Below are positions 1 through 64,000 of a DNA stretch of 64,000 nt, piece after piece. The first letter of the stretch is position 1; every line of letters starts with the position of its first letter. The position numbers and the translations under genes are program-made. The stretch comes from Planctomycetota bacterium (GTDB lineage Bacteria > Planctomycetota > UBA1135 > GCA-002686595): assembly GCA_012959525.1 (NCBI GenBank), contig DUDB01000017.1, positions 62,845 through 126,844 of the forward strand. Direction: 5' to 3'. The notes beneath the pieces are model-generated. The model was not told the origin of the DNA. It made no database searches and worked only from the letters and a program-made list of their open reading frames with translations.

Positions 1-429
1 AACATGGTGCAGATGGAGTGGGCCACCTTCCTGGAGAAGATGAAGACTCGCCAGTTTGATGGCTGCAACCTGGCATGGGTGCCGTCGCTGGAGAGTGACC
101 CTGAGCAGATCTGGCATTCCAAATGGGGCGAGTTCGACGCTCGCGGATCCAACAATGCCGGCGTCATGGATCCCAAGATCGATGAGCTGATCGCGGCGGG
201 TCAGCGCGAGCTCGACTTCGACAAGCGCCAGGCCATCTGGCGCGAGATGCACCGCTACCTCTATGAGAACGTGCACCCGTACCTGTTCATGTACAACGTG
301 CCCCAGAAGTTCGCCCTGAACCGGCGCTTCCGCGGGTTCCAGACCCTGGGCATCGACCCCGGATACGTGATCCGCCGCTGGCACCTGTGGGAGCCGACGG
401 ACAAGACCCGCGCGACTCTGAATCGCTAG
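1..429 (+). CDS. Peptide ABC transporter substrate-binding protein (OppA/DppA, SBP family 5), C-terminal part
   Basis: The gene begins before the window; the reading frame is open from base 1 and ends at TAG 427-429, leaving about 142 residues. The visible part has the C-terminal pattern of family 5 solute-binding proteins: a segment 'FDGCNLAWVPSLESDPEQIW', then 'ARGSNNAGVMDPKIDELIA' and a conserved 'YLYENVHPYLFMYNVPQKFAL' region that packs lobe I. The protein would bind oligopeptides or other substrates in the periplasm and deliver them to the permeases encoded directly downstream. Position before two permease and two ATPase genes supports this strongly. Substrate cannot be told from the fragment. 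Confidence 0.85.
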   Translation, partial: NMVQMEWATFLEKMKTRQFDGCNLAWVPSLESDPEQIWHSKWGEFDARGSNNAGVMDPKIDELIAAGQRELDFDKRQAIWREMHRYLYENVHPYLFMYNVPQKFALNRRFRGFQTLGIDPGYVIRRWHLWEPTDKTRATLNR

Positions 430-445
430 GTTTCCGTGACGCCTC

Positions 446-517
446 AGAAGGGGGGCTCTTGGGTGGGGTGGGCCTACCCTTGGGCCCTGCAGCCGTGTAT
501 CTTCGGCCCCCCCTTCT
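446..517. other. Long-range inverted repeat between binding-protein and permease genes
   Basis: AGAAGGGGGG at 446-455 is exactly complementary to CCCCCCTTCT at 508-517, enclosing a GC-rich 52-base loop that itself contains smaller complementary stretches (GGGT...ACCC near 461-479). It lies in the 125-base gap between the binding protein and the first permease. In opp operons such a structure commonly lowers expression of downstream genes relative to the binding protein; that role is inferred. There is no clear U-tract, so it is not a textbook terminator. Confidence 0.4.
468..479. repeat. Dispersed 12-mer GTGGGCCTACCC, copy 1
   Basis: This copy lies within the loop of the inverted repeat between the binding protein and permease genes. 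An exact copy is at 13471-13482 and a near copy at 23570-23581. All three lie outside coding regions. Confidence 0.35.
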
Positions 518-554
518 CTAACGGGAACGGATCTCCTTCCCCCGCCGATCTGCC

Positions 555-2051
555 GTGCTGGCCTTCATCCTCCGCCGACTGCTCCTAATGATTCCGACCA
601 CCCTGGGGGTGGCGGCAGTCGTTTTTGCGATCTACCACCTGGCCCCCGGGGACCCGGCCACGGTCATGATGGGCATGGGCTCGGGCGGACAGATGGCCAC
701 GGATTCGGACTCGGCCTCGAAGATCGACGCCTTCCGTATCAAGCACGGGCTCGACCGGAATCCGGTCATCCAGTTCCTCGACTACATCGGCCCCGTCAAC
801 CTCTCTCGCGATGGCTGCTCGCTGTTCTCCTCACCCTATGGGGAGCGCAAGGTGGAAGAGGTCGAGCTGCCGGACGGGACCATCGTGCGCGAGGGCAAGC
901 CCCTGCCCATCGAGTATCTGCCCGACACCCCCGAGGGGGAGCGCGGCGAGATGGAGGACCTGCGGCAGGTGCTCCTAGACGACGCTGCGGGGGACTCGGC
1001 CTGGTCCAACGCCGTCAGCCGCCTCAAGAAGAAGAATGAGAGCCCTGAAGGCGCCTGCCTGCCCGCCCTGATGACGAGCCTGCAGGAATTGCGCCTGGAG
1101 ACCGACAGCCGTGGTCCGACGATCGAGCGTGTGGGTGCCGCCTTGGAGACGATCACTGGCCACGAGCCCCAGCTGCACTCGATACGCGTGGAGCAGCTGG
1201 GCCAGGGAGCGCGCATCCGCAGCTGGTTCCGCTGGTATTACGAGGAGGGTGGCGGCGGCCGGGTGAAGAACACCGGTGAGAACACCTGGGGTGGGCTGCT
1301 CTGTCTGCAGTTGGGCAATGAGATGCAGGCCAACACACCTGTAGCTGCGGAGCTTATGCGCCGCCTCAAGGTGACCGTTCCCCTGTCCCTTGTGGCCGTA
1401 CTGCTGAGCTACCTCATCGCCCTGCCCCTGGGCATCTTCTCCGTGCGCAATCAGGGCACCAAGATCGACGGTGGCATGACCGTTGTGCTTTTCATCCTGT
1501 ATTCCATCCCGACCTTCTGGGCCGGGCTGATGCTGATCCTGGTCTTCGGCAAGACGGGCCTGGACCTCTTGCCTGTCCTGGGGCTGCACGACAAGGACGC
1601 CGACTCCCTGAGCGGCATCGCTTACGCCTGGGACGTCGTGAAGCACGCGGTGCTACCGGTCCTGACCCTGACCTACGGCAGCCTGGCTTACCTGTCCCGG
1701 CAGATGCGAGCCGGGATGCTGGAGGTGATCCGCCAGGACTACATCCGTACCGCGCGTGCCAAGGGCTTGAGCGAGCGGGTCGTCGTGTACAAGCACGCCC
1801 TGCGCAACTCGATGATCCCGGTACTGACCCTGCTGGCCTCCATCCTGCCGATCCTTATCGGCGGGTCGATCATCGTCGAGAAGGTCTTCGATATCCCCGG
1901 CATGGGCAAGTATGCCTTCGAGGGCCTCTTGCGTCGGGACTTCTACATCGTCATGGCCGTCACCATCTTCGTGGGCATCATGACCCAGGTGGGCATCCTG
2001 CTCTCGGACATCACTTACTCCCTCGTGGATCCGCGCATCCGGCATGAGTAA
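555..2051 (+). CDS. Peptide ABC transporter permease, OppB/DppB family, with large insertion
   Basis: Inner-membrane permease of the peptide importer. The N-terminus (about residues 1-40) has the DppB signature: a first membrane helix followed by 'YHLAPGDPATVMM'. Residues about 250-498 hold the BPD_transp_1 domain, with the ATPase-contact (EAA) segment around 'EVIRQDYIRTARAKGLSE' and the closing 'LSDITYSLVDPRIR'. The family is usually about 310-340 residues; here a hydrophilic stretch of roughly 190 residues (about 60-245) sits between helix 1 and helix 2, predicted periplasmic. Start GTG 555 is chosen because the helix begins immediately; no Shine-Dalgarno is visible. It overlaps the next permease by 8 bases. 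Confidence 0.92.
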   Translation: MLAFILRRLLLMIPTTLGVAAVVFAIYHLAPGDPATVMMGMGSGGQMATDSDSASKIDAFRIKHGLDRNPVIQFLDYIGPVNLSRDGCSLFSSPYGERKVEEVELPDGTIVREGKPLPIEYLPDTPEGERGEMEDLRQVLLDDAAGDSAWSNAVSRLKKKNESPEGACLPALMTSLQELRLETDSRGPTIERVGAALETITGHEPQLHSIRVEQLGQGARIRSWFRWYYEEGGGGRVKNTGENTWGGLLCLQLGNEMQANTPVAAELMRRLKVTVPLSLVAVLLSYLIALPLGIFSVRNQGTKIDGGMTVVLFILYSIPTFWAGLMLILVFGKTGLDLLPVLGLHDKDADSLSGIAYAWDVVKHAVLPVLTLTYGSLAYLSRQMRAGMLEVIRQDYIRTARAKGLSERVVVYKHALRNSMIPVLTLLASILPILIGGSIIVEKVFDIPGMGKYAFEGLLRRDFYIVMAVTIFVGIMTQVGILLSDITYSLVDPRIRHE

Positions 2052-3921
2052 GGCGCCCACCAAGCCCACCGATGGCGCGCTTGAGGCCCAGGTTTACTCT
2101 AAGGACTACTGGGATCTGGTCTTCGAACAGCTCAGCAAGCGCACCCTGTTCAAGATTGGCCTCGTAGTCCTGGCGTTCCTTTATGGCTCGGCCATCTACG
2201 CGCCGTTCCTGGCCAATGACCGCCCCTTCGTGATCGAGTCGGTGGACCTGCGCGCCTTCCGCAGCGCGTCCGGTTCCCTCTCGGCCGTGACCACGGGCAT
2301 GGGCAGCCTGATCAAGCAGAGCGACGAGGACTACACCGAGCGCCTGCGCTCCGCGGGGACCCTCGGCAAGGAGGGCGTCCCCCAGGACCGTACCGGTGCT
2401 CTGGGGCAGGAGCGGCGGGCGGCAGCCAATCGGCTGGAGACCCTGCGACTGTATCTGCCGGCCGACGGCGAGCCTTCTCCCGCGGCTCCCGATGCCCCAG
2501 GACCGCGTGCCGCACTGGATTCCTACGAGAGTCTGGTCACGGATGGCCTGGGGGCCTTCGATGCGGGGGATTCGGAGACGGCGCTGGTCAAGATCACCGA
2601 AGCCAAGAAGTTGGCGCGAGGATTCCGGCGCGCCCTGGCCATCTGGGACCCTGCCGACCCCGACTCTACCGGCCTGCGCCTGCTCGGAGCCAAGAGTCAT
2701 CCCTTGACCGAGGCCCTCTCGGGCAAGGAGGTCTTCTTCATGCTCTTCTGGTTCCTGGTCCTGGCCTGGCCGGCCTGGAATCGCCTGGTGAACCAGACCG
2801 TGCTCTCCGGAAACCGTGAGCGTATCCGCCTCTGGAGAAGCCGCAAGTCCTTGGGAGTCGTGCTCATTTCCCTGCTGGGAAGCGTGGCGTGGGTGAACTC
2901 TCCTTTCTACGGCGGTGGCAGCGCCTTCGACACGGCCCCCTACAAGAGCGGCCTGGCCACCGGTGACATGTGGCTGACTCCCGAAGGCCAGCCCATGCAG
3001 ACCGAACAGGCCGACACGGTGGTCTGGGCTCCGGTGGCATTCGGTTCCGCCGAGACGCGCTCCGATGCCGAGGTCAACTTTCGCCCCCCGACCTGGCGCG
3101 CCAACGCAGAGATCGATAGCGATGGTCGCTACGTGCGCGGGGCCCGAGCCAAGGCCGCCGGGGAGACCGACGCCACAGGCTACGAGGTGCCTGCGGTTCC
3201 CGTGCAGGTCAAGCCCGGCGAGCCAGGCGTCAACCATCCTCTGCGCCGCATCGCTGGCACCGATGAGCTGGGCCGCGACCTGTTCACACGCATTCTCTGG
3301 GGCGGGCGCGTGAGCCTGATGGTGGGCATCCTCTCCGCCGTGCTCCTGACCGTCTTGGGCGTGGTGATCGGCTCCATCGCCGGCTACTTCGGAGGCCGGG
3401 TGGACGTGGTCATCATGCGCGCCATCGAGATCATCCAATCTCTGCCCGCCTTCTTCCTGATCCTGATGGCCATGGCCTTCACCGATCCCAAGGTCGTGCC
3501 GCCCATCTTCGCCATCATCTTCGTCATCGCCCTTATCCGCTGGACGGGCACGGCGCGTCTGGTGCGCGGCGAGTTCATGCGTCTGCGCGAGCAGGAGTTC
3601 GTGCTGGCGGCGCGCTCTCTGGGCTTCTCGGATGCGCGCACCATCTTCCGTCACGTGCTGCCCAACGCCATGAGTCCGGTGCTGGTCTCGGCAGCCTTCT
3701 CCGTGGCCGCCGGCATCCTGACGGAGTCGGCCATCTCCTTCCTGGGCTTCGGCACACGGCCGCCCGAGGCCTCCTGGGGAGCGCTGGTCAACGAGAGTCG
3801 CAACCCCCAGTTCTGGTGGATCCAGGTCTTCCCGGGCGTGCTGATCTTCATCACCGTCACCTGCTACAACCTCGTGGGGGATGCCGTGCGCGACGCGCTG
3901 GATCCGAAGATGAAGCTATGA
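2044..3921 (+). CDS. Peptide ABC transporter permease, OppC/DppC family, with large N-terminal insertion
   Basis: Second inner-membrane permease of the importer, 625 residues against about 300 for typical OppC. The N-terminal helix (about 38-58) is followed by a long hydrophilic region, then extra hydrophobic segments around 228-248 and 275-292, another hydrophilic stretch, and only then the canonical module beginning at '[20 protein letters not shown]' (about 400). The permease domain contains the EAA-type segment near '[19 protein letters not shown]' and ends '[17 protein letters not shown]', typical of DppC. The start overlaps the previous gene by 8 bases and the stop overlaps the ATPase start as ATGA, indicating tight co-translation. 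The extra domains have no recognised match. Confidence 0.92.
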
Positions 3922-4946
3922 CCGATCCCAGTCAAAGCCCCGCGACATCCTCGAACGGCAGCAAGCCGCTCCTGGAGCTACGCGAACTCAAGACCCACTT
4001 CCGGGTGGACGAGGGGCTCGCCAAGGCCGTGGACGGAGTGAGCTACAGTCTGCGTGAGGGCGAGACTCTGGGAGTCGTGGGGGAGTCGGGCTGCGGCAAG
4101 AGCGTCACCGCCTTGTCCGTCATGGGGCTTGTGCCCATGCCGCCGGGCCTCAACGCGGGCGGCGAGATCCTCTTCCGCGGCGAGAACCTCCTGCTCCGGA
4201 GCGAGGAGCAGATGCGCGCCATCCGTGGCAACGAGATCGCCATGATCTTCCAGGAGCCCATGACGGCTCTGAACCCGGTTTACACCGTGGGCAACCAGAT
4301 CATGGAGACGGTCATGCTGCACCAGGGCATGGATGCCGCGGCTGCCCGGGAACACGCCATCGGCATGCTGGAAAAAGTCGGCATTCCCTCCCCGCTCTCG
4401 CGCGTGGATGAATACCCCCATCAGCTCTCCGGCGGTATGCGCCAGCGGGTGATGATCGCGATCGCCATGTCCTGCAACCCGTCCCTGTTGATCGCCGACG
4501 AGCCCACCACGGCTCTGGATGTCACCATCCAGGCCCAGATCCTGGACCTGATCGCGGACCTGCAGAAGGCCGAGGGCATGAGCGTGCTGCTCATCACCCA
4601 CGACCTGGGCGTCGTGGCCCAGACGGCCCACCACGTGGCCGTGATGTACGCGGGCAAGGTGGTGGAGTACGCCACGGTGGGAGAGTTGTTCAGCAATCCA
4701 AGGCATCCCTACTCCATCGGGCTGTTCCGTTCCCTCCCGGATCTGGCGGGCGCCGGGGAGCGGCTCGAGACCATCCCGGGCATGGTGCCGAGCGCCACCC
4801 ACTTCCCGAGCGGCTGCCGTTTTCGGACGCGCTGTTCCATCGCCACGGATCTGTGCGCCAGTCAGGTGCCCAGCCTGGATCCTATGGACGGAACCGCAGG
4901 GCACACCGTGGCTTGCCATCACCTCGAGGAGGCCGAGAAGCTATGA
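3918..4946 (+). CDS. Peptide ABC transporter ATP-binding protein, OppD/DppD family
   Basis: Cytoplasmic ATPase that powers peptide import, 342 residues. Walker A GESGCGKS is at 55-62, the ABC signature LSGGMRQR and Walker B '[12 protein letters not shown]' follow, and the C-terminus carries the oligopeptide-transporter extension with Cys residues ([15 protein letters not shown]). In OppD homologues these cysteines belong to a region that can hold an Fe-S cluster. The ATG at 3918 overlaps the OppC stop (ATGA); an in-frame start further upstream exists but would lie deep inside the permease gene. The stop overlaps the next start in the same way. Confidence 0.95.
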
Positions 4947-5950
4947 GTGCTCCCGACAACCTGCTCGAGGTCACCGGCCTCAAGAAGTACTTCCCCATCT
5001 ATCGCGGCATCCTCTCGCGACATGTCGGGGACGTGAAGGCCGTGGACGGTATCGACTTCACCCTCGGACGCCAGGAGACCTTGTCCGTGGTGGGGGAGTC
5101 GGGTTGCGGCAAGACCACCGCGGGTCGCTCGCTGCTGCGCCTCTTGACGCCCACTGCAGGTGAAGCCCTCTATCGGCCCGAACCCGGAGCCCCGCAGGTG
5201 AATCTGTTCGGTCTCTCCGAGAGGAAGATGCGCGCCTTGCGCCGGGACCTGCAGATCATCTTCCAGGATCCCTATGGCAGCCTGAACCCGCGAATCACCG
5301 TGGGCAACGCCATCGGCGAGGCTCTGTCCGTGCACGGGATCGCCCAGGGCAGCGAGTTGGAGGACCGTGTCAGCGAGCTGCTGCGCCTGGTGGGCCTGCG
5401 TCCGGACGTGGCCAACCGCTTCCCGCACGAGTTCTCCGGCGGCCAGCGCCAGCGCGTCGGCATCGCCCGCGCCCTGACCCTGCGGCCCAAGCTCATCGTC
5501 TGCGACGAGGCGGTCAGCGCCCTGGACGTGTCCATCCAGGCCCAGGTCCTCAACCTGCTGGGTGACCTGCAGGAGGAGTTCGGCCTGTCCTACATCTTCA
5601 TCGCCCACGATCTGTCGGTGGTGAAGTACATCTCGGACCGCGTGGCGGTCATGTACCTGGGCCGTATCGTGGAGACCGGCACGGTGGAGCAGATCTTCGA
5701 GAACCCCCAGCACCCCTACACCAAGGCCCTGCTGGCGGCGATTCCCGTGCCCGACCCCGCGCGTCGCAGTCAGCGCGTGCACCTGGAGGGCGACGTACCC
5801 TCGCCCATCTCACCGCCGAGCGGCTGCCACTTCCACACGCGCTGCCCGGTGGCCGAAGAGCGCTGCAGCCGCGAGACTCCGGCCATGCAGGCCTGCGAGG
5901 AGGGCCACCACGCGGCCTGTTTCCTGGCGGAAGTGTGCTCGTCGACCTGA
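4943..5950 (+). CDS. Peptide ABC transporter ATP-binding protein, OppF/DppF family
   Basis: Second ATPase of the importer, 335 residues, forming a heterodimer with the OppD-type protein. Walker [10 protein letters not shown] is at 51-59, the signature motif is FSGGQRQR, and Walker B reads '[12 protein letters not shown]', the Ala-Val variant usual in OppF. The C-terminal Cys-containing extension ([15 protein letters not shown]) matches the family. Start ATG 4943 overlaps the OppD stop. The gene ends the operon; seven bases later lies the stop of a convergent gene. Confidence 0.95.
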
Positions 5951-5957
5951 GAGCGTC

Positions 5958-7457
5958 CTAGCGGGGGATCGCGTTGACCGTGTAGTAGGCGTCCCGGTGC
6001 AGGAGCGCCTCCCCGTCCCGCGCGCGCAGGGCGATCAGGTCGAACTCGTGCACGTGACCGAGGCGCAGCTCGTCCAGCACCAGGGTGGCCTCCAGCCCAT
6101 CCTCGGACAGCTCTACCGAGCGCACCTCGGGCACCGTCTGGTCCACCTCCGGTCCGCCGTAGCCCGCGTGGTAGATGTGGGTGAAGGTGCCCAGCTTGTA
6201 GGTGGCGAGGTCCTGGCCCGTGATCGGGTCCACGGGCTTGGTGAAGCGCACCCGGAACCCGTCCGGGGTGATCGAGATGCGCTCGATCTCGAAGGGCATC
6301 TTGCCCGTCCATTCCAGTCGCTCGAGGGCGAAGGGCTGGAGGCCGCGAACGGGCCAGCCGCGGTTGGTGCCCCCCGTCAGCAGGCGACCCTCGTCCGTGA
6401 AGGTGACGTTCAGGATGCCCGTGGATAGGCCCTCCCGGAAGGGATAGCAGGCGCCCTGCCAGATCCCGTTCACCTGTTCGGTGGTGGCGCGCATCACCAG
6501 CGAGAGGCTGAAGTCCCCCAGGAACATCTGGCCCTCGAAGGGGCCGAAGCGCCCGCCGCTGCGATCCACGCAAAAGCCGGTGATGGAGCGCCCCATGCGG
6601 ATGTAGGGGAAGACCACCGCGTAGGGCTGCAGCTCGGGCAGGCGCTGGCTCTCGATGCGCACCCGCGAGCCGGAGTCGGGCACCTCGGGCGCCAGGCCCA
6701 GGTTCGGCGCGAAGGGGTACCAGTTGAAGCTGGCCGGGTGGCCCAGGAAGGCGCCCGGGGTGATGGCCTTCAGGCTGCAGGCGGAGTTCCAGGGTCCCTG
6801 GCTCTCGATGTACATCAGGGCTCCGTGCTCATTGGCTCCGATGCCCCCTGGGCTGCGCATGCCACTGGCGATGGGCACGGTCTGGCCGTCGGGTGTGACA
6901 CGCATGGTCCAGCCACGGAAGAGGGCGCGCGAGTGGTAGGAGCTGGACAGGCCCAGGGCCACGTGGATGTTGCCCTCGGCGTCGAACTTGGAGCCAAAAG
7001 CGTACTCGTGGTAGTTGGCGTAGCCCCATTCGTCGGAGAGGGTCTCGAACCGATCCGCTCGGCCATCTCCATCCGTGTCTCGCAGGCGCGTGAGTTCGCA
7101 GCTCTGGGTGACGTACAGGTCCCCTGCCCGTTGCTCCAGGCCGAAGATTTCGTCCAGGCCGGTGGCGAACAGGTGGAAGGTTGGGGCGGGCTTCTCTGCA
7201 TCCACCCCGTCCATGAGGTAAATGTCGCCGCGTCGTGTACCCACCGCCACGCGCCCGTCGGGCAGGACGGCGAAGGCGCCCGCTTCGATCACTAGGTCCT
7301 CGGGAATGGTCAGGGAAGCCAACCGGTAGTAGGCGCGCTCACGGCTGGCGGTGCCCCAGGTGGCGCCCAGATCCTCTCCGGAGCCGGAGCCCGCCTGGGC
7401 CGGACCGGGCAGCGCCGCCAGGGCGGCGATCATGGAGAGCCTAGTGAAGGAGTTCAT
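5958..7457 (-). CDS. PVC-type soluble dehydrogenase-like beta-propeller protein
   Basis: Secreted protein of 499 residues resembling the sugar-dehydrogenase-like beta-propellers that planctomycetes encode beside c-type cytochromes. An N-terminal signal peptide ends near 'ALPGPAQA'. Propeller features include 'AFAVLPDGRVAVGTRRGDIYL', a calcium-loop-like 'DTDGDGRAD' and 'SGMRSPGGIGANEHGALMY'; residues beyond about 390 form a beta-rich C-terminal domain. Substrate and cofactor cannot be told. ATG 7457 is preferred over an upstream TTG at 7490; with it the gene overlaps the end of the cytochrome gene by 17 bases, suggesting coupled translation and electron transfer between the two products (inference). 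Confidence 0.75.
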   Translation of the reverse strand: MNSFTRLSMIAALAALPGPAQAGSGSGEDLGATWGTASRERAYYRLASLTIPEDLVIEAGAFAVLPDGRVAVGTRRGDIYLMDGVDAEKPAPTFHLFATGLDEIFGLEQRAGDLYVTQSCELTRLRDTDGDGRADRFETLSDEWGYANYHEYAFGSKFDAEGNIHVALGLSSSYHSRALFRGWTMRVTPDGQTVPIASGMRSPGGIGANEHGALMYIESQGPWNSACSLKAITPGAFLGHPASFNWYPFAPNLGLAPEVPDSGSRVRIESQRLPELQPYAVVFPYIRMGRSITGFCVDRSGGRFGPFEGQMFLGDFSLSLVMRATTEQVNGIWQGACYPFREGLSTGILNVTFTDEGRLLTGGTNRGWPVRGLQPFALERLEWTGKMPFEIERISITPDGFRVRFTKPVDPITGQDLATYKLGTFTHIYHAGYGGPEVDQTVPEVRSVELSEDGLEATLVLDELRLGHVHEFDLIALRARDGEALLHRDAYYTVNAIPR

Positions 7458-9840
7458 AGTCCAGGGTGAGGGTGGTTGTTCCCTCGTCAAGGGAGAGCTT
7501 CAGGAGGAGTTCGAGGGGCGGCTTGCCGGGATCTTCTCCTTCCTGCTCAGGATCGATCCGGCCACGCCTCAGGAGGGTCTCTCCCGTGGGGAGGCTGACG
7601 CGCAGCTCAGCGGTCTGGAAGCTCGTGGGGGAGCGCTCCTCGATGTCGCCGGTCAGGACGCGCATGTATAGGGTCTCGGCCTCCGGTGCCACAAGCCGCA
7701 GCTCGCGCCGTAGGACCGGGCGGCCCTCGACCTGCAGGACCCGGCTCGTGTCTTCGAGTTCGACCGAGCCGCTCGAGTACATGAAGGTCGGCGTGTCCAG
7801 CTCGCCCATGTAGTAGCCCCGGAAGCGATAGCCCAGGTTGCGGGCGTAGCGCGGGTCGGGGTTGATGGGCTGCTCCGCGTTCATGTGGGGAGCACGGGGC
7901 CATTCCTGGCTTGCGTTCTCCAGACGGCAGAAGGTCACGTCTTCGGAGAGGCGGACGGCCCGGCCCTTGGGATTGAAATTCCCGGCTGCCTGGCCGTTCC
8001 AGTTGACGGAGATGAACTCTCCACGCCATAGCGCCGACAGGCTCCCGTTCTGGGCGTTGAAGGCGTAGGACAGCCCCTCGGGGTAGCCCACGGCGATGCC
8101 GCGGAACCCGGCGACGCTGCTGCGCCCGCGGTAGGTCCGCACAGTTGAGGTCACCTCAAGGTTTGCCCCGTGGGTACGGATGCCCGGCGGATCCGCCGCC
8201 GAGCGCCCGAGAGAGAGGTAGAGCCAGATGGCCTCCAATTGGGCGCGGGTATCCCCATCGAGGATCCCCTCGTGCGTGGCATTGCCGTCGGGCCAGGACT
8301 GGGGCATGACGATGCCGGGACGCAGCTTCTCTGGGGCCACCAGGAAATCCATGAACCAGCCTGGCCGCAGGCGATCGGGTGAGGAGATCAGGTCGAGACC
8401 GCGCTTGCCTGGGGTGGGGCGGGCGTTGAAGTCGTGGCAGAGGATACATCCCAACCCTTCGGTCCCGACCAGCTCACGGCCCGCGCTGCGCGCGACCTTC
8501 TGCCACTCCTCGTCCTTCCACTTGCTCTTGGGCTCTCGCAGGGTCACCTCTTCGGCCGGGTCGGCTGCTTCAAACAGGTCGGGCAGGTGGGCGAGGTTGG
8601 CGGCCCCGAAGCGCGGCATGCGCGTCAGCATGTAGGGCCTGACGCTGGCCCCGTCAAAGAGGACCTGCTCCAGCCATCCGCGGGTCAGCTTGGCGCCGAC
8701 CCCTTTCAGGTCCGGGGGCAGGCGCGCCTCGTCGCCCAGCTCGACTTCGGTGGTCTGGAAGTGGGGCAGCAGAGGCTCGGGGACCCCTCCGAAGTCTCCC
8801 CACTTGTGACAGGCGATGCAGTTGAAGGCGGTCAGGGAGCGGGCCAGGGCTGTGGAGGGGGAAGGCTCGGGAGCGTTGCCTGCGAGGGCCTGCTCTATGG
8901 CCGCGCGTTGGCCAGGGTCTAGTCCAAAGCGCGCAGGCCCCGTTCGGAAACCCGTTAGCGGGTTAGGGATCACTCGGACCCCCTCGTCCACAAGGCAACC
9001 GCGCCCGGGCCGCAGACCGGCCAGATCAGGTGCCGGTAGGGTCGAGGTGAGTCCGAGCTCTGTGTGGCATGCCGCGCAGCCTAGCTCCTGGAAATGAAGA
9101 CGGCCCGCCGTTGCCCGCTGAGGATCAACTTGGAAGATCTCGACCGGGGGACGCACTCCGTTCAGCAGGTAGCTCGCCAGAGCTGTTGCTTCGTCCCGGT
9201 CGAGCCCCATGTCCGGCATGCGGCCTCCGGGGCGCGCGTGCAGGGGCTGGAAGAGGAAGCTGGTCAGGGAGTCGAGGCTGTACTTGGCTGGCAGGTGGCC
9301 CAGGTCTGCTACCGGAGCAGCAGGTCCGGGCGCCGCGGGTCCGTGGCACGCGACGCAGCCCACTCTGTGGAACAGTGCCTCTCCCTGCTTGCTCTGGGTC
9401 TCATCCGCGGAGATCGGGTCAGTGTTGAAGGGGCGACTCGCACGCGACACGAGGAAGTGGGTCAGATCCTGGGCAACCTGGACCCGCTGTGACGGTGCCA
9501 GGTGGCTGAGCAAGTCTGGCATGCGCGTCCCCGGTCGGGTGCCACTGGGGTCGGCGATAAAGCGCGTCAGATATCCCGGCTCGACGCGTTCTCCTACCTC
9601 TTCCAGTCGGGGGGCCGTTGGGCGGGGGGTGGAGGTGCCGCTGTGGCAATTGGCGCAGCCTAACTCCTCAATAAGTAGCCCGCCGACTTCTCGTGTGTCG
9701 AGTGGGTGTTGAGCTTGCAGGCCCGGAATGCGCGGTGGGGATTGGGCGATCGCGCCGGCCGCTGAGAGGAGCAGCAGCCCCATTGGGCCCAGGATCCTTT
9801 GGAACACATCGGGTCGGGGTGTGCTCCACATGCGCTCCAT
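7441..9840 (-). CDS. Pentahaem c-type cytochrome with C-terminal beta domain
   Basis: Exported electron-transfer protein, 799 residues from ATG 9840 (an ATG at 9831 and a TTG at 9891 are alternatives). A signal peptide ends near 'LLSAAGAIAQS'. Five CxxCH haem-attachment motifs are visible: CANCH (62-66), CVACH (162-166), CAACH (255-259), CIACH (341-345) and CILCH (465-469). Met residues suited as axial ligands follow several of them ('GTRMPDLL', 'GGRMPDMG', 'LTRMPRFG'), so the first part is a chain of class I cytochrome domains. Residues from about 570 form a beta-rich haem-free domain. It is followed by the dehydrogenase-like gene and probably accepts its electrons (inference). Confidence 0.85.
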   Translation of the reverse strand: MERMWSTPRPDVFQRILGPMGLLLLSAAGAIAQSPPRIPGLQAQHPLDTREVGGLLIEELGCANCHSGTSTPRPTAPRLEEVGERVEPGYLTRFIADPSGTRPGTRMPDLLSHLAPSQRVQVAQDLTHFLVSRASRPFNTDPISADETQSKQGEALFHRVGCVACHGPAAPGPAAPVADLGHLPAKYSLDSLTSFLFQPLHARPGGRMPDMGLDRDEATALASYLLNGVRPPVEIFQVDPQRATAGRLHFQELGCAACHTELGLTSTLPAPDLAGLRPGRGCLVDEGVRVIPNPLTGFRTGPARFGLDPGQRAAIEQALAGNAPEPSPSTALARSLTAFNCIACHKWGDFGGVPEPLLPHFQTTEVELGDEARLPPDLKGVGAKLTRGWLEQVLFDGASVRPYMLTRMPRFGAANLAHLPDLFEAADPAEEVTLREPKSKWKDEEWQKVARSAGRELVGTEGLGCILCHDFNARPTPGKRGLDLISSPDRLRPGWFMDFLVAPEKLRPGIVMPQSWPDGNATHEGILDGDTRAQLEAIWLYLSLGRSAADPPGIRTHGANLEVTSTVRTYRGRSSVAGFRGIAVGYPEGLSYAFNAQNGSLSALWRGEFISVNWNGQAAGNFNPKGRAVRLSEDVTFCRLENASQEWPRAPHMNAEQPINPDPRYARNLGYRFRGYYMGELDTPTFMYSSGSVELEDTSRVLQVEGRPVLRRELRLVAPEAETLYMRVLTGDIEERSPTSFQTAELRVSLPTGETLLRRGRIDPEQEGEDPGKPPLELLLKLSLDEGTTTLTLDYELLH

Positions 9841-9887
9841 GTTGGGTCTCGGCGCCGATTCGCACAAGGGTGCGTAGGCCTTGGGGA

Positions 9888-10616
9888 TCAAACCGTGGGC
9901 AGGGCGGAGTAGGAATCGCGCAGGATGGCTTCCAGTTCGCCGAAATCGTCGATGACGTGGTCGGGCCGGATGACCTCGGGGTCCTGTCCGTCCTTGGCGG
10001 CCCGACGCGACCAGACCGTGTGGATGCCCAGGGATCCTGGCGGGGCCACGTCGTGCTCGAGGCTGTCGCCCACGTACATGACCTGCCCGGGTTCCAGCCC
10101 GAGCTTGCGCAGGGCCAGGGAGTAGAGCTTGGGGTTGGGCTTGGAGATACCCACCTGATCGGAGATGAACACGGCCTTGGGATCCACCAGGGGCAGGACG
10201 CCCAGGCGGATTAGCTTCTCCGCCTGCTTGATGGTCCAGCCGTGGGTGATGATGCCCGTCTGGATGCCCGCCTCTTTCAGCTTGGAGAGCAGGGGCAGCA
10301 CGTCCGGGAAGGGCTCGAGGCCTCCGAACTTGGTGTCGTGATAGGCGACCACCCCGGCGCTCTCCACCAGAGCAGGGTTGAGGTCTCCCAGGACGGCCCG
10401 TGGGAGGCGCATGAGCAGCTTCTGGTAGTGGTGGGCATAGTTGGACCCGAACTCGCGCAGGACCTCTTGCAGTTCACGGAAGACCTCCTCTTCGGTGGCC
10501 TTCAACCCCATGCGCACCATGGCCTGCACGGCTGCATGGCGTGCCTTGGAGGCAAACACCGTGGTGGAGAACAGGGTGTCGTCAATGTCGAACAGGACAG
10601 CGCTCAGGTCGGCCAT
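9888..10616 (-). CDS. HAD-superfamily hydrolase, subfamily IA
   Basis: Cytoplasmic phosphatase-like protein of 242 residues. Motif I is FDIDDTLF with the nucleophilic and general-acid Asp residues at the N-terminus; motif II Thr lies in 'GIITHG'; motif III Lys is in 'ISKPNPKLY'; motif IV is 'YVGDSLEHDV'. The alpha-helical cap between motifs I and II places it in subfamily IA, similar to TIGR02253-type proteins. Substrate is unknown. ATG 10616 is chosen because motif I follows directly; an upstream TTG would add 51 residues of low-quality sequence running into a terminator hairpin. The stop lies 48 bases before the cytochrome start. Confidence 0.85.
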   Translation of the reverse strand: MADLSAVLFDIDDTLFSTTVFASKARHAAVQAMVRMGLKATEEEVFRELQEVLREFGSNYAHHYQKLLMRLPRAVLGDLNPALVESAGVVAYHDTKFGGLEPFPDVLPLLSKLKEAGIQTGIITHGWTIKQAEKLIRLGVLPLVDPKAVFISDQVGISKPNPKLYSLALRKLGLEPGQVMYVGDSLEHDVAPPGSLGIHTVWSRRAAKDGQDPEVIRPDHVIDDFGELEAILRDSYSALPTV

Positions 10617-10689
10617 GGCAGGGCAAGGATACGCCCTAGAGGCAGGCGATGCAGGGTTCGGTGGGATTTCGTCGTGGGAGGCACAACGA

Positions 10690-10725
10690 AACAAGCCCCG
10701 CAGGCACGCGCCAGCGGGGCTTGTT
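10690..10725 (-). terminator. Rho-independent-type terminator of secretin gene
   Basis: Perfect 12-base arms AACAAGCCCCGC (10690-10701) and GCGGGGCTTGTT (10714-10725) enclose a 12-base loop. Read on the minus strand the right-hand side continues TTTCGTTGT, a moderately U-rich tail. It lies about 60 bases past the stop of the secretin-like gene and before the HAD gene start. Confidence 0.8.
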
Positions 10726-10731
10726 GTTTGC

Positions 10732-10770
10732 TGTCTGGGCCCACTGTCTGGGCCCACTGTCTGGGCCAAG
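10732..10770. repeat. Three tandem 13-bp repeats
   Basis: The unit TGTCTGGGCCCAC occurs at 10732-10744 and 10745-10757, with a third copy at 10758-10770 diverging in its last three bases. It sits between the secretin stop and the terminator hairpin. GGGCCC makes each unit partly palindromic. Function unknown. Confidence 0.8.
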
Positions 10771-10783
10771 GGGGCTACGTCGG

Positions 10784-13426
10784 TTAGTAGCCGCGCTCCA
10801 GCTTGTTCTCGACGGACTCACGCACGTCAAGGATGGAAGCCTTGATCATGATCAAGAGGGACTCGCGCTCGTCGCTGTAGCCTTCCTCCTTGAAGAACAG
10901 ACCCAGGACCGGAATCTTTGCAATCCACGGGATCTCCGCGCGCCGCTCGATGTTGCGGATGCTGGAGAGACCGCCGAGGAGGATCGTGCCGCCATCTGGG
11001 ATGATGGCCGAGGTGTTGACACTCTGCACCTCAAGCTCGGGGAGCTGGAAGTCCACTGGAGATGTGTTGCCACCCAGGGTGGTGGAGACCGTCTTGAGTT
11101 CCACGACCTTGGCGATGGTGGGCTGGATCTCAAGGGTCAGGTACTTGCGATCCTGGTGGATCGTGGGGCGCACGTCGAGGACGACACCTTGGTGCAGGAC
11201 GTTGATCTGAGGGTCGGCAACCGCCTGGAACTGAGCCACCTCAACGTCGAAGTCCTGGATGTAGGCCTTCTGGTTGATAACCATCACATAGGCCCGCTGG
11301 GTGTCGTGTACCGAAAGGATCTGGCTGTTGACGATCTCGAACTGGCTGGATTTCTCCACGGCTCGCATGAGCATGGAGATCTCGGCGTCGTCCAGCAGGG
11401 TCAAGCCGAAGGACAGGCCACCCAAGGCACTCAGGGAGTGGCCGAGGGCCGTACCGAAGAAGTTCTGGGTCGTGGCGCGGAAGTCGCCGTCGCCCTCGTC
11501 ATCGAAGTAGAAACCCGCGCTGGGGGGGCCAGCGGCGCCGGCACCCGAGGAGCCTGATCCGCCGTTGTCCAGACCACGCGAGGCCATGTCTTCGAGGCCG
11601 TTGGTCACGTCCGATACGTTGACGTTGTCCAGGCCGCGGAAGTCGATCCCGATCTGCTGGATCCAGTTGTCGCCTACGGTGAGGAACTTGGAGTCGATGG
11701 TGACCATGGAGGAGTTGAAGCGCCTCAGGTCTTCCAGGAAGGCCCGCACCTCACCCTGCACGCCCGGGGAGTGGGTGATCAGGATGAAGCCCTCACCCGG
11801 CTCGATCTGGATGCCATCGTCTTCCCAGGAACCCACGGAGACGTTCTCCTGGATGAGGGTGGACAAGTCTTCGATCTCCATCATGCGGCGCGCTTCGAGG
11901 ATGCCGCCGAAAGGGCCGCCTCCATCATCGTCTTCCAGGTCTTCCAGAAGGCGCAGGCGGCCGATACGGGGGCCGGTGAAGTCGGTCAGGCCCATGATCA
12001 GGTCCTGCACGTCGTGGTTCACGACGACGGGCTTGCCGCGGGCGCGCTCACGGGTGGTGATCAGGACGGCATCGTAGCGCAGGGTCCAGGTGACCTCCTC
12101 GCCGGCTTGCTTGGTGATCAGGTTCAGGGCCTGGGTGGCTGTGACTTCGTTCTCAAGGTCGAGATTGAAGGCAATGCCTTCATCGAGCACGGCGTTCTCA
12201 GCTGCCGGGTCCACCACCAAGGGCAGGCCGGTGTAGTCGCGCACGATGTTGATCACGGCGCGCAGGCTCTCCTCTTCCTCGATCCCGGGCAGGCGGACCA
12301 TGGTCTGGCCTAGCTGAGAACTCAGTTGAGCTTCGGTGGGGGAGACCGTCCTCGACAGGTCGATTCCTTGGCGGCTCGCACGCAACTCGGTGAGGGCGCG
12401 CCAATCATCAGGGTCGGGCAGGGTGATGACGTCGGTCCAGGGGATCTGCAGTTCCTGCAGGTGCTCGCGCCAGCGGGAGAACTCCTCGCGCTTGTCCACG
12501 ATGTAGTCAGTGCGAACCTTCTCGCGGCCGGCTCGGAAGGCGGCATCGCGAATGGCTACGGCCTGCTGATGGCGGGGCGAACGGCGCAGGGCCTGATCGG
12601 TGAAGTCCATGGCCGTGTCGTAGTCGGCCCGGCCGAAGGCGTCGATAGCCTGGGTGATCATGCTGGCCGTGATGGCCTCCCGACGCTCACGCTCGCCTTG
12701 TTCGGCAGCTTGCAGTTCGCTGTGTGCCGCACGCTCGGCGTCAACACGCTCACGCTCGATGGTGTTTGTGCGATCCGTTTTGGCTCGGGCCAGGAGGGTC
12801 TCGGCCTCGGTGTCGAGCCCGTTCCATTCGATGGTGTAGGGCGCGTTACGCACGAAGGTCAGCGTCAGGGTGAGCTCGGCGATAGCGGAGTCGTAGTCGC
12901 CCCGGCCCAGGGCCAGCTTGCCATCGTCCAGGCTGTCCTGGGCGTCCGACTGGATCTGCTCCAGGCGGATCTTGTGTTGCTCGCCCAGCATCTCCGCGAC
13001 GCTTGCCCAACGTCCCGTGTCTTGACCCATGAGGTTGCCGATCTCGGCCGCAAGCCGCTTGGCCTTCAAGCTGTCGCGCTCGATGGCGAGTGCCTGATTG
13101 GCTTCCGCCATAGCCTCGTCGAGACGCCCCTGTTGCTTGAGTTCCTCCGCGCGTATCAGATGTCCTTCCAAGAGGAAGCGCTGCTTTTGTCGGCGGATGT
13201 CTAGGCGCTTGGCCTCGTCATCCAGGTCCGTAGTGGGGTCCTGGAAAGCCACTTCAACGGGAGTAGCCGTTGCACTGGATGCAAGGGGCAACTCCGTCGA
13301 AGCGGGACTCGTTGCGTAGGAGACGGGGTCGCTACCCAGTGTGTCCTTGGGACCAGACGCGCAGGCACCCAGGAGCACCGTGAGCGCGATGGGGAAGGCA
13401 GTTCGGGCGATCCTCATTCGAATCAT
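10784..13426 (-). CDS. Secretin-like outer-membrane lipoprotein 1
   Basis: Predicted outer-membrane channel of 880 residues. The N-terminus is a lipoprotein signal ending 'LLGAC'. A helical TPR/coiled-coil-like region (about 70-330) precedes short secretin N-type domains and the C-terminal secretin barrel, recognised by 'VVLDVRPTI', 'IIPDGGTILLGGL' and 'IPWIAKIPVLGLFF'. Type II/III and pilus secretins share this end but not the long helical N-terminus. It is paralogous to the gene at 20529-23219 (both contain 'QIGIDFRGL'/'DIGIDFRGL' and 'DFDVE.AQ'). It is the last gene of a minus-strand cluster with ExbB/ExbD-type genes. ATG 13417 is an alternative start. Confidence 0.82.
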   Translation of the reverse strand: MIRMRIARTAFPIALTVLLGACASGPKDTLGSDPVSYATSPASTELPLASSATATPVEVAFQDPTTDLDDEAKRLDIRRQKQRFLLEGHLIRAEELKQQGRLDEAMAEANQALAIERDSLKAKRLAAEIGNLMGQDTGRWASVAEMLGEQHKIRLEQIQSDAQDSLDDGKLALGRGDYDSAIAELTLTLTFVRNAPYTIEWNGLDTEAETLLARAKTDRTNTIERERVDAERAAHSELQAAEQGERERREAITASMITQAIDAFGRADYDTAMDFTDQALRRSPRHQQAVAIRDAAFRAGREKVRTDYIVDKREEFSRWREHLQELQIPWTDVITLPDPDDWRALTELRASRQGIDLSRTVSPTEAQLSSQLGQTMVRLPGIEEEESLRAVINIVRDYTGLPLVVDPAAENAVLDEGIAFNLDLENEVTATQALNLITKQAGEEVTWTLRYDAVLITTRERARGKPVVVNHDVQDLIMGLTDFTGPRIGRLRLLEDLEDDDGGGPFGGILEARRMMEIEDLSTLIQENVSVGSWEDDGIQIEPGEGFILITHSPGVQGEVRAFLEDLRRFNSSMVTIDSKFLTVGDNWIQQIGIDFRGLDNVNVSDVTNGLEDMASRGLDNGGSGSSGAGAAGPPSAGFYFDDEGDGDFRATTQNFFGTALGHSLSALGGLSFGLTLLDDAEISMLMRAVEKSSQFEIVNSQILSVHDTQRAYVMVINQKAYIQDFDVEVAQFQAVADPQINVLHQGVVLDVRPTIHQDRKYLTLEIQPTIAKVVELKTVSTTLGGNTSPVDFQLPELEVQSVNTSAIIPDGGTILLGGLSSIRNIERRAEIPWIAKIPVLGLFFKEEGYSDERESLLIMIKASILDVRESVENKLERGY

Positions 13427-13848
13427 TCTCTTGACCAGCAGTTGGGGAGTACGGAGGGGGACGATTACCAGTGGGCCTACCCAGGCTACTTGTGCGGGCT
13501 ACTGCCCTTTCTCAAGGACGACAGCGGGCAGAGCACAAGTGGAGGAGGGGCTTTTGGTGGATCGTCACGCCGGAGGGCGCGTCCGCGGGAGGGGGGAGTC
13601 AGCATCCGATTCGGGTGCTGGAATTGGACGCAGAAGATACCCCGAGGGCGGGTGATGCGTCAAACACCGAAAGGGGAACAATCGCGCTTATCGCGGCCCC
13701 TGGCGGCTATTTCTACTCCGTTAGCCGGATGTGCGGCATGCTCGGCCTGGACGGCCGACAGGGCGACTCTGGCGTGCTCTCGACGGAAAAGGACGCGTGC
13801 CAGTCCGAAGTCCACCAGGGCGGTCTGGGGGCTTCTGGCGCCCCGGAA
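13427..13848. other. Intergenic region between ExbD-like and secretin genes
   Basis: This 422-base stretch contains no reading frame with family features; overlapping plus-strand frames here are long only because of GC content. It should hold the promoter of secretin 1 on the minus strand, but I see no convincing -35/-10 pair. It contains the 12-mer GTGGGCCTACCC that also occurs in another intergenic gap. Confidence 0.5.
13471..13482. repeat. Dispersed 12-mer GTGGGCCTACCC, copy 2
   Basis: Exact copy of the 12-mer at 468-479; a near copy (GTGGGGCCTACC) occurs at 23570-23581. All three are intergenic. Could be chance in GC-rich sequence or remains of a dispersed palindromic repeat. Confidence 0.35.
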
Positions 13849-14388
13849 CTACTCGATGTGGTCCGGGTAGGCGCCCACGAACGTGATGTCCGTGAAGCCC
13901 GAATCGATGGCCTGGTCGAGGACCTTGACCACATCCGCGTAGACCGTCTTGGGACGCGCGTCGATGGTGGCGGGCACCTTCTCTTCGCCGCCACTCACGC
14001 GGTCGCGGTACACCTTCGCCAGCTTGATCCGCAGTTCCTCGAGATCGGAGGTGCGGAAGGGGCCCACGTTGTATTCCATCACGCGGTCCTCGCCCCAATC
14101 GAAGCGGCCCGTGTCGGAGGATGTGTACGTCCGTGATCCGTCCTTACCCTCGTTCTTCAGCTTGGTGCCTTCCTTGACGACACGCATCAGGATCTCGACC
14201 TTCTCGATGGGCTCGGCGTCCATCTGGTTGACCCCCACGTCCTTGGGGAGGTAGGCGGCCAGCTTGCCCTCAAGCGTCTTGAACTTGAGCGTGCACATGA
14301 AAAAAATCAGCAGCAGGAAGGTGACGTCGATCATCGGCGTCATCTCCATCTCCGCCTTGTCTTTGTTGAGTTCAGCTAGCATGGACAT
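13849..14388 (-). CDS. ExbD/TolR-type biopolymer transport protein 1
   Basis: Inner-membrane protein of 179 residues with one N-terminal helix and a periplasmic domain. The sequence 'MEMTPMIDVTFLLLIFFM' carries the family hallmark: an Asp within the helix that takes part in proton flow through ExbB/TolQ. The periplasmic part is longer and more charged than in E. coli ExbD (141 residues) and ends in a fold with 'DVVKVLDQAIDSGFTDITFVG', matching the ExbD C-terminal 'G...V'. It follows the second ExbD-type gene by 30 bases, so the two are co-transcribed with the ExbB-type gene. Confidence 0.9.
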   Translation of the reverse strand: MSMLAELNKDKAEMEMTPMIDVTFLLLIFFMCTLKFKTLEGKLAAYLPKDVGVNQMDAEPIEKVEILMRVVKEGTKLKNEGKDGSRTYTSSDTGRFDWGEDRVMEYNVGPFRTSDLEELRIKLAKVYRDRVSGGEEKVPATIDARPKTVYADVVKVLDQAIDSGFTDITFVGAYPDHIE

Positions 14389-14418
14389 GGTTCGGGTCTC
14401 CTGCGGGTCTTGAGTGGA

Positions 14419-14940
14419 CTAGTTGTCCGAGGGGCCTTCGGATTCGGGTACGGAGCAGGCCAACTGGATCTTCCAGATCTGGACACCCGCCTCACCGCAG
14501 AACTCCATGACCTTCTGGATGTGCTTGAAGGGCGTACTGATGTCGGCGCGAATCAAGAGGGGTTCGTCGGGCACCTTCGGTCCCGTGGTGGCGCCCTCGG
14601 TCAAGAAGTCCTTCTCCATCCGCTTGGCCGTCTTCGCCAGCCACTCCTTGACCCCTTCGTACGGGTTTGCATCACCATCATTCTCTTCAGGGGAGTAGTA
14701 CGTCTCCCGCTTGATGATGATCTTGCCGTCGTACTGGATGTTGATGATCGGCCGGAACTCTTCGGGGTCGGGCTTGTCCTCCCGAGCGAACTGGGCCATG
14801 GGCAGGACCAACTCCTCCAGGTCCTGCTGGGTCATGTCCGTGATGATCATGAAGAAGATGATCAGGAGGAATACGACGTCGATCATCGGCGTCATGTTCA
14901 TTTCCACCTCAATCCCGGCATCGTGCTTTGAGAGGTTCAT
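14419..14940 (-). CDS. ExbD/TolR-type biopolymer transport protein 2
   Basis: Inner-membrane protein of 173 residues with the ExbD signature 'MNMTPMIDVVFLLIIFFM', including the proton-conducting Asp. The periplasmic domain has an acidic insertion (about 60-110) and ends with a conserved-type 'LIRADISTPFKHIQKVMEFC' segment resembling 'DKxxxYxxVxxVMxxC' of ExbD. It differs clearly from its neighbour ExbD 1, so the complex may contain an ExbD heterodimer rather than two interchangeable copies (inference). It lies 83 bases after the ExbB-type gene. Confidence 0.9.
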   Translation of the reverse strand: MNLSKHDAGIEVEMNMTPMIDVVFLLIIFFMIITDMTQQDLEELVLPMAQFAREDKPDPEEFRPIINIQYDGKIIIKRETYYSPEENDGDANPYEGVKEWLAKTAKRMEKDFLTEGATTGPKVPDEPLLIRADISTPFKHIQKVMEFCGEAGVQIWKIQLACSVPESEGPSDN

Positions 14941-15023
14941 GATCGGGTGCTTGGTCTCGAGTGTATGTGGAGGGTCTTGGCGGGCCGCCGTCTAAGCGAC
15001 CCGCCCGGGCTGGGGCCCAGTTG

Positions 15024-15755
15024 CTAGTTCTTTTCGTCGCGGAAGTGCTCGAAGAGGTCTTCCACGATGGCTCCGACCTCAATGATGTTGCGCACCATGC
15101 GGTTGCGGATGAACGCGAATGCCGCGGTCACGGGAAGGGCCACGATCAGACCAAACATGGTCGTCAGGAGAGCCTTCGAGATACCACCAGCCAGTTCGGC
15201 GGGGTTGGCGCCACCGGCGGAGCTCGCGATCACGTTGAACGCTTCCACCATTCCACTCACCGTACCGAGCAGACCCATCATGGGCGCCACGTTGGCGATC
15301 AGCGCCAGCCAGCCGATCTTCTGGTGCAGCTTGATGGACTCTTCATCACCCATCTCTTCCATGGCCTTCTCCACGGTCGCGAACGAGTGTCCGATCTTGG
15401 CGATGCCCGCTCCGCAGACGCGGGTGAAGTAGTTGGGCTCGTTCTCGCAAAGCTCCATGGCCTCTTGGTACTGCTCATCCTCGAACAGGGCCTGGATCTC
15501 GTCGATCAATTCCGGTGGGGCGAGCTTGTCCCGGTTGAGTGACATGAAGTTCTCGATGATGACGGCGAGCGCCACCACGGAGAGCGCCACGATGCACATG
15601 CCGATGGCCCCCGAATCTTTGAGGACATCGGCGAGTGAGGTGGACTTGGGCGCCGCGGCTCCGTCCTGGGCGAGGGCGGCGGTAGCAGTGAATGCCGCAA
15701 TGACCACTGGGGTGGCCAGGGACGTGAGCTTGAGTTGGATCGCGTTGAATTTCAT
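15024..15755 (-). CDS. ExbB/TolQ/MotA-type proton channel protein
   Basis: Inner-membrane protein of 243 residues. An N-terminal signal-like helix ending 'ATAALAQD' precedes the ExbB domain, a feature of longer ExbB proteins. Helix 1 lies around 48-70 ('GMCIVALSVVALAVIIENF'), followed by a cytoplasmic loop. Helices 2 and 3 contain 'APMMGLLGTVSGMVEAF' and 'ALLTTMFGLIVALPVTAAF', the conserved channel region with the Thr residues lining the proton path. With the two ExbD-type proteins it should form a proton-driven motor that moves a periplasmic partner. No TonB or TolA gene is nearby; the neighbours are TPR proteins and secretins. Confidence 0.93.
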   Translation of the reverse strand: MKFNAIQLKLTSLATPVVIAAFTATAALAQDGAAAPKSTSLADVLKDSGAIGMCIVALSVVALAVIIENFMSLNRDKLAPPELIDEIQALFEDEQYQEAMELCENEPNYFTRVCGAGIAKIGHSFATVEKAMEEMGDEESIKLHQKIGWLALIANVAPMMGLLGTVSGMVEAFNVIASSAGGANPAELAGGISKALLTTMFGLIVALPVTAAFAFIRNRMVRNIIEVGAIVEDLFEHFRDEKN

Positions 15756-15783
15756 GACTGGGCAGCCGGTTGGGTTCTCGCAG

Positions 15784-15800
15784 GAGCCTGGATCAGGCTC
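15784..15800. promoter_or_regulatory. Perfect palindrome upstream of the ExbB-type gene
   Basis: GAGCCTG (15784-15790), a 3-base spacer, and CAGGCTC (15794-15800) form a perfect 7-bp inverted repeat 29-45 bases upstream of the ExbB-type start. There is no U-tract on the minus strand, so a regulator binding site or leader hairpin is more likely than a terminator; the role is inferred. Confidence 0.4.
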
Positions 15801-15964
15801 TTACTGAATGGGGAGGAGGGAGTTTTGAAGAGAATGAAATAAGGGTCTTGTTCGGAGCCGTGCCGACAGCGGGCAATTGGGGCCCCTGTTGTACGGGCCA
15901 ACGAGGCCGAGGTCGAGTTCGCTTGGGATTCTGGGGCGTTGGAGCGTCTTTGAGGGGGCGTAGA

Positions 15965-17206
15965 CTACAGGTTTTCGAGGGCTTTCGCGGCCTTGGCGGC
16001 GGCTGGAGTGTCTGCGTAGACGTCCGTGACGATTGTCAACCAGCGTTTGGCCAGCGAGGAGCTATCTGCGGCCCCCAGCTTGAGAGCTGCGTCTGCCATG
16101 GCCACCAAGGCGGCGGCCTTGCGGTCTCGGCTGGTGTGGTCGAGGGAAGTGACCTTGGCAAGTTCCACCTGGCTCTGGATGAACCTGCCCTGGGCGAGCA
16201 GTGAGAGGCCCAGTCCATAATGGATACTGAAGCGCTGGGCCGGGTTGGAGTTCGCACCGGAGAGTCGGCCCTGGAAGAAGCGCTCGGCCTTGGATCCATC
16301 GCCTCCAGCCAGGAGACAGAAGCCCTCGCCGACCGCGGCGCGCCCTTGTCCGGCTAGCAGGTGAACCCGCTCATCCGCGCTGACGCCTTCAAGAGTGGCG
16401 GCCTGGCCAAAGGCCACTTCAAGGCTGGCGAACAACTCCCGCGCCGTGCCTGTGTTTGCCGTTTCGCCTCCAAGGAAGGCGTGGGCGGCTTCCAGCCCGG
16501 CGTCCATGCAGAAGGTACGGTCATAGCCCTGCGCTGATTGAACCACCCCGGACTCATAGAGTGCCCGGAATCCTTCGGCGGCCGTGGCGGCATCGCCCGC
16601 GAGCAGTGAGGCGCGCGCCTTGATCCAGCGTGCTCTCGGAACGCTGCGTCCTTCTGGATTGTCGAGGAGATAGCGTTCGACCTCAGTCACGCACTCGGCG
16701 TAGCGATTGAAATCATCCGCGCCCCAGGCGAGCAGGGCCTCGGCGGCGCTCAGGCGAGCGGCTCCCCGGACAATGGAGCGCGTGTCGGTGTTGGACGCAG
16801 CCAACTGAAAGCGTGCCAGTGCGTTTTCGTGGTCGCCGCGTTCCGCATAAATCTTGCCCTCGCGGAAGCTTGAGGGAACCACGCCCCACTCGATGTTGAC
16901 GATTTCAAAGGCGTCATACGTGTTCTCTTTTCCGTTGCGTTCGACCTTTACGCCGCCCAGTCCGTTCTCCAGGACCGTGCCGGTAATGGAGCTGATGGTG
17001 CCCGTGCGCGGGTTCCGACGGAGGACCTTGTCAGGCTTGCCGCCGTCCTGGGGAGCGAGGGCCTCTGCGGGAACGGAGAGGGGCATGGGGGCCGCGGCTC
17101 CGCTAAGGGTCGCGGTCGCACCCACCAGTACGGAAGCCAGCAAGGGCGTGCCCGATCGTAGATCAATAAATCCAATGAAATTCATGAGTCGTGTGGTCTG
17201 AATCAT
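15965..17206 (-). CDS. Secreted TPR-like protein of the secretin/ExbBD cluster
   Basis: Protein of 413 residues, not matched to a named family. A hydrophobic N-terminal segment (about 20-45) suggests export. Residues 60-110 are beta-rich ('TISSITGTVLENGLGGVKVERNG'), resembling small SH3-like modules. From about 115 onward there are helical TPR-like repeats, for example 'AERGDHENALARFQLAASN' and 'GLSLLAQGRFIQSQVELAKV'. Its ATG overlaps the stop of the 999-residue TPR protein (ATGA), so the two are co-translated. Likely a periplasmic scaffold of the envelope complex (inference). Confidence 0.7.
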   Translation of the reverse strand: MIQTTRLMNFIGFIDLRSGTPLLASVLVGATATLSGAAAPMPLSVPAEALAPQDGGKPDKVLRRNPRTGTISSITGTVLENGLGGVKVERNGKENTYDAFEIVNIEWGVVPSSFREGKIYAERGDHENALARFQLAASNTDTRSIVRGAARLSAAEALLAWGADDFNRYAECVTEVERYLLDNPEGRSVPRARWIKARASLLAGDAATAAEGFRALYESGVVQSAQGYDRTFCMDAGLEAAHAFLGGETANTGTARELFASLEVAFGQAATLEGVSADERVHLLAGQGRAAVGEGFCLLAGGDGSKAERFFQGRLSGANSNPAQRFSIHYGLGLSLLAQGRFIQSQVELAKVTSLDHTSRDRKAAALVAMADAALKLGAADSSSLAKRWLTIVTDVYADTPAAAKAAKALENL

Positions 17207-20202
17207 CGCAGGAGGCGTGCCATGTGGATGTATCGGGACTTGAGCACGCCAGCACCCAGGCGTTGGCGTGTCTCACCTTCGGCTTCCGCGCAGTACTGTT
17301 CGACGGCCGCGTAGGTCGGATCGTCGAAGAATGAGTCCATCTGGGCAAGCTGCTTCTTGGCTGAGACCAACTTGCGGCTGTCGGTCTTGGACCAGGTGAA
17401 GTAGGAGTAGATGACCATCAGCTTGACCTCGTACCACTCGCAGGAAATCCACTTGTCCCCAGCCTTGGAAATCTGGTCGAGCTTGGTGATCAGCTTGCCC
17501 CATTCCTCCTCCGTGCCCCCCGCTCCCGGGATCTCTTTGATCTGGAGATCGGCGCCGCTAAGCCAGCCCGAGATGCAGCGTGCCCAGGTGAGAACGGTTG
17601 CCTTGGAGGGCGAGGCATCTGCATCCATAACAAGGGGATTGAGGATGGCCTTCGCATCCGCGACCTTGCCATTAAAGAGCAGGGCCCGACCCAGGTCGGG
17701 AAGGATGTAGGTCCGCATCTGCCCAGCCTGGTCGGGGTCCTGGCCATGGGTTGTGACGAGGAGTGTCAGGACTCGCTCGGCCTCGGTGAAGTTGCCAAGG
17801 TCCAGCCAGTGGCGCGATTCGTTTCGCAGGGACTTGAAGGGGGCACTCCCCAGGCTGTTGCTGATCTGCAAGAAGTTGGCCATCTCGCTCAGGACGGCGC
17901 GGCTCTCCTCGCCGGTCATCTCCTTGCGTTGATTCAGCAGCGCGTTGTAGTAAGCCCCTGAAGAAGATCCCGTGCGCTTGTTGTCCGGCCAATCCCGCAG
18001 CATGGTGTCGATCATCTGGCGCGCGCCGGCTTGATCGCCTCGCGCCTGGCGCGAGTCAAACACCATCTGCATGGTCCAGGGGACGAGCACATCTTGGGTG
18101 GGGTACTTGGAGGGGTAGGCCACGAGCAGTTCGTCGATCCGAGCCCATTGCGCTTGGTCATTCGATTGCTTGGCCTGCATCCAAAGTCCGAGGCCACGGA
18201 AAAATTCGGCTGCAGCCAGAGCCTCTGTACGCTTGGCCTTGCGCACGGGGCTCTCGAGCGTGTGAGCTGGGTCGGTGACGAATACGTCAATGTACTCGTC
18301 GAACGCGGCCAGGGCGGCGTCGATACGCTTGGCTCGGAAGTCACAGACGGCTTGCTGCACCCGGGCGCGTTCGTAGTAGTCCGCGTCGGCGTTGATCTTG
18401 TCGAAGTCTTCAGACGCCCCATCGAAATCCCCGCTGGCGTATTTCTTCATGCCGCGATTGAAATGGATTTCGTCGGCTTTGCTCTCCTTGCCGTAGCGCG
18501 TGACCAAGTTCTCAGCCTCGGTCTTGAGAGCGTCCAGAGTTGTATCCCCTGGGTTGCGCTGGACGACCTTCTTGATCATGGACAGGTAGCCCTGGGAGTT
18601 GAGTTGGTCCTGCTCGGGATCCCCCTGCCAAGCTATGACTCCTTCGCGGAATGCCATGGCCGCTTCCAGTTCCCTGTCGCTCCGCCGGTGGGCGTTGGCC
18701 AGGAGGTTCATGATCTGGGCGCCGTATTGGAGTCGCTCGGCATCCTCATGGCTGTCGAGGGCCGCCAGGACCCTGTGGAGGCCTGCAATGGCCGCATCGT
18801 AGTTGCCATCGAAGTACTCACCCTGAGCCGCCTGCAGCAGAACGTCGGGGGAGACGATCATTCCCGGCTTCGTGGAGATCACGGAGATCAACTTCTGGGC
18901 TCGAACCTGCAGGATGTTTCCCTTGTTCTCCTGGTTGACCAGGTTGGCAATCTTCAAGGAGAAGGAGATCGTGTCATCGTGCTGCCGCTTGGAGCGGATG
19001 GCCGATTTCATCTCCTCCTCGGTCGCAAACCACTGAGCTTCCCCCGTGGCCTGGTTGCCGCCGATGTAACCGCCGATGTCCAGTAGCGCCTTGGCCACGT
19101 CCAGGAGTGCTTGGTAGCCCTCCCGGGTGTACTGCAAGCCTTCCTTGCGCTGCCAGTTGTACATGTGCAGAGCGTAGTCTGCGGCCAACTTAGTCTCGCC
19201 CATCTCCTGGTAGGTCCGGACGATTCCCGGGGTGCCCAACTCCAGGAAGGTGAAGCGGAAGGCAATCTCCTCGGTGTTGAACTCTCTGCCGTTGGCTTCG
19301 ATCAGGCGATCCCAGCGCTTGGGGTCCAGTGGCAGGACGTTGGAGATGATGGCCTTGTAGTACCGCGACGCATCCGGGTAATGGCCACGGTAGGAGTGGA
19401 TGTCGGCCATGGCCTTGAAGCCGCGAATGCCCGGAACCGATTCCTCGCCGAACTCCCAGATCATGTCTTCGAGCGCCGTGAGTGCCCGGTTGAAATTGGC
19501 CTCTCCCTCTTCTTCGATGCGACCGATCTCCCCGAGCATCTGGCCGCGATTGAGCATCAGGCCAGCCAGCTCACGCCGATTGGCCTCGGTGCGCTCGTCC
19601 TCTGGGATCGAGGCAAGAGAATCGATCAGGTCCTGGGTGAGGAACACAGTGTCCGTCAGGACTTCCACCTTGTTCTTGATCAGCTCTGTCGCCTTCTCGC
19701 CCACGGATTCTTCCAGAGCGAGATCGATGGCGCGCCCGTAGATGGAGGCAGTATTCACCAGGCCCGTCTCGGCCTGGCTCTTGAAATCTGAGTTGGAGTA
19801 GCCGTCGATGAAAAGCTGGTAGGACTCAAAGGCGCTCTCGAAGAGGGCGAGACGTGCGATGGCGTCCGGCTCGCTGCGGGCGCCGGAAACGAACACCTCG
19901 CACTTCACCAGTTCGAGTTCTTCGCGTGCCTTGCCTGAGATTCCCTGCTTTTCGACGGTGGCGAGCACCGATTGCGCCAGGTCCACGAAGGTCCAGTCGG
20001 CTGCCAGCCCACGGGCAAAGGCGATCTCCGCCTTGACCTCAGAACTGCTCATCTGGGCTTGTACCGGGGCCGTCAGGAAGAAGGCCAGGAACAGCAATGG
20101 GGCCGTGAGGAGAGGGCGCCATGCGCGGCTCGCCAGGGCCGAGGCCTTGGGCTGGATGCGGTGGGGAAACAGGAGGCTTTGTTGGGTGGGGGCAGCAATC
20201 AT
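17203..20202 (-). CDS. Large periplasmic TPR protein of the secretin/ExbBD cluster
   Basis: Protein of 999 residues. A signal peptide with hydrophobic core 'LLTAPLLFLAFFLTAPVQAQ' ends near residue 50. The rest is almost entirely alpha-helical with TPR-like units such as 'YFDGNYDAAIAGLHRVLAAL', 'YASGDFDGASEDFDKI' and 'LGRALLFNGKVADAKAILNPL'. No catalytic motif is seen. Large TPR proteins of this kind act as periplasmic scaffolds; by position it could connect the ExbB/ExbD motor with the secretins (inference). It is translationally coupled to the downstream TPR-like gene and lies 326 bases after secretin 2. Confidence 0.75.
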   Translation of the reverse strand: MIAAPTQQSLLFPHRIQPKASALASRAWRPLLTAPLLFLAFFLTAPVQAQMSSSEVKAEIAFARGLAADWTFVDLAQSVLATVEKQGISGKAREELELVKCEVFVSGARSEPDAIARLALFESAFESYQLFIDGYSNSDFKSQAETGLVNTASIYGRAIDLALEESVGEKATELIKNKVEVLTDTVFLTQDLIDSLASIPEDERTEANRRELAGLMLNRGQMLGEIGRIEEEGEANFNRALTALEDMIWEFGEESVPGIRGFKAMADIHSYRGHYPDASRYYKAIISNVLPLDPKRWDRLIEANGREFNTEEIAFRFTFLELGTPGIVRTYQEMGETKLAADYALHMYNWQRKEGLQYTREGYQALLDVAKALLDIGGYIGGNQATGEAQWFATEEEMKSAIRSKRQHDDTISFSLKIANLVNQENKGNILQVRAQKLISVISTKPGMIVSPDVLLQAAQGEYFDGNYDAAIAGLHRVLAALDSHEDAERLQYGAQIMNLLANAHRRSDRELEAAMAFREGVIAWQGDPEQDQLNSQGYLSMIKKVVQRNPGDTTLDALKTEAENLVTRYGKESKADEIHFNRGMKKYASGDFDGASEDFDKINADADYYERARVQQAVCDFRAKRIDAALAAFDEYIDVFVTDPAHTLESPVRKAKRTEALAAAEFFRGLGLWMQAKQSNDQAQWARIDELLVAYPSKYPTQDVLVPWTMQMVFDSRQARGDQAGARQMIDTMLRDWPDNKRTGSSSGAYYNALLNQRKEMTGEESRAVLSEMANFLQISNSLGSAPFKSLRNESRHWLDLGNFTEAERVLTLLVTTHGQDPDQAGQMRTYILPDLGRALLFNGKVADAKAILNPLVMDADASPSKATVLTWARCISGWLSGADLQIKEIPGAGGTEEEWGKLITKLDQISKAGDKWISCEWYEVKLMVIYSYFTWSKTDSRKLVSAKKQLAQMDSFFDDPTYAAVEQYCAEAEGETRQRLGAGVLKSRYIHMARLLR

Positions 20203-20528
20203 GGGCTCATCTCGCGCGGGCAGAGCGCTGATGAAGGCTCAGGTCCATATAGGCTCCCGGAGGGAGTTCAGGACCCGCTACAAGGTGGCAGTGCATTGCC
20301 TACCCACGTATGCGCGAGGGGGCTACGAACTGATTTGCTTGGAGCTCGCCAGTGAGGTTGGGGGGGAGAGAGAACGCGGGGGAAATGAAAACGGGAGGCG
20401 TTGGCCCCCCGTTCGAGTGTAGGCAACCAGTTCGGACGCCTTCATTTGGAGGAGGGCCCGGGTGGATGCCGACAGGAGGAGTACCATCGGGAGAGTCCCG
20501 GGGCACCCTCCTCGGTGGGGGATGGAAT
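20203..20528. other. Intergenic region between secretin 2 and the large TPR gene
   Basis: This 326-base gap contains a terminator-like hairpin for secretin 2 (20390-20413) and presumably the promoter for the TPR operon between about 20202 and 20390. I see no gene and no clear sigma-70-type promoter. Confidence 0.55.
20390..20413 (-). terminator. Terminator-like hairpin after secretin 2
   Basis: Arms AACGGG (20390-20395) and CCCGTT (20408-20413) enclose a 12-base loop. On the minus strand the stem is followed by TTCATTT. It is 116 bases past the secretin 2 stop. Confidence 0.55.
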
Positions 20529-23219
20529 CTAGTCGTTCAGACCCATCTCGGCCGACGTGGGCGCGAGTTCGGTGGGAATGAGAATGTTGGCCCGCAACAG
20601 GATGAGGAGCTTGCGGTTCGAGATGAACGTTCCCTTGCGCTCGAAGAACACCGAGAGGATCGGAATCTTGTTCAGGATCGGCACGCCGGACTGTTGATCT
20701 TGCTTTTGGGATTCCTTCATTCCACCTAGCAGTACGGTTCCGCCATCAGGCAGGGGCACCGAGGTGCGCACGCGCTGGATCTCGACCTCGGGCAACATGA
20801 TGGTGACCGAGTTCTGAGAACCGAGGGTAGTCACGCGCTCCTCAATGGGGCGCTTCAGCTGGGCAATGGTGGGACGCAGCTCGAGGGTGACGAAGCGCCG
20901 GTCGGCCGAGACCACGGGGCGAACGTCGAGGATGACTCCGTCCTGGATGACCTCTACGATCGGGTCGGCGATAGAGGCCGCCTGGGCGATCTCAACGTCG
21001 AAGTCCTTGATGTAGGCCACCTGGTTGAGCACCGACAGGTTGGCGCGGGAGGTGTTGTGCACCGTGATCCGGGGGGCGGTCACGAGCTCGATGCGCTCGG
21101 ACTTGGAGATAGCACGCAGGATCAACTCCAACTGCATGTCGCTGAGGAGGGTCCACTGGAAGGAGAGACCACCCGCAGCCTGGAAGGAATCGCTACCCAA
21201 CTGAGTGTCATAGAGGTCCTCGACCCGGGCCTTCACGTCCCCGTCGGCACCCTCGTCCAAGAAGGCACCGAGGGTGTTGTCACGGCCGGGAGAATCGCCA
21301 AGATCATTCACGCTGGCGCTGTCACCGAAGTCGTTGAAGTTGGACGCGGAACCGGCGCCCGGGGCACCCAGGCCGCGGAAGTCGATACCGATATCCTCAA
21401 GGAAGTTGTCCTCGACCTTCATGAAGCGAACGTGGATGTCCACCATGATGCCTGTGGCTTCCCGCAGGTCCTCAAGCAGTGAGTTGATCATCGCGTGTAC
21501 TTCGGGAGTCTGGTTGACCACCATGATGCCGTTGTCGTTGATACGGATCTGGTTGGCCATGTCGGTTTCCCAGGACTCGACGGCGATGTTGTTGCGGATA
21601 AGGTCCTCAAGCAGGGCCGTGTCCACCACGTTGTACTCGCGCTCGGGAAGGTCCTCATCCGGGGGCACGATGCCGTCCGAGGGGGAGACATTGATGTCGC
21701 TGCCCGGGTAGTCGGGGATAGGGTGGATCAGATCCTGGATTCCGTAGGTCACCAGCACCTGGCCGCCAGTCATCTCATCCTTGGTGACGAACATCACAAC
21801 GCCGTCTTCGATCTTCCAGCGCAGGCTATCGCTGGTCTCGGCGATGATCTGCAGGACCTTCTTCACGCTGCGCTCAGGCAGGTGGAGGATGATGCTGGTC
21901 TCTTCCACATCGAGCTCGTCGCGCACCGCATTGGAAATCCAGAAGTTCACGCCGGTCAACTGCTGCATGTAGGCGGCTACACTCTCAAGTTCGGTGCCCT
22001 CGTCGTCGGGGCCTCCGAAATTGGGGGCGAAACGTACGGTCTCAAGGCGTCCCATGACCGAGTCGCGCTGCGGGTCGAGTGCAGGATCGAGTTGGCGGGT
22101 TGAGTGTGTTTCGCGTTGACTAACTTCACGCCAGCGTTCGAGCTGAAACTTCAGCGGGTCAGTCTGGGGCACGTTCATCGTGTCCAACTCTTCGAAGGTC
22201 TTCAGCCACTGCTCGCGGTAGTGCTTGCGGTTCTCTTCGTCAGCACGGTGGTGGCGGGACTGGCGGGCGATGCGCTGCAGGGAGACGGCTCCCTCGTTGC
22301 CCGGGTCCTCGAGGAGGATTTGGCGGCACCAACTCTCGGCTTCGGAGAACCGGTCGGCCACGAAAGACTTGTTGGCCAGCTCGTAGAACTCGCTCAGTCG
22401 GTTCTCCCGTCGCTGGACTTCGGCGGCCTCGGCGCGGTCCCTGGCCGCCTGCGCGGCAGCCCGTTGGGCGGCATCGGCGGCGTTCTCGGCCTCTGTGCGC
22501 AGGTTGGCGGCTTCCCGTCCCTTGCCCCGGACGAGGTCCAGGTTCAGGCTCGACGAGGAGATCAGGGGGCTGGCCATGAGGACCATCTCCGCCTGGCGGT
22601 AGCCCTGCACGGCATCGTCGTAGCGCGCTTCACGCAAGGCGAGGTCGCCTGCGTTCACGTGCTCTTCGACTTCCATCAGGGCCTGGGCGCGCTTGACCAT
22701 GACGCGTTGGCTCTCATCCACGAAGGCCTCGCCGGCGTCGGCGTAGCTATCACCCATGAGGCCACGGACGCGGCGTAGCCCGTCCCGAGCTGCCTGCGAA
22801 CTAGGAGACACTTCGACGGCTGCGGAGAAACTCTCCAAGGCTGCCTGGAGATCCGCCCGATCCAGTTCGGCCCTGCCGCGCTCAACGTATTGGTTGGAGA
22901 GGTAAGACTGGCGCTCGCGGCGTGCCTTGATCAACTCCGCTGCGTCTTGCAGGTCGTCGTCCTGGCCGCCGGTCACGGCTGCCGTGGGCATGACCTTGGG
23001 GTCGCTTGCAGGGCGTGCGGCCCAAGCGATGGACTCGCCCTGGGTCGGATTCTCCGTCACAGCCTGCGTGGGCTGAGCATCGTGGGAGGCAGAACTTGCC
23101 GTGCTCGCAACGGTCAGGCCTTGCTCATTGGTGAGCGAGGCTGGCGAGGTGGACTGGCAAGACACGAGGGCTGCAAGAAGCAGCGGGTGCAGGGTCAACC
23201 GCATGGATGAAAATGCCAT
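20529..23219 (-). CDS. Secretin-like outer-membrane lipoprotein 2
   Basis: Predicted outer-membrane channel of 896 residues, paralogous to secretin 1. The lipobox is 'AALVSC'; a start at ATG 23204 would also retain it. A long helical region (about 90-330) rich in Ala, Arg and Glu precedes secretin N-type domains; then come 'DIGIDFRGL', 'VILDVRPVV', 'PLPDGGTVLLGGM' and 'VPILNKIPILSVFF', the secretin barrel signature. It starts the minus-strand cluster that runs through the TPR, ExbB and ExbD genes to secretin 1. No pilotin, ATPase or pseudopilin gene is present, so assignment to type II secretion or type IV pili is not supported. Confidence 0.82.
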   Translation of the reverse strand: MAFSSMRLTLHPLLLAALVSCQSTSPASLTNEQGLTVASTASSASHDAQPTQAVTENPTQGESIAWAARPASDPKVMPTAAVTGGQDDDLQDAAELIKARRERQSYLSNQYVERGRAELDRADLQAALESFSAAVEVSPSSQAARDGLRRVRGLMGDSYADAGEAFVDESQRVMVKRAQALMEVEEHVNAGDLALREARYDDAVQGYRQAEMVLMASPLISSSSLNLDLVRGKGREAANLRTEAENAADAAQRAAAQAARDRAEAAEVQRRENRLSEFYELANKSFVADRFSEAESWCRQILLEDPGNEGAVSLQRIARQSRHHRADEENRKHYREQWLKTFEELDTMNVPQTDPLKFQLERWREVSQRETHSTRQLDPALDPQRDSVMGRLETVRFAPNFGGPDDEGTELESVAAYMQQLTGVNFWISNAVRDELDVEETSIILHLPERSVKKVLQIIAETSDSLRWKIEDGVVMFVTKDEMTGGQVLVTYGIQDLIHPIPDYPGSDINVSPSDGIVPPDEDLPEREYNVVDTALLEDLIRNNIAVESWETDMANQIRINDNGIMVVNQTPEVHAMINSLLEDLREATGIMVDIHVRFMKVEDNFLEDIGIDFRGLGAPGAGSASNFNDFGDSASVNDLGDSPGRDNTLGAFLDEGADGDVKARVEDLYDTQLGSDSFQAAGGLSFQWTLLSDMQLELILRAISKSERIELVTAPRITVHNTSRANLSVLNQVAYIKDFDVEIAQAASIADPIVEVIQDGVILDVRPVVSADRRFVTLELRPTIAQLKRPIEERVTTLGSQNSVTIMLPEVEIQRVRTSVPLPDGGTVLLGGMKESQKQDQQSGVPILNKIPILSVFFERKGTFISNRKLLILLRANILIPTELAPTSAEMGLND

Positions 23220-23682
23220 GGAACGTTGGCTGGTGGTCCGAGTGGGGGGAGAAGCGGAGAGAGGGAAAGTTGCTCGGGTCGGAGGAGGTCCGATTCCGAC
23301 GTCTCACCACCCACAAATAATCACCCGGGCCCGGGATCCCTCAGGGGAAACCGACCCGAATGGGGCAGTGTTGCATTCGGAACAGTTGAGGACCTCCACC
23401 TGCGGCGCGGGGGGGCAGAACGGGTTCGAACTGGCCTCACGTGCCGTGTGGAGCGATTGAAAGAGCGAGTAGACTACCCCTGGGTACGGGGGGGGTCAAT
23501 GGTGAGTCGTTACGGGGTCGGCCCCAGGCGACCCATCGGTCACGCAAGGTGGGCTTGGGGCCCACCAGGGTGGGGCCTACCACCGGGCGCTCCTGGAGTA
23601 ACACCGGCAGGGGCTCAGTCAGGAGATCCTCTGACACTATATATATGTGGGGCCTCTGCCGGCTTGGGGGCTCTCGCGGGGC
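23220..23682. other. Intergenic region between secretin 2 and uracil-DNA glycosylase
   Basis: This 463-base stretch holds no convincing gene. It includes a hairpin with arms GGTGGGC (23548-23554) and GCCCACC (23560-23566), a near copy of the dispersed GTGGGCCTACC motif (23570-23581), an imperfect palindrome at 23619-23636 and an AT island ACTATATATATG near 23637-23647 that stands out from the GC-rich surroundings. The right part is downstream of the glycosylase gene; the left part should hold the secretin 2 promoter. Confidence 0.5.
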
Positions 23683-24489
23683 TCATTCTCCCTGCTGCAG
23701 GACTTCCATGGCCAACTGGATGTCCTGCCAGCAGTCGCGCTTGAAGCTTGGGCTACGCAGGAGGAAGGCTGGGTGGTAGGTGACCACCAGCTTGCGACCC
23801 CTCCAATCCCGGACCCGTCCGCGCATTTGTCCCAGGGAAGCGTCGCTGTCCAGCAGGTATCCCGCGGCGTGCCGCCCCAGGGCGATCACCACCTGGGGAT
23901 CCAGCAGCTCGATCTGGCGCTCTAGCCAGGGGGCACAGGCGGTCTTTTCCGTGACCTCTGGGTCGCGATTGCCGGGCGGGCGGCATTTCAGCACGTTGGC
24001 GATGGCCACCTCCGAGCGCTTCAGGCCCATGCCCTTTTCGATGATGTCCGTCAGGAGGCTGCCCGCTCGTCCAACGAAGGGCACCCCCTGTTCGTCCTCG
24101 TTCTGACCAGGGGCCTCGCCGATGAAGAGAATCCCCGCCGTACCATCCCCGTCGAGGAACACTGTCTGGTTGCGGGTCTGGCAGAGGTCGCAGGCCCGGC
24201 ACCGGGCGACGGCCTCGCGCAGGCTCGGCAGGTCCGGGAATTCCGAGGCGCTGGTGGGGAGGGGGCTTGCCGCTTGCTCTGACGGAGCTTCAGGGGGTGG
24301 GCTGGCCTGGGGCCCTGGGGCGTCCTCCGGTTTTGGGGCCTCCGGCGGGTCTCCCGGGTTCGACAGCGTCGAGGCCGATCCCGCACGGGCTCGGCGTTGG
24401 CCCAGGTGCCCGGCACGCCGCACCGCATGCTTGAGCCCCCTGGTCAGGGAGGCCAGCTCGTGGCGCGGGTCGGGTGGCGGGGCATGCAT
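23683..24489 (-). CDS. Uracil-DNA glycosylase, family 4 (Fe-S type)
   Basis: DNA repair enzyme that removes uracil from DNA, 268 residues. A Pro/Ala-rich linker (about 45-82) precedes the catalytic domain. Cys97/100/103, Cys169 and Cys185 include the four ligands of the [4Fe-4S] cluster. Motif A is GEAPGQNED (124-132) and motif B HPAFLLR (239-245), both typical of family 4; the family 4 consensus at motif A is GEAPG. ATG 24489 is chosen over a TTG two codons upstream. The gene is monocistronic on the minus strand. The family is often about 200 residues; the excess is the N-terminal extension. Confidence 0.92.
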   Translation of the reverse strand: MHAPPPDPRHELASLTRGLKHAVRRAGHLGQRRARAGSASTLSNPGDPPEAPKPEDAPGPQASPPPEAPSEQAASPLPTSASEFPDLPSLREAVARCRACDLCQTRNQTVFLDGDGTAGILFIGEAPGQNEDEQGVPFVGRAGSLLTDIIEKGMGLKRSEVAIANVLKCRPPGNRDPEVTEKTACAPWLERQIELLDPQVVIALGRHAAGYLLDSDASLGQMRGRVRDWRGRKLVVTYHPAFLLRSPSFKRDCWQDIQLAMEVLQQGE

Positions 24490-24623
24490 GGCCAAAAGGT
24501 AACAGGAACGGCCCGGGTTCCGAGGGACTCTCCGGGCAGGAGCCTCCCATGGTTAAGCGAACCGAAGGGGATCCTCCACGCCCGTGGACCCTGTGCCTCC
24601 GGGAGGGGGGGGATCCGAATGGA

Positions 24624-24658
24624 ATCGGGGCCCCCCGCGTTTCAGGGAGGGCCCCGAT
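24624..24658 (-). terminator. Terminator-like hairpin after YHYH gene
   Basis: Arms ATCGGGGCCC (24624-24633) and GGGCCCCGAT (24649-24658), 15-base loop, 24 bases past the stop of the YHYH protein gene. No U-tract follows on the minus strand, so it may be Rho-assisted or only stabilise the transcript. Confidence 0.5.
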
Positions 24659-24681
24659 GAGGCTGTCTTGGGCCAGTGGGC

Positions 24682-26079
24682 TCAGTTCGTGAAGGTCACG
24701 TTGAGGCCATCGGACAGGTTGTGGCCTGCTCCGCCGCCCGGCTTGTCCCGGTACCAGAATTGGAAGTTCATCATCGTTCCGGCCAGGATCGCGCCATTGC
24801 CTGAATCCATGGGCGGCTGGGTGAAGTCCGTGGCAAAGGTGCCCAGTCCGAATATGGAGGTTTGTACTGCGGGCAGACGGAACAAGCCGAGGCTACCGGG
24901 ACCTACACAGCGCACCCCATTACCCAAGGGGATGTTGGTCTGGTCGGGTCCATAGAAGAACAGTCCGAACTGGCCCACAGGGCAACCCGAGGCCATGAGT
25001 ACAAAATCATTGGCCGCATAGGAGGTGCTGCCGCTCCAGGTCATCACGGCTCCGGCCCCCGCGCTGTTGGGCGAGGTTGTGCAGTAGTTGTTGGGCGGCG
25101 GAGCACAGGGGTCGTGGTTCTGGGCACCGGGCGGGATGTTGATGTTGCCGCCGGGGAAGTTGCCCGTGTCCGGGATCCCGTAGTAATTGAGTCCGATGAG
25201 GTAGGGAAATGATGAGTCGAGCAGGCTGTCGAGGGAGGCCACGTAGCCGTAGGTGCCAGCGGGGTACTCCGGTGTCACCATGAAGCGGCCGTTGAAGGGG
25301 TCGAGGTCCCCGCCGCCCGTGAAGGCGTGGTCCTCGATGTACAGGCCCAGCGGATACTGGTTGCTGACGTTCGGCCCCCATAGATTGGGCGGTAGCTGCG
25401 TTCCGTCAGGCAGGGTGTCGCGCTGCACCATGCCGAACCGGGGCTGGTAGCCACTATCCAGTCGGCGGACCGCGCTGCTCGCGTCCATCGGATCGTCGTA
25501 GCCGTATGGGCCGTAGATCGGGTAGCCGTCAAAGGCCCAACCGATGATGGGCGAGTGCCCGCTCCCATCGTCACCCAGTTGCACCTGCAGGCAGTTGGGG
25601 ATCTGGTGGTAGTGGTAGACGCCCGTCATCTGGGGGTGACCCAGGCAGGAGTCGAAGGAAATGGCCTCGGCCACGATGGCATTGCGGTTCCAGGTTTTCT
25701 TGTTCTGCCAGGAGAAGCCGTCCTCTGGCCCGAACAGGGGCACGCCGTTCACAAAGCTCCCGATGGGACCCAGGGGAGTCTTGAGGTTGTTGGAGGCCGG
25801 CACCGGCGTGCGCGGGATGCGGTACAGGTGCTGCTGCTTCTGCGCGTCGTTGGGGTTGCCCGTCCAGGGGCCGATGGGGTGGCTCGGTATGCCCGTGGAC
25901 TGCACGTAGACGTTGTTATTGGTGTAGTCCACCTGCTGGACGTCCGCCAGGATGCCCTTATAGCCTGTGATGCCATCGCAGTTGACCATCCAACTGTCCA
26001 GGTCCGGCGCGGCGGCCAGAGCGATGCCGGTGGCGATGAGGGCGGGCAGGATGAGGGATTTCTTCATGGATTTCTTCAC
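24682..26079 (-). CDS. YHYH-domain secreted protein with planctomycete-type C-terminal beta domain
   Basis: Exported protein of 465 residues (GTG 26079; ATG 26067 is equally possible). After a signal peptide (core 'LILPALIATGIALAAA') comes a YHYH domain of about 280 residues: 'CLGHPQMTGVYHYHQIPNC' holds the name-giving motif, followed by 'GWAFDGYPIYGPYGY'. The last 130 residues form a separate beta domain ('MTWSGSTSYAANDFVLMASG', 'GQFGLFFYGP', 'GNGVRCVG', 'MNFQFWYRD') of a type I know from many planctomycete exoproteins, perhaps for surface attachment. The His-rich motif suggests metal binding, unproven. It is the last gene of an operon, five bases after the di-haem peroxidase. Confidence 0.85.
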   Translation of the reverse strand: MKKSMKKSLILPALIATGIALAAAPDLDSWMVNCDGITGYKGILADVQQVDYTNNNVYVQSTGIPSHPIGPWTGNPNDAQKQQHLYRIPRTPVPASNNLKTPLGPIGSFVNGVPLFGPEDGFSWQNKKTWNRNAIVAEAISFDSCLGHPQMTGVYHYHQIPNCLQVQLGDDGSGHSPIIGWAFDGYPIYGPYGYDDPMDASSAVRRLDSGYQPRFGMVQRDTLPDGTQLPPNLWGPNVSNQYPLGLYIEDHAFTGGGDLDPFNGRFMVTPEYPAGTYGYVASLDSLLDSSFPYLIGLNYYGIPDTGNFPGGNINIPPGAQNHDPCAPPPNNYCTTSPNSAGAGAVMTWSGSTSYAANDFVLMASGCPVGQFGLFFYGPDQTNIPLGNGVRCVGPGSLGLFRLPAVQTSIFGLGTFATDFTQPPMDSGNGAILAGTMMNFQFWYRDKPGGGAGHNLSDGLNVTFTN

Positions 26080-26083
26080 GGTT

Positions 26084-27298
26084 TCAGGAGTCCGAATCCA
26101 GTGGGGGCAGGAGTTCGGAAGGAGGGGGCGGGCTGGAGAGCGACTGAAGGAACGCCTTCAGGGCTTGGAGTTGCGAGCCGTCGAACTGACCGGCTTCGAG
26201 GACGCGCTTGGCATCGGTGTGGCTGCGTGCGGGTGCGTCGGAGAGAGTCGAATAGTGTTCGAGCACCTCGTCCAATGAGGCGTAGACACCGTTGTGCATG
26301 TAGGGCGCGGTACGCGCCACGTTGCGCAGCCCCGGCGTCTTCCACTCGCCCCGTTGGTGAGGCGTGCGGTTCAGGTAGGCCAAGCGCTCGCGCCCGGCTT
26401 CGACGTCGTCAGAGTGTTGGCCGCGACCGTTGAAAGGATCGGTCAACAATCTGCCGACCCCCGCATGGCGCGCGGGTTCGGGCGCGCCTTCCCGGGGGAG
26501 TTCGACATCGTGGAATTCCATGTCCGACAGCAGGGGCCCGTGGTGGCAGAGGTGGCAGCCGGCCTCGCCGAAGAACAGCTTGGCGCCCACGATGGCGAGC
26601 GGGTCCAGGGCAGCGAGGTCCTCGGGGTCCCCTGTTTGTAGTCCGCTGACGAACTGATCGAATGGCGTGGCGGCCGTCAGGATGCGGCCCTCGAAGGCGG
26701 CCAGGGCCTTGCCCACCTGGACGAACACGCGTTCGGCGGTGAGGGTCGCGCTCAACTCCTGGGGGGCGGGTCCGAATGCCTCCAGGTAGAGCGCGCGCAG
26801 GTCCGGGTCGGTCAGCACCAGCTCGGCCACCTCTTCACGGTTGCCGCCCATCTCCTTGGGGTGCTCGATGGGCTGCAGGGCCTGGGACCACAGGGAGTCC
26901 GCTCGCCCGTCCCAGAACTGCCAACGGTTCAGGGCGCTGTTCCACAGGGATGGCGTGTGCTTGTCGACCTGCTCCAGCCCTACGGCCAGGGCCTTGCCAT
27001 CGGTCCAATCCCGGGCCGGATCATGACAGGAGGCGCAGGACAACTCGCCGTTGCCCGAGAGGCGCTTCTCGTAGAACAGCGCCCGGCCTAGGCGGAAGGC
27101 CGCATCGTCGTGGAACACCTTGTTGGTCGGATCGCTGGGAGCGGGCAGGTCGGCGGTGCGTAGCAGCCTGGCCCACTCCTGATCGCTGAATTGGGCCCGC
27201 AGTGCTTGCCATTGGGGACCCGCAGATTCGGATCTCAGGCCAAAACTGGCCAGGCCACCGGCAACAGCCAGGACCGTGAGTGAGGCGACGATGCGCAT
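26084..27298 (-). CDS. Di-haem cytochrome c peroxidase/MauG family protein
   Basis: Periplasmic di-haem enzyme of 404 residues with an N-terminal signal anchor. Haem motifs are CASCH (88-92) and CHLCH (248-252). Trp97 just after the first motif lies where MauG-type enzymes have the electron-relay Trp. The segment 'WKTPGLRNVARTAPYMHNGVY' near 320-339 is the family C-terminal signature. Such enzymes either reduce hydrogen peroxide or oxidatively modify a partner protein (MauG, MbnH). The ATG directly follows the stop of the upstream gene and is preceded by GAGGTG at suitable distance. Its neighbour, the YHYH protein, is a possible partner (inference). Confidence 0.9.
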   Translation of the reverse strand: MRIVASLTVLAVAGGLASFGLRSESAGPQWQALRAQFSDQEWARLLRTADLPAPSDPTNKVFHDDAAFRLGRALFYEKRLSGNGELSCASCHDPARDWTDGKALAVGLEQVDKHTPSLWNSALNRWQFWDGRADSLWSQALQPIEHPKEMGGNREEVAELVLTDPDLRALYLEAFGPAPQELSATLTAERVFVQVGKALAAFEGRILTAATPFDQFVSGLQTGDPEDLAALDPLAIVGAKLFFGEAGCHLCHHGPLLSDMEFHDVELPREGAPEPARHAGVGRLLTDPFNGRGQHSDDVEAGRERLAYLNRTPHQRGEWKTPGLRNVARTAPYMHNGVYASLDEVLEHYSTLSDAPARSHTDAKRVLEAGQFDGSQLQALKAFLQSLSSPPPPSELLPPLDSDS

Positions 27299-27784
27299 CT
27301 AGATCTGCACCTCGAACACTACGTTGTCCCGCCGAATGACGAAGGAGTCGCCCAGATTCTCGCGCCATGCGAGGGCCACCCTCAGCTCCCATGCGCCTTC
27401 CATGTGAAAGAGCATGCCCTGGACCTGGTAGCGGCCGTTCCCCAACGGGGTCACGCGGGGTGTGCGCACCATTCCGTGGCCGTGGCTTGGCATCCAGCCG
27501 TCCACCTCAAGGGTCAGGTCGGCCTCGGGGCCCAACACGTCCAGGACGATCTCAAAGGGCTCGTTGATCGGGATCGGGTGGGGTTGCGACGCCCAGCGCA
27601 CCTGATAGAGGTTGCTCTCGGTGGAAGTGAAGGGCCGCACCGGCTGTCCATCCTGGTAGATCCCCGGCTGCCTCTCGCCCGAGCAGCTCGCCACCAGAGC
27701 GCCCAGTACAAGCAGGAGCCTGCAGGGGATTCCCCGCTTGCGCCGTGTCCTGCTGATGTTCTTGGGTGGTTCCATGGCTATCAC
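27299..27784 (-). CDS. Small FixH/YtkA-like lipoprotein
   Basis: Lipoprotein of 161 residues. The signal sequence ends 'VLGALVASC', a lipobox. The mature part is an immunoglobulin-like beta domain: 'PIPINEPFEIVLDV', 'LEVDGWMPSHGHGM' and 'GMLFHMEGAWELRVAL' follow the pattern of YtkA-like/FixH-type proteins, in which a His and Met-rich loop can bind copper. The GTG at 27784 overlaps the upstream stop as GTGA and is chosen for that reason; ATG 27775 would remove three residues. Co-transcribed with the selenoprotein candidate and the di-haem peroxidase. Confidence 0.7.
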   Translation of the reverse strand: MIAMEPPKNISRTRRKRGIPCRLLLVLGALVASCSGERQPGIYQDGQPVRPFTSTESNLYQVRWASQPHPIPINEPFEIVLDVLGPEADLTLEVDGWMPSHGHGMVRTPRVTPLGNGRYQVQGMLFHMEGAWELRVALAWRENLGDSFVIRRDNVVFEVQI

Positions 27785-28833
27785 TTCCCGTCCCGGTCCA
27801 GCCGGCGGCGGGCCCGGTCCTTGTCCAGCCGTCCGGGGTCGGTCACGGGGATGACGGTTTCCCAGCTCACGCCAGCCCGCTTGCCCGCGCGCACGTGATC
27901 ACGACTGCTGAGCACTGCGCTTACTTTGTGTCCTTCGACGGCTTCTTGGAGCAGCTTCTCCAACTGCGCCTTTGAAGCTCGCTCGGCGGCTGTTCCCAGG
28001 AGCTCAGCGCCTTGCCCCAGGGGAGCAGGTGACAGCGATACGTAGCCCGACTCCGGGATGGCGGCCCCCTTCTTCATCCCTTCCAGCGCGCGGACGTCGG
28101 CCGCGGTGGCGTGCGCGTAGTGGACCCGGCCGACCCACTCGTCGCTCCAGGCGACCTCGATGAGGAGGTCTGTCGCTTTCTTCTTTGTTTTCGAGGGAAC
28201 GCTCGGGTTCAACCGGACGATCAGGGGACGGTCGTCGCAGGCGGCTACATTCAAGGCGAGCCGCAGGGTCGGATAAGCGGGCAGCTGTTGTGAGCGGAAG
28301 GTCTTCGTTCGTTTGGGGCCGACCTCTTGCGCCAGTCCCGTCAGGCGCTCGGCCATCTGGGCGGCGGTCTTGAAGACCATGCCGGGGGAGCGGCCCGTCT
28401 TGGTCAGGCGTTCTTTTCCGTCAGGACTCAGTAACGCAAACACCGAGTTCTCCAGGTTGCCGAGCCGGCCACGGAACAAGGACAGCAGCAACTTTCCCTC
28501 GGCGGCTGATTCATAGGTTGCGGGCCGGACGCAGACAAAGGCTCGCGAGGCGGTGACCACCGCCGGGTCGGAGAGGAACGTGGCGTCCGCCTCCTGGTAG
28601 CCGGGTCACCACTTGCCCGGCACCGCGCGGCAGTGGGGGGCAGCCGACATGATCATGATGGGTCGTTTGGTCCTTGCCGCTTCGGCCTTGGCCTGCTCCC
28701 AGGAGCCCATCCAGGCGACGGCCGGTGGCCGCTCGGTGGGATCCTCCTGACCCGCGCGCATCTCGGCCGACGGCAAGGTGATCTCGGGGCCGGAAGACAG
28801 GGCCAGGAGCGGGAATAGGATGGGATGGAGCAT
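27781..28833 (-). CDS. Thioredoxin-like protein with in-frame TGA, candidate selenoprotein
   Basis: One frame runs from ATG 28833 to the stop at 27781, interrupted only by TGA at 28606-28608 (codon 76). The first part has a signal-like N-terminus and the opening of a thioredoxin fold: 'SWEQAKAEAARTKRPIMIMS' then 'AAPHCRAVPGKW'. After the TGA the frame continues 'PGYQEADATFLSDPAVVTA' and 'SRAFVCVRPATYE', the pattern following the active site in thioredoxin-like proteins. The fold spans the TGA, which favours readthrough as selenocysteine over a real stop. The TGA is followed by C, and a small GG-loop hairpin lies downstream (28574-28595). The remaining 200 residues are unrecognised. A pseudogene or a separate short gene starting at GTG 28560 are alternatives. 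Confidence 0.7.
28574..28608 (-). promoter_or_regulatory. Candidate bacterial SECIS-like hairpin after in-frame TGA
   Basis: Minus-strand UGA is at 28608-28606. Downstream, AGGA (28595-28592) can pair with TCCT (28577-28574) and GGC (28591-28589) with GCC (28584-28582), leaving an apical GGAC loop about 18 bases after the UGA. Bacterial SECIS elements are short hairpins at this distance with G in the apical loop. The stem is short and bulged, so this is suggestive only. Confidence 0.45.
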
Positions 28834-29152
28834 GGTCTGGGGTGGCGTTCCTACTCACTCTAGCCCCTGTGGATGGTCGTGCAGAACTCAGTCCCTGCCA
28901 CCATTTGCTATTCGCTCGTTCCCTGTTGGGAATGGTCTTTCCTGCCACGCGGGTGTCCCATTCAGAGCCGCTGAGGGCATCAGGTACCGAGGCCCATGAC
29001 CAGCCAGATGGACACGACGTGCGCAGGCCGATCCCCTGCATGGACCCCAGGCACCGGCTCGTGGCAGTGCCGGTGATTCCCTACGCATTCTCTGCCCCCA
29101 GGGCCCAGGGGCCCTTGCCGACCTGCGGCCGGGCTGCCACCCTCTTGCGGAC
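28834..29152. other. Divergent intergenic region
   Basis: This 319-base gap separates the minus-strand selenoprotein-candidate operon from the plus-strand TPR lipoprotein gene and must contain both promoters. A short inverted repeat TTCCC (28919-28923) / GGGAA (28928-28932) is the only structure noticed. No gene or tRNA is seen. Confidence 0.5.
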
Positions 29153-30529
29153 ATGTCTGCCTCCCTTCTGCCGCGGCCTCGCCACTTCGCTCGCACCCAT
29201 TGGTTCTTGGGGCTGTTGGTTCTGACTGCCTGTGGGTCCCAGTCCGGAGATCCTCAGGGGGCGGCAGCGGCAGAGGCCATCGAACCCATCGCTGCGGCGG
29301 CGCCCTCGCGCAGTGACGATCCGCGCGTGGTGCAGGCTCGCAAGGCCTTGGACCTGGGCCGGGCGGATCTGGCGCGCGCTCTCGTGCCCCAGGCCGTGGG
29401 CGTGGCGGGCGACGAGGGTCCTCTACTCGAAGCGCGGTTGGCTGCTCTGACCGGCAATCATCTGGCTGCGCTGGCCCACCTGGAGCGCGCTCGACGCGAA
29501 GCGCCGGGAGACCCGCGCGTGTATGCCACGGCCGCGGAGATCCACGCCGCCAAGGGCAACCTGGCGGAGGCGGACACGGAGATCAAGCGCGGGGTCGAGG
29601 CCGGTGGGGCCACTGCTCCCGAGTTGGCCCGCGCCCGGGGGGTGCAGCTGATCTGCAGTCCTGGCCAGGCCCGGCACGGATTGACCCTCTTGTTGCGTGC
29701 GCTCGAATCGGACGCCGACCTGCCCTACCTGGACCGACCCTTGGGCCAGGCGCACATGCTTGTCGCCAAGGAAGAGATCGGTGCGGGGGACCTGACCGCC
29801 GCTCTGACCTCCGTGCGTCAGTCCCTGGCCCACGACCCCGAAGAGCTGGACACCCGTCGCTTGGAAGTCGAGGTCCTCATGGGCCTGGGTGAATGGGGCG
29901 AGGGTATTGCGAACATGGAGGCCCTGCTGCTCGAGGGCCTGCCTCTCGAAGCCGAGCTGGCGGGCTACTACAAGAACGCGGCCTTCTGGGCGGTGACCCA
30001 CGAGCAGAGGGAGCTGGGTGTGAAGCACTATCTGCGCGCGCTGCAGTTGGGCTTCCCGCGGGCGGAGTTGGGTCATGGCCTCAGTGTTCTGCGCGCAGAG
30101 GCCGAGGACTTGGCGGCTCGAGGAGCCGAATCCCTGGATGCGGGTGAGGAGGGCGCTGCCCGCGAGCTCTTCGACCGCGCACTCGTCTGTGACCCCGAGT
30201 CCCTGCTGGCGAACAACTTTCTGGGCAACCTGCACAACGCCTCGGGGAACTTCGAGGGGGCTGTTGCCTGCTGGAACCTCGTGGTGGACCTGGCGCGCAC
30301 CGAGGGGCTTGAGCTTCCCGAAGCCGTGCACATCAAGCTGGCCCAAGCACAGGGGCTGGGTCTGGGCGATTTTGAACAGGCGCGTGAGACCCTGGAGGCC
30401 TACCTGGTGCTGGAGCCGACCGGCAGATGGGTGGACCAGACGCGTAGGCTGATCGCGGATCTTCCCGCGGCTCGGGAGTCGGAGTCCATTCAAGAGGGCT
30501 CAGAAGGAGAAGGGGACGGGCGCCCGTGA
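29153..30529 (+). CDS. TPR lipoprotein
   Basis: Exported protein of 458 residues. The signal peptide ends 'LLVLTACGS', a lipobox, so it is probably lipid-anchored. The rest consists of tetratricopeptide-type helical pairs: 'ALDLGRADLARALVPQAVG', 'GNHLAALAHLERARREAPGD', 'AKGNLAEADTEIKRGVEAG', and 'NASGNFEGAVACWNLVVD', which serve in protein-protein contacts. No enzymatic motif is seen. The stop overlaps the GTG start of the next gene (GTGA), so the two are co-translated and probably work together. Confidence 0.8.
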   Translation: MSASLLPRPRHFARTHWFLGLLVLTACGSQSGDPQGAAAAEAIEPIAAAAPSRSDDPRVVQARKALDLGRADLARALVPQAVGVAGDEGPLLEARLAALTGNHLAALAHLERARREAPGDPRVYATAAEIHAAKGNLAEADTEIKRGVEAGGATAPELARARGVQLICSPGQARHGLTLLLRALESDADLPYLDRPLGQAHMLVAKEEIGAGDLTAALTSVRQSLAHDPEELDTRRLEVEVLMGLGEWGEGIANMEALLLEGLPLEAELAGYYKNAAFWAVTHEQRELGVKHYLRALQLGFPRAELGHGLSVLRAEAEDLAARGAESLDAGEEGAARELFDRALVCDPESLLANNFLGNLHNASGNFEGAVACWNLVVDLARTEGLELPEAVHIKLAQAQGLGLGDFEQARETLEAYLVLEPTGRWVDQTRRLIADLPAARESESIQEGSEGEGDGRP

Positions 30530-31737
30530 TCGGCCTGGTCGCCAGCGCTCTGCTGGGCGCGTCCTCCATGGGCGCGACCCACCCCGGCCCACCGTTCTAC
30601 CTGCAATACGAGGTCGACACGAACGAGGTGCGACTCATGTTCAGTGGGGAACAACGCCCCCTCGGCCCCTACCTGGATTTTGAGAAGCTCTTCGCCGCGC
30701 CTCTGTCCCTGGAGGACGAGGCGCTCCTGATGGAGCGCGCCCGGCTCCTGTTCGCCCGCGAGGCCTGCCTGCTCATCGACGGACAGGTCGTCGCTCCGAT
30801 CTTGGACGCGGTGCAGGCCTTCGACACTTCGGGGCCCGGCAATGCCGAGCCCTCCCTGCAGTTCGATATGCGCTACCCCTGCTCCGGCATGCCCAAGACC
30901 GTGGAGGTCACTTGGAGCATCTTCGAGGAAGGCTCCGATACCGGTGTGCCCACCCTGTTTCGGCAGGTGGATGGCTTCTTCGAGTTCACGGCCATCCTGC
31001 GCGAGGAGCCGACCTTCACGTGGCATGGGCGGGAGCAGACTCTGGAGCGGTCCGAGGCTCTTCAGCGCCCGGTGCCGGCGGCACCACCCCGGCGCGTCTC
31101 CTATCCCCTCTGGTCCATCGGACTCCTGGCGCTGGCCGCCCTTGCCTCACCTCTGCTCTGGCGCAGGGGCCGTCGTGGACCCCTGGTGGGGACCTGGTGT
31201 GTGGCACTCCTGGGGGCCTTGGGTCTGAGGGGCGTGGGCATCGAACCCCCGTGGGGGGGACGGGTGCTGCTGCCCTCGCCCGACCAGGCCGTGGCCATGT
31301 TCCGCGAGCTGCACGGGAACATCTATCGCGCCATGGGGGCTCAGAGTCCCGATGAGGTCTATCGGGTCCTGGCCTCCTCCGTGGATGAGGACCAATTGGA
31401 CGGCCTGTACGCGGAAGTCTACGAGAGCCTCGTGCTGCGCGAGGACGGCGGGGCCTTCTGCACCATCGATGAGGTGCAGCCCCTGGCCCACGAGTTGCAC
31501 ATGCCCAGCGACGTCCAGGGCGAGGAGGACCTCCTGTTCGAGATCGACTGGACCTGGCGCGTGCGTGGCTCGGTGATCCACCACGCCCACCAGCACGAGC
31601 GCATCAACGGCTATCGCGCCCTCTACAGCGTGGGCTACGACGGGGAGGCCTGGAAGATTGCGAGCTGGGAGGTGTTGGAACATCGCCGTATCGAGGACGA
31701 TGGCCCGGAGATCACTTTGGTGGGGGAGGATGACTAG
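30526..31737 (+). CDS. Membrane protein of unknown function with two extracytoplasmic domains
   Basis: Not recognised. The 403-residue product starts with a signal-like segment ('LVASALLGASSMGATHPG'), then a domain of about 165 residues ('YLQYEVDTNEVRLMFSGEQ'), two close hydrophobic segments (about 192-208 and 215-230), and a second domain of about 170 residues that looks alpha/beta ('DQLDGLYAEVYESLVLRE', 'YRALYSVGYDGEAWKIASWEV', reminiscent of NTF2-like folds). Both large domains would be outside the cytoplasm if the two segments form a hairpin. GTG 30526 overlaps the TPR gene stop. Confidence 0.65.
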   Translation: MIGLVASALLGASSMGATHPGPPFYLQYEVDTNEVRLMFSGEQRPLGPYLDFEKLFAAPLSLEDEALLMERARLLFAREACLLIDGQVVAPILDAVQAFDTSGPGNAEPSLQFDMRYPCSGMPKTVEVTWSIFEEGSDTGVPTLFRQVDGFFEFTAILREEPTFTWHGREQTLERSEALQRPVPAAPPRRVSYPLWSIGLLALAALASPLLWRRGRRGPLVGTWCVALLGALGLRGVGIEPPWGGRVLLPSPDQAVAMFRELHGNIYRAMGAQSPDEVYRVLASSVDEDQLDGLYAEVYESLVLREDGGAFCTIDEVQPLAHELHMPSDVQGEEDLLFEIDWTWRVRGSVIHHAHQHERINGYRALYSVGYDGEAWKIASWEVLEHRRIEDDGPEITLVGEDD

Positions 31738-31792
31738 AGCCGGAGCGGATCCCAAACGAGGACTGTCCGACCCGCGTTCCTGAATCGAGACC

Positions 31793-31825
31793 CGTCCGTC
31801 GATGGACGCGGGAATCCGGCCTTTT
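31793..31825 (+). terminator. Possible terminator after unknown membrane protein gene
   Basis: CGTCC (31793-31797) pairs with GGACG (31804-31808) over a 6-base loop, with CTTTT at 31821-31825 downstream. The distance from stem to T-run is longer than in standard terminators. The same stem sequences recur before mraZ (54644-54667). Confidence 0.35.
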
Positions 31826-31899
31826 GGCTAAGCTCCCAAGGGATTGGCGTCCGATCTTGGTTATCAACTCGATTGCCCTCGCCCAAGAATCAATAATCC

Positions 31900-32586
31900 A
31901 TGAGCACTTCCCGAATTCTGATCACGGCCCTGGTGGCCAGCCTCGCCGCCTGCGCAGGCCCGCGCATGTACAACAGGACCCAGACGGCCGTGTCGCCGGC
32001 AGGGGTCTCCGCATCGACCCTCCAGGAGCGGGCAGCGCTTCCCTTGCGCGGCAAGTGTATCGTCGTCGACCCCGGTCACGGCGGCAAGGATCCCGGCGCG
32101 AGCGCCGTGGATGGGAGTCGGGAGAAAGACCACAATCTGACCATCGCGCGCCTTGTGGCGCAGCAACTCAAAGAAGCCGGAGCCACAGTATTCATGACGC
32201 GCTCCAGTGACAAGTTCATCTCCTTGGACGATCGGGCTGCGATGGCAGATCGGCACCACTGCGACTTGTTTCTCTCCATCCACGCCGACGCGGCCAGCAA
32301 CCCCAGCGCCCGTGGCGCGACCGTCTATCGGGCCCGAGGGGCCCAGGCGGCTAGCAGTGAATGTGGAGAGGAGCTCCTTGTCGCTCTCCAGCAAGCGGGT
32401 TTCCCGCACCGGGGCCTGCGCGAGGCGGGCTTCCGCGTGCTCATGGGTCACAGTCGACCCTCACTGCTTCTGGAGTGTGGGTTCCTGAGCAACACGTCGG
32501 ACGCCGCAAACCTAAGCGACCCCCATTGGCGTGCGCGCATTTCGAACGCCGTGTGCCGTGGCGTGATCGCCGCCCTCAGGGGCTGA
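31900..32586 (+). CDS. N-acetylmuramoyl-L-alanine amidase (Amidase_3), lipoprotein
   Basis: Zinc amidase that cleaves the bond between muramic acid and the stem peptide of peptidoglycan, 228 residues. The lipobox 'LAAC' places Cys18 as lipid attachment site, so it acts in the periplasm. Zinc ligands are His60 (DPGHGG), Glu75 and His128 (SIHAD), and the catalytic Glu is Glu192 (LLECGF), all in the standard order. There is no AMIN or regulatory helix domain, so the protein is a minimal catalytic version. It fits the presence of a complete wall synthesis cluster in the same window. Confidence 0.93.
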   Translation: MSTSRILITALVASLAACAGPRMYNRTQTAVSPAGVSASTLQERAALPLRGKCIVVDPGHGGKDPGASAVDGSREKDHNLTIARLVAQQLKEAGATVFMTRSSDKFISLDDRAAMADRHHCDLFLSIHADAASNPSARGATVYRARGAQAASSECGEELLVALQQAGFPHRGLREAGFRVLMGHSRPSLLLECGFLSNTSDAANLSDPHWRARISNAVCRGVIAALRG

Positions 32587-32594
32587 TCGGGCTC

Positions 32595-32609
32595 CGGCTC
32601 CCTGAGCCG
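32595..32609. terminator. Small hairpin between convergent genes
   Basis: CGGCTC (32595-32600) and GAGCCG (32604-32609) form a 6-bp stem with a 3-base loop in the 27-base gap between the amidase and the convergent peptidase gene. No U-tract on either strand, so bidirectional termination is only a guess. Confidence 0.35.
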
Positions 32610-32613
32610 CGGA

Positions 32614-34056
32614 CTATTCGGAATCGTCCGAGTCCTCGAAGTCGATGTCGTAGACCCCGACCTCGGGGTCCAGCTCCTTGCCCAGGGCCTTGAAGCGCTT
32701 GCCTTCTTCCTCGTCTGTGTGGAGGCGCCCAAACTCATACCAGTACGTGCCCGTGAGGGGGGCGAGTTCCGTCGCCTGCCGGTAGAGATCGCGCGCCAGA
32801 TTTTTGTCCGAGGAGCGCACCAGCTTGGCGTACTGATAGCAGCCCACGGCGCTCAGTCCACCCTCGGCGTTGGCTTCCGAGAAGAGACGCCTCGCCCGGA
32901 TGCGCTTGCCCGCCTGCACCGCGCCCATGCCGGCCTTCTCCAGACCCGCCGCGCCCTCGATCACCAAATCCTCTTCGATATAGGTATGGAAGCGCTGGGT
33001 TAGCTCTTCCATGTCACTGTCCTCGGTGAGCTTTAAGCACTCGCGCAGATACCGCAGCGACTCTTCGGGCGTGACCATTTGCAGGTTGAAGGATCCCCGC
33101 TGGCGATTAACCTTCTTGTCGTTGGCAAGCCCGTTGGCGTACTTCAGGAACCCCTTCTTCAGGGTCTTGTCGTTCATGAAGAAGTGGATTAGCGCCCAGC
33201 CCCACGTGTAGTCCGTATAGGCGTCTTTGAGGACGATCTGCTCGACGGTAAGCAGTTCTCCCGAGGCGATGTCATTCTGGACCTCGGTCAGGCGGCCCTC
33301 CTGCACAAGCCCCACGTTGAGCACTTTCTTCTTGGGATCCCAGAGCGCGCCTCCGTAGTACTCCGCGATGCCTTCGCCCGGCCAGTGGGGCATCTTGAAG
33401 TCCTCGTTCAGCAGCTTCTGCAGGTAGTGGCTGGCCTCGTGATACAGGACCATCTCGGTGGAGGTCATGTCGAGCCGGTCGTAGAAGCAGCACAGGTCGT
33501 AGTCCCCGAGGAACATGAAGTAGGCCAGGGCTCCGCCCCCCGCCCCAGAGGTGCGCATGAACTCTTTGCGGTTGGCAAAGAAGTTGATCATCATCTTCTT
33601 CTTGCGCTTGTCGCGCTTCACGCGCCACTCCTTGGCGAAGATCTTGTAGTAGGACTCGAGGCGATCCTGGAACATCTCGGCCACGCGTTTGGGCAGCGTG
33701 TACTTCCAGCGGAAGTTCGAGGTCTCTTCCTCGTAGGCATTGCCCCATTCCGCGTGGGCCAGGGCCTCCTCGATCTGCTCGAGTCGCTCCTCTCCCTGCT
33801 TCTCCAGAGACCGCCTGCGGTTCTTGGCCAGGCCCTCCAGGTCTGCGGCCAGGAACAAGTCCTCTACCCAATCGTTGGGAACAAGAACGTCACCATTCTT
33901 GAAGTGGATCGTGCAGGTCTCTTCTCCGCGCTCCATCATCGGTCCGTCGATGACGCGGCCGTCCTTGAGCAACAGGATGTCCGCCTGCAGGGGTGAAGCA
34001 AGAAGAACCAGGCATACCGCAGGGAGCGAAACCTGGTAATTGAACGGTCCAAGCAT
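32614..34056 (-). CDS. Secreted putative zinc metallopeptidase (HExxH) with TPR-like tail
   Basis: Exported protein of 480 residues with signal peptide (core 'LPAVCLVLLASPLQA'). A short beta-rich N-terminal module ('ILLLKDGRVIDGPMM') precedes a helical region and the catalytic-looking segment: HEASH at 206-210 and 'GEGIAEYYGG' with Glu232, the HExxH...E arrangement of gluzincin peptidases. It resembles DUF1570-type proteins common in planctomycetes. The C-terminal part is helical and TPR-like. ATG 34056 is chosen since the signal peptide starts there; the frame upstream overlaps the preceding gene. It follows a related gene by 13 bases and is probably co-transcribed. Confidence 0.75.
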   Translation of the reverse strand: MLGPFNYQVSLPAVCLVLLASPLQADILLLKDGRVIDGPMMERGEETCTIHFKNGDVLVPNDWVEDLFLAADLEGLAKNRRRSLEKQGEERLEQIEEALAHAEWGNAYEEETSNFRWKYTLPKRVAEMFQDRLESYYKIFAKEWRVKRDKRKKKMMINFFANRKEFMRTSGAGGGALAYFMFLGDYDLCCFYDRLDMTSTEMVLYHEASHYLQKLLNEDFKMPHWPGEGIAEYYGGALWDPKKKVLNVGLVQEGRLTEVQNDIASGELLTVEQIVLKDAYTDYTWGWALIHFFMNDKTLKKGFLKYANGLANDKKVNRQRGSFNLQMVTPEESLRYLRECLKLTEDSDMEELTQRFHTYIEEDLVIEGAAGLEKAGMGAVQAGKRIRARRLFSEANAEGGLSAVGCYQYAKLVRSSDKNLARDLYRQATELAPLTGTYWYEFGRLHTDEEEGKRFKALGKELDPEVGVYDIDFEDSDDSE

Positions 34057-34069
34057 GGTTCTCACGGGG

Positions 34070-35758
34070 TCAGGAGATGAACTTGAAGTAGGCCTTGGTG
34101 AACGAGCTCCAGTCCTTCTCGGTCCAGTCCGCGAAGGTGCGTTCGAATACCTCGCGCACCATGTCCTGCTCCTTTTGGCGCCAACGCTCGGCGCGTTCCT
34201 TGCCGAGTGCGTCTTCTTCCTCTTCGGTCTTGGGGGCATTGCCGATACTCGCAACCCCTTTGTCCTTCTCGTTGATCTCGTCCACGACCTGGGTGAGTGT
34301 TGTCACGTAGGTCTCAAGCAGCGTCTTGGCCTGCTTGCAGCGGGCGCCCTCCTTGGATAGCAGGAAGCGCACGAGTTGAGCGGCCTCGGCGCTCTTGGAG
34401 AAAGTGCCCCCTCCACCCGCACCAGATGAGAACTCCTCGCGGGTCTGGCTCATGATCGTACGCGGGGCCGTGGCTCTGCCCTGGGAAGCGGCCAGGCGCG
34501 CCCCTTCCCGGGCGTACTCGTTCACCCGGAACTCCAGCTTGCGCCCATCGCGTCGTGCGCCGCGCACGTGGGTGACAATGCCGATTCTGAGCCACTCGGG
34601 CATGGCTCGGGCGGCGTCTTCGTTGCGGTCGAGCAACCACTGCTCCAGCAGCTTTCCATTGACCCAGTCGACCTCGCCGCCAATCCAGCCGGTGTCCGGT
34701 TTGTGGGTGACAATTTCGGAACCAGGAGCCACGTAGCTGTAGGAGCCCGTCGTGCCGGTGCGGGTCCCGCGGGTGAATGCCCCCTCCTCATCGGAGTCGT
34801 TGCAGACACGCAGGATGGGTGCTCGCATGTACTCGTTCTCGCCGAAGTAGGAGAACTCCTTGCTCAACCATTCGATCAGGAGATCGGCGTGATCGCCCAG
34901 CTTCTTGGCCCACTTGTCCTGGTCGTGGTCGAGCACGAGAACCTTGCCGCGGTACTGGTGATCCCAGTCCTTGGGCAGGGCGCGGATGGCCTTCTCGTGC
35001 TTGATTTTCTGGGATTCGACGCGCTTGGAGCGGCGCTCCTTGGGCGTGCCCTCGGTCAGCTCCCGTCGGGTGATGCGGATGCCGCCCGGAGTGCTCGCCC
35101 CCGTGGGCAGGAGCTCACCTGAGCGCTCGATGAATTTGAAGGACTTCAGGCTCTTCTCGATGGTGCTCCGTAGCTTCTTGTACTCAGCCTCAAGCACCTC
35201 GGTTTGCAGGACAAAGTCGATGTCGGGCGCGTGGTAGATCCAGGTGATGATGCGCTTGGGCCCCGAGCGGGCGAGCTTCTCTACCTTCACCGAGTAGCGC
35301 GTCACCTCGATCTTGCCGTGCTTGCCCTTGTCCTTGGAGTCCACGTACCAGCCGCCGCCCGCATAGGTCCGGTCGAGGAAGTCCTCGTAGTCCTTGTAGG
35401 GATTGGAGATCGTGGTTGTCTTGGTGGTCACCCCGTCTTCGGACTCTTCTTCCACCACCTTCTTGCGCTCTTGATTCGCGTGGATGAAGGCGATGCAGAG
35501 CATCTCGGGTACGTGGCTGTAGGTGTAGCCCGTGGTCTTGTCCGTGCCGAAGTACTCCTTGTTGGACAGGTGCTTGCTCGCCAGCCACCCCTCGTCGGTC
35601 TTGAGGGCCACGGAGGCCCAGCTCTTCGGCGCGCGGAAAGAGAATCCGAAACGCTCGTTCTTGACGAGGCTCGAATTCTGGGGGAGCGGGGTGAGGGCGA
35701 GAGTCGGCTGGAGCGCGGTTAGGGTCAATGCGCCTACAGACAGAAGGATGCGGAACAT
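34070..35758 (-). CDS. Secreted peptidase-like protein lacking the HExxH motif
   Basis: Exported protein of 562 residues; signal peptide ends near 'LTALQPTLALT'. The N-terminal domain (about 30-215) is alpha/beta ('FSFRAPKSWASVAL', 'SYSVKVEKLARSG'-like strands), the central part contains 'KVLVLDHDQDKWAKKL' and later 'AMPEWLRIGIVTHVRGA', which resembles 'KMPHWPGEGIAEYYGGA' of the downstream gene. The HExxH motif of that neighbour has no counterpart here, so I infer a non-catalytic relative. The C-terminus is highly charged and helical. Both genes form a likely two-gene operon. Family not firmly identified. Confidence 0.6.
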   Translation of the reverse strand: MFRILLSVGALTLTALQPTLALTPLPQNSSLVKNERFGFSFRAPKSWASVALKTDEGWLASKHLSNKEYFGTDKTTGYTYSHVPEMLCIAFIHANQERKKVVEEESEDGVTTKTTTISNPYKDYEDFLDRTYAGGGWYVDSKDKGKHGKIEVTRYSVKVEKLARSGPKRIITWIYHAPDIDFVLQTEVLEAEYKKLRSTIEKSLKSFKFIERSGELLPTGASTPGGIRITRRELTEGTPKERRSKRVESQKIKHEKAIRALPKDWDHQYRGKVLVLDHDQDKWAKKLGDHADLLIEWLSKEFSYFGENEYMRAPILRVCNDSDEEGAFTRGTRTGTTGSYSYVAPGSEIVTHKPDTGWIGGEVDWVNGKLLEQWLLDRNEDAARAMPEWLRIGIVTHVRGARRDGRKLEFRVNEYAREGARLAASQGRATAPRTIMSQTREEFSSGAGGGGTFSKSAEAAQLVRFLLSKEGARCKQAKTLLETYVTTLTQVVDEINEKDKGVASIGNAPKTEEEEDALGKERAERWRQKEQDMVREVFERTFADWTEKDWSSFTKAYFKFIS

Positions 35759-36020
35759 GGCTGTCTCCTTGAGCGAGCGTGGCTCTCGGGGGGCGGTATA
35801 GAAAGTTCCCTAAGAGGTCGCTGCGGCCTAGCCTAACGATGTGCGGCGTCCAGCGTTGGAAGGAAACTGGGCGGGAGGCACCAGCGCCTGTTCCAGGCCT
35901 TCCGGAGTGGGTTCTTCCCCTCCAAGGCATGCTCGGAATCTCGTTGAAAGCCCCGTTTCCCGGGCGTAGGCTTAAACCGCCGGGCCCGGGGGGGATCCCG
36001 ATGAGGCTCGACCATTCATC

Positions 36021-36833
36021 ATGGCCAAACGCAGAGACAACATGTTGGAGGCCTTCCAGGCCTCGTCCGCATCCGACTCCCTTGGCGACGGGGCCGCCGC
36101 TATGGAGGGGGGCACGCACACTTCACGACGGTCGCCTGGGGGCGGCTCGGGTGGCTTGAACCTGCCCATGGGGCCTGGGGTCTTCCTGCTGTTGCAGGTG
36201 GTCTTGCTGGTGCTGGCCTTCATGGCTGGCAAGGCCTCCGGCGGACTGGGGACGGTCCAGGCTCAGGGCCGCGATGACCAGCTCTCGACGCGGACTCTCG
36301 ACGGGGGAGCCCCGGGCGGGAATCCGTCCGAGGACGTCGCAACGGATCGCGGTTCGGATCCGGTCCGCGTACAGGCCCAGAACGAGTCCATTCCAGCCCC
36401 GGACGAGGTCCTCTCAACCCGACCGGGCCGTGGCGCGCGCCGGCCGGGAACCGTATCCCAGAGGACCTCAGGTCAACAGCCGGGGGAGACCTCGGCGGGC
36501 AGTGTGGGCAGTGTGGGCAGTGTGGGCAGTACGGGCAGTGCCGCGGACGCGGCCTTCGCCGACCCCGCCAACCGTTTTACTCTGCTGGTATTCACGGCCG
36601 ACGGCACCGATTTTGGTCACGAGATGACCACGGTCAACCAGGCTAACCTGGAAGCTCAGGGATTCGCCGCGATCACCCCGCGTGAACGGGGGGGGAAGTG
36701 GCTCCTGCACGTGGGAGCCTACGGCAGTTTCGCGGCGGCTGAGCAGGCCCGTATCAAGGTCGCCAGTGCGCCGGGCCCGGATGGCAGGCAGACCCCCTAT
36801 GCGGGGGCGTACGTGGTCAACATCACTCGCTGA
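36021..36833 (+). CDS. Single-pass membrane protein with SPOR-like C-terminal domain
   Basis: Protein of 270 residues. A cytoplasmic N-terminus of about 50 residues precedes one transmembrane helix ('VFLLLQVVLLVLAFMAG'), then a long disordered Pro/Gly/Arg-rich linker containing the repeat GSVGSVGSVGSTGS, and a folded end of about 90 residues. That end has an alternating strand-helix pattern ('RFTLLVFTADGT', 'KWLLHVGAYGSFAAAEQARIKV', 'YAGAYVVNI') like SPOR domains, which bind denuded septal glycan; the 'LHVGAYGSFAAAEQAR' portion fits best. A division or wall role is an inference. Confidence 0.6.
   Translation: MAKRRDNMLEAFQASSASDSLGDGAAAMEGGTHTSRRSPGGGSGGLNLPMGPGVFLLLQVVLLVLAFMAGKASGGLGTVQAQGRDDQLSTRTLDGGAPGGNPSEDVATDRGSDPVRVQAQNESIPAPDEVLSTRPGRGARRPGTVSQRTSGQQPGETSAGSVGSVGSVGSTGSAADAAFADPANRFTLLVFTADGTDFGHEMTTVNQANLEAQGFAAITPRERGGKWLLHVGAYGSFAAAEQARIKVASAPGPDGRQTPYAGAYVVNITR
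36497..36541 (+). repeat. Five in-frame 9-bp repeats
   Basis: Units GGGCAGTGT at 36497, 36506 and 36515 are followed by GGGCAGTAC (36524) and GGGCAGTGC (36533). They encode the Gly-Ser-Val repeats in the linker of the SPOR-like protein. Such repeats may vary in copy number by slippage without shifting the frame. Confidence 0.85.
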
Positions 36834-37019
36834 CGCGCGCCGCTTGCAGGTTTTCGGCCCACTGATGCCCCCGTCCGGCTTGTGATCCCCGTCCTTTTCG
36901 GCGTGGGGGCCTTTCCACGGGGCTGGGAGGGCTCTAGGATTCTTGGCCCTTGTTCCCCAGGAATGAGCATCAGTAACCCCATACTGTCCACTCTCCTCTG
37001 CCCTCTCCGGGCCATCCCC

Positions 37020-37259
37020 ATGTCTATCCATCCCAGTCTTCGCGGCGGCGACACCCTCGTGGGTCAGCGCAGCGTCTACACCCGTGTCGAACGCCTCGAG
37101 AAGTTGATGCGTGATGGGAAGGTCAGCGAAAAGGACTCCCCTTTTGGTCTCCCGAAGGTACGGACCTTCGTCAAGGTCAAGGCCAAGAAGAAGGATCCTG
37201 AAGAGGAAGCCGGGGAAGCCGCTGAGGCCGGGGCCGAGGAGTCCGAGGCCACGGAGTAG
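37020..37259 (+). CDS. Small basic protein of PVC-superphylum type (TIGR04137-like)
   Basis: A 79-residue protein. The core 'SIHPSLRGGDTLVGQRSVYTR', 'VERLEKLMRDGKVSEKDSPFG' and 'LPKVRTFVKVKAKKKDPEEE' follows the pattern of the small basic protein family known from Chlamydiae, Verrucomicrobia and Planctomycetes: SLR near the start, R-V-x-T-R-x-E-R-I/L-E-K-L, then FGLPKVR. Function is unknown; a ribosome or RNA link has been suggested by its basic character. ATG 37020 is chosen to match the family start; an upstream in-frame start would add 46 residues unlike the family. The acidic tail (EEEAGEAAEAGAEESEATE) is an extension. Confidence 0.8.
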   Translation: MSIHPSLRGGDTLVGQRSVYTRVERLEKLMRDGKVSEKDSPFGLPKVRTFVKVKAKKKDPEEEAGEAAEAGAEESEATE

Positions 37260-37354
37260 TAGTCTCCCCTCGGAGGCTGCGTTTCTTCGCGAACGGACTG
37301 TGCGCTGATCGGGGCCTGGAGCTCCGTCGAACCGTCCTGATCTGCATCGTCGCC

Positions 37355-38161
37355 ATGGCTTCTACGAGTACCTCCACCCGCGCGCCCATCATGGAGGTCT
37401 TTGCCTCCATCCAGGGCGAAGGGGCCTATGCCGGTCAGGCGCAGGTGTTCCTGCGGCTGGCGGGCTGTCCTTTGCGGTGCGAGTGGTGCGATACACCCAG
37501 CTCTTGGAGTGTCGACGAAGAGCGGTCGGCTCGGGTTGCCACGGCCGAGGGCACCAAGCGTTATTCGGCTTGGGCCAATCCGTTTCAGGCAGCGACCTGG
37601 GTGGCCGCCTGCGAGCCGCGGGATGCGCGCACCGTGAGCGTCACGGGCGGCGAGCCTCTCATGTGGCCCGAGTTCCTGCTGGGGTTGCCCGATATGCTCG
37701 CGGGCCGACGCCTGCATCTCGAGACGGCCGCGGCTCATCCCGAGGCCTTGAAGCGCGTCGCCCCGGTATTCGATCACCTGAGCCTGGACCTGAAGCTGCC
37801 CGAGGACATGGGGGAGGTTGTGCCCATTGGCGTCGATGGCGTCCACGATGAGCCCAGCCCGCGCACCCCTGAGGACTGGACCCGCGTGCGCCGTGAAGTT
37901 CTGGCGATTGCCGCCGACCGCGATGCCTGCGCTAAGATCGTCATCCGTTCCGATCGTCCCCTGTCCGCCTACCTGCCCCTGCTCGAGGACCTCGAGCGGT
38001 TGGCACCCAACGTTCCCCTCTATCTAACCCCGGTCAGCCCCATCGGAGGGGTCGGGGCCCCCGATCCCGGTTTCCTTGAGGACCTGGTGGAAGAGGCCCG
38101 CGACCTGCACTTAGACGTGCGCGTTATTCCCCAATTGCACCGGGTGCTTTCGATTCCCTGA
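37355..38161 (+). CDS. queE: 7-carboxy-7-deazaguanine synthase (QueE)
   Basis: Radical SAM enzyme that converts 6-carboxy-5,6,7,8-tetrahydropterin to 7-carboxy-7-deazaguanine in queuosine precursor synthesis; 268 residues. 'IMEVFASIQGEGAYAGQAQVF' is the QueE opening, and Cys residues in 'AGCPLRCEWCDT' supply the CxxxCxxC cluster motif. 'SVTGGEPLMW' is the SAM-contacting GGE motif. Other queuosine genes are not in the window. The start at ATG 37355 precedes the conserved core by a short Ser/Thr-rich extension. The downstream der gene begins 46 bases later. Confidence 0.93.
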   Translation: MASTSTSTRAPIMEVFASIQGEGAYAGQAQVFLRLAGCPLRCEWCDTPSSWSVDEERSARVATAEGTKRYSAWANPFQAATWVAACEPRDARTVSVTGGEPLMWPEFLLGLPDMLAGRRLHLETAAAHPEALKRVAPVFDHLSLDLKLPEDMGEVVPIGVDGVHDEPSPRTPEDWTRVRREVLAIAADRDACAKIVIRSDRPLSAYLPLLEDLERLAPNVPLYLTPVSPIGGVGAPDPGFLEDLVEEARDLHLDVRVIPQLHRVLSIP

Positions 38162-38207
38162 GTGCCCTGCCCCTGCGATCCCGTTGAATTCCCCGGCCCA
38201 CTCCTCC

Positions 38208-39590
38208 ATGGATGCCTCTGAGACCCAAGCTGATTCCGCCGCGGCTCTGCCGCGCGTTGTGATCGTTGGGCGACCCAACGTGGGCAAGTCCACCCTGCTC
38301 AACCGCATGTGCGGTAGCCGAATCGCCATTGTTGAACCTACAGCCGGGGTGACGCGCGATCGTATCGCGGTGCCGGCGCGTTTGAGTACTCCCGATGGGG
38401 ATCGTTGGTTCGAGGTGGTGGACACCGGTGGTATTGGAATCGTGGACCGCGACGATCTGGGGCCGCACGTCGAGGGCCAGGTCCAGTTGGCCTTGGAGAA
38501 GGCCCACTTGGTGCTGTTCATGGTGGACGTGCGTAGTGGAATCATGCACCTGGACAAGACCGTGGCGAAGACCATGCGCGCCTTGGACGTTCCCACTCTG
38601 CTCGTGGTGAACAAGACCGAGGGCGAGAAGCTGCACTGGGATGTCGACGTGTTCCGCCGTCTGGGAATCCACGGGGAGCCGATCCCCATCAGCGCCCAGA
38701 ACGGCGAGGGTCTGACCGACCTCTATGCACAGATTTACGCCGCGTGCCCCGAGGCTCCCAGCTCGCGCCCGCCCGGGGCCGATGCCATGAAGATCGCGAT
38801 CATCGGCCGCCGGAACGCGGGCAAGTCCACGCTGGTCAACCATCTGGCCCAAGAGGAGCGCGTCATTGTCTCGGAGGTTCCCGGAACCACGCGCGACGCC
38901 GTAGACGTCCTCTTTGAGCGGGACGGTGAGATCTTCGTCGCCATCGACACCGCGGGTCTGCGCAAGCGCGGCAAACAGGACGACGCTATCGAGTTCTTCT
39001 CCGAGGCGCGCAGCAAGAGGACCATTCGCCGCGCCGACGTGGTGGTTCTTATGTTCGACGTATCGCGCACCATCTCCGCCATCGAGAAAGCCCTGGCCAC
39101 CTACGCCTACGACCACCACAAGCCCGTGGTCCTGGCCGCCAACAAGTGGGATCTCGTGCAGGACAAGGACCCCGAGGATTTTCGCAGGTACCTGGACTCC
39201 CAGCTGCCTGGCCTGTCCTTCGCGCCCATCGTCTTCCTGACGGCCAACCGGGGATGGAACGTAGAGGAGACCCTGGGCCTCTGCCGGGATCTGTACGCCC
39301 AGGCTCGGCAGAGAGTCACTACCGGGGAGCTGAACCGGGTTCTGAAACGGGCTCTTGAGAGCCGTGGGCCAAGTAAAGCCGGTCATAGCGTCCGCATCCG
39401 TTACGCTACCCAGACCGATGTGGCGCCGCCCACTTTTATGATCTTCGTGAACGACAAGAAACGCATCAGCAAGGACTATCTGCGCTACCTGCAGAATCAG
39501 ATCCGCAAGGACCTGCCTTACGATGAGGTGCCCATGCGCATCGTCCTGCGCGATGGCCGCTCTGACCCCGATGGAGACTCCGCCCGATGA
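38208..39590 (+). CDS. der: Ribosome biogenesis GTPase Der (EngA)
   Basis: Essential GTPase with two tandem G domains needed for maturation of the 50S subunit; 460 residues. Domain 1 has GRPNVGKST (21-29), 'EPTAGVTRDR' as switch I and DTGG. Domain 2 has GRRNAGKST near 200, 'VPGTTRDA', 'DTAGLRKRGK' and NKWD. The C-terminal KH-like domain ('YATQTDVAPPTFMIFVND') matches the family. In domain 1 the NKxD element reads NKTE, a common variant in first domains. ATG 38208 is chosen over TTG 38184, which would add eight residues. The stop overlaps the next start (ATGA). Confidence 0.96.
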   Translation: MDASETQADSAAALPRVVIVGRPNVGKSTLLNRMCGSRIAIVEPTAGVTRDRIAVPARLSTPDGDRWFEVVDTGGIGIVDRDDLGPHVEGQVQLALEKAHLVLFMVDVRSGIMHLDKTVAKTMRALDVPTLLVVNKTEGEKLHWDVDVFRRLGIHGEPIPISAQNGEGLTDLYAQIYAACPEAPSSRPPGADAMKIAIIGRRNAGKSTLVNHLAQEERVIVSEVPGTTRDAVDVLFERDGEIFVAIDTAGLRKRGKQDDAIEFFSEARSKRTIRRADVVVLMFDVSRTISAIEKALATYAYDHHKPVVLAANKWDLVQDKDPEDFRRYLDSQLPGLSFAPIVFLTANRGWNVEETLGLCRDLYAQARQRVTTGELNRVLKRALESRGPSKAGHSVRIRYATQTDVAPPTFMIFVNDKKRISKDYLRYLQNQIRKDLPYDEVPMRIVLRDGRSDPDGDSAR

Positions 39591-40102
39591 ATCGACGCAC
39601 CTGGCTGTTCGTGGCCCCGCTCCTGCTGCTGGGCCTCTCCTCTTGTGCTCTGTTTCAGCGCCAGATCCACCCGCGTTGGACCGAGGGCACGGTGAAGTGC
39701 AACTCCGAGTCCGTCTTGTACGACGTCATCCACCTCTCCTTGGAGAATGCCAGCTATCCCGTGGGCATTGGGGCGGATAGCGGCGCACGCGAGATCGTCT
39801 CCGGTTGGTTCCGTTCGGGTGCGCCCTTCAAGGGCAAGGGCTACCGCCAACGGGCAACGGTCGAGTACACCCCGGTGTCGAACTCCCTGCCCCGGGGCGA
39901 GTTCTTGATTCGCGTGCGGGTCCAGCGTGAGATCAACGAGAGCTTCCGGCCGCTTGATCCGCGCTACGCTGACTGGAAGGAGTCTCAGGACAACCCCGAG
40001 GAGGGCGAGCGCGTGCTGCAGTACATCCGCTCCTTCCTCGCCCAGGGCAACTTTGAAGTGGGCCCCAAGAAGGCCAAGCGCTTCCAGTCGCCCGGCCAAT
40101 AG
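39587..40102 (+). CDS. Lipoprotein of unknown function
   Basis: A 171-residue protein with a lipoprotein signal: hydrophobic core 'LFVAPLLLLGLSSCALF', Cys20 as the acylated residue. The mature part is beta-rich ('RQRATVEYTPVSN', 'RGEFLIRVRVQREIN') and ends in a basic tail. I do not recognise a family; the layout resembles planctomycete lipoproteins that adopt a single small domain. Its ATG overlaps the der stop, so it is co-translated with der, which need not mean shared function. Confidence 0.7.
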   Translation: MNRRTWLFVAPLLLLGLSSCALFQRQIHPRWTEGTVKCNSESVLYDVIHLSLENASYPVGIGADSGAREIVSGWFRSGAPFKGKGYRQRATVEYTPVSNSLPRGEFLIRVRVQREINESFRPLDPRYADWKESQDNPEEGERVLQYIRSFLAQGNFEVGPKKAKRFQSPGQ

Positions 40103-40275
40103 GAGCTCGCGGCCCCAAGAGGCGGGTTTGCGGCACCATTCTACCTAGGCGACCCAATTCGAGACGGAGGGGCTCGGCGGCTTCGTCTCACATCGGGAAG
40201 ACGATGCTCAAAACAGCGTGCGCGCCTCCATCCCTGGCGTAGCCCGGGTCGATGGGAGGGGAGAGTCCCCCTTCC

Positions 40276-41229
40276 ATGGCTGTCCCCACGCACAATCCCG
40301 CCTCCCTGCCGGGTCACGTTTCTTCCGTTGACGTTGCCCCCGGCCCATGGACCGAGCCCACCCGTGGGTCTCTGGCGCGTGTCCTTGGGGAAGTGCTGCG
40401 CACGCCCGGCGCGCTCTGGCGCAGTCGGGACCTGGTCGGCACCTGCCTGGGCCGGGACCTCTCGGGGCGCTTTCGTGGCACGCTGCTCGGTTGGCTCTGG
40501 CCCCTGGTCCAACCCGCCATGCTCCTGGTCGTCTACGGCTTCGTCTTCGCCGAGCTTCTCGGTGTGCGTATGCCCGGGGTCGCGGCGCAGCTGCAGGCGA
40601 GCTACGGCCTCTACCTGTTCACCGGCGCGCTCGTCTGGAGCGCGTTCGCCGAGTCGCTGACGCGCGCCACCACCTCCCTTGTGGATGGGCGGCACCTGAT
40701 CGGCAAGCTCACCTTTCCTGCCGAGGTCCTGCCCCTGACCCCCGTCCTGGGGGGCATGGTCACCCTAGCCTTCGGGGCTTGTGTGACCCTGGCGGTGACC
40801 GGCGCCACCGGCTTGCACCCGCTGCCCGGGGCCGAGCTGGCCTGGGCTCCCGTGCTCTTCGCCCTAGGAGGACTCTTCACCTACGGCTTGGCCCTGTTGT
40901 GTGCCGCGGCCCACATCCATCTGCGCGACACGCGCGAGGTCATGACCTGCCTTCTGACCGTTCTGATGTTCGCCACACCCATCTTCTGGGTGCCTTCGGC
41001 GGAGGTCATGCCTTCCATCGGGCCCTGGCTGGATTGGATCCAGGCCTCCCCTCTGTACCTGTGGATCACGGGCTGGCGTGGCGTGCTCATGGGCGGGCAG
41101 CCGGCGGAAGCTCTTGGAATGGGCGTCGCTGAGTGCTGTGCGAGGCTTGCTCCCTGGTCCGTGGCCAGTGCCCTCATCGGCCGTGCCGTCTTCGCCGCCC
41201 TGCAACGGGGCTTTACGGATGAGGTCTGA
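40276..41229 (+). CDS. ABC-2 type polysaccharide export permease (Wzm/TagG family)
   Basis: Inner-membrane permease of 317 residues from ATG 40276 (ATG 40252 would add eight residues). The conserved entry 'LVGTCLGRDLSGRFRGTLLGWLWPLVQPAMLL' region matches the amphipathic helix and first membrane span of Wzm/TagG proteins ('LIWRELKVRYKQTVLGVLWAVLQP'). Six hydrophobic spans follow, with 'LFATPIFWVPS'-type motif in 'LMFATPIFWVPSAEV' and the closing 'SPLYLWITGWRGVL'. It would move a lipid-linked glycan across the inner membrane with the ATPase encoded three bases downstream. Starts the polysaccharide cluster. Confidence 0.9.
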   Translation: MAVPTHNPASLPGHVSSVDVAPGPWTEPTRGSLARVLGEVLRTPGALWRSRDLVGTCLGRDLSGRFRGTLLGWLWPLVQPAMLLVVYGFVFAELLGVRMPGVAAQLQASYGLYLFTGALVWSAFAESLTRATTSLVDGRHLIGKLTFPAEVLPLTPVLGGMVTLAFGACVTLAVTGATGLHPLPGAELAWAPVLFALGGLFTYGLALLCAAAHIHLRDTREVMTCLLTVLMFATPIFWVPSAEVMPSIGPWLDWIQASPLYLWITGWRGVLMGGQPAEALGMGVAECCARLAPWSVASALIGRAVFAALQRGFTDEV

Positions 41230-41232
41230 ACG

Positions 41233-42480
41233 ATGAAATCCCCCCTCGCCCTACAAGCCGAAGGCCTCGGCAAGTGCTACTCGGTGTGGCCGAATGACCG
41301 TTCACGGTGGCAAGCCGCTCTGACCCTTGGCTACCTCAACCGGGCCCGGAAGGTACGGGCTCTCGAGGGCGTCTCCTTTGAGCTGAAGCGGGGCGCCTGT
41401 CTCGCTCTGGTGGGCGACAACGGCGCGGGCAAGTCCACCCTGCTCAAGCTGCTCAGCGGCAACACGCCGCCGACCTCGGGCCGCTTCCGAACCGGTGGAC
41501 GCGTGGCCGCCTTGCTCGAGCTGGGATCCGGATTCCATCCCGACTACACGGGCCGCGAGAACGTTCTTATGAACGGTGTGCTGCTGGGGGCCAGCCGGCG
41601 CGAGGTGAAGGCCCGCATGGGTGAGATCTTCGAGTTCGCCGAGCTGCAGGACGTGGCCGACGCTCCTGTCCGCACCTACTCCAGCGGCATGGCCATGCGC
41701 CTGGCCTTTGCCAGCGCCATGGGCATGCAGCCCGAGATTCTGCTCCTGGACGAGGTCCTCGCTGTGGGGGACATGGCCTTTCAGAAACGCTGCGTGGACC
41801 GCCTCTTCGATTACCGGGCCGCCGGTGGGACCCTGATTGTCTCCAGCCACAGTCTCTACGACCTCCGCCAACTCTGCGACGAGGCCCTGTGGCTCGACCA
41901 CGGCCAGATGCGCGGCTTCGGACCAGTCACGGACCTGACCCACGACTACGCCGCCCACTGTGTGGGGGCCCCCTCTTCCAACGGCTCGTCTGCCTCATCG
42001 GAGCCCGCTCCTGAGGCTCCGTACCTCAGCAGCTTCGAGTGTGTGGACGGGGTCGCCGAGGGTGCCTCGCAGCGAGTGGCCAGTGGTCAGTCCCTGCGCC
42101 TGCGTATCGGCTGGGAGGATCCACGGGCCGACCGCCGACCCTTGAGCCTGGGCGTGACCTTCACCCGCCAAGGGGCCACCTTGCAGGCGGGAGTCGCCAC
42201 CCACCACGACGGTTTGAGCCTTCTGGGCCCGGGCGGGCAGCTGGAACTGGAGCTGCCAGACCTATCTCTGCTCGCCGGTCGCTTCAGCGTGGTGGCGCAC
42301 CTCCTCGACGAGCACGGCGTGCACCGCTACCACGAGCGCGCTCTGCGTGTACCCCTCACCGTGACCCACTCGGGCCACGACCTCGGTCTGGTGCGACTCG
42401 CTCATCGTTGGCACGGGATCACTGTGCCGCCCTCCCTCGTCCCTGACAGTTCCCCAGTCGTCCAAGAGGAGTCTGCCTGA
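41233..42480 (+). CDS. ABC polysaccharide export ATPase (Wzt/TagH family) with C-terminal carbohydrate-binding-type domain
   Basis: ATPase of the glycan exporter, 415 residues. Walker A is GDNGAGKST (61-69), the family-typical 'LLELGSGFHPDYTGRENV' follows, the signature reads 'YSSGMAMRLAFA' and Walker B 'EILLLDEVLAVGD', all characteristic of Wzt/TagH. Residues from about 245 form a beta-sandwich that in Wzt recognises the terminal residue of the O-antigen and couples synthesis to export. Presence of this domain suggests a chain with a capped or modified end. It overlaps the next gene by one base (TGATG). Confidence 0.93.
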   Translation: MKSPLALQAEGLGKCYSVWPNDRSRWQAALTLGYLNRARKVRALEGVSFELKRGACLALVGDNGAGKSTLLKLLSGNTPPTSGRFRTGGRVAALLELGSGFHPDYTGRENVLMNGVLLGASRREVKARMGEIFEFAELQDVADAPVRTYSSGMAMRLAFASAMGMQPEILLLDEVLAVGDMAFQKRCVDRLFDYRAAGGTLIVSSHSLYDLRQLCDEALWLDHGQMRGFGPVTDLTHDYAAHCVGAPSSNGSSASSEPAPEAPYLSSFECVDGVAEGASQRVASGQSLRLRIGWEDPRADRRPLSLGVTFTRQGATLQAGVATHHDGLSLLGPGGQLELELPDLSLLAGRFSVVAHLLDEHGVHRYHERALRVPLTVTHSGHDLGLVRLAHRWHGITVPPSLVPDSSPVVQEESA

Positions 42481-43742
42481 TGAACCCCCCTCCGCACCTG
42501 CTCCGTCCCTGGCTTCAACCGCTGACCGCCATCGTTGTGAACTACAAGAGTGGCGGCTTCGCCCTCTCGTGCCTGCGCTCGCTGCAGGCGGAGTGGGCCC
42601 GCTGTGGAGGCGACCCCCGGGATCTCGAGATAATCCTCGTGGACAACGCATCGAACGACGACTCGGACCGCTGGCTGGACACCATCGAGCGCGAAGGCGT
42701 GCGTGTCCTGCGTTCAAAGATCAACCTGGGCTACGCCGGAGCCATCGAGTGGGGGCTGGGGCACAGTCAACAGGAGGGTCCGGTGATGTTCCTGAATCCC
42801 GACCTGTTCTTCCTGCCCGGCTCTCTGCAGAGCCTGCTCTGCCACCTGGCTAGCGATCCGGCCCTGGGTGCCGTCGCCCCCCGGACGGTTGTGGACGAGG
42901 ATGCTCATCTGCACCTGCCACCCATCGCCCTGCCCACGGCTTGGGACGAGTGTCTGGGCACTCTCGCCCGCGCCGTGCCCTTCCTCTCACGCTTCCTGGC
43001 CCGGCGCCAGAGCCGCTTGGCCCGTGACCATTGGAGCGCCTGGCGACCGCAGCCCGCCGACATGCTCTCAGGCGCCTGCGTGCTGGTCTGCGCAGAGATG
43101 GCCCGCGGCGACGAGCCTCTGTTGGACGCGGCCTATCCCCTGTACTACGAGGATGCCGACCTGTGTCAGCGTCTGGCTGCGCGTGCCATGCACATGGACT
43201 GGGTTCCCGCCGCAATCGTGGTCCACCATTGGTCCCGCTCCGCTGGATCCGGCTCGGCTTTCGAGGGTCAGCCGCGCCAGTTCTGGAGCCGCTCGCGTCA
43301 GGTCTACATGGAGCGCTGGTCCAAGGCACCGATGCGCTGGGCCTTGTCCTTTGCTGAACGCCTGATCGCGCACCTGCCAGCGGGCCTGCTGGATCGGACC
43401 CCGCGTGGGATCGAGCGTCTGGCATCGCACGACGCGGAATGTGAGCGAGTGGAGCTCGCCTTGCCCGCCGAAGGTGACCTGTTCATGGAGCTCTCCATGA
43501 CCCCGCACTTCAGTCTGTGCGCGGGGATTGCCGTGTGCGGTGCGGAGCTCAATGAGAGCTGGTCGTTCCCGGCCAGCGCCTGGGACTGGCTGTTCCCCGG
43601 AACCTATTTCATGCGCGCGGTGGACTCTGAAAGCGGAGCGGTGCACGCCACCTGGACCTTCACCAAGGTTGCTCCTGCTCGCAGCCAAGCCCTGCCCAGC
43701 GAACCCTTCGAGCCGGCCTTCCGAGGAGGGCTCACGGCATGA
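42480..43742 (+). CDS. Glycosyltransferase family 2 with C-terminal beta domain
   Basis: Cytoplasmic or membrane-associated glycosyltransferase, 420 residues. The GT-A fold shows 'TAIVVNYKSGGFALSCLRSL', 'EIILVDNASNDDSDRW', the nucleotide-binding 'NLGYAGAIEWGL' and a DxD-equivalent 'MFLNPDLFF'; 'PLYYEDADLCQRL' matches the rhamnosyltransferase-like ED motif. The last 90 residues ('LALPAEGDLFMELSMTP', 'FPGTYFMRAVDSESG') look like an additional beta domain, unusual for this family. Stop overlaps the following deacetylase start as ATGA. Confidence 0.9.
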   Translation: MNPPPHLLRPWLQPLTAIVVNYKSGGFALSCLRSLQAEWARCGGDPRDLEIILVDNASNDDSDRWLDTIEREGVRVLRSKINLGYAGAIEWGLGHSQQEGPVMFLNPDLFFLPGSLQSLLCHLASDPALGAVAPRTVVDEDAHLHLPPIALPTAWDECLGTLARAVPFLSRFLARRQSRLARDHWSAWRPQPADMLSGACVLVCAEMARGDEPLLDAAYPLYYEDADLCQRLAARAMHMDWVPAAIVVHHWSRSAGSGSAFEGQPRQFWSRSRQVYMERWSKAPMRWALSFAERLIAHLPAGLLDRTPRGIERLASHDAECERVELALPAEGDLFMELSMTPHFSLCAGIAVCGAELNESWSFPASAWDWLFPGTYFMRAVDSESGAVHATWTFTKVAPARSQALPSEPFEPAFRGGLTA

Positions 43743-44482
43743 GTCCGCTTGAATCTCCTCGCTGTCTGAGCGCTCCCGTTCGCGGGTCAGTGCTCGTCTT
43801 GGCGCCCCATCCCGACGACGAGGTCATCGGAGTGGGGGGGACCTTGGCCCTGCACGCGCGCCAGGGAGACCGCGTCCACGTTGTGGTGGCCTTTGACGGC
43901 GCGGCCGGTGTGCCGGCCATGGCACCCGAATCGGCACGCGACCTGCGATGCCGTGAGGCTCTGGCTGGCGGCCGGGCCCTTTCGTCGGCGACCTCCGCTC
44001 TCACCCACCAGTTCCTGGAGTTCCCTGAGGGCCACGAGCCCACGGACGCCCAGTTTCGGCGGGGTGCGGCCCTGCTCGCCCGCATCCTGATGGAGCGTCG
44101 CCCCACCAGCGTCTACGCGCCCTGGCCCGGGGACGCTCATCGCGACCATCGCTCACTGGCATCGGCTCTGACCTTCGCCCTGGAGTTGATCCCCGTGCAC
44201 CAGCGCCCCAGGCACGTCTGGGGTTTTGAGGTCTGGTCCACCCTCGAGGCGAGCATTCTGGTGGACGTTACCCCGGTGATGGAGATGAAGCGCGCCGCCC
44301 TCGCGTGCCACGCGAGCCAGGGTTCGGACGAGCTGACTCACCGCGCCCTGGGCCTGGCTGCCTGGAGATCCGCTCACCTCGACCAAGATCAACGCTACGC
44401 GGAGGCCTTGTGCCCCTTTCCCCCCGCGAGCTCACCCGAGCTCAACCCCGTCCCCGCTTTCCCCCCGGAGCAACGCGCGTGA
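43739..44482 (+). CDS. LmbE/PIG-L family zinc deacetylase
   Basis: Zinc-dependent N-deacetylase of 247 residues, acting on N-acetylated sugars or glycolipids. 'VLVLAPHPDDEVIGVGG' has the His-Pro-Asp-Asp metal and catalytic motif, and 'PGDAHRDHRSL' supplies the distal His ligand. The family opening is typical ('LALHARQGDRVHVVVA'). It lies between a GT2 and a GT4 gene with overlaps on both sides, so its substrate is likely a sugar of the exported polysaccharide (inference). A second copy of this domain occurs fused to a GT2 domain at 45725. Confidence 0.92.
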   Translation: MSPLESPRCLSAPVRGSVLVLAPHPDDEVIGVGGTLALHARQGDRVHVVVAFDGAAGVPAMAPESARDLRCREALAGGRALSSATSALTHQFLEFPEGHEPTDAQFRRGAALLARILMERRPTSVYAPWPGDAHRDHRSLASALTFALELIPVHQRPRHVWGFEVWSTLEASILVDVTPVMEMKRAALACHASQGSDELTHRALGLAAWRSAHLDQDQRYAEALCPFPPASSPELNPVPAFPPEQRA

Positions 44483-45771
44483 AGATCGCCCTGTTCACAT
44501 CTCACTTTCCACCCCAGTTCACCGGGGGGACCGAGCAGGTTGCCCTGGCTCAGGCCCTAGCTTTGACCCGGCGCGGTCATCAGGTGCACGTCGTCTCTGG
44601 TAGTGACGAGACCCATGACGGCCGTGACGTCGTGCGGACGAGCGTGCAGGGGTTGGAGGTGTCGTTTCTGCCGCGGACCCATTCGGAGCCCATGGATCTG
44701 GCTCAGTCCTGGCCGCGCGTGTTAGATCTTGCCGAGCGGGAGGTGCAAGGGGCCGACCTCATCATCGTGCACCACCAGGCCACCCTCGGGTCGGGTCTGG
44801 TGCGTCGTCTGCGATCATCGGCATCCGTGATGCTGTGGCTGCATGACCACCACTTCACGTGCCCGCGGAGTTTCCGGCAGGCGCCTTCTCCATCGATCAC
44901 GTGTCCCACTCGCGAGGCCGTGGCTCGCATCGGGCACAAGGCCTGCGCGGATTGCCTTGCACCGTTGACGCCCGATGCGGATCCCTACCGCACGGCCCTG
45001 GGCGTGGCTGCACGTCAGCGGGCCTTCCAAGCCGAGGTGGATGCTGCCACCAGGGTCCTTGTCCCCAGCCGCACGCACCTGGTGCGTCTCTCACAATTCC
45101 TGGATTTCGGTCCCGGCCAGGTCAAGATCCTGGAGCCCGGCCTGTGCATGGAGCTTCCCGACGTACGTCGCAAGCCACGACTGTGGAAGGGCGATGGCCC
45201 GCTGCGGATCCTCCATCTGGGTCGCCGATCCGTGGAAAAAGGCAGCCTCGATCTGGCCCGGGCCGTGGGCCGGATGCCCGCGGGTCGTGTCCAACTGGTC
45301 TTTGCCGGAGGCAGCGAGAAAGGCCTCGATACCGCCCTCGAGGCGGCAGCTGGAGTAAATGAAGTGGAGTGGCACGGGACCTACGACCCTGCGCAGCTGG
45401 CGGCCATTGCGGCAACCTGCCACGTGGTGGCGCTCCCTTCTCGCCTCCCGGAGAGCTACTCTCTGTGCGTGGACGAAGCCCTGGCCTTGGGGCTGCCCGT
45501 CTGGGCGTCCGGAGCGGAGGCGGCGCGGGAGCGTTACGGCGCACTGGGCCTGCACGTCCTCCCCGCGGGCGAACCCGATGTCTGGGCGGCCGCATTCACA
45601 GAGCTGATCCGTAACCCGGCCCAAGTTCAGGCCCATATGTTGGACCTGCCCGAGAATATTCCCACCTGTCAGCGATCGAGCGAGACCCTGGAGCGCTGGG
45701 GTCAAGAGCTCGTCCGCCAGTTCCGTGACCAACCGATATCCGCCTCTAACGACCATCGCCGGCTTGCCTAG
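44479..45771 (+). CDS. Glycosyltransferase family 4
   Basis: GT-B glycosyltransferase of 430 residues. N-terminal domain begins 'KIALFTSHFPPQFTGGTEQVA', with the glycine loop of GT4 enzymes; the C-terminal domain contains 'LRILHLGRRSVEKGSLDLARAV' and the nucleotide-sugar-binding 'LPSRLPESYSLCVDEALALG' (E-x7-E motif). A Cys-rich stretch (CPRSFRQAP...CPTRE...CADC) in the first domain could bind zinc, rarely seen. GTG 44479 overlaps the deacetylase stop as GTGA and places the start at the conserved first strand. The end overlaps the next gene by 47 bases. Confidence 0.9.
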   Translation: MKIALFTSHFPPQFTGGTEQVALAQALALTRRGHQVHVVSGSDETHDGRDVVRTSVQGLEVSFLPRTHSEPMDLAQSWPRVLDLAEREVQGADLIIVHHQATLGSGLVRRLRSSASVMLWLHDHHFTCPRSFRQAPSPSITCPTREAVARIGHKACADCLAPLTPDADPYRTALGVAARQRAFQAEVDAATRVLVPSRTHLVRLSQFLDFGPGQVKILEPGLCMELPDVRRKPRLWKGDGPLRILHLGRRSVEKGSLDLARAVGRMPAGRVQLVFAGGSEKGLDTALEAAAGVNEVEWHGTYDPAQLAAIAATCHVVALPSRLPESYSLCVDEALALGLPVWASGAEAARERYGALGLHVLPAGEPDVWAAAFTELIRNPAQVQAHMLDLPENIPTCQRSSETLERWGQELVRQFRDQPISASNDHRRLA

Positions 45772-47365
45772 CCGGGTGCTCGTCTTCGCACCCCACCCCG
45801 ACGACGAGGTCTTGGGTTGTGGGGGGGCCTTGGCGTTGCACGCCCGCCGTGGAGATCACGTGCGCGTGGTGGTCGTGAGCGATGGTGGCGCCGGCGGTGA
45901 CCCAGAGGTGCGCGCCGCCGAAGCGCAGGCCGCGGCTGAGGTGCTGGGCGTGAGCGAGTGGGCGCAACTCGGTCTGGAAGACGGGGCGCTTGAACGCGAT
46001 CCCACCCTGGTGGATCTCTTGCAGCGCGAGCTGGCTGAGCACAAACCCGATCTTGTGTATGGACCCTCGCCATTTGAACTGCACTCTGACCACCGTGCCC
46101 TATGTGCCGCCCTGGCGGCGGCGCTTCAGGCTGGCGATCCGTGTCGCGTTCACCTCTACGGAGTGAACCGACAGGTACCCGCGAACTTCCTCCTGGATAC
46201 CACCCCCGCCGCGGAGCAGAAGGACCGCGCCCTGGCGGCGTTTGTGTCCCAGCAGGCACAGATTGATCTCGCGGGCAAGGCCGAGGCTTTTGACCGCGCC
46301 TACACCGTCAACGTGGAGGATCCCGCGGTGGAGCGCGCAGAGGGTTTCATGGCTCTGGATGGTCACGCCGTGCAGGCCTATCGGGCGCAGGTCGTGCGGA
46401 GCCTGCTGGATGACGATGGCGAGGACCACGAAGCAGGTACGGTCGGCTCCGGAGCCAGTGCCGTCATCTCCACCTGGAACAAGATGGAGGACGTGCGCGC
46501 CAACCTGGATGGCTTGCGGGCTCAGACCCACCCCTTCGAGCAGATCATCGTTGTGGACAATGCGAGCCACGACGGAACAGCGGCCATGATCAGCGCCGAG
46601 TTCCCCGAGGTGCATCTGATCGTGATGCCGCACTCAAAGTACGGGGCCTGCGAGACATTCAACATCGGCTTCGCCGCGGTGCAGACCGAGCTCACCGCCA
46701 TCCTGGACGACGACGTGGTCCTGCCTCCCAATTGGCTTGAGGGCGCCCGGGCACGGTTGAAGCAAGAGCCCGAGTCCACGGCTGTGATCTCCACCAAGAT
46801 CATCGAGCCCGGCATGCCCGAGGCCTACCGCAACTCACCGGCCGTCAATGAGGAGCGCTACATGAGCACCTTCCGCGGCTGCGCGAGCCTGGCCAGAAGC
46901 GATGTGCTGCGCGAGGCGGGCTACTACGACGAGCGCCTGTTCATTTATGGCAACGAGCGCGACCTCACCTGCCGCATCCTCAACCTCGGCTACCGCGTGC
47001 TGCAGTTTCCGGGGGTGGAGGCTTTTCACAAGACGCCTTTTGGCGTGCAGATGGGCAAGCGCAGCCTGTACTACCACGCGCGCAACGCCTGGTTGGGCAT
47101 GATCAAGTACGCCCCCCTGTCGGATCTCTTGCGCATGCCCTTCCTGGTTCTCACACGCGTGCTGCTGCGCTCGGGGAAGAGCGAGGCCGAGGGTGCGGTG
47201 CACGATGCCACCGGCACCATTGGCATCGGCCGCGCCGTACGCGAGACCCCGGGAGCCTGGTGGGTTCTGGTACGCGCCAGCTGTAGTGTGCTCTGGAACC
47301 TGCCCTATTGCCTGCGCCGCCGACAGCCTGTGCGCGCGCCCGACTTTGAACTTCCCCTGCACTAG
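45725..47365 (+). CDS. Fusion of LmbE-type deacetylase and family 2 glycosyltransferase
   Basis: A 546-residue bifunctional protein. Residues about 15-235 form an LmbE/PIG-L domain: 'VLVFAPHPDDEVLGCGG' and 'ELHSDHRAL' carry the zinc ligands. From about 240 a GT2 domain begins 'AVISTWNKMEDVRANL', with 'IIVVDNASHDGT', DxD-like 'AILDDDVVLPP' and 'IYGNERDLTCRIL'. The C-terminal 60 residues contain hydrophobic helices ('WWVLVRASCSVLWNLPYC') that may tie it to the membrane. Coupling deacetylation and transfer in one chain suggests successive steps on one sugar (inference). GTG 45725 is used; it overlaps the GT4 gene by 47 bases. Confidence 0.88.
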   Translation: MTNRYPPLTTIAGLPSRVLVFAPHPDDEVLGCGGALALHARRGDHVRVVVVSDGGAGGDPEVRAAEAQAAAEVLGVSEWAQLGLEDGALERDPTLVDLLQRELAEHKPDLVYGPSPFELHSDHRALCAALAAALQAGDPCRVHLYGVNRQVPANFLLDTTPAAEQKDRALAAFVSQQAQIDLAGKAEAFDRAYTVNVEDPAVERAEGFMALDGHAVQAYRAQVVRSLLDDDGEDHEAGTVGSGASAVISTWNKMEDVRANLDGLRAQTHPFEQIIVVDNASHDGTAAMISAEFPEVHLIVMPHSKYGACETFNIGFAAVQTELTAILDDDVVLPPNWLEGARARLKQEPESTAVISTKIIEPGMPEAYRNSPAVNEERYMSTFRGCASLARSDVLREAGYYDERLFIYGNERDLTCRILNLGYRVLQFPGVEAFHKTPFGVQMGKRSLYYHARNAWLGMIKYAPLSDLLRMPFLVLTRVLLRSGKSEAEGAVHDATGTIGIGRAVRETPGAWWVLVRASCSVLWNLPYCLRRRQPVRAPDFELPLH

Positions 47366-48448
47366 ATGAGCGCTCCCCCCGAAGATCGACCGGGCGCGGT
47401 CAGCGCCGTGATCTGCAACTACCAGGGGCGTGAGTATCTGCCCGCGTGCCTGGAGGCGCTCCAGGCCTGCGACCTGGCCGAGGTGATCGTGGTGGACAAC
47501 GCGTCCACGGATGGCTCCCTCGAGTGGCTACGGGAGCACCATCCCGAGGTGCGCATCCTGGAGATGGGGGAGAATGCCGGTCCCGCCCGTGCCCGTAATG
47601 CGGGCCTTAGTGCGGCGCAGACTCCGTGGGTGCTGAGCCTGGACAACGATGCCATCGTCACACCCGGGATGTTCGAGCGTCTGTGTGAGGTGGCCCGCTC
47701 CCGGCCCGATGCCAAGGTGTTGGCGCCGCGCAGCGTCTTTCATGCCGAGCCCGACCGGGTGCACTACGACGGTGGGTCCGTGCACTACGCGGGCCTCATC
47801 TCCTTGCGCAACTTCTACCGCCCCCAAGACCAGGCGCTCGGCGCCGATGTCGAGGAGGTGGACGTCTTCGTCTCGGTGTGCGTGCTCTGCGATCGGGAGA
47901 CGCTGCTGGAGTTGGGTGGGTACGACGAGCGCTACTTCATTCTCTTCGAGGATCTCGACCTCTCCCTGCGCCTACGCCAGGCGGGGCATACCCTGCTGGC
48001 CGTGGAGGACGCCATCGTGCGCCACGACGCGGGCACTCCCGGGGTGAGCTTTCGCGAGGGGACCGACTATCCCGCGCGGCGCGTCTTCTACCACTCGCGT
48101 AACCGCTGGCTGTTCATGCTCAAGACCTACCGCTGGTGGACCCTCTTCGTGTGCCTGCCGGGGCTCGTCGTGTACGAGGTTGTCTGGTTCGGGTTCGCGC
48201 TGCTCAAGGGTGGGCTGGGTTCGTGGCTGAAGGGCAAGTGGGCCGTCTTGAGCACCCTCCCCGAGACCCTGCGCATGCGACGTGAGGTCCAGGCGCGTCG
48301 GCAGGTAGGCGACCGGGCCCTGATGGTGGGTGGGCCCCTGACGGTGACGCCCGCGCTCGAACAGGGCGGAGTGGGCGGCTGGTTGGTGAGCGTCGTGGAC
48401 GCCCTCCTGCGGGGCGTCTGGGCTCTCGTCCGGCCTCTGGTGCGCTAG
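47366..48448 (+). CDS. Glycosyltransferase family 2 (membrane-associated)
   Basis: GT2 enzyme of 360 residues. Domain features are 'SAVICNYQGREYLPACLEAL', 'VIVVDNASTDGSLEWL', 'NAGPARARNAGLSAA', the metal-binding 'VLSLDNDAIVTPGM' and 'YFILFEDLDLSLRLRQ'. Two hydrophobic stretches at the C-terminus ('WWTLFVCLPGLVVYEVVW', 'LLRGVWALVRPLV') suggest membrane attachment. It begins directly after the previous stop. Its TAG stop overlaps that of the convergent gene through a shared CTAG. Confidence 0.92.
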   Translation: MSAPPEDRPGAVSAVICNYQGREYLPACLEALQACDLAEVIVVDNASTDGSLEWLREHHPEVRILEMGENAGPARARNAGLSAAQTPWVLSLDNDAIVTPGMFERLCEVARSRPDAKVLAPRSVFHAEPDRVHYDGGSVHYAGLISLRNFYRPQDQALGADVEEVDVFVSVCVLCDRETLLELGGYDERYFILFEDLDLSLRLRQAGHTLLAVEDAIVRHDAGTPGVSFREGTDYPARRVFYHSRNRWLFMLKTYRWWTLFVCLPGLVVYEVVWFGFALLKGGLGSWLKGKWAVLSTLPETLRMRREVQARRQVGDRALMVGGPLTVTPALEQGGVGGWLVSVVDALLRGVWALVRPLVR

Positions 48449-49788
48449 TCCCGAGCGGACTCAGAGAGCTGCTTGATGTGGCGTAGCACTCGCCCGTGGA
48501 TGCTGTGCACGATGCCATCGCCCCACAGCTTCCAATAGTGTGCAGGTCCCATGTCCACCACGTACCAGGTACTGCCTTCCAGGCGTGTCCTGCCGCCGGG
48601 CAAGGCGGTCAGACGGAACTCACCCCGTACGCTGCGGAATGACTCGTCCAGATGCGGGGCGTTGACGTGGGCGTAGAAGCTCCACTCCTGCATGGGGTCG
48701 GGCTGCTCCTGCACGTCAAACGACAGGCGCCGGGGTGCGTCCCAATGGGTGATGGGCTCGACGAAGGGGCCGGTCGTGAACTCACAGTAGCGGACGGCGC
48801 CCACGCCCTCGCCTTCGATTCTCGCCCGCAAGGGGTAGGCGATTCCGGTACTCAGCAGCCAGTCGTCCGGCGGGGGCAACTCGGAGAAGGAGACCACGTT
48901 TCCCCAAACCACCTCTGGCGACGCGTCGATCTCGATAGCGGTCATCACCTCTCGTTGATCGGGCTCCGTCCAGTGTTTCTGGGCTAGAGCGCTGAGGGGC
49001 AGGACTAGGATCACGAGCCCCAGCGTGCGGTCCGGTACCGCGGCCCCGCGCGCGAGGCTGCGGCCGAAGAGTGCGCCCGGTATGACGGCGGCCATCATGA
49101 TCGGGAACGCCATAGTCAGGCAGACAAGACCCTCTAGCGCAAAGGCCAGCATGGCCAGGAACCCCGCCAAGAGAGCCAGGGTTGCCGTGCCGAGGGTGGC
49201 GAGGACGGACCGTTCCTTGGGCGCGTTGAACAGGTAGCCGGTAATCGTTCCCAATAAGAACGGGACCCCCAGGAAAAGGGCGGTGCCGTAGTACTCCATC
49301 CCCTCCGTGAGCAGGGCGATCAGTGCCGTGCCCCCAAGGACCGTGAACGCCAAGCCGAATAGAGCCGTTCGGAAGCTGAACTCATCGAGATCCTGCACGT
49401 CTGAGCGGACGCTTCGTGGTGGCGCCCACACGAGCACCAGGATCGTGATGTAGGACACCATCGGGAGCAGAAAACCAAGAGCCAACCAGCGCGAGAGGCC
49501 CGCTTCCCTGGCGCGGCGCGCACTCATGGCTACGCCGATCCACAGGAAGGGAAGGGCCCACACCACCAGGAAGGCCAGATACCCGGTGGGCAGATGGTCC
49601 ACCTCCTCCATGCGCCTGCCGAAGTTGGGGTCGAGGTAGGTTGTCGGGCTCCAGAATTTGCCCGTCCAGGCAAAGTAGCACCCCGCGTCCACGGCGTACT
49701 TGACCAGTGCCAGACCCAGTCCGACCGCCAGATATCGCGAGCGGCCGACCGTGTCGCGCAAGGTGAACAACTCCCGAAGCCAGGACAT
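48445..49788 (-). CDS. DUF805-like membrane protein fused to SRPBCC domain
   Basis: Protein of 447 residues from ATG 49788 (a TTG 57 bases upstream is less likely). The first 130 residues resemble DUF805: 'TLRDTVGRSRYLAVG', a membrane helix, and 'VAMSARRAREAGLSRW'. Several more membrane helices follow up to about 290, then a soluble domain of about 150 residues: 'EIDASPEVVWGNVVSF' is the opening of SRPBCC/START-like ligand-binding folds, ending 'IHGRVLRHIKQLSES'. The combination suggests a membrane-anchored lipid or hydrophobic ligand binder. The only minus-strand gene in the polysaccharide cluster; relation unknown. Confidence 0.75.
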   Translation of the reverse strand: MSWLRELFTLRDTVGRSRYLAVGLGLALVKYAVDAGCYFAWTGKFWSPTTYLDPNFGRRMEEVDHLPTGYLAFLVVWALPFLWIGVAMSARRAREAGLSRWLALGFLLPMVSYITILVLVWAPPRSVRSDVQDLDEFSFRTALFGLAFTVLGGTALIALLTEGMEYYGTALFLGVPFLLGTITGYLFNAPKERSVLATLGTATLALLAGFLAMLAFALEGLVCLTMAFPIMMAAVIPGALFGRSLARGAAVPDRTLGLVILVLPLSALAQKHWTEPDQREVMTAIEIDASPEVVWGNVVSFSELPPPDDWLLSTGIAYPLRARIEGEGVGAVRYCEFTTGPFVEPITHWDAPRRLSFDVQEQPDPMQEWSFYAHVNAPHLDESFRSVRGEFRLTALPGGRTRLEGSTWYVVDMGPAHYWKLWGDGIVHSIHGRVLRHIKQLSESARD

Positions 49789-49929
49789 ACGCTTGAGCCT
49801 AGCGCCCAAGAGTCCCCCTGAGCCAGGGTGCGGGAGTTGATTCAAGGCGCCTAGCCGGGGATGGGGCCCTCGATTCGAATGGATTTGGTCCTGACGGCCG
49901 CCCCGGCCGGATGGTTATGCTCGCCAACC

Positions 49930-51333
49930 ATGCGCGTGCTCCTCGTCAGCCACCGCTTCCCGCCTCATTCCGCGGCGGGTACGGAGGTCTACACGGCTGA
50001 ACTGGCCCGGCGCCTGCAGGCCCGCGGCCACGAGGTCCACGTGTTCAGCAGCCACAAGGACACGGGCCGGGACGACCTGACCCTGGAGCGTCGCAGCCAC
50101 GCGGGCGTGCCGGTGACCGAGGTCATCAACAACCTCTACCACGAGTCCTTCGAGCAGACCTGGCAGCACCCCGGAGTCGACGCGGTGTTTCGCGAAGAGG
50201 TGCAACGTATCGACCCGGAGGTGATCCACTTCCAGCACCTGATGTACTTGTCGGTCGGGTGCCTGGAGATCGCGCGCGAGACGGGCGCTGCGGTGCTCAT
50301 GACCCTGCACGACTACTGGCTGGAATGCCCCCGCATGGGACAGCTCGTACACGCTGACGGCGAGCTGTGTAACACGGTGGAATTTGAGCGCTGCGGTACC
50401 TGCCTGCCATCCTTCGCCTGGACCCAGAGCGCTTCGGCTCGACGCGCGGGCCAGTCCCTGGCCGGCCTGCGGCGCGTGACGGGACTGGACCTCGGGCCCC
50501 TGGCGCGCAAGATCCACAAGAAGATCTCGCGTCCCAGCGATTTGCAAGCGGGCGTGGACCCACGGACCCAAGAGAGTTTTGCGACGTTCGCATCCCAGCG
50601 CACGGATGATCTGCGTCAGTGCACGACCGCCTCCGTACAACGCTTCCTCGCGCCCAGTCGTTTCCTGCGCGAGCGGCTCGTCCAATGGGGGATCGACGCC
50701 GACTCCATCTACTACACGCCGACGGGTTTGGACCCGCTCGGTGAGAAAGCGGCATCCGCGCCAGTATCTGACGGCCCAACCGAGGTGCTGTTCCTGGGCT
50801 CCTTCATTCCCATCAAGGGAGCTCACGTCTTGCTCGAGGCCTGGGGGCAACTCGACCCGGCCTTGCGCTCCCAAGCCCACCTGCGCCTGCACGGCCCCAT
50901 CTTCCAGGATGCGGACTACGCCGCCGACCTGGGCCGTCAGGCCAAGGCCGCCGGGGCGATGATGGGTGAGGGCCTCGATCGGGCGGGGGTGCAAGCCGCC
51001 CTGGCCCGTGCGGATCTCCTGGTCGTTCCAAGTCTCTGGTTCGAGAACCGACCGCTGGTGCTGATGGAGGCCATGGGGGCGGGTGTGCCCGTGGTCGTGA
51101 GCGATCTGGGGGGCATGGCCGAGCTGGTGGAGGAGGGCGTCAATGGCTGGACCTTCCCCATGGGAGACGCGGCCGCCCTCGCTGCCGTCCTGTCGGAGCG
51201 CGTGCGCACGGGACCTGAGTCCATGGCCGCCGTTTCTGCGGAGGCCTTGGGCTTTCCCACGTGGGAGGAGGCGACGGACCAGGTGCTCGAGCACTACGCC
51301 GCCTGCCTTGCTTCGAGAGGGTCTGCGGGGTGA
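49930..51333 (+). CDS. Glycosyltransferase family 4
   Basis: GT-B glycosyltransferase of 467 residues. It begins 'RVLLVSHRFPPHSAAGTEVY' with the GT4 glycine loop; the acceptor domain includes a Cys-containing stretch (LECPRMGQLVHADGELC...CGTC) like that of the GT4 at 44479, and the donor domain has 'EVLFLGSFIPIKGAHVLLEA' and 'VPSLWFENRPLVLMEAMGAG'. The upstream in-frame ATG 49861 would add 23 residues without similarity; ATG 49930 matches the conserved first strand. Stop overlaps the next GT4 start (GTGA). Confidence 0.9.
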   Translation: MRVLLVSHRFPPHSAAGTEVYTAELARRLQARGHEVHVFSSHKDTGRDDLTLERRSHAGVPVTEVINNLYHESFEQTWQHPGVDAVFREEVQRIDPEVIHFQHLMYLSVGCLEIARETGAAVLMTLHDYWLECPRMGQLVHADGELCNTVEFERCGTCLPSFAWTQSASARRAGQSLAGLRRVTGLDLGPLARKIHKKISRPSDLQAGVDPRTQESFATFASQRTDDLRQCTTASVQRFLAPSRFLRERLVQWGIDADSIYYTPTGLDPLGEKAASAPVSDGPTEVLFLGSFIPIKGAHVLLEAWGQLDPALRSQAHLRLHGPIFQDADYAADLGRQAKAAGAMMGEGLDRAGVQAALARADLLVVPSLWFENRPLVLMEAMGAGVPVVVSDLGGMAELVEEGVNGWTFPMGDAAALAAVLSERVRTGPESMAAVSAEALGFPTWEEATDQVLEHYAACLASRGSAG

Positions 51334-52718
51334 AGGTTCTGCTCGCCGTCCACGGCTACCCGCCGGAACTCTGCGGCGGTACCGAGGGATCGACCCAGGC
51401 CCTGGCCCGGTCGGCCGCGGCCGGTGGAGTGGAGGTCATGGTCGTCGCCGGCTCCCTTGAGCACGGTGAGGAGTTCTCCGTCAGTGAAGACGTGGACCGC
51501 GATCCCCAGACGGGTGCGGGCGTTCGGGTGCGTCGCATGCACCGCAGCGACCTCTACTTCGACCACTGGCACAAGCTGCACTCGCAGGATGTAGGGCAGG
51601 CCTTCACGGACATCCTGGAAGAGTGGCGCCCGGACGTCGTGCACGTGATGCACTGGTTGCGTCTCAGCGATGACCTCGTGTTGCGTGCGGCGCGCGCAGG
51701 CATTCCCTCCCTGGTCACCCTGAACGATCACCTGACCTCCTGCCTGTTGTCCCTGCGCGTTCATCCTGAGCGAGAGGCTCCCTGCGAGGAGACCCACTCC
51801 GCCATGGTGTGCATGGCTTGCGCCGGAGCCTTGCCCCCGCGCACCCCCTGGGTTCCCCTCGAACAGCAGATGGTCCTGTTTGCTGAGCGCAAGGCCCGGC
51901 TGGATCGGGAGCTGGACCTGGCGCAGTACCGGATCGTCCCCAGCCTGGCCCACGGGGAGGCTCTGGCACGGCACACGGGGCGTAGCCAGGGCGCATTGGT
52001 CATCCCGCCAGCCCGCGCCGAACGCCTGAGCCCCTCGCCCCCCCTGCCGGCTCCCGACGGGGATCAGCCCCTGCGCCTGGGACTCTGGAGCGGTGGCGGG
52101 GCCGCCAAGGGGGCGCGCTCGATCTTGAGTGCCTTGATCCGGGTTGTGGATGCGGGGCTGGCGAGTCCCGTCGAGCTGCATCTGGCTGGCATCGAGCCCA
52201 TGGATATGTCGGCTGTTGACCTGCCCAAGGGCCTCTGCTGTATCCAGCACGGTCCCTTCAAGCACGACGAGTTGAGCCAGCATCCCGTCACCCGGGTGCA
52301 TGCTGCGCTCGTGGGATCCCTGGCGCCCGAGTCCTACGGCCTAGTTGCCGACGAGGCTTTCGAGTTGGGCCTGCCCACCCTCCTTCCGTCCGCCCCTGCT
52401 CTGGTGGAGCGCTTCCAGGATCAGGCGGGAGTGGACTTCTACGACCCGGCCAGCGAGGCATCCCTGGTGGAGGCTCTTGGCGCCCTGTGCGCTCGTCTTC
52501 CGCAGCCCCTCTCGGCCCGCGGTGACATCGCACCCAGCATGCAAGCCCTCACGGCCATGCACATGGGCCTGTGGGAGCGCGCTTGCGCCGCGCCTGTGCC
52601 AGCAGAGGCGCCCGCGGAGAACTGGTTTGAGAGCCGCCTACGCAGCGAGGCTCAAGCCAGCTGGGATCGCCAGTGTTCCCAGACTTCCCCAGAGGACCTG
52701 GGTTTCTCCCCAAGTTGA
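51330..52718 (+). CDS. Glycosyltransferase family 4
   Basis: GT-B-like glycosyltransferase of 462 residues starting at GTG 51330: 'KVLLAVHGYPPELCGGTEGS'. 'DVVHVMHWLRLSDDLVLRAARAGIPSLVTLNDHL' region parallels the acceptor side of the neighbouring GT4. The donor domain holds 'LRLGLWSGGGAAKGARSI' and 'SLAPESYGLVADEAFELGLP', the E-x7-E motif. Cys residues in 'CLLSLRVHPEREAPC' and 'CMACAG' recall the metal-like Cys groups in the other two GT4 enzymes. Translationally coupled to the previous gene; last gene of the polysaccharide cluster. Confidence 0.88.
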   Translation: MKVLLAVHGYPPELCGGTEGSTQALARSAAAGGVEVMVVAGSLEHGEEFSVSEDVDRDPQTGAGVRVRRMHRSDLYFDHWHKLHSQDVGQAFTDILEEWRPDVVHVMHWLRLSDDLVLRAARAGIPSLVTLNDHLTSCLLSLRVHPEREAPCEETHSAMVCMACAGALPPRTPWVPLEQQMVLFAERKARLDRELDLAQYRIVPSLAHGEALARHTGRSQGALVIPPARAERLSPSPPLPAPDGDQPLRLGLWSGGGAAKGARSILSALIRVVDAGLASPVELHLAGIEPMDMSAVDLPKGLCCIQHGPFKHDELSQHPVTRVHAALVGSLAPESYGLVADEAFELGLPTLLPSAPALVERFQDQAGVDFYDPASEASLVEALGALCARLPQPLSARGDIAPSMQALTAMHMGLWERACAAPVPAEAPAENWFESRLRSEAQASWDRQCSQTSPEDLGFSPS

Positions 52719-52786
52719 CCCTTCCCGCTTCCGTGGCTTCGCACCATGGACGAAAGGGTTCGGAGAGCCGAGGATATTCACCCACC

Positions 52787-53707
52787 ATGTCGCTTCGCCC
52801 CGCACTCTGCCTGCTTGCCGCTCTGTCTGTCTCTGGTTGCACCGGTCCACCACCGGTGCGGCTCGACAGGGTTCCCTTGGCCGAGCTGCCCGAGCACTAC
52901 CGGGAGCTCTGGACGGCGTGGTTGCAGGAGGCTCCCGATTGGAGCGAGCGCCGTGAAGCGTGCCGCAGTGATCCCGCGGTCTGCACCTTTCTGGTGGAGA
53001 ATCTGGCGGCGGTGTTCCTGGAGTCCTACGCCCGCTCAGAGTTGGCCACGCACAGCAGCGGCGGCCATGGCACCTTCGAGCGCGCCCGGGCTGAGCTGTT
53101 GATTCTGGGGGAGGAGGCCGTCCCGACCCTGATGGAACTACACGTGATCGGAGATGGGGCCACGGCTCACCTGACGGCCGAGGTGCTCACGGCCATCGGC
53201 ACCCCTTGCATCCCCGCCTGCCTTGAGCGCATGGACCGCCCGGAGGCCCAAGCGCGGCGTCGAGCCGTTTACCTCCTTGGACAGCTGCCCCATGGCCAGG
53301 ATCTGGAGCCCGAGGTGCGTACGGCCCTGGCGGGCCGTCTGGCAGCGGATGAGGACTGGCTGGTGCGCAAGACCGCTGCCGTGGCGGTGGCGCAGCGCGG
53401 CGCACGGGACACGATCCTCTATCCCGCGCGCAACGCATTGACCCGCGCCCTGGCCGATCCGGATCAGGCGGTGGCCGCGGCCGCGGCGACGGGGCTGGCC
53501 AGCCTGGACGACCCGCGTGCCGTGCCGGATCTGATCGGTTTCCTACGCCGCGCCGAAGAGAACTCAGCCTTCGCCCTGTACCGGGTGGGGCAAGAGGCCT
53601 TGCAGACCCTCACCGGAACCACAGGCCGCCGCTCGGTCCGGGAGTGGGGGCAGTGGTATCGGACCTGGGAGGCCGAGCGCAAAAAGACCAGGGACACGGG
53701 GAACTGA
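52787..53707 (+). CDS. HEAT-repeat lipoprotein
   Basis: Exported protein of 306 residues with lipobox 'ALSVSGC'. After a short N-terminal helical part the sequence consists of HEAT-like repeats: 'ARAELLILGEEAVPTLMELH', 'TAEVLTAIGTPCIPACLERM', 'RRRAVYLLGQLPHGQDLEP' and 'AAATGLASLDDPRAVPDLIG'. Such solenoids act as binding surfaces. No catalytic residues are seen. ATG 52787 is used because the signal peptide starts there; the longer frame upstream has no hydrophobic start. Confidence 0.8.
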   Translation: MSLRPALCLLAALSVSGCTGPPPVRLDRVPLAELPEHYRELWTAWLQEAPDWSERREACRSDPAVCTFLVENLAAVFLESYARSELATHSSGGHGTFERARAELLILGEEAVPTLMELHVIGDGATAHLTAEVLTAIGTPCIPACLERMDRPEAQARRRAVYLLGQLPHGQDLEPEVRTALAGRLAADEDWLVRKTAAVAVAQRGARDTILYPARNALTRALADPDQAVAAAAATGLASLDDPRAVPDLIGFLRRAEENSAFALYRVGQEALQTLTGTTGRRSVREWGQWYRTWEAERKKTRDTGN

Positions 53708-53765
53708 AGACCCGCGGCGACTATCCTGGCCCGTGAATGAATCTCTCCCCCGACCTCTTCCGACC

Positions 53766-54488
53766 ATGACCCACTGGAAAATCAATCGTCGCGATGGTGT
53801 CTGCGCAGGCTGTGAGCGCACCTTCGACGATGGCGAGCGCATCGTGAACTCCCTGTCTGTGGAGCCCGAGGGGCTCGACCGCCAAGAGCACTGCGTGCAG
53901 TGGTGGGAAGGCAAGAGGGAAGGCTGTGCCACCCAGGAGTGCTCGGCGGCCTGCGGTGAGCGCGCCCAGGCGCTGGAAGGGGGCGCGGGCGACGATCCCG
54001 ATTCGCCAACCCGGGACCTTTTCTGGTGGTACGGACGGCATCTGGTGGACCGCAAGCGGACCGTCCAGCTGGATCTGGGTGCCCTTGAGCGCCTGTTTCT
54101 GGAGCTGGAAGGGCGCGAGGAGCAGGGCCTGAGGGAGCTACGCTACCTCCTGTGTCTGTTGCTCATGCGCAAGCGGCGGTTGAAGGTGGAGAAGCTCATC
54201 CGGGACGGCAGCGAGGAGGCCTTCATGGTGCGTAGACCCCGCCAGGAAGAACGCTACAAGGTGTACGTGTACGACTTCGACGCCGATCGCATGGATGAGA
54301 TGCGCACCGAGTTGCAGGCCATCTTCGACGGTGCGGAAGGGGAGGGCGGTATCCAGTTGAGCAGCCCCGAAGCAGCTGATTCCGAGCCCCAGGCCCAGCC
54401 GGAGCCGGGCCCCGAGGGCGACCCTGAGGGCGACCCTGAGGGCGACCCTGAGTCCGACCCTGTGGATCTGGCCTCCGCGGACTCCTGA
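53766..54488 (+). CDS. Cys-rich N-terminal protein with repetitive acidic tail
   Basis: Not recognised as a named family. The 240-residue product begins 'THWKINRRDGVCAGCERTF', with Cys/His groups (C-x2-C, then 'DRQEHC', later 'CATQECSAAC') that could bind zinc. The middle is helical ('LRELRYLLCLLLMRKRRLKV') with 'YKVYVYDFDADRMDEMRTEL' following. The tail is a Pro-Glu-Gly-Asp repeat (GDPEGDPEGDPESDP). It lacks a signal peptide, so a cytoplasmic role is likely. ATG 53766 is chosen over GTG 53733. Its coding end precedes the terminator before mraZ. Confidence 0.7.
   Translation: MTHWKINRRDGVCAGCERTFDDGERIVNSLSVEPEGLDRQEHCVQWWEGKREGCATQECSAACGERAQALEGGAGDDPDSPTRDLFWWYGRHLVDRKRTVQLDLGALERLFLELEGREEQGLRELRYLLCLLLMRKRRLKVEKLIRDGSEEAFMVRRPRQEERYKVYVYDFDADRMDEMRTELQAIFDGAEGEGGIQLSSPEAADSEPQAQPEPGPEGDPEGDPEGDPESDPVDLASADS
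54414..54461 (+). repeat. Four in-frame 12-bp repeats
   Basis: GAGGGCGACCCT occurs at 54414, 54426 and 54438, followed by GAGTCCGACCCT at 54450-54461. The repeats encode Glu-Gly-Asp-Pro units in the acidic tail of the preceding gene. Confidence 0.85.
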
Positions 54489-54643
54489 GGGCCAGCTGCC
54501 GGGAGGACGCCGGAATTGGGGGCGGGGTATTTTTGCCTTCGGAATCTCGGCCGGGCCATGGGGCTCCACGCAGGGCCTGAACCACTACCCCTAGTGGGTG
54601 AGGTTCCGATGACCCCCCGGATTCTGGGTGGCCTGGGTCGCGG

Positions 54644-54680
54644 CGTCCGTCGCGTCACCGATGGACGGGGGGCCCTTTTT
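54644..54680 (+). terminator. Terminator before mraZ
   Basis: CGTCCGTC (54644-54651) pairs with GATGGACG (54660-54667), one G-U pair, over an 8-base loop, followed by GGGGGCCC and TTTTT (54676-54680). It separates the Cys-rich gene from the dcw operon, or acts as a leader attenuator for the latter. Confidence 0.55.
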
Positions 54681-54727
54681 CCGAGTCTTCCCTTTCAATC
54701 GGTAGGGTGGAGCGCAAGAATACCTAA

Positions 54728-55252
54728 ATGTCACCAGATGGAGCAAAACGGAGCCAGGTGGAGCAAGATTCGCCTCACCCGCGCCGGGCGACTCGCTTCT
54801 TGGGGACCTCCCAGCACCCTCTGGATGACAAGGGTCGGGTCTTCTTCCCCGTGCGCTTCCTGCCTGAACTTCAGAAGGATGCGTGCGGGGATGCCACGGT
54901 GGTGGTGACCCTCGGTCCGGGGGGCTGTCTGTATCTCATGGGGCACCATGATTTTGACCTCGCAAGGCAGCCCTTCTCGGACAGCGCCTTTCCCTCACCC
55001 GCGGAGCTCCAGGCTCAACGGGATTTCTACGGGAAGGTGGAAGAGATCAAGCTCAAGTCCGGCCGTCTGCTCCTGCCCGACTGCCTGCGCAAGCAGGCGG
55101 GCATCGATCGGCAGCTGACGATGGTGGGCTGCGGCAACCGCGTCGAGGTCTGGGAACCTTCGCGACTTGAAGCCGTGGAAGGCGAGCTCGATGGAGCCTT
55201 CGAGACGTTCAATGCCGAGTCCAACTCGGCCCTTCCGCCGGGAGGCGAGTGA
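54728..55252 (+). CDS. mraZ: Transcriptional regulator MraZ
   Basis: DNA-binding repressor of the dcw operon, acting as a ring of AbrB-like domains. The family core is clear: 'FLGTSQHPLDDKGRVFFPVRF' for repeat one and 'LKSGRLLLPDCLRKQAGI' for repeat two (DxKGR and SGR motifs). From ATG 54728 the protein has 174 residues; MraZ is usually about 140-150 and begins just before 'FLG'. The frame's first 24 codons contain what looks like the MraZ operator, so a downstream start (GTG 54758 with GGAG ahead of it, or TTG 54800) may be the real one. Second-domain and C-terminal sequences are normal. Confidence 0.9.
   Translation: MSPDGAKRSQVEQDSPHPRRATRFLGTSQHPLDDKGRVFFPVRFLPELQKDACGDATVVVTLGPGGCLYLMGHHDFDLARQPFSDSAFPSPAELQAQRDFYGKVEEIKLKSGRLLLPDCLRKQAGIDRQLTMVGCGNRVEVWEPSRLEAVEGELDGAFETFNAESNSALPPGGE
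54738..54764 (+). promoter_or_regulatory. Probable MraZ operator: three 10-bp-spaced boxes
   Basis: TGGAGC at 54739-54744, CGGAGC at 54749-54754 and TGGAGC at 54759-54764 recur exactly every 10 bases, and a further TGGAGC lies at 54708-54713. MraZ is known to bind several short G-rich direct repeats with one-helical-turn spacing near its own promoter. Identity as operator is inferred from this match in spacing and position. Confidence 0.65.
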
Positions 55253-55316
55253 GTCGCCTATGGAACTCCTGGGGGGGAGAATACGAGAGGTGGAATTCAA
55301 GGGGAGGCCTTGGCAA

Positions 55317-56243
55317 ATGACTCCTGATTCTAACGACGTGCATGTTCCGGTCTTGGCCGAAGAGGTGGTCGCCCTGCTGGGGGGTAGCGGCGACATATTG
55401 GACCCTTCCGGCCTGATTGTGGACGCGACGCTGGGTGCCGGGGGGCACTCGGCGTCTTTGCTCGAGTGTTTCCCGCGCATCCGTGTCCTTGGCACGGACC
55501 AGGATCCTTCGATCCTGGAATGCGCGCGGAAACGGCTTGAGCCCCATGGAGATCGCGTGCACCTGGTGCAGTGCCGTATCTCGGAACTCTCTCGGCTACT
55601 GCGCAAGTTGCGCATCGAGCGGCCCGTGGGCTTCCTGTTCGATTTTGGCGCCAGCTCCCTGCAGCTCGATACGCCCGGTCGGGGGTTCTCCTTCCAGGAT
55701 GATGGTCCGTTGGACATGCGTATGGATCCCGGCCGGATACGCACGGCTGCCGACGTGGTCAACACGTGGGATGAAGACGACCTGGCCGACCTCTTCTACG
55801 CCGAGGGGGGCGAGAGGAAATCGCGCCCCATCGCTGCCGAGATCGTGCGCTGTCGCAGCCGGGCGGCCTTCCAGCGCACCGGGGCTCTTGCGGAGCTGGT
55901 CGTACGGATCGTGGGTCGCACGGGCAAGATCCACCCGGCCACTCGGGTCTTCCAGGCCCTGCGCCGGGCCGTCAACGAGGAGGGAGAAGAGCTATTGGCC
56001 GGGATGGAAACCGCCGAGCACTGGTTGGCCGACGGGGGCGTGATGGCAGCCATCTCGTTCCACTCGGGAGAGGACCGGGAGGTCAAGCACTTCCTGCGCG
56101 AGGGCGTCGTCCGCGACTGCTGGCGCTTGGAACCCAAGAAGCCCATTCAGGCGAGCCGTGAGGAGCAACGCAAGAACCCACGCGCACGGTCAGCCATTCT
56201 GCGCGGGGCGGTGCGGGTCCGCGGGGAAGACGAATGCGAGTAG
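55317..56243 (+). CDS. rsmH: 16S rRNA (cytosine1402-N4)-methyltransferase RsmH
   Basis: SAM-dependent methyltransferase that modifies C1402 of 16S rRNA, 308 residues. 'DVHVPVLAEEVVALL' is the family start, 'IVDATLGAGGHSASLLE' the SAM-binding motif, 'GFLFDFGASSLQLDTPGRGFS' and 'HPATRVFQALRRAVNEE' are hallmark segments, and 'SFHSGEDREVKHF' matches the closing motif (usually SFHSLEDR). ATG 55317 follows GGGGAGG at nine bases and places the start at the family position; ATG 55260 is an alternative. Standard second gene of the dcw cluster. Confidence 0.95.
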   Translation: MTPDSNDVHVPVLAEEVVALLGGSGDILDPSGLIVDATLGAGGHSASLLECFPRIRVLGTDQDPSILECARKRLEPHGDRVHLVQCRISELSRLLRKLRIERPVGFLFDFGASSLQLDTPGRGFSFQDDGPLDMRMDPGRIRTAADVVNTWDEDDLADLFYAEGGERKSRPIAAEIVRCRSRAAFQRTGALAELVVRIVGRTGKIHPATRVFQALRRAVNEEGEELLAGMETAEHWLADGGVMAAISFHSGEDREVKHFLREGVVRDCWRLEPKKPIQASREEQRKNPRARSAILRGAVRVRGEDECE

Positions 56244-56476
56244 GCGTCGGTACGGCCAGCCTGCTCCTGTGCATCGTTGTGTTCGTCGCCGCTTTGGCAA
56301 CCGCTGCCTGCGAGGCCTCCAACAGCCAGCGGGGCGGAGAGATGTACGAAAAGGAGGCGCAACGCATTCAGATGGAGGGAAGGATCTTGCACCTGCTGAA
56401 TAGCGTCGAAACACTTGAAATGGAGCAACTCGCGATTGAATCTCCTTTTGGGGATCCACAGACTCCAGAGAGATAA
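56234..56476 (+). CDS. FtsL-like small bitopic membrane protein
   Basis: An 80-residue protein occupying the ftsL position between rsmH and ftsI, with a start overlapping rsmH by 10 bases. It has one N-terminal membrane segment ('ASLLLCIVVFVAALATAAC') and a helical tail ('EMYEKEAQRIQMEGRILHLLNS') that could form the short coiled coil by which FtsL binds FtsB and FtsI in the divisome. Sequence similarity to FtsL is too weak to judge, as is usual for this gene; assignment rests on location and layout. Confidence 0.65.
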   Translation: MRVGVGTASLLLCIVVFVAALATAACEASNSQRGGEMYEKEAQRIQMEGRILHLLNSVETLEMEQLAIESPFGDPQTPER

Positions 56477-56496
56477 GGAGCCACGAAGAGGAGGTC

Positions 56497-59202
56497 ATGG
56501 GGGGGATTCGACAACCGAACGCACAAGGCCGAGCCGCACGCTTGGGGGGCCGTCGGGGGGGGACGGGGTCAGGCCCCGGCTTCGATGGAGGTATGGGACC
56601 GGCCGTGGCGGCTGGCCTGATGGTGGGGCTCATTCTCATGGCGGTGGCGGTGCGGGCTGGGGCGGGCCTGTGGACGGGCCTGTGGACGGGTCAGTGGGGT
56701 AGGGGCGAGGCGTCCGCTTCGGCTCAGCGTGAGGTGCAGGGTTTCACCCCGGCTCCGACGATCACCGACCGCAACGGGCGCATCTTGGCCATGAGCGTCC
56801 CGGTCTATTCCCTGACCCTGTCGCCCCAGTCGATGTGGCGTAGCCACACCCCGGAGTTCATGTCCCGGACCATCCTGGCCATCCTGACGGATAGGCGAGT
56901 GGAGGAGCTGTCGAGCGGGGAGGTGCGGCGGTTTCTTGGCCAGCTGCTGGAGCATGATGGTCGCGCCGAGGCGAATGAACCCCGTGTGCTGACCGTTCAG
57001 GATCCCAGGCTGCTGCGCTTTGAGGGACCGCGCTTGCGTGAAGTTCGTGACTGGATTGAGCATGGCGCGCTCGAGGGGCAGCCCACCCGCGGCGAACTTA
57101 GCGGAATACGTCTGGTGAGGCTCGCCGGGGACCACGCTTGGACGATTCAGTGGACGCCGGAGGTTCTCCTCTCCCAATCCCTGCGTGAAGAGCACCTCGG
57201 TGACGGCACGAGCGCGCGCTACTGGGTGAATCACCTGCTTGACGAGCTGAACTCACTGGTGGGGCCGACCGTCATGCACGAGCGCCTCAGGTCGCGCGCG
57301 GGTGTCACGTGGTCCAGCCTGGCTGCGTCGGAGGTTCGCGCTCTTTCACGGGATGCAATCTGGAACGAGCTTCTTGACTGCCAGTATCGCGTGGCCAAGA
57401 AGTTCATCGATGAAGACCGGGCTCAGATCTTGCGCGAGATGTTTGCGGATCAGGCCGTGTCCTCGTACCAGATGAAGCTCGAGATGCAGGCACGGCGCAC
57501 CTATGCCATGCGGCCTTCTGACTACAAGCCTTCGCCGTTCGTTCACGTCCCGGGCGAGGTCGTTCACGACCCCATCCAGGTACTGGGCTTCTGGGGCCGA
57601 ATGGACTTCAGCGCCGCCGGGGCCCGGGCGGAACAAGTGCTTGAGGCACAGCCCGGAGGTCTGAACTGGAACAGTCTGGGAGATCCTCGTGAGGATCTTG
57701 TGGATCGATTGGTGAATGAGCCCCGACCCATGTTGGGGCTCGAGCTCCTCGCCCGGGATTACCTGGCGCAGGAGCCCTGGGCGCAGGCGCGCCCTTCCAC
57801 CATGAAGGCCAGGCCACGGGTGCTCCCCCGGGATAGGAGAAACAGGTGGGCCAACCTGGGTCGGGCCATCCCCTCCGACCTGCTCAGTGCCCAAGGAGGC
57901 TCGTTTCCCGTCGAGGTGGAGACCACGCTGGACGCGCCCCTGCAGTTGTACCTGCACTACCAGCTCAGCCAGGCTGTGACACGGCAGGGAGCCGCCCTTG
58001 CCATGGGGATCGTGCTCGACACGACATCGGGTGAGGTTCTGGCCGTGGATGCGGTCCACGCCTATCGAATCAGCGGCTTCGCTCCTCTACAGCACACCTT
58101 CACCCCGGGCTCCACCACCAAGGCACTGATCATGGCCGCCGCCCTCGACCAGGGTGTGGTGCAGCCCGACGACCTCTTCAAGACCTTCGCGGACCAGGAG
58201 GGCATCCAGCTCGGGTCCCGGCACATTTCCGAGGCCCGCGGCGCGCCCAAGGAGCCCGAGATCACGGCCAGCCTGGCCCTGGCCCGTTCGGTCAACGCCG
58301 TCATGGTGCAGATCGGAGGGCTTGTGCCTGCCCCGGTGCTGCGTGAGTATCTCCAGCGCCTCGGCTTCAGCCAGCGGCCTGGTGTGGGCCTGGGACCCGA
58401 GGCCCCCGGGTACCTGCCCGCGCTGAATTCCAAGGATTCGTGGAGTCCCCACTTCACCCACGCCTCCATCTCCATGGGGCACGAGCTCAGCGTGAGCCTG
58501 TGGCAGATGGCCTCGGCACTGGCGACCGTTGTGCGCGGCGGAGAGCAATTGCCTCTGCGTCTGGTGCGCGCTGTTCGCCAGGGACCTGAGAATGGCATCG
58601 GCTTCGTGGCGCCAGAGGGCGAGCGTGTATTGGGGGCGAAGGCCTGTGATCAGGTGCGCGTCATGATGGAGAGAGGTGCGCGTGAGGGGACGGGCAAGAC
58701 CGTCACCAAGGATCACTGGGGCGACTTCGACCAGCTACTAAGCAAGACGGGTACTGCGCAGCGCGTCCGTACCGAGGGCTGCCTGCACGACGAGCACCGG
58801 GCCCTTGAGGAGGCTGCCGCCGAGGGGCGCTCCCTGACCCGTGCGGAGCGCGCCCAGTTGCGCGGCTCACGGGATGCGGGCCACGATAACTGCTACACCT
58901 CGTCCATCTGCCTGGTGGGTCGCGTTGAGGGTCGGGAGTTGATGACCTTCATCGTCGTGGAGGACCCCTTCGTCCCGACGGAATCCGGCAGACGCAAACT
59001 CTACAGTCACTTCGGATCCAAGGTGGCCGGTCCGCCAGCCATGCGCATCCTCCGCATGGCGATGGGGCTATCCCCTGAATTAGATGGAGCCCCGGTCGCA
59101 GACCTCGGTGCGCCTTCGATCCCGGCCGTGCCGTCCCAAGGTTCGGCGGACCCCGGCAGTTCGCAGGTCGTCGAGCAGCCTTGGATGGAGAATGGCCGTT
59201 GA
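56497..59202 (+). CDS. ftsI: Penicillin-binding protein, FtsI/PBP2-type transpeptidase, enlarged
   Basis: Septal peptidoglycan transpeptidase, 901 residues; FtsI is usually 550-700. A Gly-rich cytoplasmic start, a membrane helix (about 35-55) and the pedestal motif 'ITDRNGRILAMS' (89-100) are in place. Catalytic motifs are S539-T-T-K542, S598-V-N600 and K750-T-G. About 300 residues lie between pedestal and transpeptidase start, containing helical segments with no recognised family. A 40-residue insert after KTG holds Cys-bearing 'EGCLHDEH'. The Shine-Dalgarno GAGGAGG directly precedes ATG 56497. TTG start of murE overlaps the stop. Confidence 0.9.
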   Translation: MGGIRQPNAQGRAARLGGRRGGTGSGPGFDGGMGPAVAAGLMVGLILMAVAVRAGAGLWTGLWTGQWGRGEASASAQREVQGFTPAPTITDRNGRILAMSVPVYSLTLSPQSMWRSHTPEFMSRTILAILTDRRVEELSSGEVRRFLGQLLEHDGRAEANEPRVLTVQDPRLLRFEGPRLREVRDWIEHGALEGQPTRGELSGIRLVRLAGDHAWTIQWTPEVLLSQSLREEHLGDGTSARYWVNHLLDELNSLVGPTVMHERLRSRAGVTWSSLAASEVRALSRDAIWNELLDCQYRVAKKFIDEDRAQILREMFADQAVSSYQMKLEMQARRTYAMRPSDYKPSPFVHVPGEVVHDPIQVLGFWGRMDFSAAGARAEQVLEAQPGGLNWNSLGDPREDLVDRLVNEPRPMLGLELLARDYLAQEPWAQARPSTMKARPRVLPRDRRNRWANLGRAIPSDLLSAQGGSFPVEVETTLDAPLQLYLHYQLSQAVTRQGAALAMGIVLDTTSGEVLAVDAVHAYRISGFAPLQHTFTPGSTTKALIMAAALDQGVVQPDDLFKTFADQEGIQLGSRHISEARGAPKEPEITASLALARSVNAVMVQIGGLVPAPVLREYLQRLGFSQRPGVGLGPEAPGYLPALNSKDSWSPHFTHASISMGHELSVSLWQMASALATVVRGGEQLPLRLVRAVRQGPENGIGFVAPEGERVLGAKACDQVRVMMERGAREGTGKTVTKDHWGDFDQLLSKTGTAQRVRTEGCLHDEHRALEEAAAEGRSLTRAERAQLRGSRDAGHDNCYTSSICLVGRVEGRELMTFIVVEDPFVPTESGRRKLYSHFGSKVAGPPAMRILRMAMGLSPELDGAPVADLGAPSIPAVPSQGSADPGSSQVVEQPWMENGR

Positions 59203-60725
59203 TCCAACTTCAAGACCTTGTGGATGAGCTGGGCGGGGAACTCTCAGGCTGCGAGGGGGAGGTCTCGATCCGTGAGGTGCAGTTGGACTCCCGGGACGTG
59301 CAGCCCGGCGACCTGTTCGTGGCGGTGAAGGGGGGGCGGGAGGACGGTGGTGTCTATGTGGCGGACGCCATCGCCCGCGGGGCTGTCGCCGTGCTCAGCC
59401 GTGACGCCCAAGGGCGAGAAGGGGCTGACCCTGTTCCTGGCGTGGCCCATTGGACCCATGACCACGTACGCGAGGCGGCTGGCCACGCGGCCGCCCGGGC
59501 GCAAGGACCGCCGACCCAGAGCCTGCAGATCGTGGGTATCACCGGCACCAACGGCAAGACAACCTGCGCCCATCTCCTCGGACAGCTACTCGAAGCCGCC
59601 GGTTTCGAACCCGCCGTGCTGGGAACAGCGGGGCACAGCCTGATCGGGGGTCGGACCGTGGAGTCCACACATACCACACCGCCAGCGCCCGAGACCCAGC
59701 GACTGCTGGCCCGTCATCAGCGCGCAGGGGGCAAGAGCGTCGTCATGGAGGTCAGCTCCCACGCCTTGGATCAAAAACGCACAGCCGGCGTGGACTTCAA
59801 GGTGGGAGTATTTACAAATTTGACCCGGGACCATCTGGACTATCACTCCGGCATGGACTCTTATCTCGAAGCAAAGGCGCGGCTCTTCAAAAATCTGGCT
59901 TCCGGCACTACTGCGGTGCTCAACAAGGACGACCCTGCGTGGGAGTATCTCGCGCACGTCGCGAGGACCGCAGGGGCCGAGATCATTACGTACAGCGTGC
60001 AGCAGGCGGCCGACTTCAGGGCCTCTGACCTGCGAACCGAACCCGATGGGTCGCGTTTCACCTTCGATGGGATGGGGATCTTTTCGACGGAACTGCGAAT
60101 ACCCCTTCGAGGTCGGTTCAACGTGCAGAACGCCCTGGCGGCGATCGCAGCTGCGCACTGCTTGGGAGCGAGTCCTTCCGCCAATGAGTTGGCGGAGGGG
60201 CTCGCTACCTTCCAGCCCGTCCCTGGTCGAATGGAGCCGGTTCCGTGCCCCGGGCGAGACCTCGAGGTCTTTGTGGATTACGCCCATACGCCGGACGCCC
60301 TGACGCACGCCTTGGGTGCCGCCCGCGAAGGACTGCGTCCCCATGAGGAGCGCACTCCAGAGCTCTGGGTGGTCTTCGGCTGCGGCGGAGACCGTGATCC
60401 GGGCAAGCGCGAGGAGATGGGTCGCGTGGCACAGGCCCACTCCGACCGGGTGGTTGTAACCAGCGACAACCCGCGCTCCGAGGACCCCGCGAGCATCGCC
60501 GAGGACATCCTGCGTGGCCTAACAAGGGCGCAGTCGGATGCGTGCACCGTGGAGTTGGACCGCCGCAAGGCCATCGAGTTCGCCCTGCGCCAGGCGCGTC
60601 CCGGAGACGCGATCCTGGTGGCGGGGAAGGGCCACGAGACACGGCAGACGATTGGCGGCGAGGCTCTGCCCTTCGACGACCGTCTGGTGATCCAAGAGGC
60701 GCTGTGCGCCGGGAGCTCTGCGTGA
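59199..60725 (+). CDS. murE: UDP-MurNAc-tripeptide synthetase MurE (diaminopimelate type)
   Basis: Cytoplasmic ligase adding the third amino acid to UDP-MurNAc-L-Ala-D-Glu, 508 residues. ATP-binding 'GITGTNGKTT' has Lys120; 'VMEVSSHALDQKRTAGVDF' and 'NLTRDHLDYH' are core motifs. D423-N-P-R426 is the DNPR motif that selects meso-diaminopimelate over lysine, so the wall should be DAP type. The gene likely begins at TTG 59199, overlapping the ftsI stop (TTGA) with GGAG eight bases ahead; a TTG at 59181 is the alternative. Confidence 0.95.
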   Translation: MIQLQDLVDELGGELSGCEGEVSIREVQLDSRDVQPGDLFVAVKGGREDGGVYVADAIARGAVAVLSRDAQGREGADPVPGVAHWTHDHVREAAGHAAARAQGPPTQSLQIVGITGTNGKTTCAHLLGQLLEAAGFEPAVLGTAGHSLIGGRTVESTHTTPPAPETQRLLARHQRAGGKSVVMEVSSHALDQKRTAGVDFKVGVFTNLTRDHLDYHSGMDSYLEAKARLFKNLASGTTAVLNKDDPAWEYLAHVARTAGAEIITYSVQQAADFRASDLRTEPDGSRFTFDGMGIFSTELRIPLRGRFNVQNALAAIAAAHCLGASPSANELAEGLATFQPVPGRMEPVPCPGRDLEVFVDYAHTPDALTHALGAAREGLRPHEERTPELWVVFGCGGDRDPGKREEMGRVAQAHSDRVVVTSDNPRSEDPASIAEDILRGLTRAQSDACTVELDRRKAIEFALRQARPGDAILVAGKGHETRQTIGGEALPFDDRLVIQEALCAGSSA

Positions 60726-62125
60726 ACCCCTTCCAGCTCAGCGACGTCCTCGCGGCTTGCGGGGGGCGGTTGGCGCGGGACGTGCGCGGCACGGACATGA
60801 GCGGCGTCTCCACGGACACGCGCACCCTTCGACAGGGCGAGCTGTTCGTGGCTCTCAGTGGCCCCAATCACAACGGCAACGATTTCGCCTCCCGCGCCGT
60901 GCAGGCCGGGGCGGCCGCCCTCGTTCTACAGGAGGGCCTGGAGTCGCCTGCCGGTGAGGTTCCCGTGGTCCTGTGCGACGACCCGCGCCTGGCGCTCTCC
61001 CGGCTGGCAGCCTGGCACCGCTCGCGGCTGCAGATGCCCGTGGTGGGCATCACCGGCTCCTGTGGGAAAACCACGACCAAGAACATGCTGGCTTCACTCC
61101 TGAGCGGCCACCGCCGGGTGCTCTCCAGCCCGGCTTCGTACAACAACGACATCGGTGTGCCGCACACCCTGTTCAGCGCCGGGGCTTCCTGTGAGACCCT
61201 GGTGGTGGAGATGGGGACCAACGCCCCGGGGGAGATCGAAGCCCTCTGCCGCACGGCGCAGCCCACGGGTGGCATCGTGACGAACGTGGGCGCTTCCCAT
61301 CTGGCCGGCCTTGGGAGTGAAGCGGGCGTGGCCAGGGAGAAGGGCGCCCTGCCCGAGAGCATCGGCCCCGACGGCTGGATTGTTCTCAATGCCGACGATG
61401 CCTGGAGCGGCCCCCTGCGTGCTCGCACCAGCGCAAGGCTGCTGACCTTCGGGATCGAGCACGCCGCCGATGTCCGTGCGAGCGAACTGCACTTCGAGGG
61501 AGAGCAGACCACCTTCCAGTTGGACGTTCCAAGCGCCGGCATCAGTTGCCGGGTCCAACTGCCCATGCTCGGCCAGCATAACGTGGCCAACCTGCTGGCG
61601 GCCTTGGCGGCCTGCGTCGGTTTGGGCGAAGACCTCGATAAGGTCCTGAAGCGGGTGGGGACCCTGCGCGATGGAAATGGGCGCATGCAACGTCGGCAGG
61701 TGGGGGAGTTGACCCTGATCGACGACAGCTACAACGCCAACCCCCATTCGGCCCGGGCCGCCGTGTGCGGGTTGATGAGCATCCCCGCCTCGCGGCGCGT
61801 GCTTGTCCTGGGTGACATGCATGAGCTGGGCGAGCTCTCGGTGCAGGCACACCGTGACCTTGGGAAGTTCGTTGCTGAGGCCAACGTCGACCTGCTCGTG
61901 ACCATCGGCACCCAGGCTCTGGACATTGCCACCGGTGCGGGCCTGGCGGGAATGACCACCGGCAGGGTGCGTCACTTCCCCAGCGTGGAGCGGGCGTGCG
62001 AGGCCATCCACGAGCTCGTCGGGCCCGGGGACGTCGTGCTCGTCAAGGGCTCCCGCGCTGCGGGCCTCGAAGACCTCGTCCAGCGCATCCTCCAGGTACA
62101 CGGTGTGGAGGCCCACGCCTACTAG
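60722..62125 (+). CDS. murF: UDP-MurNAc-tripeptide:D-Ala-D-Ala ligase MurF
   Basis: Cytoplasmic ligase adding D-Ala-D-Ala to complete the UDP-MurNAc-pentapeptide, 467 residues. 'NPFQLSDVLAACGG' and 'VSTDTRTLRQGELFVAL' form the N-terminal domain; 'GITGSCGKTTTKN' with Lys116 binds ATP; 'EMGTNAPGEIEAL' and 'LIDDSYNANPHSARAA' are MurF-specific motifs. GTG 60722 overlaps the murE stop (GTGA). The next gene mraY begins 16 bases later. Confidence 0.96.
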   Translation: MNPFQLSDVLAACGGRLARDVRGTDMSGVSTDTRTLRQGELFVALSGPNHNGNDFASRAVQAGAAALVLQEGLESPAGEVPVVLCDDPRLALSRLAAWHRSRLQMPVVGITGSCGKTTTKNMLASLLSGHRRVLSSPASYNNDIGVPHTLFSAGASCETLVVEMGTNAPGEIEALCRTAQPTGGIVTNVGASHLAGLGSEAGVAREKGALPESIGPDGWIVLNADDAWSGPLRARTSARLLTFGIEHAADVRASELHFEGEQTTFQLDVPSAGISCRVQLPMLGQHNVANLLAALAACVGLGEDLDKVLKRVGTLRDGNGRMQRRQVGELTLIDDSYNANPHSARAAVCGLMSIPASRRVLVLGDMHELGELSVQAHRDLGKFVAEANVDLLVTIGTQALDIATGAGLAGMTTGRVRHFPSVERACEAIHELVGPGDVVLVKGSRAAGLEDLVQRILQVHGVEAHAY

Positions 62126-62141
62126 GCCAAAGGACGAACCC

Positions 62142-63287
62142 ATGCTCACAGCACTCCTCGACAGCTTCTTCGACGTCTCCCTCTTCGGGTACATCTCCTT
62201 CCGCGCCGCCATGGCCGCCATCACGGCCTTCCTTGGCGCGTTGCTCTTGGGCCGTCCGGCCATTGAGTGGCTCAAGAGCCATCAGGTGCGCGAGGACGTC
62301 AGCAAGACTGCCTCCATCGAGCTGGCCCGCTTGTCCCAGAGCATGGGCAAGGACAAGACGCCCACCATGGGCGGTTCCTTCTTGGTCCTGTCGCTGCTCC
62401 TGTCCGTTGCTCTGTGGTGTCGCCTGGACAACCTGCACGTGCTTCTGGGGTTGCTGCTCACCGCTGGTCTGGCGGCGGTGGGCTTCATCGACGACTACAA
62501 GAAGCTGACCGTGCCCCACTCCGATGGGCTCAGCACGGGCGCCAAGTTGCTTGGCCAGACCGCAATCACCCTGTTCACCGTTCTGGCCCTGGTGTGGTAC
62601 GCCCATGCCTCGGATCGCTACTCACTGTTGACGGTCTACCCACCATTCTTCAAGGACGTGTCCATCTCCTTCGCAGGCGGACTGTTCGGTGGCATCGGGT
62701 TCGTCGTCTTCGCCTGGTTCGTGATCGTCGGCACGTCCAACGCGGCCAACATCACCGACGGCATGGACGGCCTCTCGGCGGGTTGCATGATCATCTCGGG
62801 GCTGACGCTGTCCGTGTTCTGTTACGTCACGGGCCGCTTTGACTGGACCGAGTATCTGGGTCTTCCCTACATCCCCGAAGCGGCCGAGATGACCGTGGTG
62901 GGCGGCGCCCTCTGCGGGAGCTGCATGGGGTTCCTGTGGTACAACGCCTTCCCCGCCAAGGTCTTCATGGGGGACTCGGGGTCGCTGCCCATCGGTGGCC
63001 TGCTGGCGTGGATGGCCCTGATCGCTAAGCAGGAGCTGGTCCTCCCCCTGCTGGGCTTCGTGTTCTTCGCCGAGCTGGGCTCGAGCGCCTTACAGCGCAT
63101 CTACTTCCAACGTACGGGTGGCAAGCGCCTGTTCACCATGGCGCCCATTCATCACGGGCTGCAGTTGAAGGGTGGGGTGTTCCGCGCTTCGGCGGCCCCC
63201 TGGCACGAGGTGACCGTGGTCGTGCGCGCCTGGATTGTGGCCGCGGTCTGTGCCCTTCTGAGTCTTGCGCTCTTGAAGGTGCGCTGA
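62142..63287 (+). CDS. mraY: Phospho-N-acetylmuramoyl-pentapeptide transferase MraY
   Basis: Integral membrane enzyme that makes lipid I from UDP-MurNAc-pentapeptide and undecaprenyl phosphate, 381 residues with about ten hydrophobic segments. Catalytic motifs are present: 'KDKTPTMGG', 'GFIDDYKKL' with the double Asp, 'SNAANITDGMDGLSAG' and 'PAKVFMGDSGSLPIGG', and a His-rich 'APIHHGLQLKG' near the end. 'AGGACG' precedes ATG 62142 at a suitable distance. Located between murF and ftsW as in most dcw clusters. Confidence 0.96.
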   Translation: MLTALLDSFFDVSLFGYISFRAAMAAITAFLGALLLGRPAIEWLKSHQVREDVSKTASIELARLSQSMGKDKTPTMGGSFLVLSLLLSVALWCRLDNLHVLLGLLLTAGLAAVGFIDDYKKLTVPHSDGLSTGAKLLGQTAITLFTVLALVWYAHASDRYSLLTVYPPFFKDVSISFAGGLFGGIGFVVFAWFVIVGTSNAANITDGMDGLSAGCMIISGLTLSVFCYVTGRFDWTEYLGLPYIPEAAEMTVVGGALCGSCMGFLWYNAFPAKVFMGDSGSLPIGGLLAWMALIAKQELVLPLLGFVFFAELGSSALQRIYFQRTGGKRLFTMAPIHHGLQLKGGVFRASAAPWHEVTVVVRAWIVAAVCALLSLALLKVR

Positions 63288-63288
63288 G

Positions 63289-64000
63289 ATGGGGCGCGTC
63301 CGAAGCTCATCCCGCTCGGCAGCCGCCGCTCGGAACCCGCGCCAGCTGACCCTGTACACCTCATTCGAAGCTCTGCGCGACGGACTCATCGCAGGCGCGG
63401 ATCCCCGCCGTCCGGCCCGTGGACTGTTCTACGTGGTGCTGGCTCTCATTGGCCTGGGGTTCCTTCTGCAGGTCAGCCATCTGGCCACGACCGCGCCCCC
63501 TTCCGAATTGGGCGCGCAGGTCTTTAAGTTGTGCAGCTATCGGCTCCTGGCACTGGTTGGGCTTCTGGTGGCGGCCCGGGTGGGTCCTCGCCGGCTGGAA
63601 CCTCTGATTCCGGCATTGATGGGGGCGACGATCATTCTGCTCCTCCTGGTCTGGGTACCTGGGGTGAGCTATCCCCGCAACGGCTCGCATCGTTGGCTGA
63701 GCTTCCCGATCCGCTGGCAGCCATCCGAGTTGGCGCGGGTGGTCGCCGTCCTCTGGGCGGCGCGCCGCTGCGTGCAGCTGGGGCCGTACGTCTCGGATGC
63801 ATGGCGGGGTGCCATGCCTTTGCTCGCCTTTGGTCTGTTTCTATTCCTCTTGATCGTGGTGGAGCCCGACTTCGGGGGTGCGATGCTCCTGCTGTTGAGC
63901 TACTGCGCCACCATGTGGGTCGGAGGAGTTCAGTGGAAACACGTCAGCGGGGGCCTGCTGCTCATTATCGGCCCGGCTCTTCTCCTGGGAGCGACTTTCG
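63289..64000 (+). CDS. ftsW: Lipid II polymerase FtsW/SEDS family, N-terminal part
   Basis: The gene starts at ATG 63289, one base after the mraY stop, and is cut by the window end after about 237 residues. The frame carries a basic start and several membrane helices. 'VSYPRNGSHRWLSFPIRWQP' followed by 'SELARVVAVLWAARR' is the SEDS family motif (G-x-x-R-W-x...QPSEL), and 'LIVVEPDFGGAMLLLLSY' matches the conserved 'QPDFGTA' segment. SEDS proteins polymerise glycan from lipid II with a partner PBP, here the ftsI product. FtsW versus RodA cannot be separated by sequence alone; location favours FtsW. Confidence 0.9.
   Translation, partial: MGRVRSSSRSAAAARNPRQLTLYTSFEALRDGLIAGADPRRPARGLFYVVLALIGLGFLLQVSHLATTAPPSELGAQVFKLCSYRLLALVGLLVAARVGPRRLEPLIPALMGATIILLLLVWVPGVSYPRNGSHRWLSFPIRWQPSELARVVAVLWAARRCVQLGPYVSDAWRGAMPLLAFGLFLFLLIVVEPDFGGAMLLLLSYCATMWVGGVQWKHVSGGLLLIIGPALLLGATF

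Follow-up and report, generated by a model that had tools for sequence, protein, structure and literature searches.

The locus considered here raises the question of whether a TGA inside an otherwise open reading frame is a lesion in an ordinary thioredoxin-like gene or a codon for selenocysteine (Sec). It lies on the minus strand of a 64,000-nt stretch of a Planctomycetota genome, hereafter the window. The original prediction described a single frame continuing across one TGA (28606-28608, codon 76) with C as the next base, and named the gene a candidate selenoprotein; both the frame and the UGA-C context are as described, and C follows the TGA in 61 of the 63 members of the family that were aligned. 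A gene caller reading TGA as stop would yield just a 259-residue ORF (28560-27781), whereas the full frame ends at a terminal TGA at 27781-27783. On comparative sequence grounds, the in-frame TGA is almost certainly a real Sec codon, and the gene very likely encodes a real selenoprotein and redox enzyme. The features on which the argument turns are collected in Table 1.

Table 1. Features of the proposed selenoprotein gene and its downstream neighbors, in window coordinates.
Feature	Position	Strand	Basis or remark
Proposed selenoprotein gene	28833-27781	minus	ATG at 28833, 350 codons plus TGA stop; open except for one TGA; homologues with the same TGA
Likely N-terminal export signal	28774-28833	minus	Hydrophobic N-terminus, here and in many members
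Domain 1, thioredoxin-like, Sec76 just before helix 77-87	28324-28716	minus	Thioredoxin_7, AF2, Foldseek
Cys68 codon, loop Cys 8 residues before Sec	28630-28632	minus	Candidate resolving residue
Proposed Sec codon TGA, residue 76	28606-28608	minus	TGA in 63/63 aligned members
SECIS-like hairpin of window copy, shifted register	28570-28594	minus	Consensus register would be 28569-28589
Domain 2, thioredoxin-like, without conserved Cys	27835-28302	minus	AF2 pLDDT 90, Foldseek, alignment
Next gene, YtkA-like lipoprotein	27299-27775	minus	PF13115, 31.8 bits; start set by sister-species comparison
MauG-type di-heme cytochrome c peroxidase, neighbor	26084-27298	minus	PF03150, 148.8 bits

The gene belongs to a family with homologues in 54 of 151 related genomes. 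Across the phylum, 60 of 392 genomes were positive (E <= 1e-6), 53 of them strongly, and among some 85,000 species genomes scanned there were 59 family loci, mostly in Planctomycetota, where members include Phycisphaerae and Pirellulales. Outside the phylum, members occur in Verrucomicrobiales, Candidatus Melainabacteria/Obscuribacter, a cyanobacterial MAG, a Proteobacteria MAG and Chthonomonas; of these, sequences of the first two form coherent groups in the tree, and the single MAGs could be misbinned. The TGA stands at the same column in all 63 distinct aligned members, which represent many genera and several phyla, and further TGA-bearing members were found beyond these.

The host genome (4.04 Mb, 84 contigs, 93% complete) contains the machinery that the original prediction had named as a check, selA (485 bits), selB (357 bits with its C-terminal part), selD (350 bits) and tRNA-Sec (73 bits, anticodon TCA by ARAGORN), all on one contig, C26. 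The host selD (C26:108006-108935, locus L107) itself has an in-frame TGA, so that SelD is probably a selenoprotein too. Because 137 of 151 genomes at the level of the order have selA, correlation of the family with selA is uninformative within the order, and the phylum is the informative level: selA was detected in 50 of the 53 strongly positive Planctomycetota genomes vs 192 of 339 others (Fisher p = 1e-8). The positives without detected selA (G229, G411 and G456) are all fragmented drafts; the copies in G229 and G411 carry the TGA, and the G456 match stops short of the site.

The downstream hairpin of the original prediction is present in the window copy, beginning 11 nt after the TGA with its apical loop 21-22 nt after it, but by itself it is no better than chance (shuffle z = -0.44). 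The significance of the hairpin comes from covariation across the family, not from the window copy. The 60 nt downstream of the TGA align without gaps, and in the nine-pair family hairpin 84.1% of cells are paired, with changes on both sides in eight of the nine pairs. Double-change cells number 48, vs 12.0 (sd 2.6) in shuffles, none of 500 shuffles reaching as high; sliding one arm of the hairpin lowers pairing to 34-52%, and RNAalifold independently recovers the same stem. The apical loop is small, AGUUU or AGUGU in most members, and lies 24-25 nt from the TGA, in agreement with the published bSECIS model, which has G in the first two loop positions and a spacing of 16-37 nt (PMC13188914). 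The published rules are passed by 60 of 63 members vs 48% of control codon positions, these being GC-rich genes. Relative to the sister species, the window copy has GCC for GGG in the stem, a difference that costs it three consensus pairs; its predicted fold takes a shifted register, at -11.7 kcal/mol, that satisfies a relaxed bSECIS model, and an Rfam search of the window gave no match. Since the window hairpin breaks the consensus register and does not exceed chance, recoding may be weaker in this copy.

Two explanations would dispense with Sec. In the view from a single genome, one stop in an open frame, with a hairpin degraded relative to that of the sister species, could mean that an ordinary thioredoxin-like gene has suffered a nonsense mutation or that a base was miscalled. 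The 63 TGA-bearing copies come, however, from independent assemblies, one of them the complete chromosome of the cultured strain Pla163 (CP036290.1; L087), and this refutes a pseudogene or sequencing error for the family. The sister-species copy (L018 = L047, isolate ANT-40), 82-83% identical to that of the window, has the same TGA, and dN/dS between the two (Nei-Gojobori) is 0.21 upstream of the TGA and 0.15 downstream; thus the part past the TGA is under purifying selection at the protein level. A true remnant, in genome G129, looks different, with about 61 codons and TGG at the site, and decay or error is a highly improbable account of the window gene. The UGA might instead be read as Trp or another residue, through read-through or a variant code, and near-cognate read-through of UGA as Trp does occur in other bacteria. 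Here, however, TGA also terminates the selenoprotein gene and other genes of the window, so the code is standard, and the complete Sec machinery, the covarying hairpin and the way the family tracks selA all argue against Trp. With TGA a normal stop and the sel genes present, such recoding was rejected, its probability being minimal. A Sec reading, by comparison, is supported jointly by the TGA in 63 of 63 members, the sel genes, the family covariation and the dN/dS after the TGA, and the original candidate stands on this evidence.

With Sec preferred, the nature of the protein can be considered. An AF2 model with Cys in place of Sec (pLDDT 86) has helix 77-87 starting right after residue 76, and its nearest solved structures by Foldseek are PDI-type and thioredoxin-like proteins, so that both the predicted model and the matches point to a thioredoxin-like fold for the Sec domain. 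The C-terminal part modeled alone (pLDDT 90) is also thioredoxin-like (best E 4e-3, TM to target up to 0.67), and has no conserved Cys in the family alignment. An active and an inactive thioredoxin-like domain probably form a PDI-like pair, resembling the a-b tandem of PDI, fragments of which are several of the best Foldseek matches; unlike PDI, the family lacks CxxC, and the similarity is one of fold only, with full-length TM of 0.2-0.3. At the sequence level, a PDB search gave nothing significant. The window copy scores 24.6 bits with Thioredoxin_7 (PF13899), below the 27-bit Pfam gathering cut-off, and 24 of 30 members match this model at E <= 0.1.

The usual family motif is P-x-C-x6-W-U-P-G. 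Invariant in the 63 aligned sequences are W41, P58, G73, W75, U76, G78, R103, E108 and E112; P66, C68 and P77 are each conserved in 61, and C101 in 62. In L098 and L100 the loop Cys is displaced toward the N-terminus by one and three residues, and K stands in place of P77. A dithiol CxxC or UxxC active site is absent, the family having U-P-G-Y/K/F. Distant paralogues or homologues (L167, L168 and L169) retain U in varied surroundings, and L168 has no Cys in the loop. Two of these, L167 (in G015) and L168 (in G071), are divergent paralogues that read VPGxWU followed by NATD or TASD and lack the Cys of position 101.

Whether this is a separate family or a divergent branch of a known one depends largely on comparison with VPGUxxT type 2 (NF041383, hypothetical protein OS_HP5), an exported thioredoxin-like domain that is common in the same bacteria. 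NF041383 is the nearest NCBIfam model, matched by 15 of 30 members at E <= 0.1 (best 3.9e-5), and in both groups Sec lies at the start of a helix at equal spacing to an LSxP segment, so that the Sec positions align. The window copy scores 16.2 bits against the 275-bit cut-off, however, and the family reads VPGxWUPG[YKF], with W before U and an inserted loop holding a Cys of its own 8 residues before Sec, whereas VPGUxxT proteins have VPGU directly before the helix and, in the members read, UxxC. VPGUxxT also has Cys versions (L115, L123 and L127), of which the family has none among the genomes searched. A branch of VPGUxxT is therefore an unlikely description. Among 101 relatives, VPGUxxT itself is above cut-off in 27 (loci L109-L128), with Cys in some and TGA in others; two in-frame TGAs occur in many of these matches, and the other may specify a second Sec. 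The Trx7/PDZ domain-containing (seleno)protein NF041199 likewise combines a Thioredoxin_7-type domain with Sec, and matches weakly (best E 0.0056); the family is far under its 300-bit cut-off, and NF041199 is cataloged with a CxxU motif. Against the June 2026 release of NCBIfam, the window copy is under every cut-off tested, other members matching the same models weakly, and the family motif is not among the 119 families of a 2026 review (PMC13188914). Judged against these two catalogs, the family is apparently uncataloged. Its kind, the bacterial thioredoxin-like selenoprotein, is known; what is new, as far as tested, is the combination of no UxxC, a loop Cys and no Cys form.

The original prediction had looked for homologues with Cys or TGA at codon 76; those found were of the TGA kind only, so that the case is more unusual than anticipated. 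Cys homologues at the Sec site are usual for bacterial selenoproteins, though not strictly defining. Among strong site-spanning matches in the Planctomycetota genomes searched no Cys version occurs, all having the in-frame TGA; the exceptions among strong matches are partial pieces that stop short of the site and the G129 remnant. This remnant (L162:926-1108), in which TGA has become TGG, has lost the remaining frame and retains the hairpin sequence GGACAGGAGTTGCCTGTCC. The 150 Planctomycetota genomes in which selA was not detected yielded no Cys version either. Stop-free distant matches in G433 and G360 were rejected as Cys forms, being generic thioredoxin-like proteins, and G261 showed no family-like frame. 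The peptide patterns of the genome scan and of a viral scan included a Cys codon at the site, so that Cys forms were directly sought; phyla other than Planctomycetota were covered by these exact patterns only, and the searches were confined to DNA. Plasmids and viral contigs yielded no relatives of the family.

In an earlier survey (PMC1794560), GrdA, selenoprotein A of glycine reductase, stood alone in having no known Cys homologues; such homologues of GrdA were reported in 2025 (PMC12013277). It shares that former status with the family described here, and no match between the two was seen. According to the deep-Sep authors, no known selenoprotein now seems to be without Cys homologues, and one that did lack them might escape their method (PMC12013277). 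On a reading toward which the balance tips slightly, the chemistry of the family depends on selenium, and for that reason Cys versions are absent from every genome and the family exists only as Sec; the arrangement calling for selenium would be a single Sec at the helix start whose partner Cys sits in a loop apart from it.

A pathway for synthesis and catalysis can be proposed. The machinery and the recoding hairpin of the family are established from sequence, whereas insertion itself is a proposal: tRNA-Sec(UCA), charged via SelA and SelD, would be brought by SelB to the UGA, as directed by the predicted 3' stem-loop. The hydrophobic N-terminus suggests that the protein is exported. A redox function is likely, peroxidase activity and thiol-disulfide exchange being about equally plausible. 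Sec76, at the first helix of domain 1 and in the place of the attacking Cys of thioredoxin, would attack a peroxide or an oxidized thiol. As the second Cys of UxxC is replaced by Tyr, Lys or Phe, the oxidized Sec would be resolved either by Cys68 of the enlarged pre-helix loop, forming a selenenylsulfide, or by an external thiol; the chances that Cys68 takes this step are evenly balanced. L168 keeps Sec without the loop Cys, so that Cys68 is not the resolving residue everywhere. Domain 2 would be redox-inactive and perhaps bind substrate, as in PDI a-b pairs.

Downstream in the same orientation (24682-27775) lie genes for the YtkA-like lipoprotein, the MauG-type peroxidase and a YHYH protein. 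The original prediction had the selenoprotein frame end in a GTGA overlap with the next gene. In the sister species, the corresponding GTG frame runs into a stop after 15 codons, and a 5-nt gap precedes the start of the next gene, an ATG equivalent to window 27775; the overlap is not conserved, and GTGA coupling was rejected on this comparison. Nor is gene order maintained in the family, no neighbor cluster occurring in more than 9 of roughly 54 loci compared, and for this reason the MauG, YtkA and YHYH neighbors were not used to propose a function or substrate.

Because selenoprotein discovery leans on Cys versions, families that exist only as Sec tend to be filtered out, as the deep-Sep authors note (PMC12013277). 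If confirmed, the present family would mean that the selenoproteomes of Planctomycetota have been under-counted, and would let the question of why some chemistry should need selenium be tested directly.
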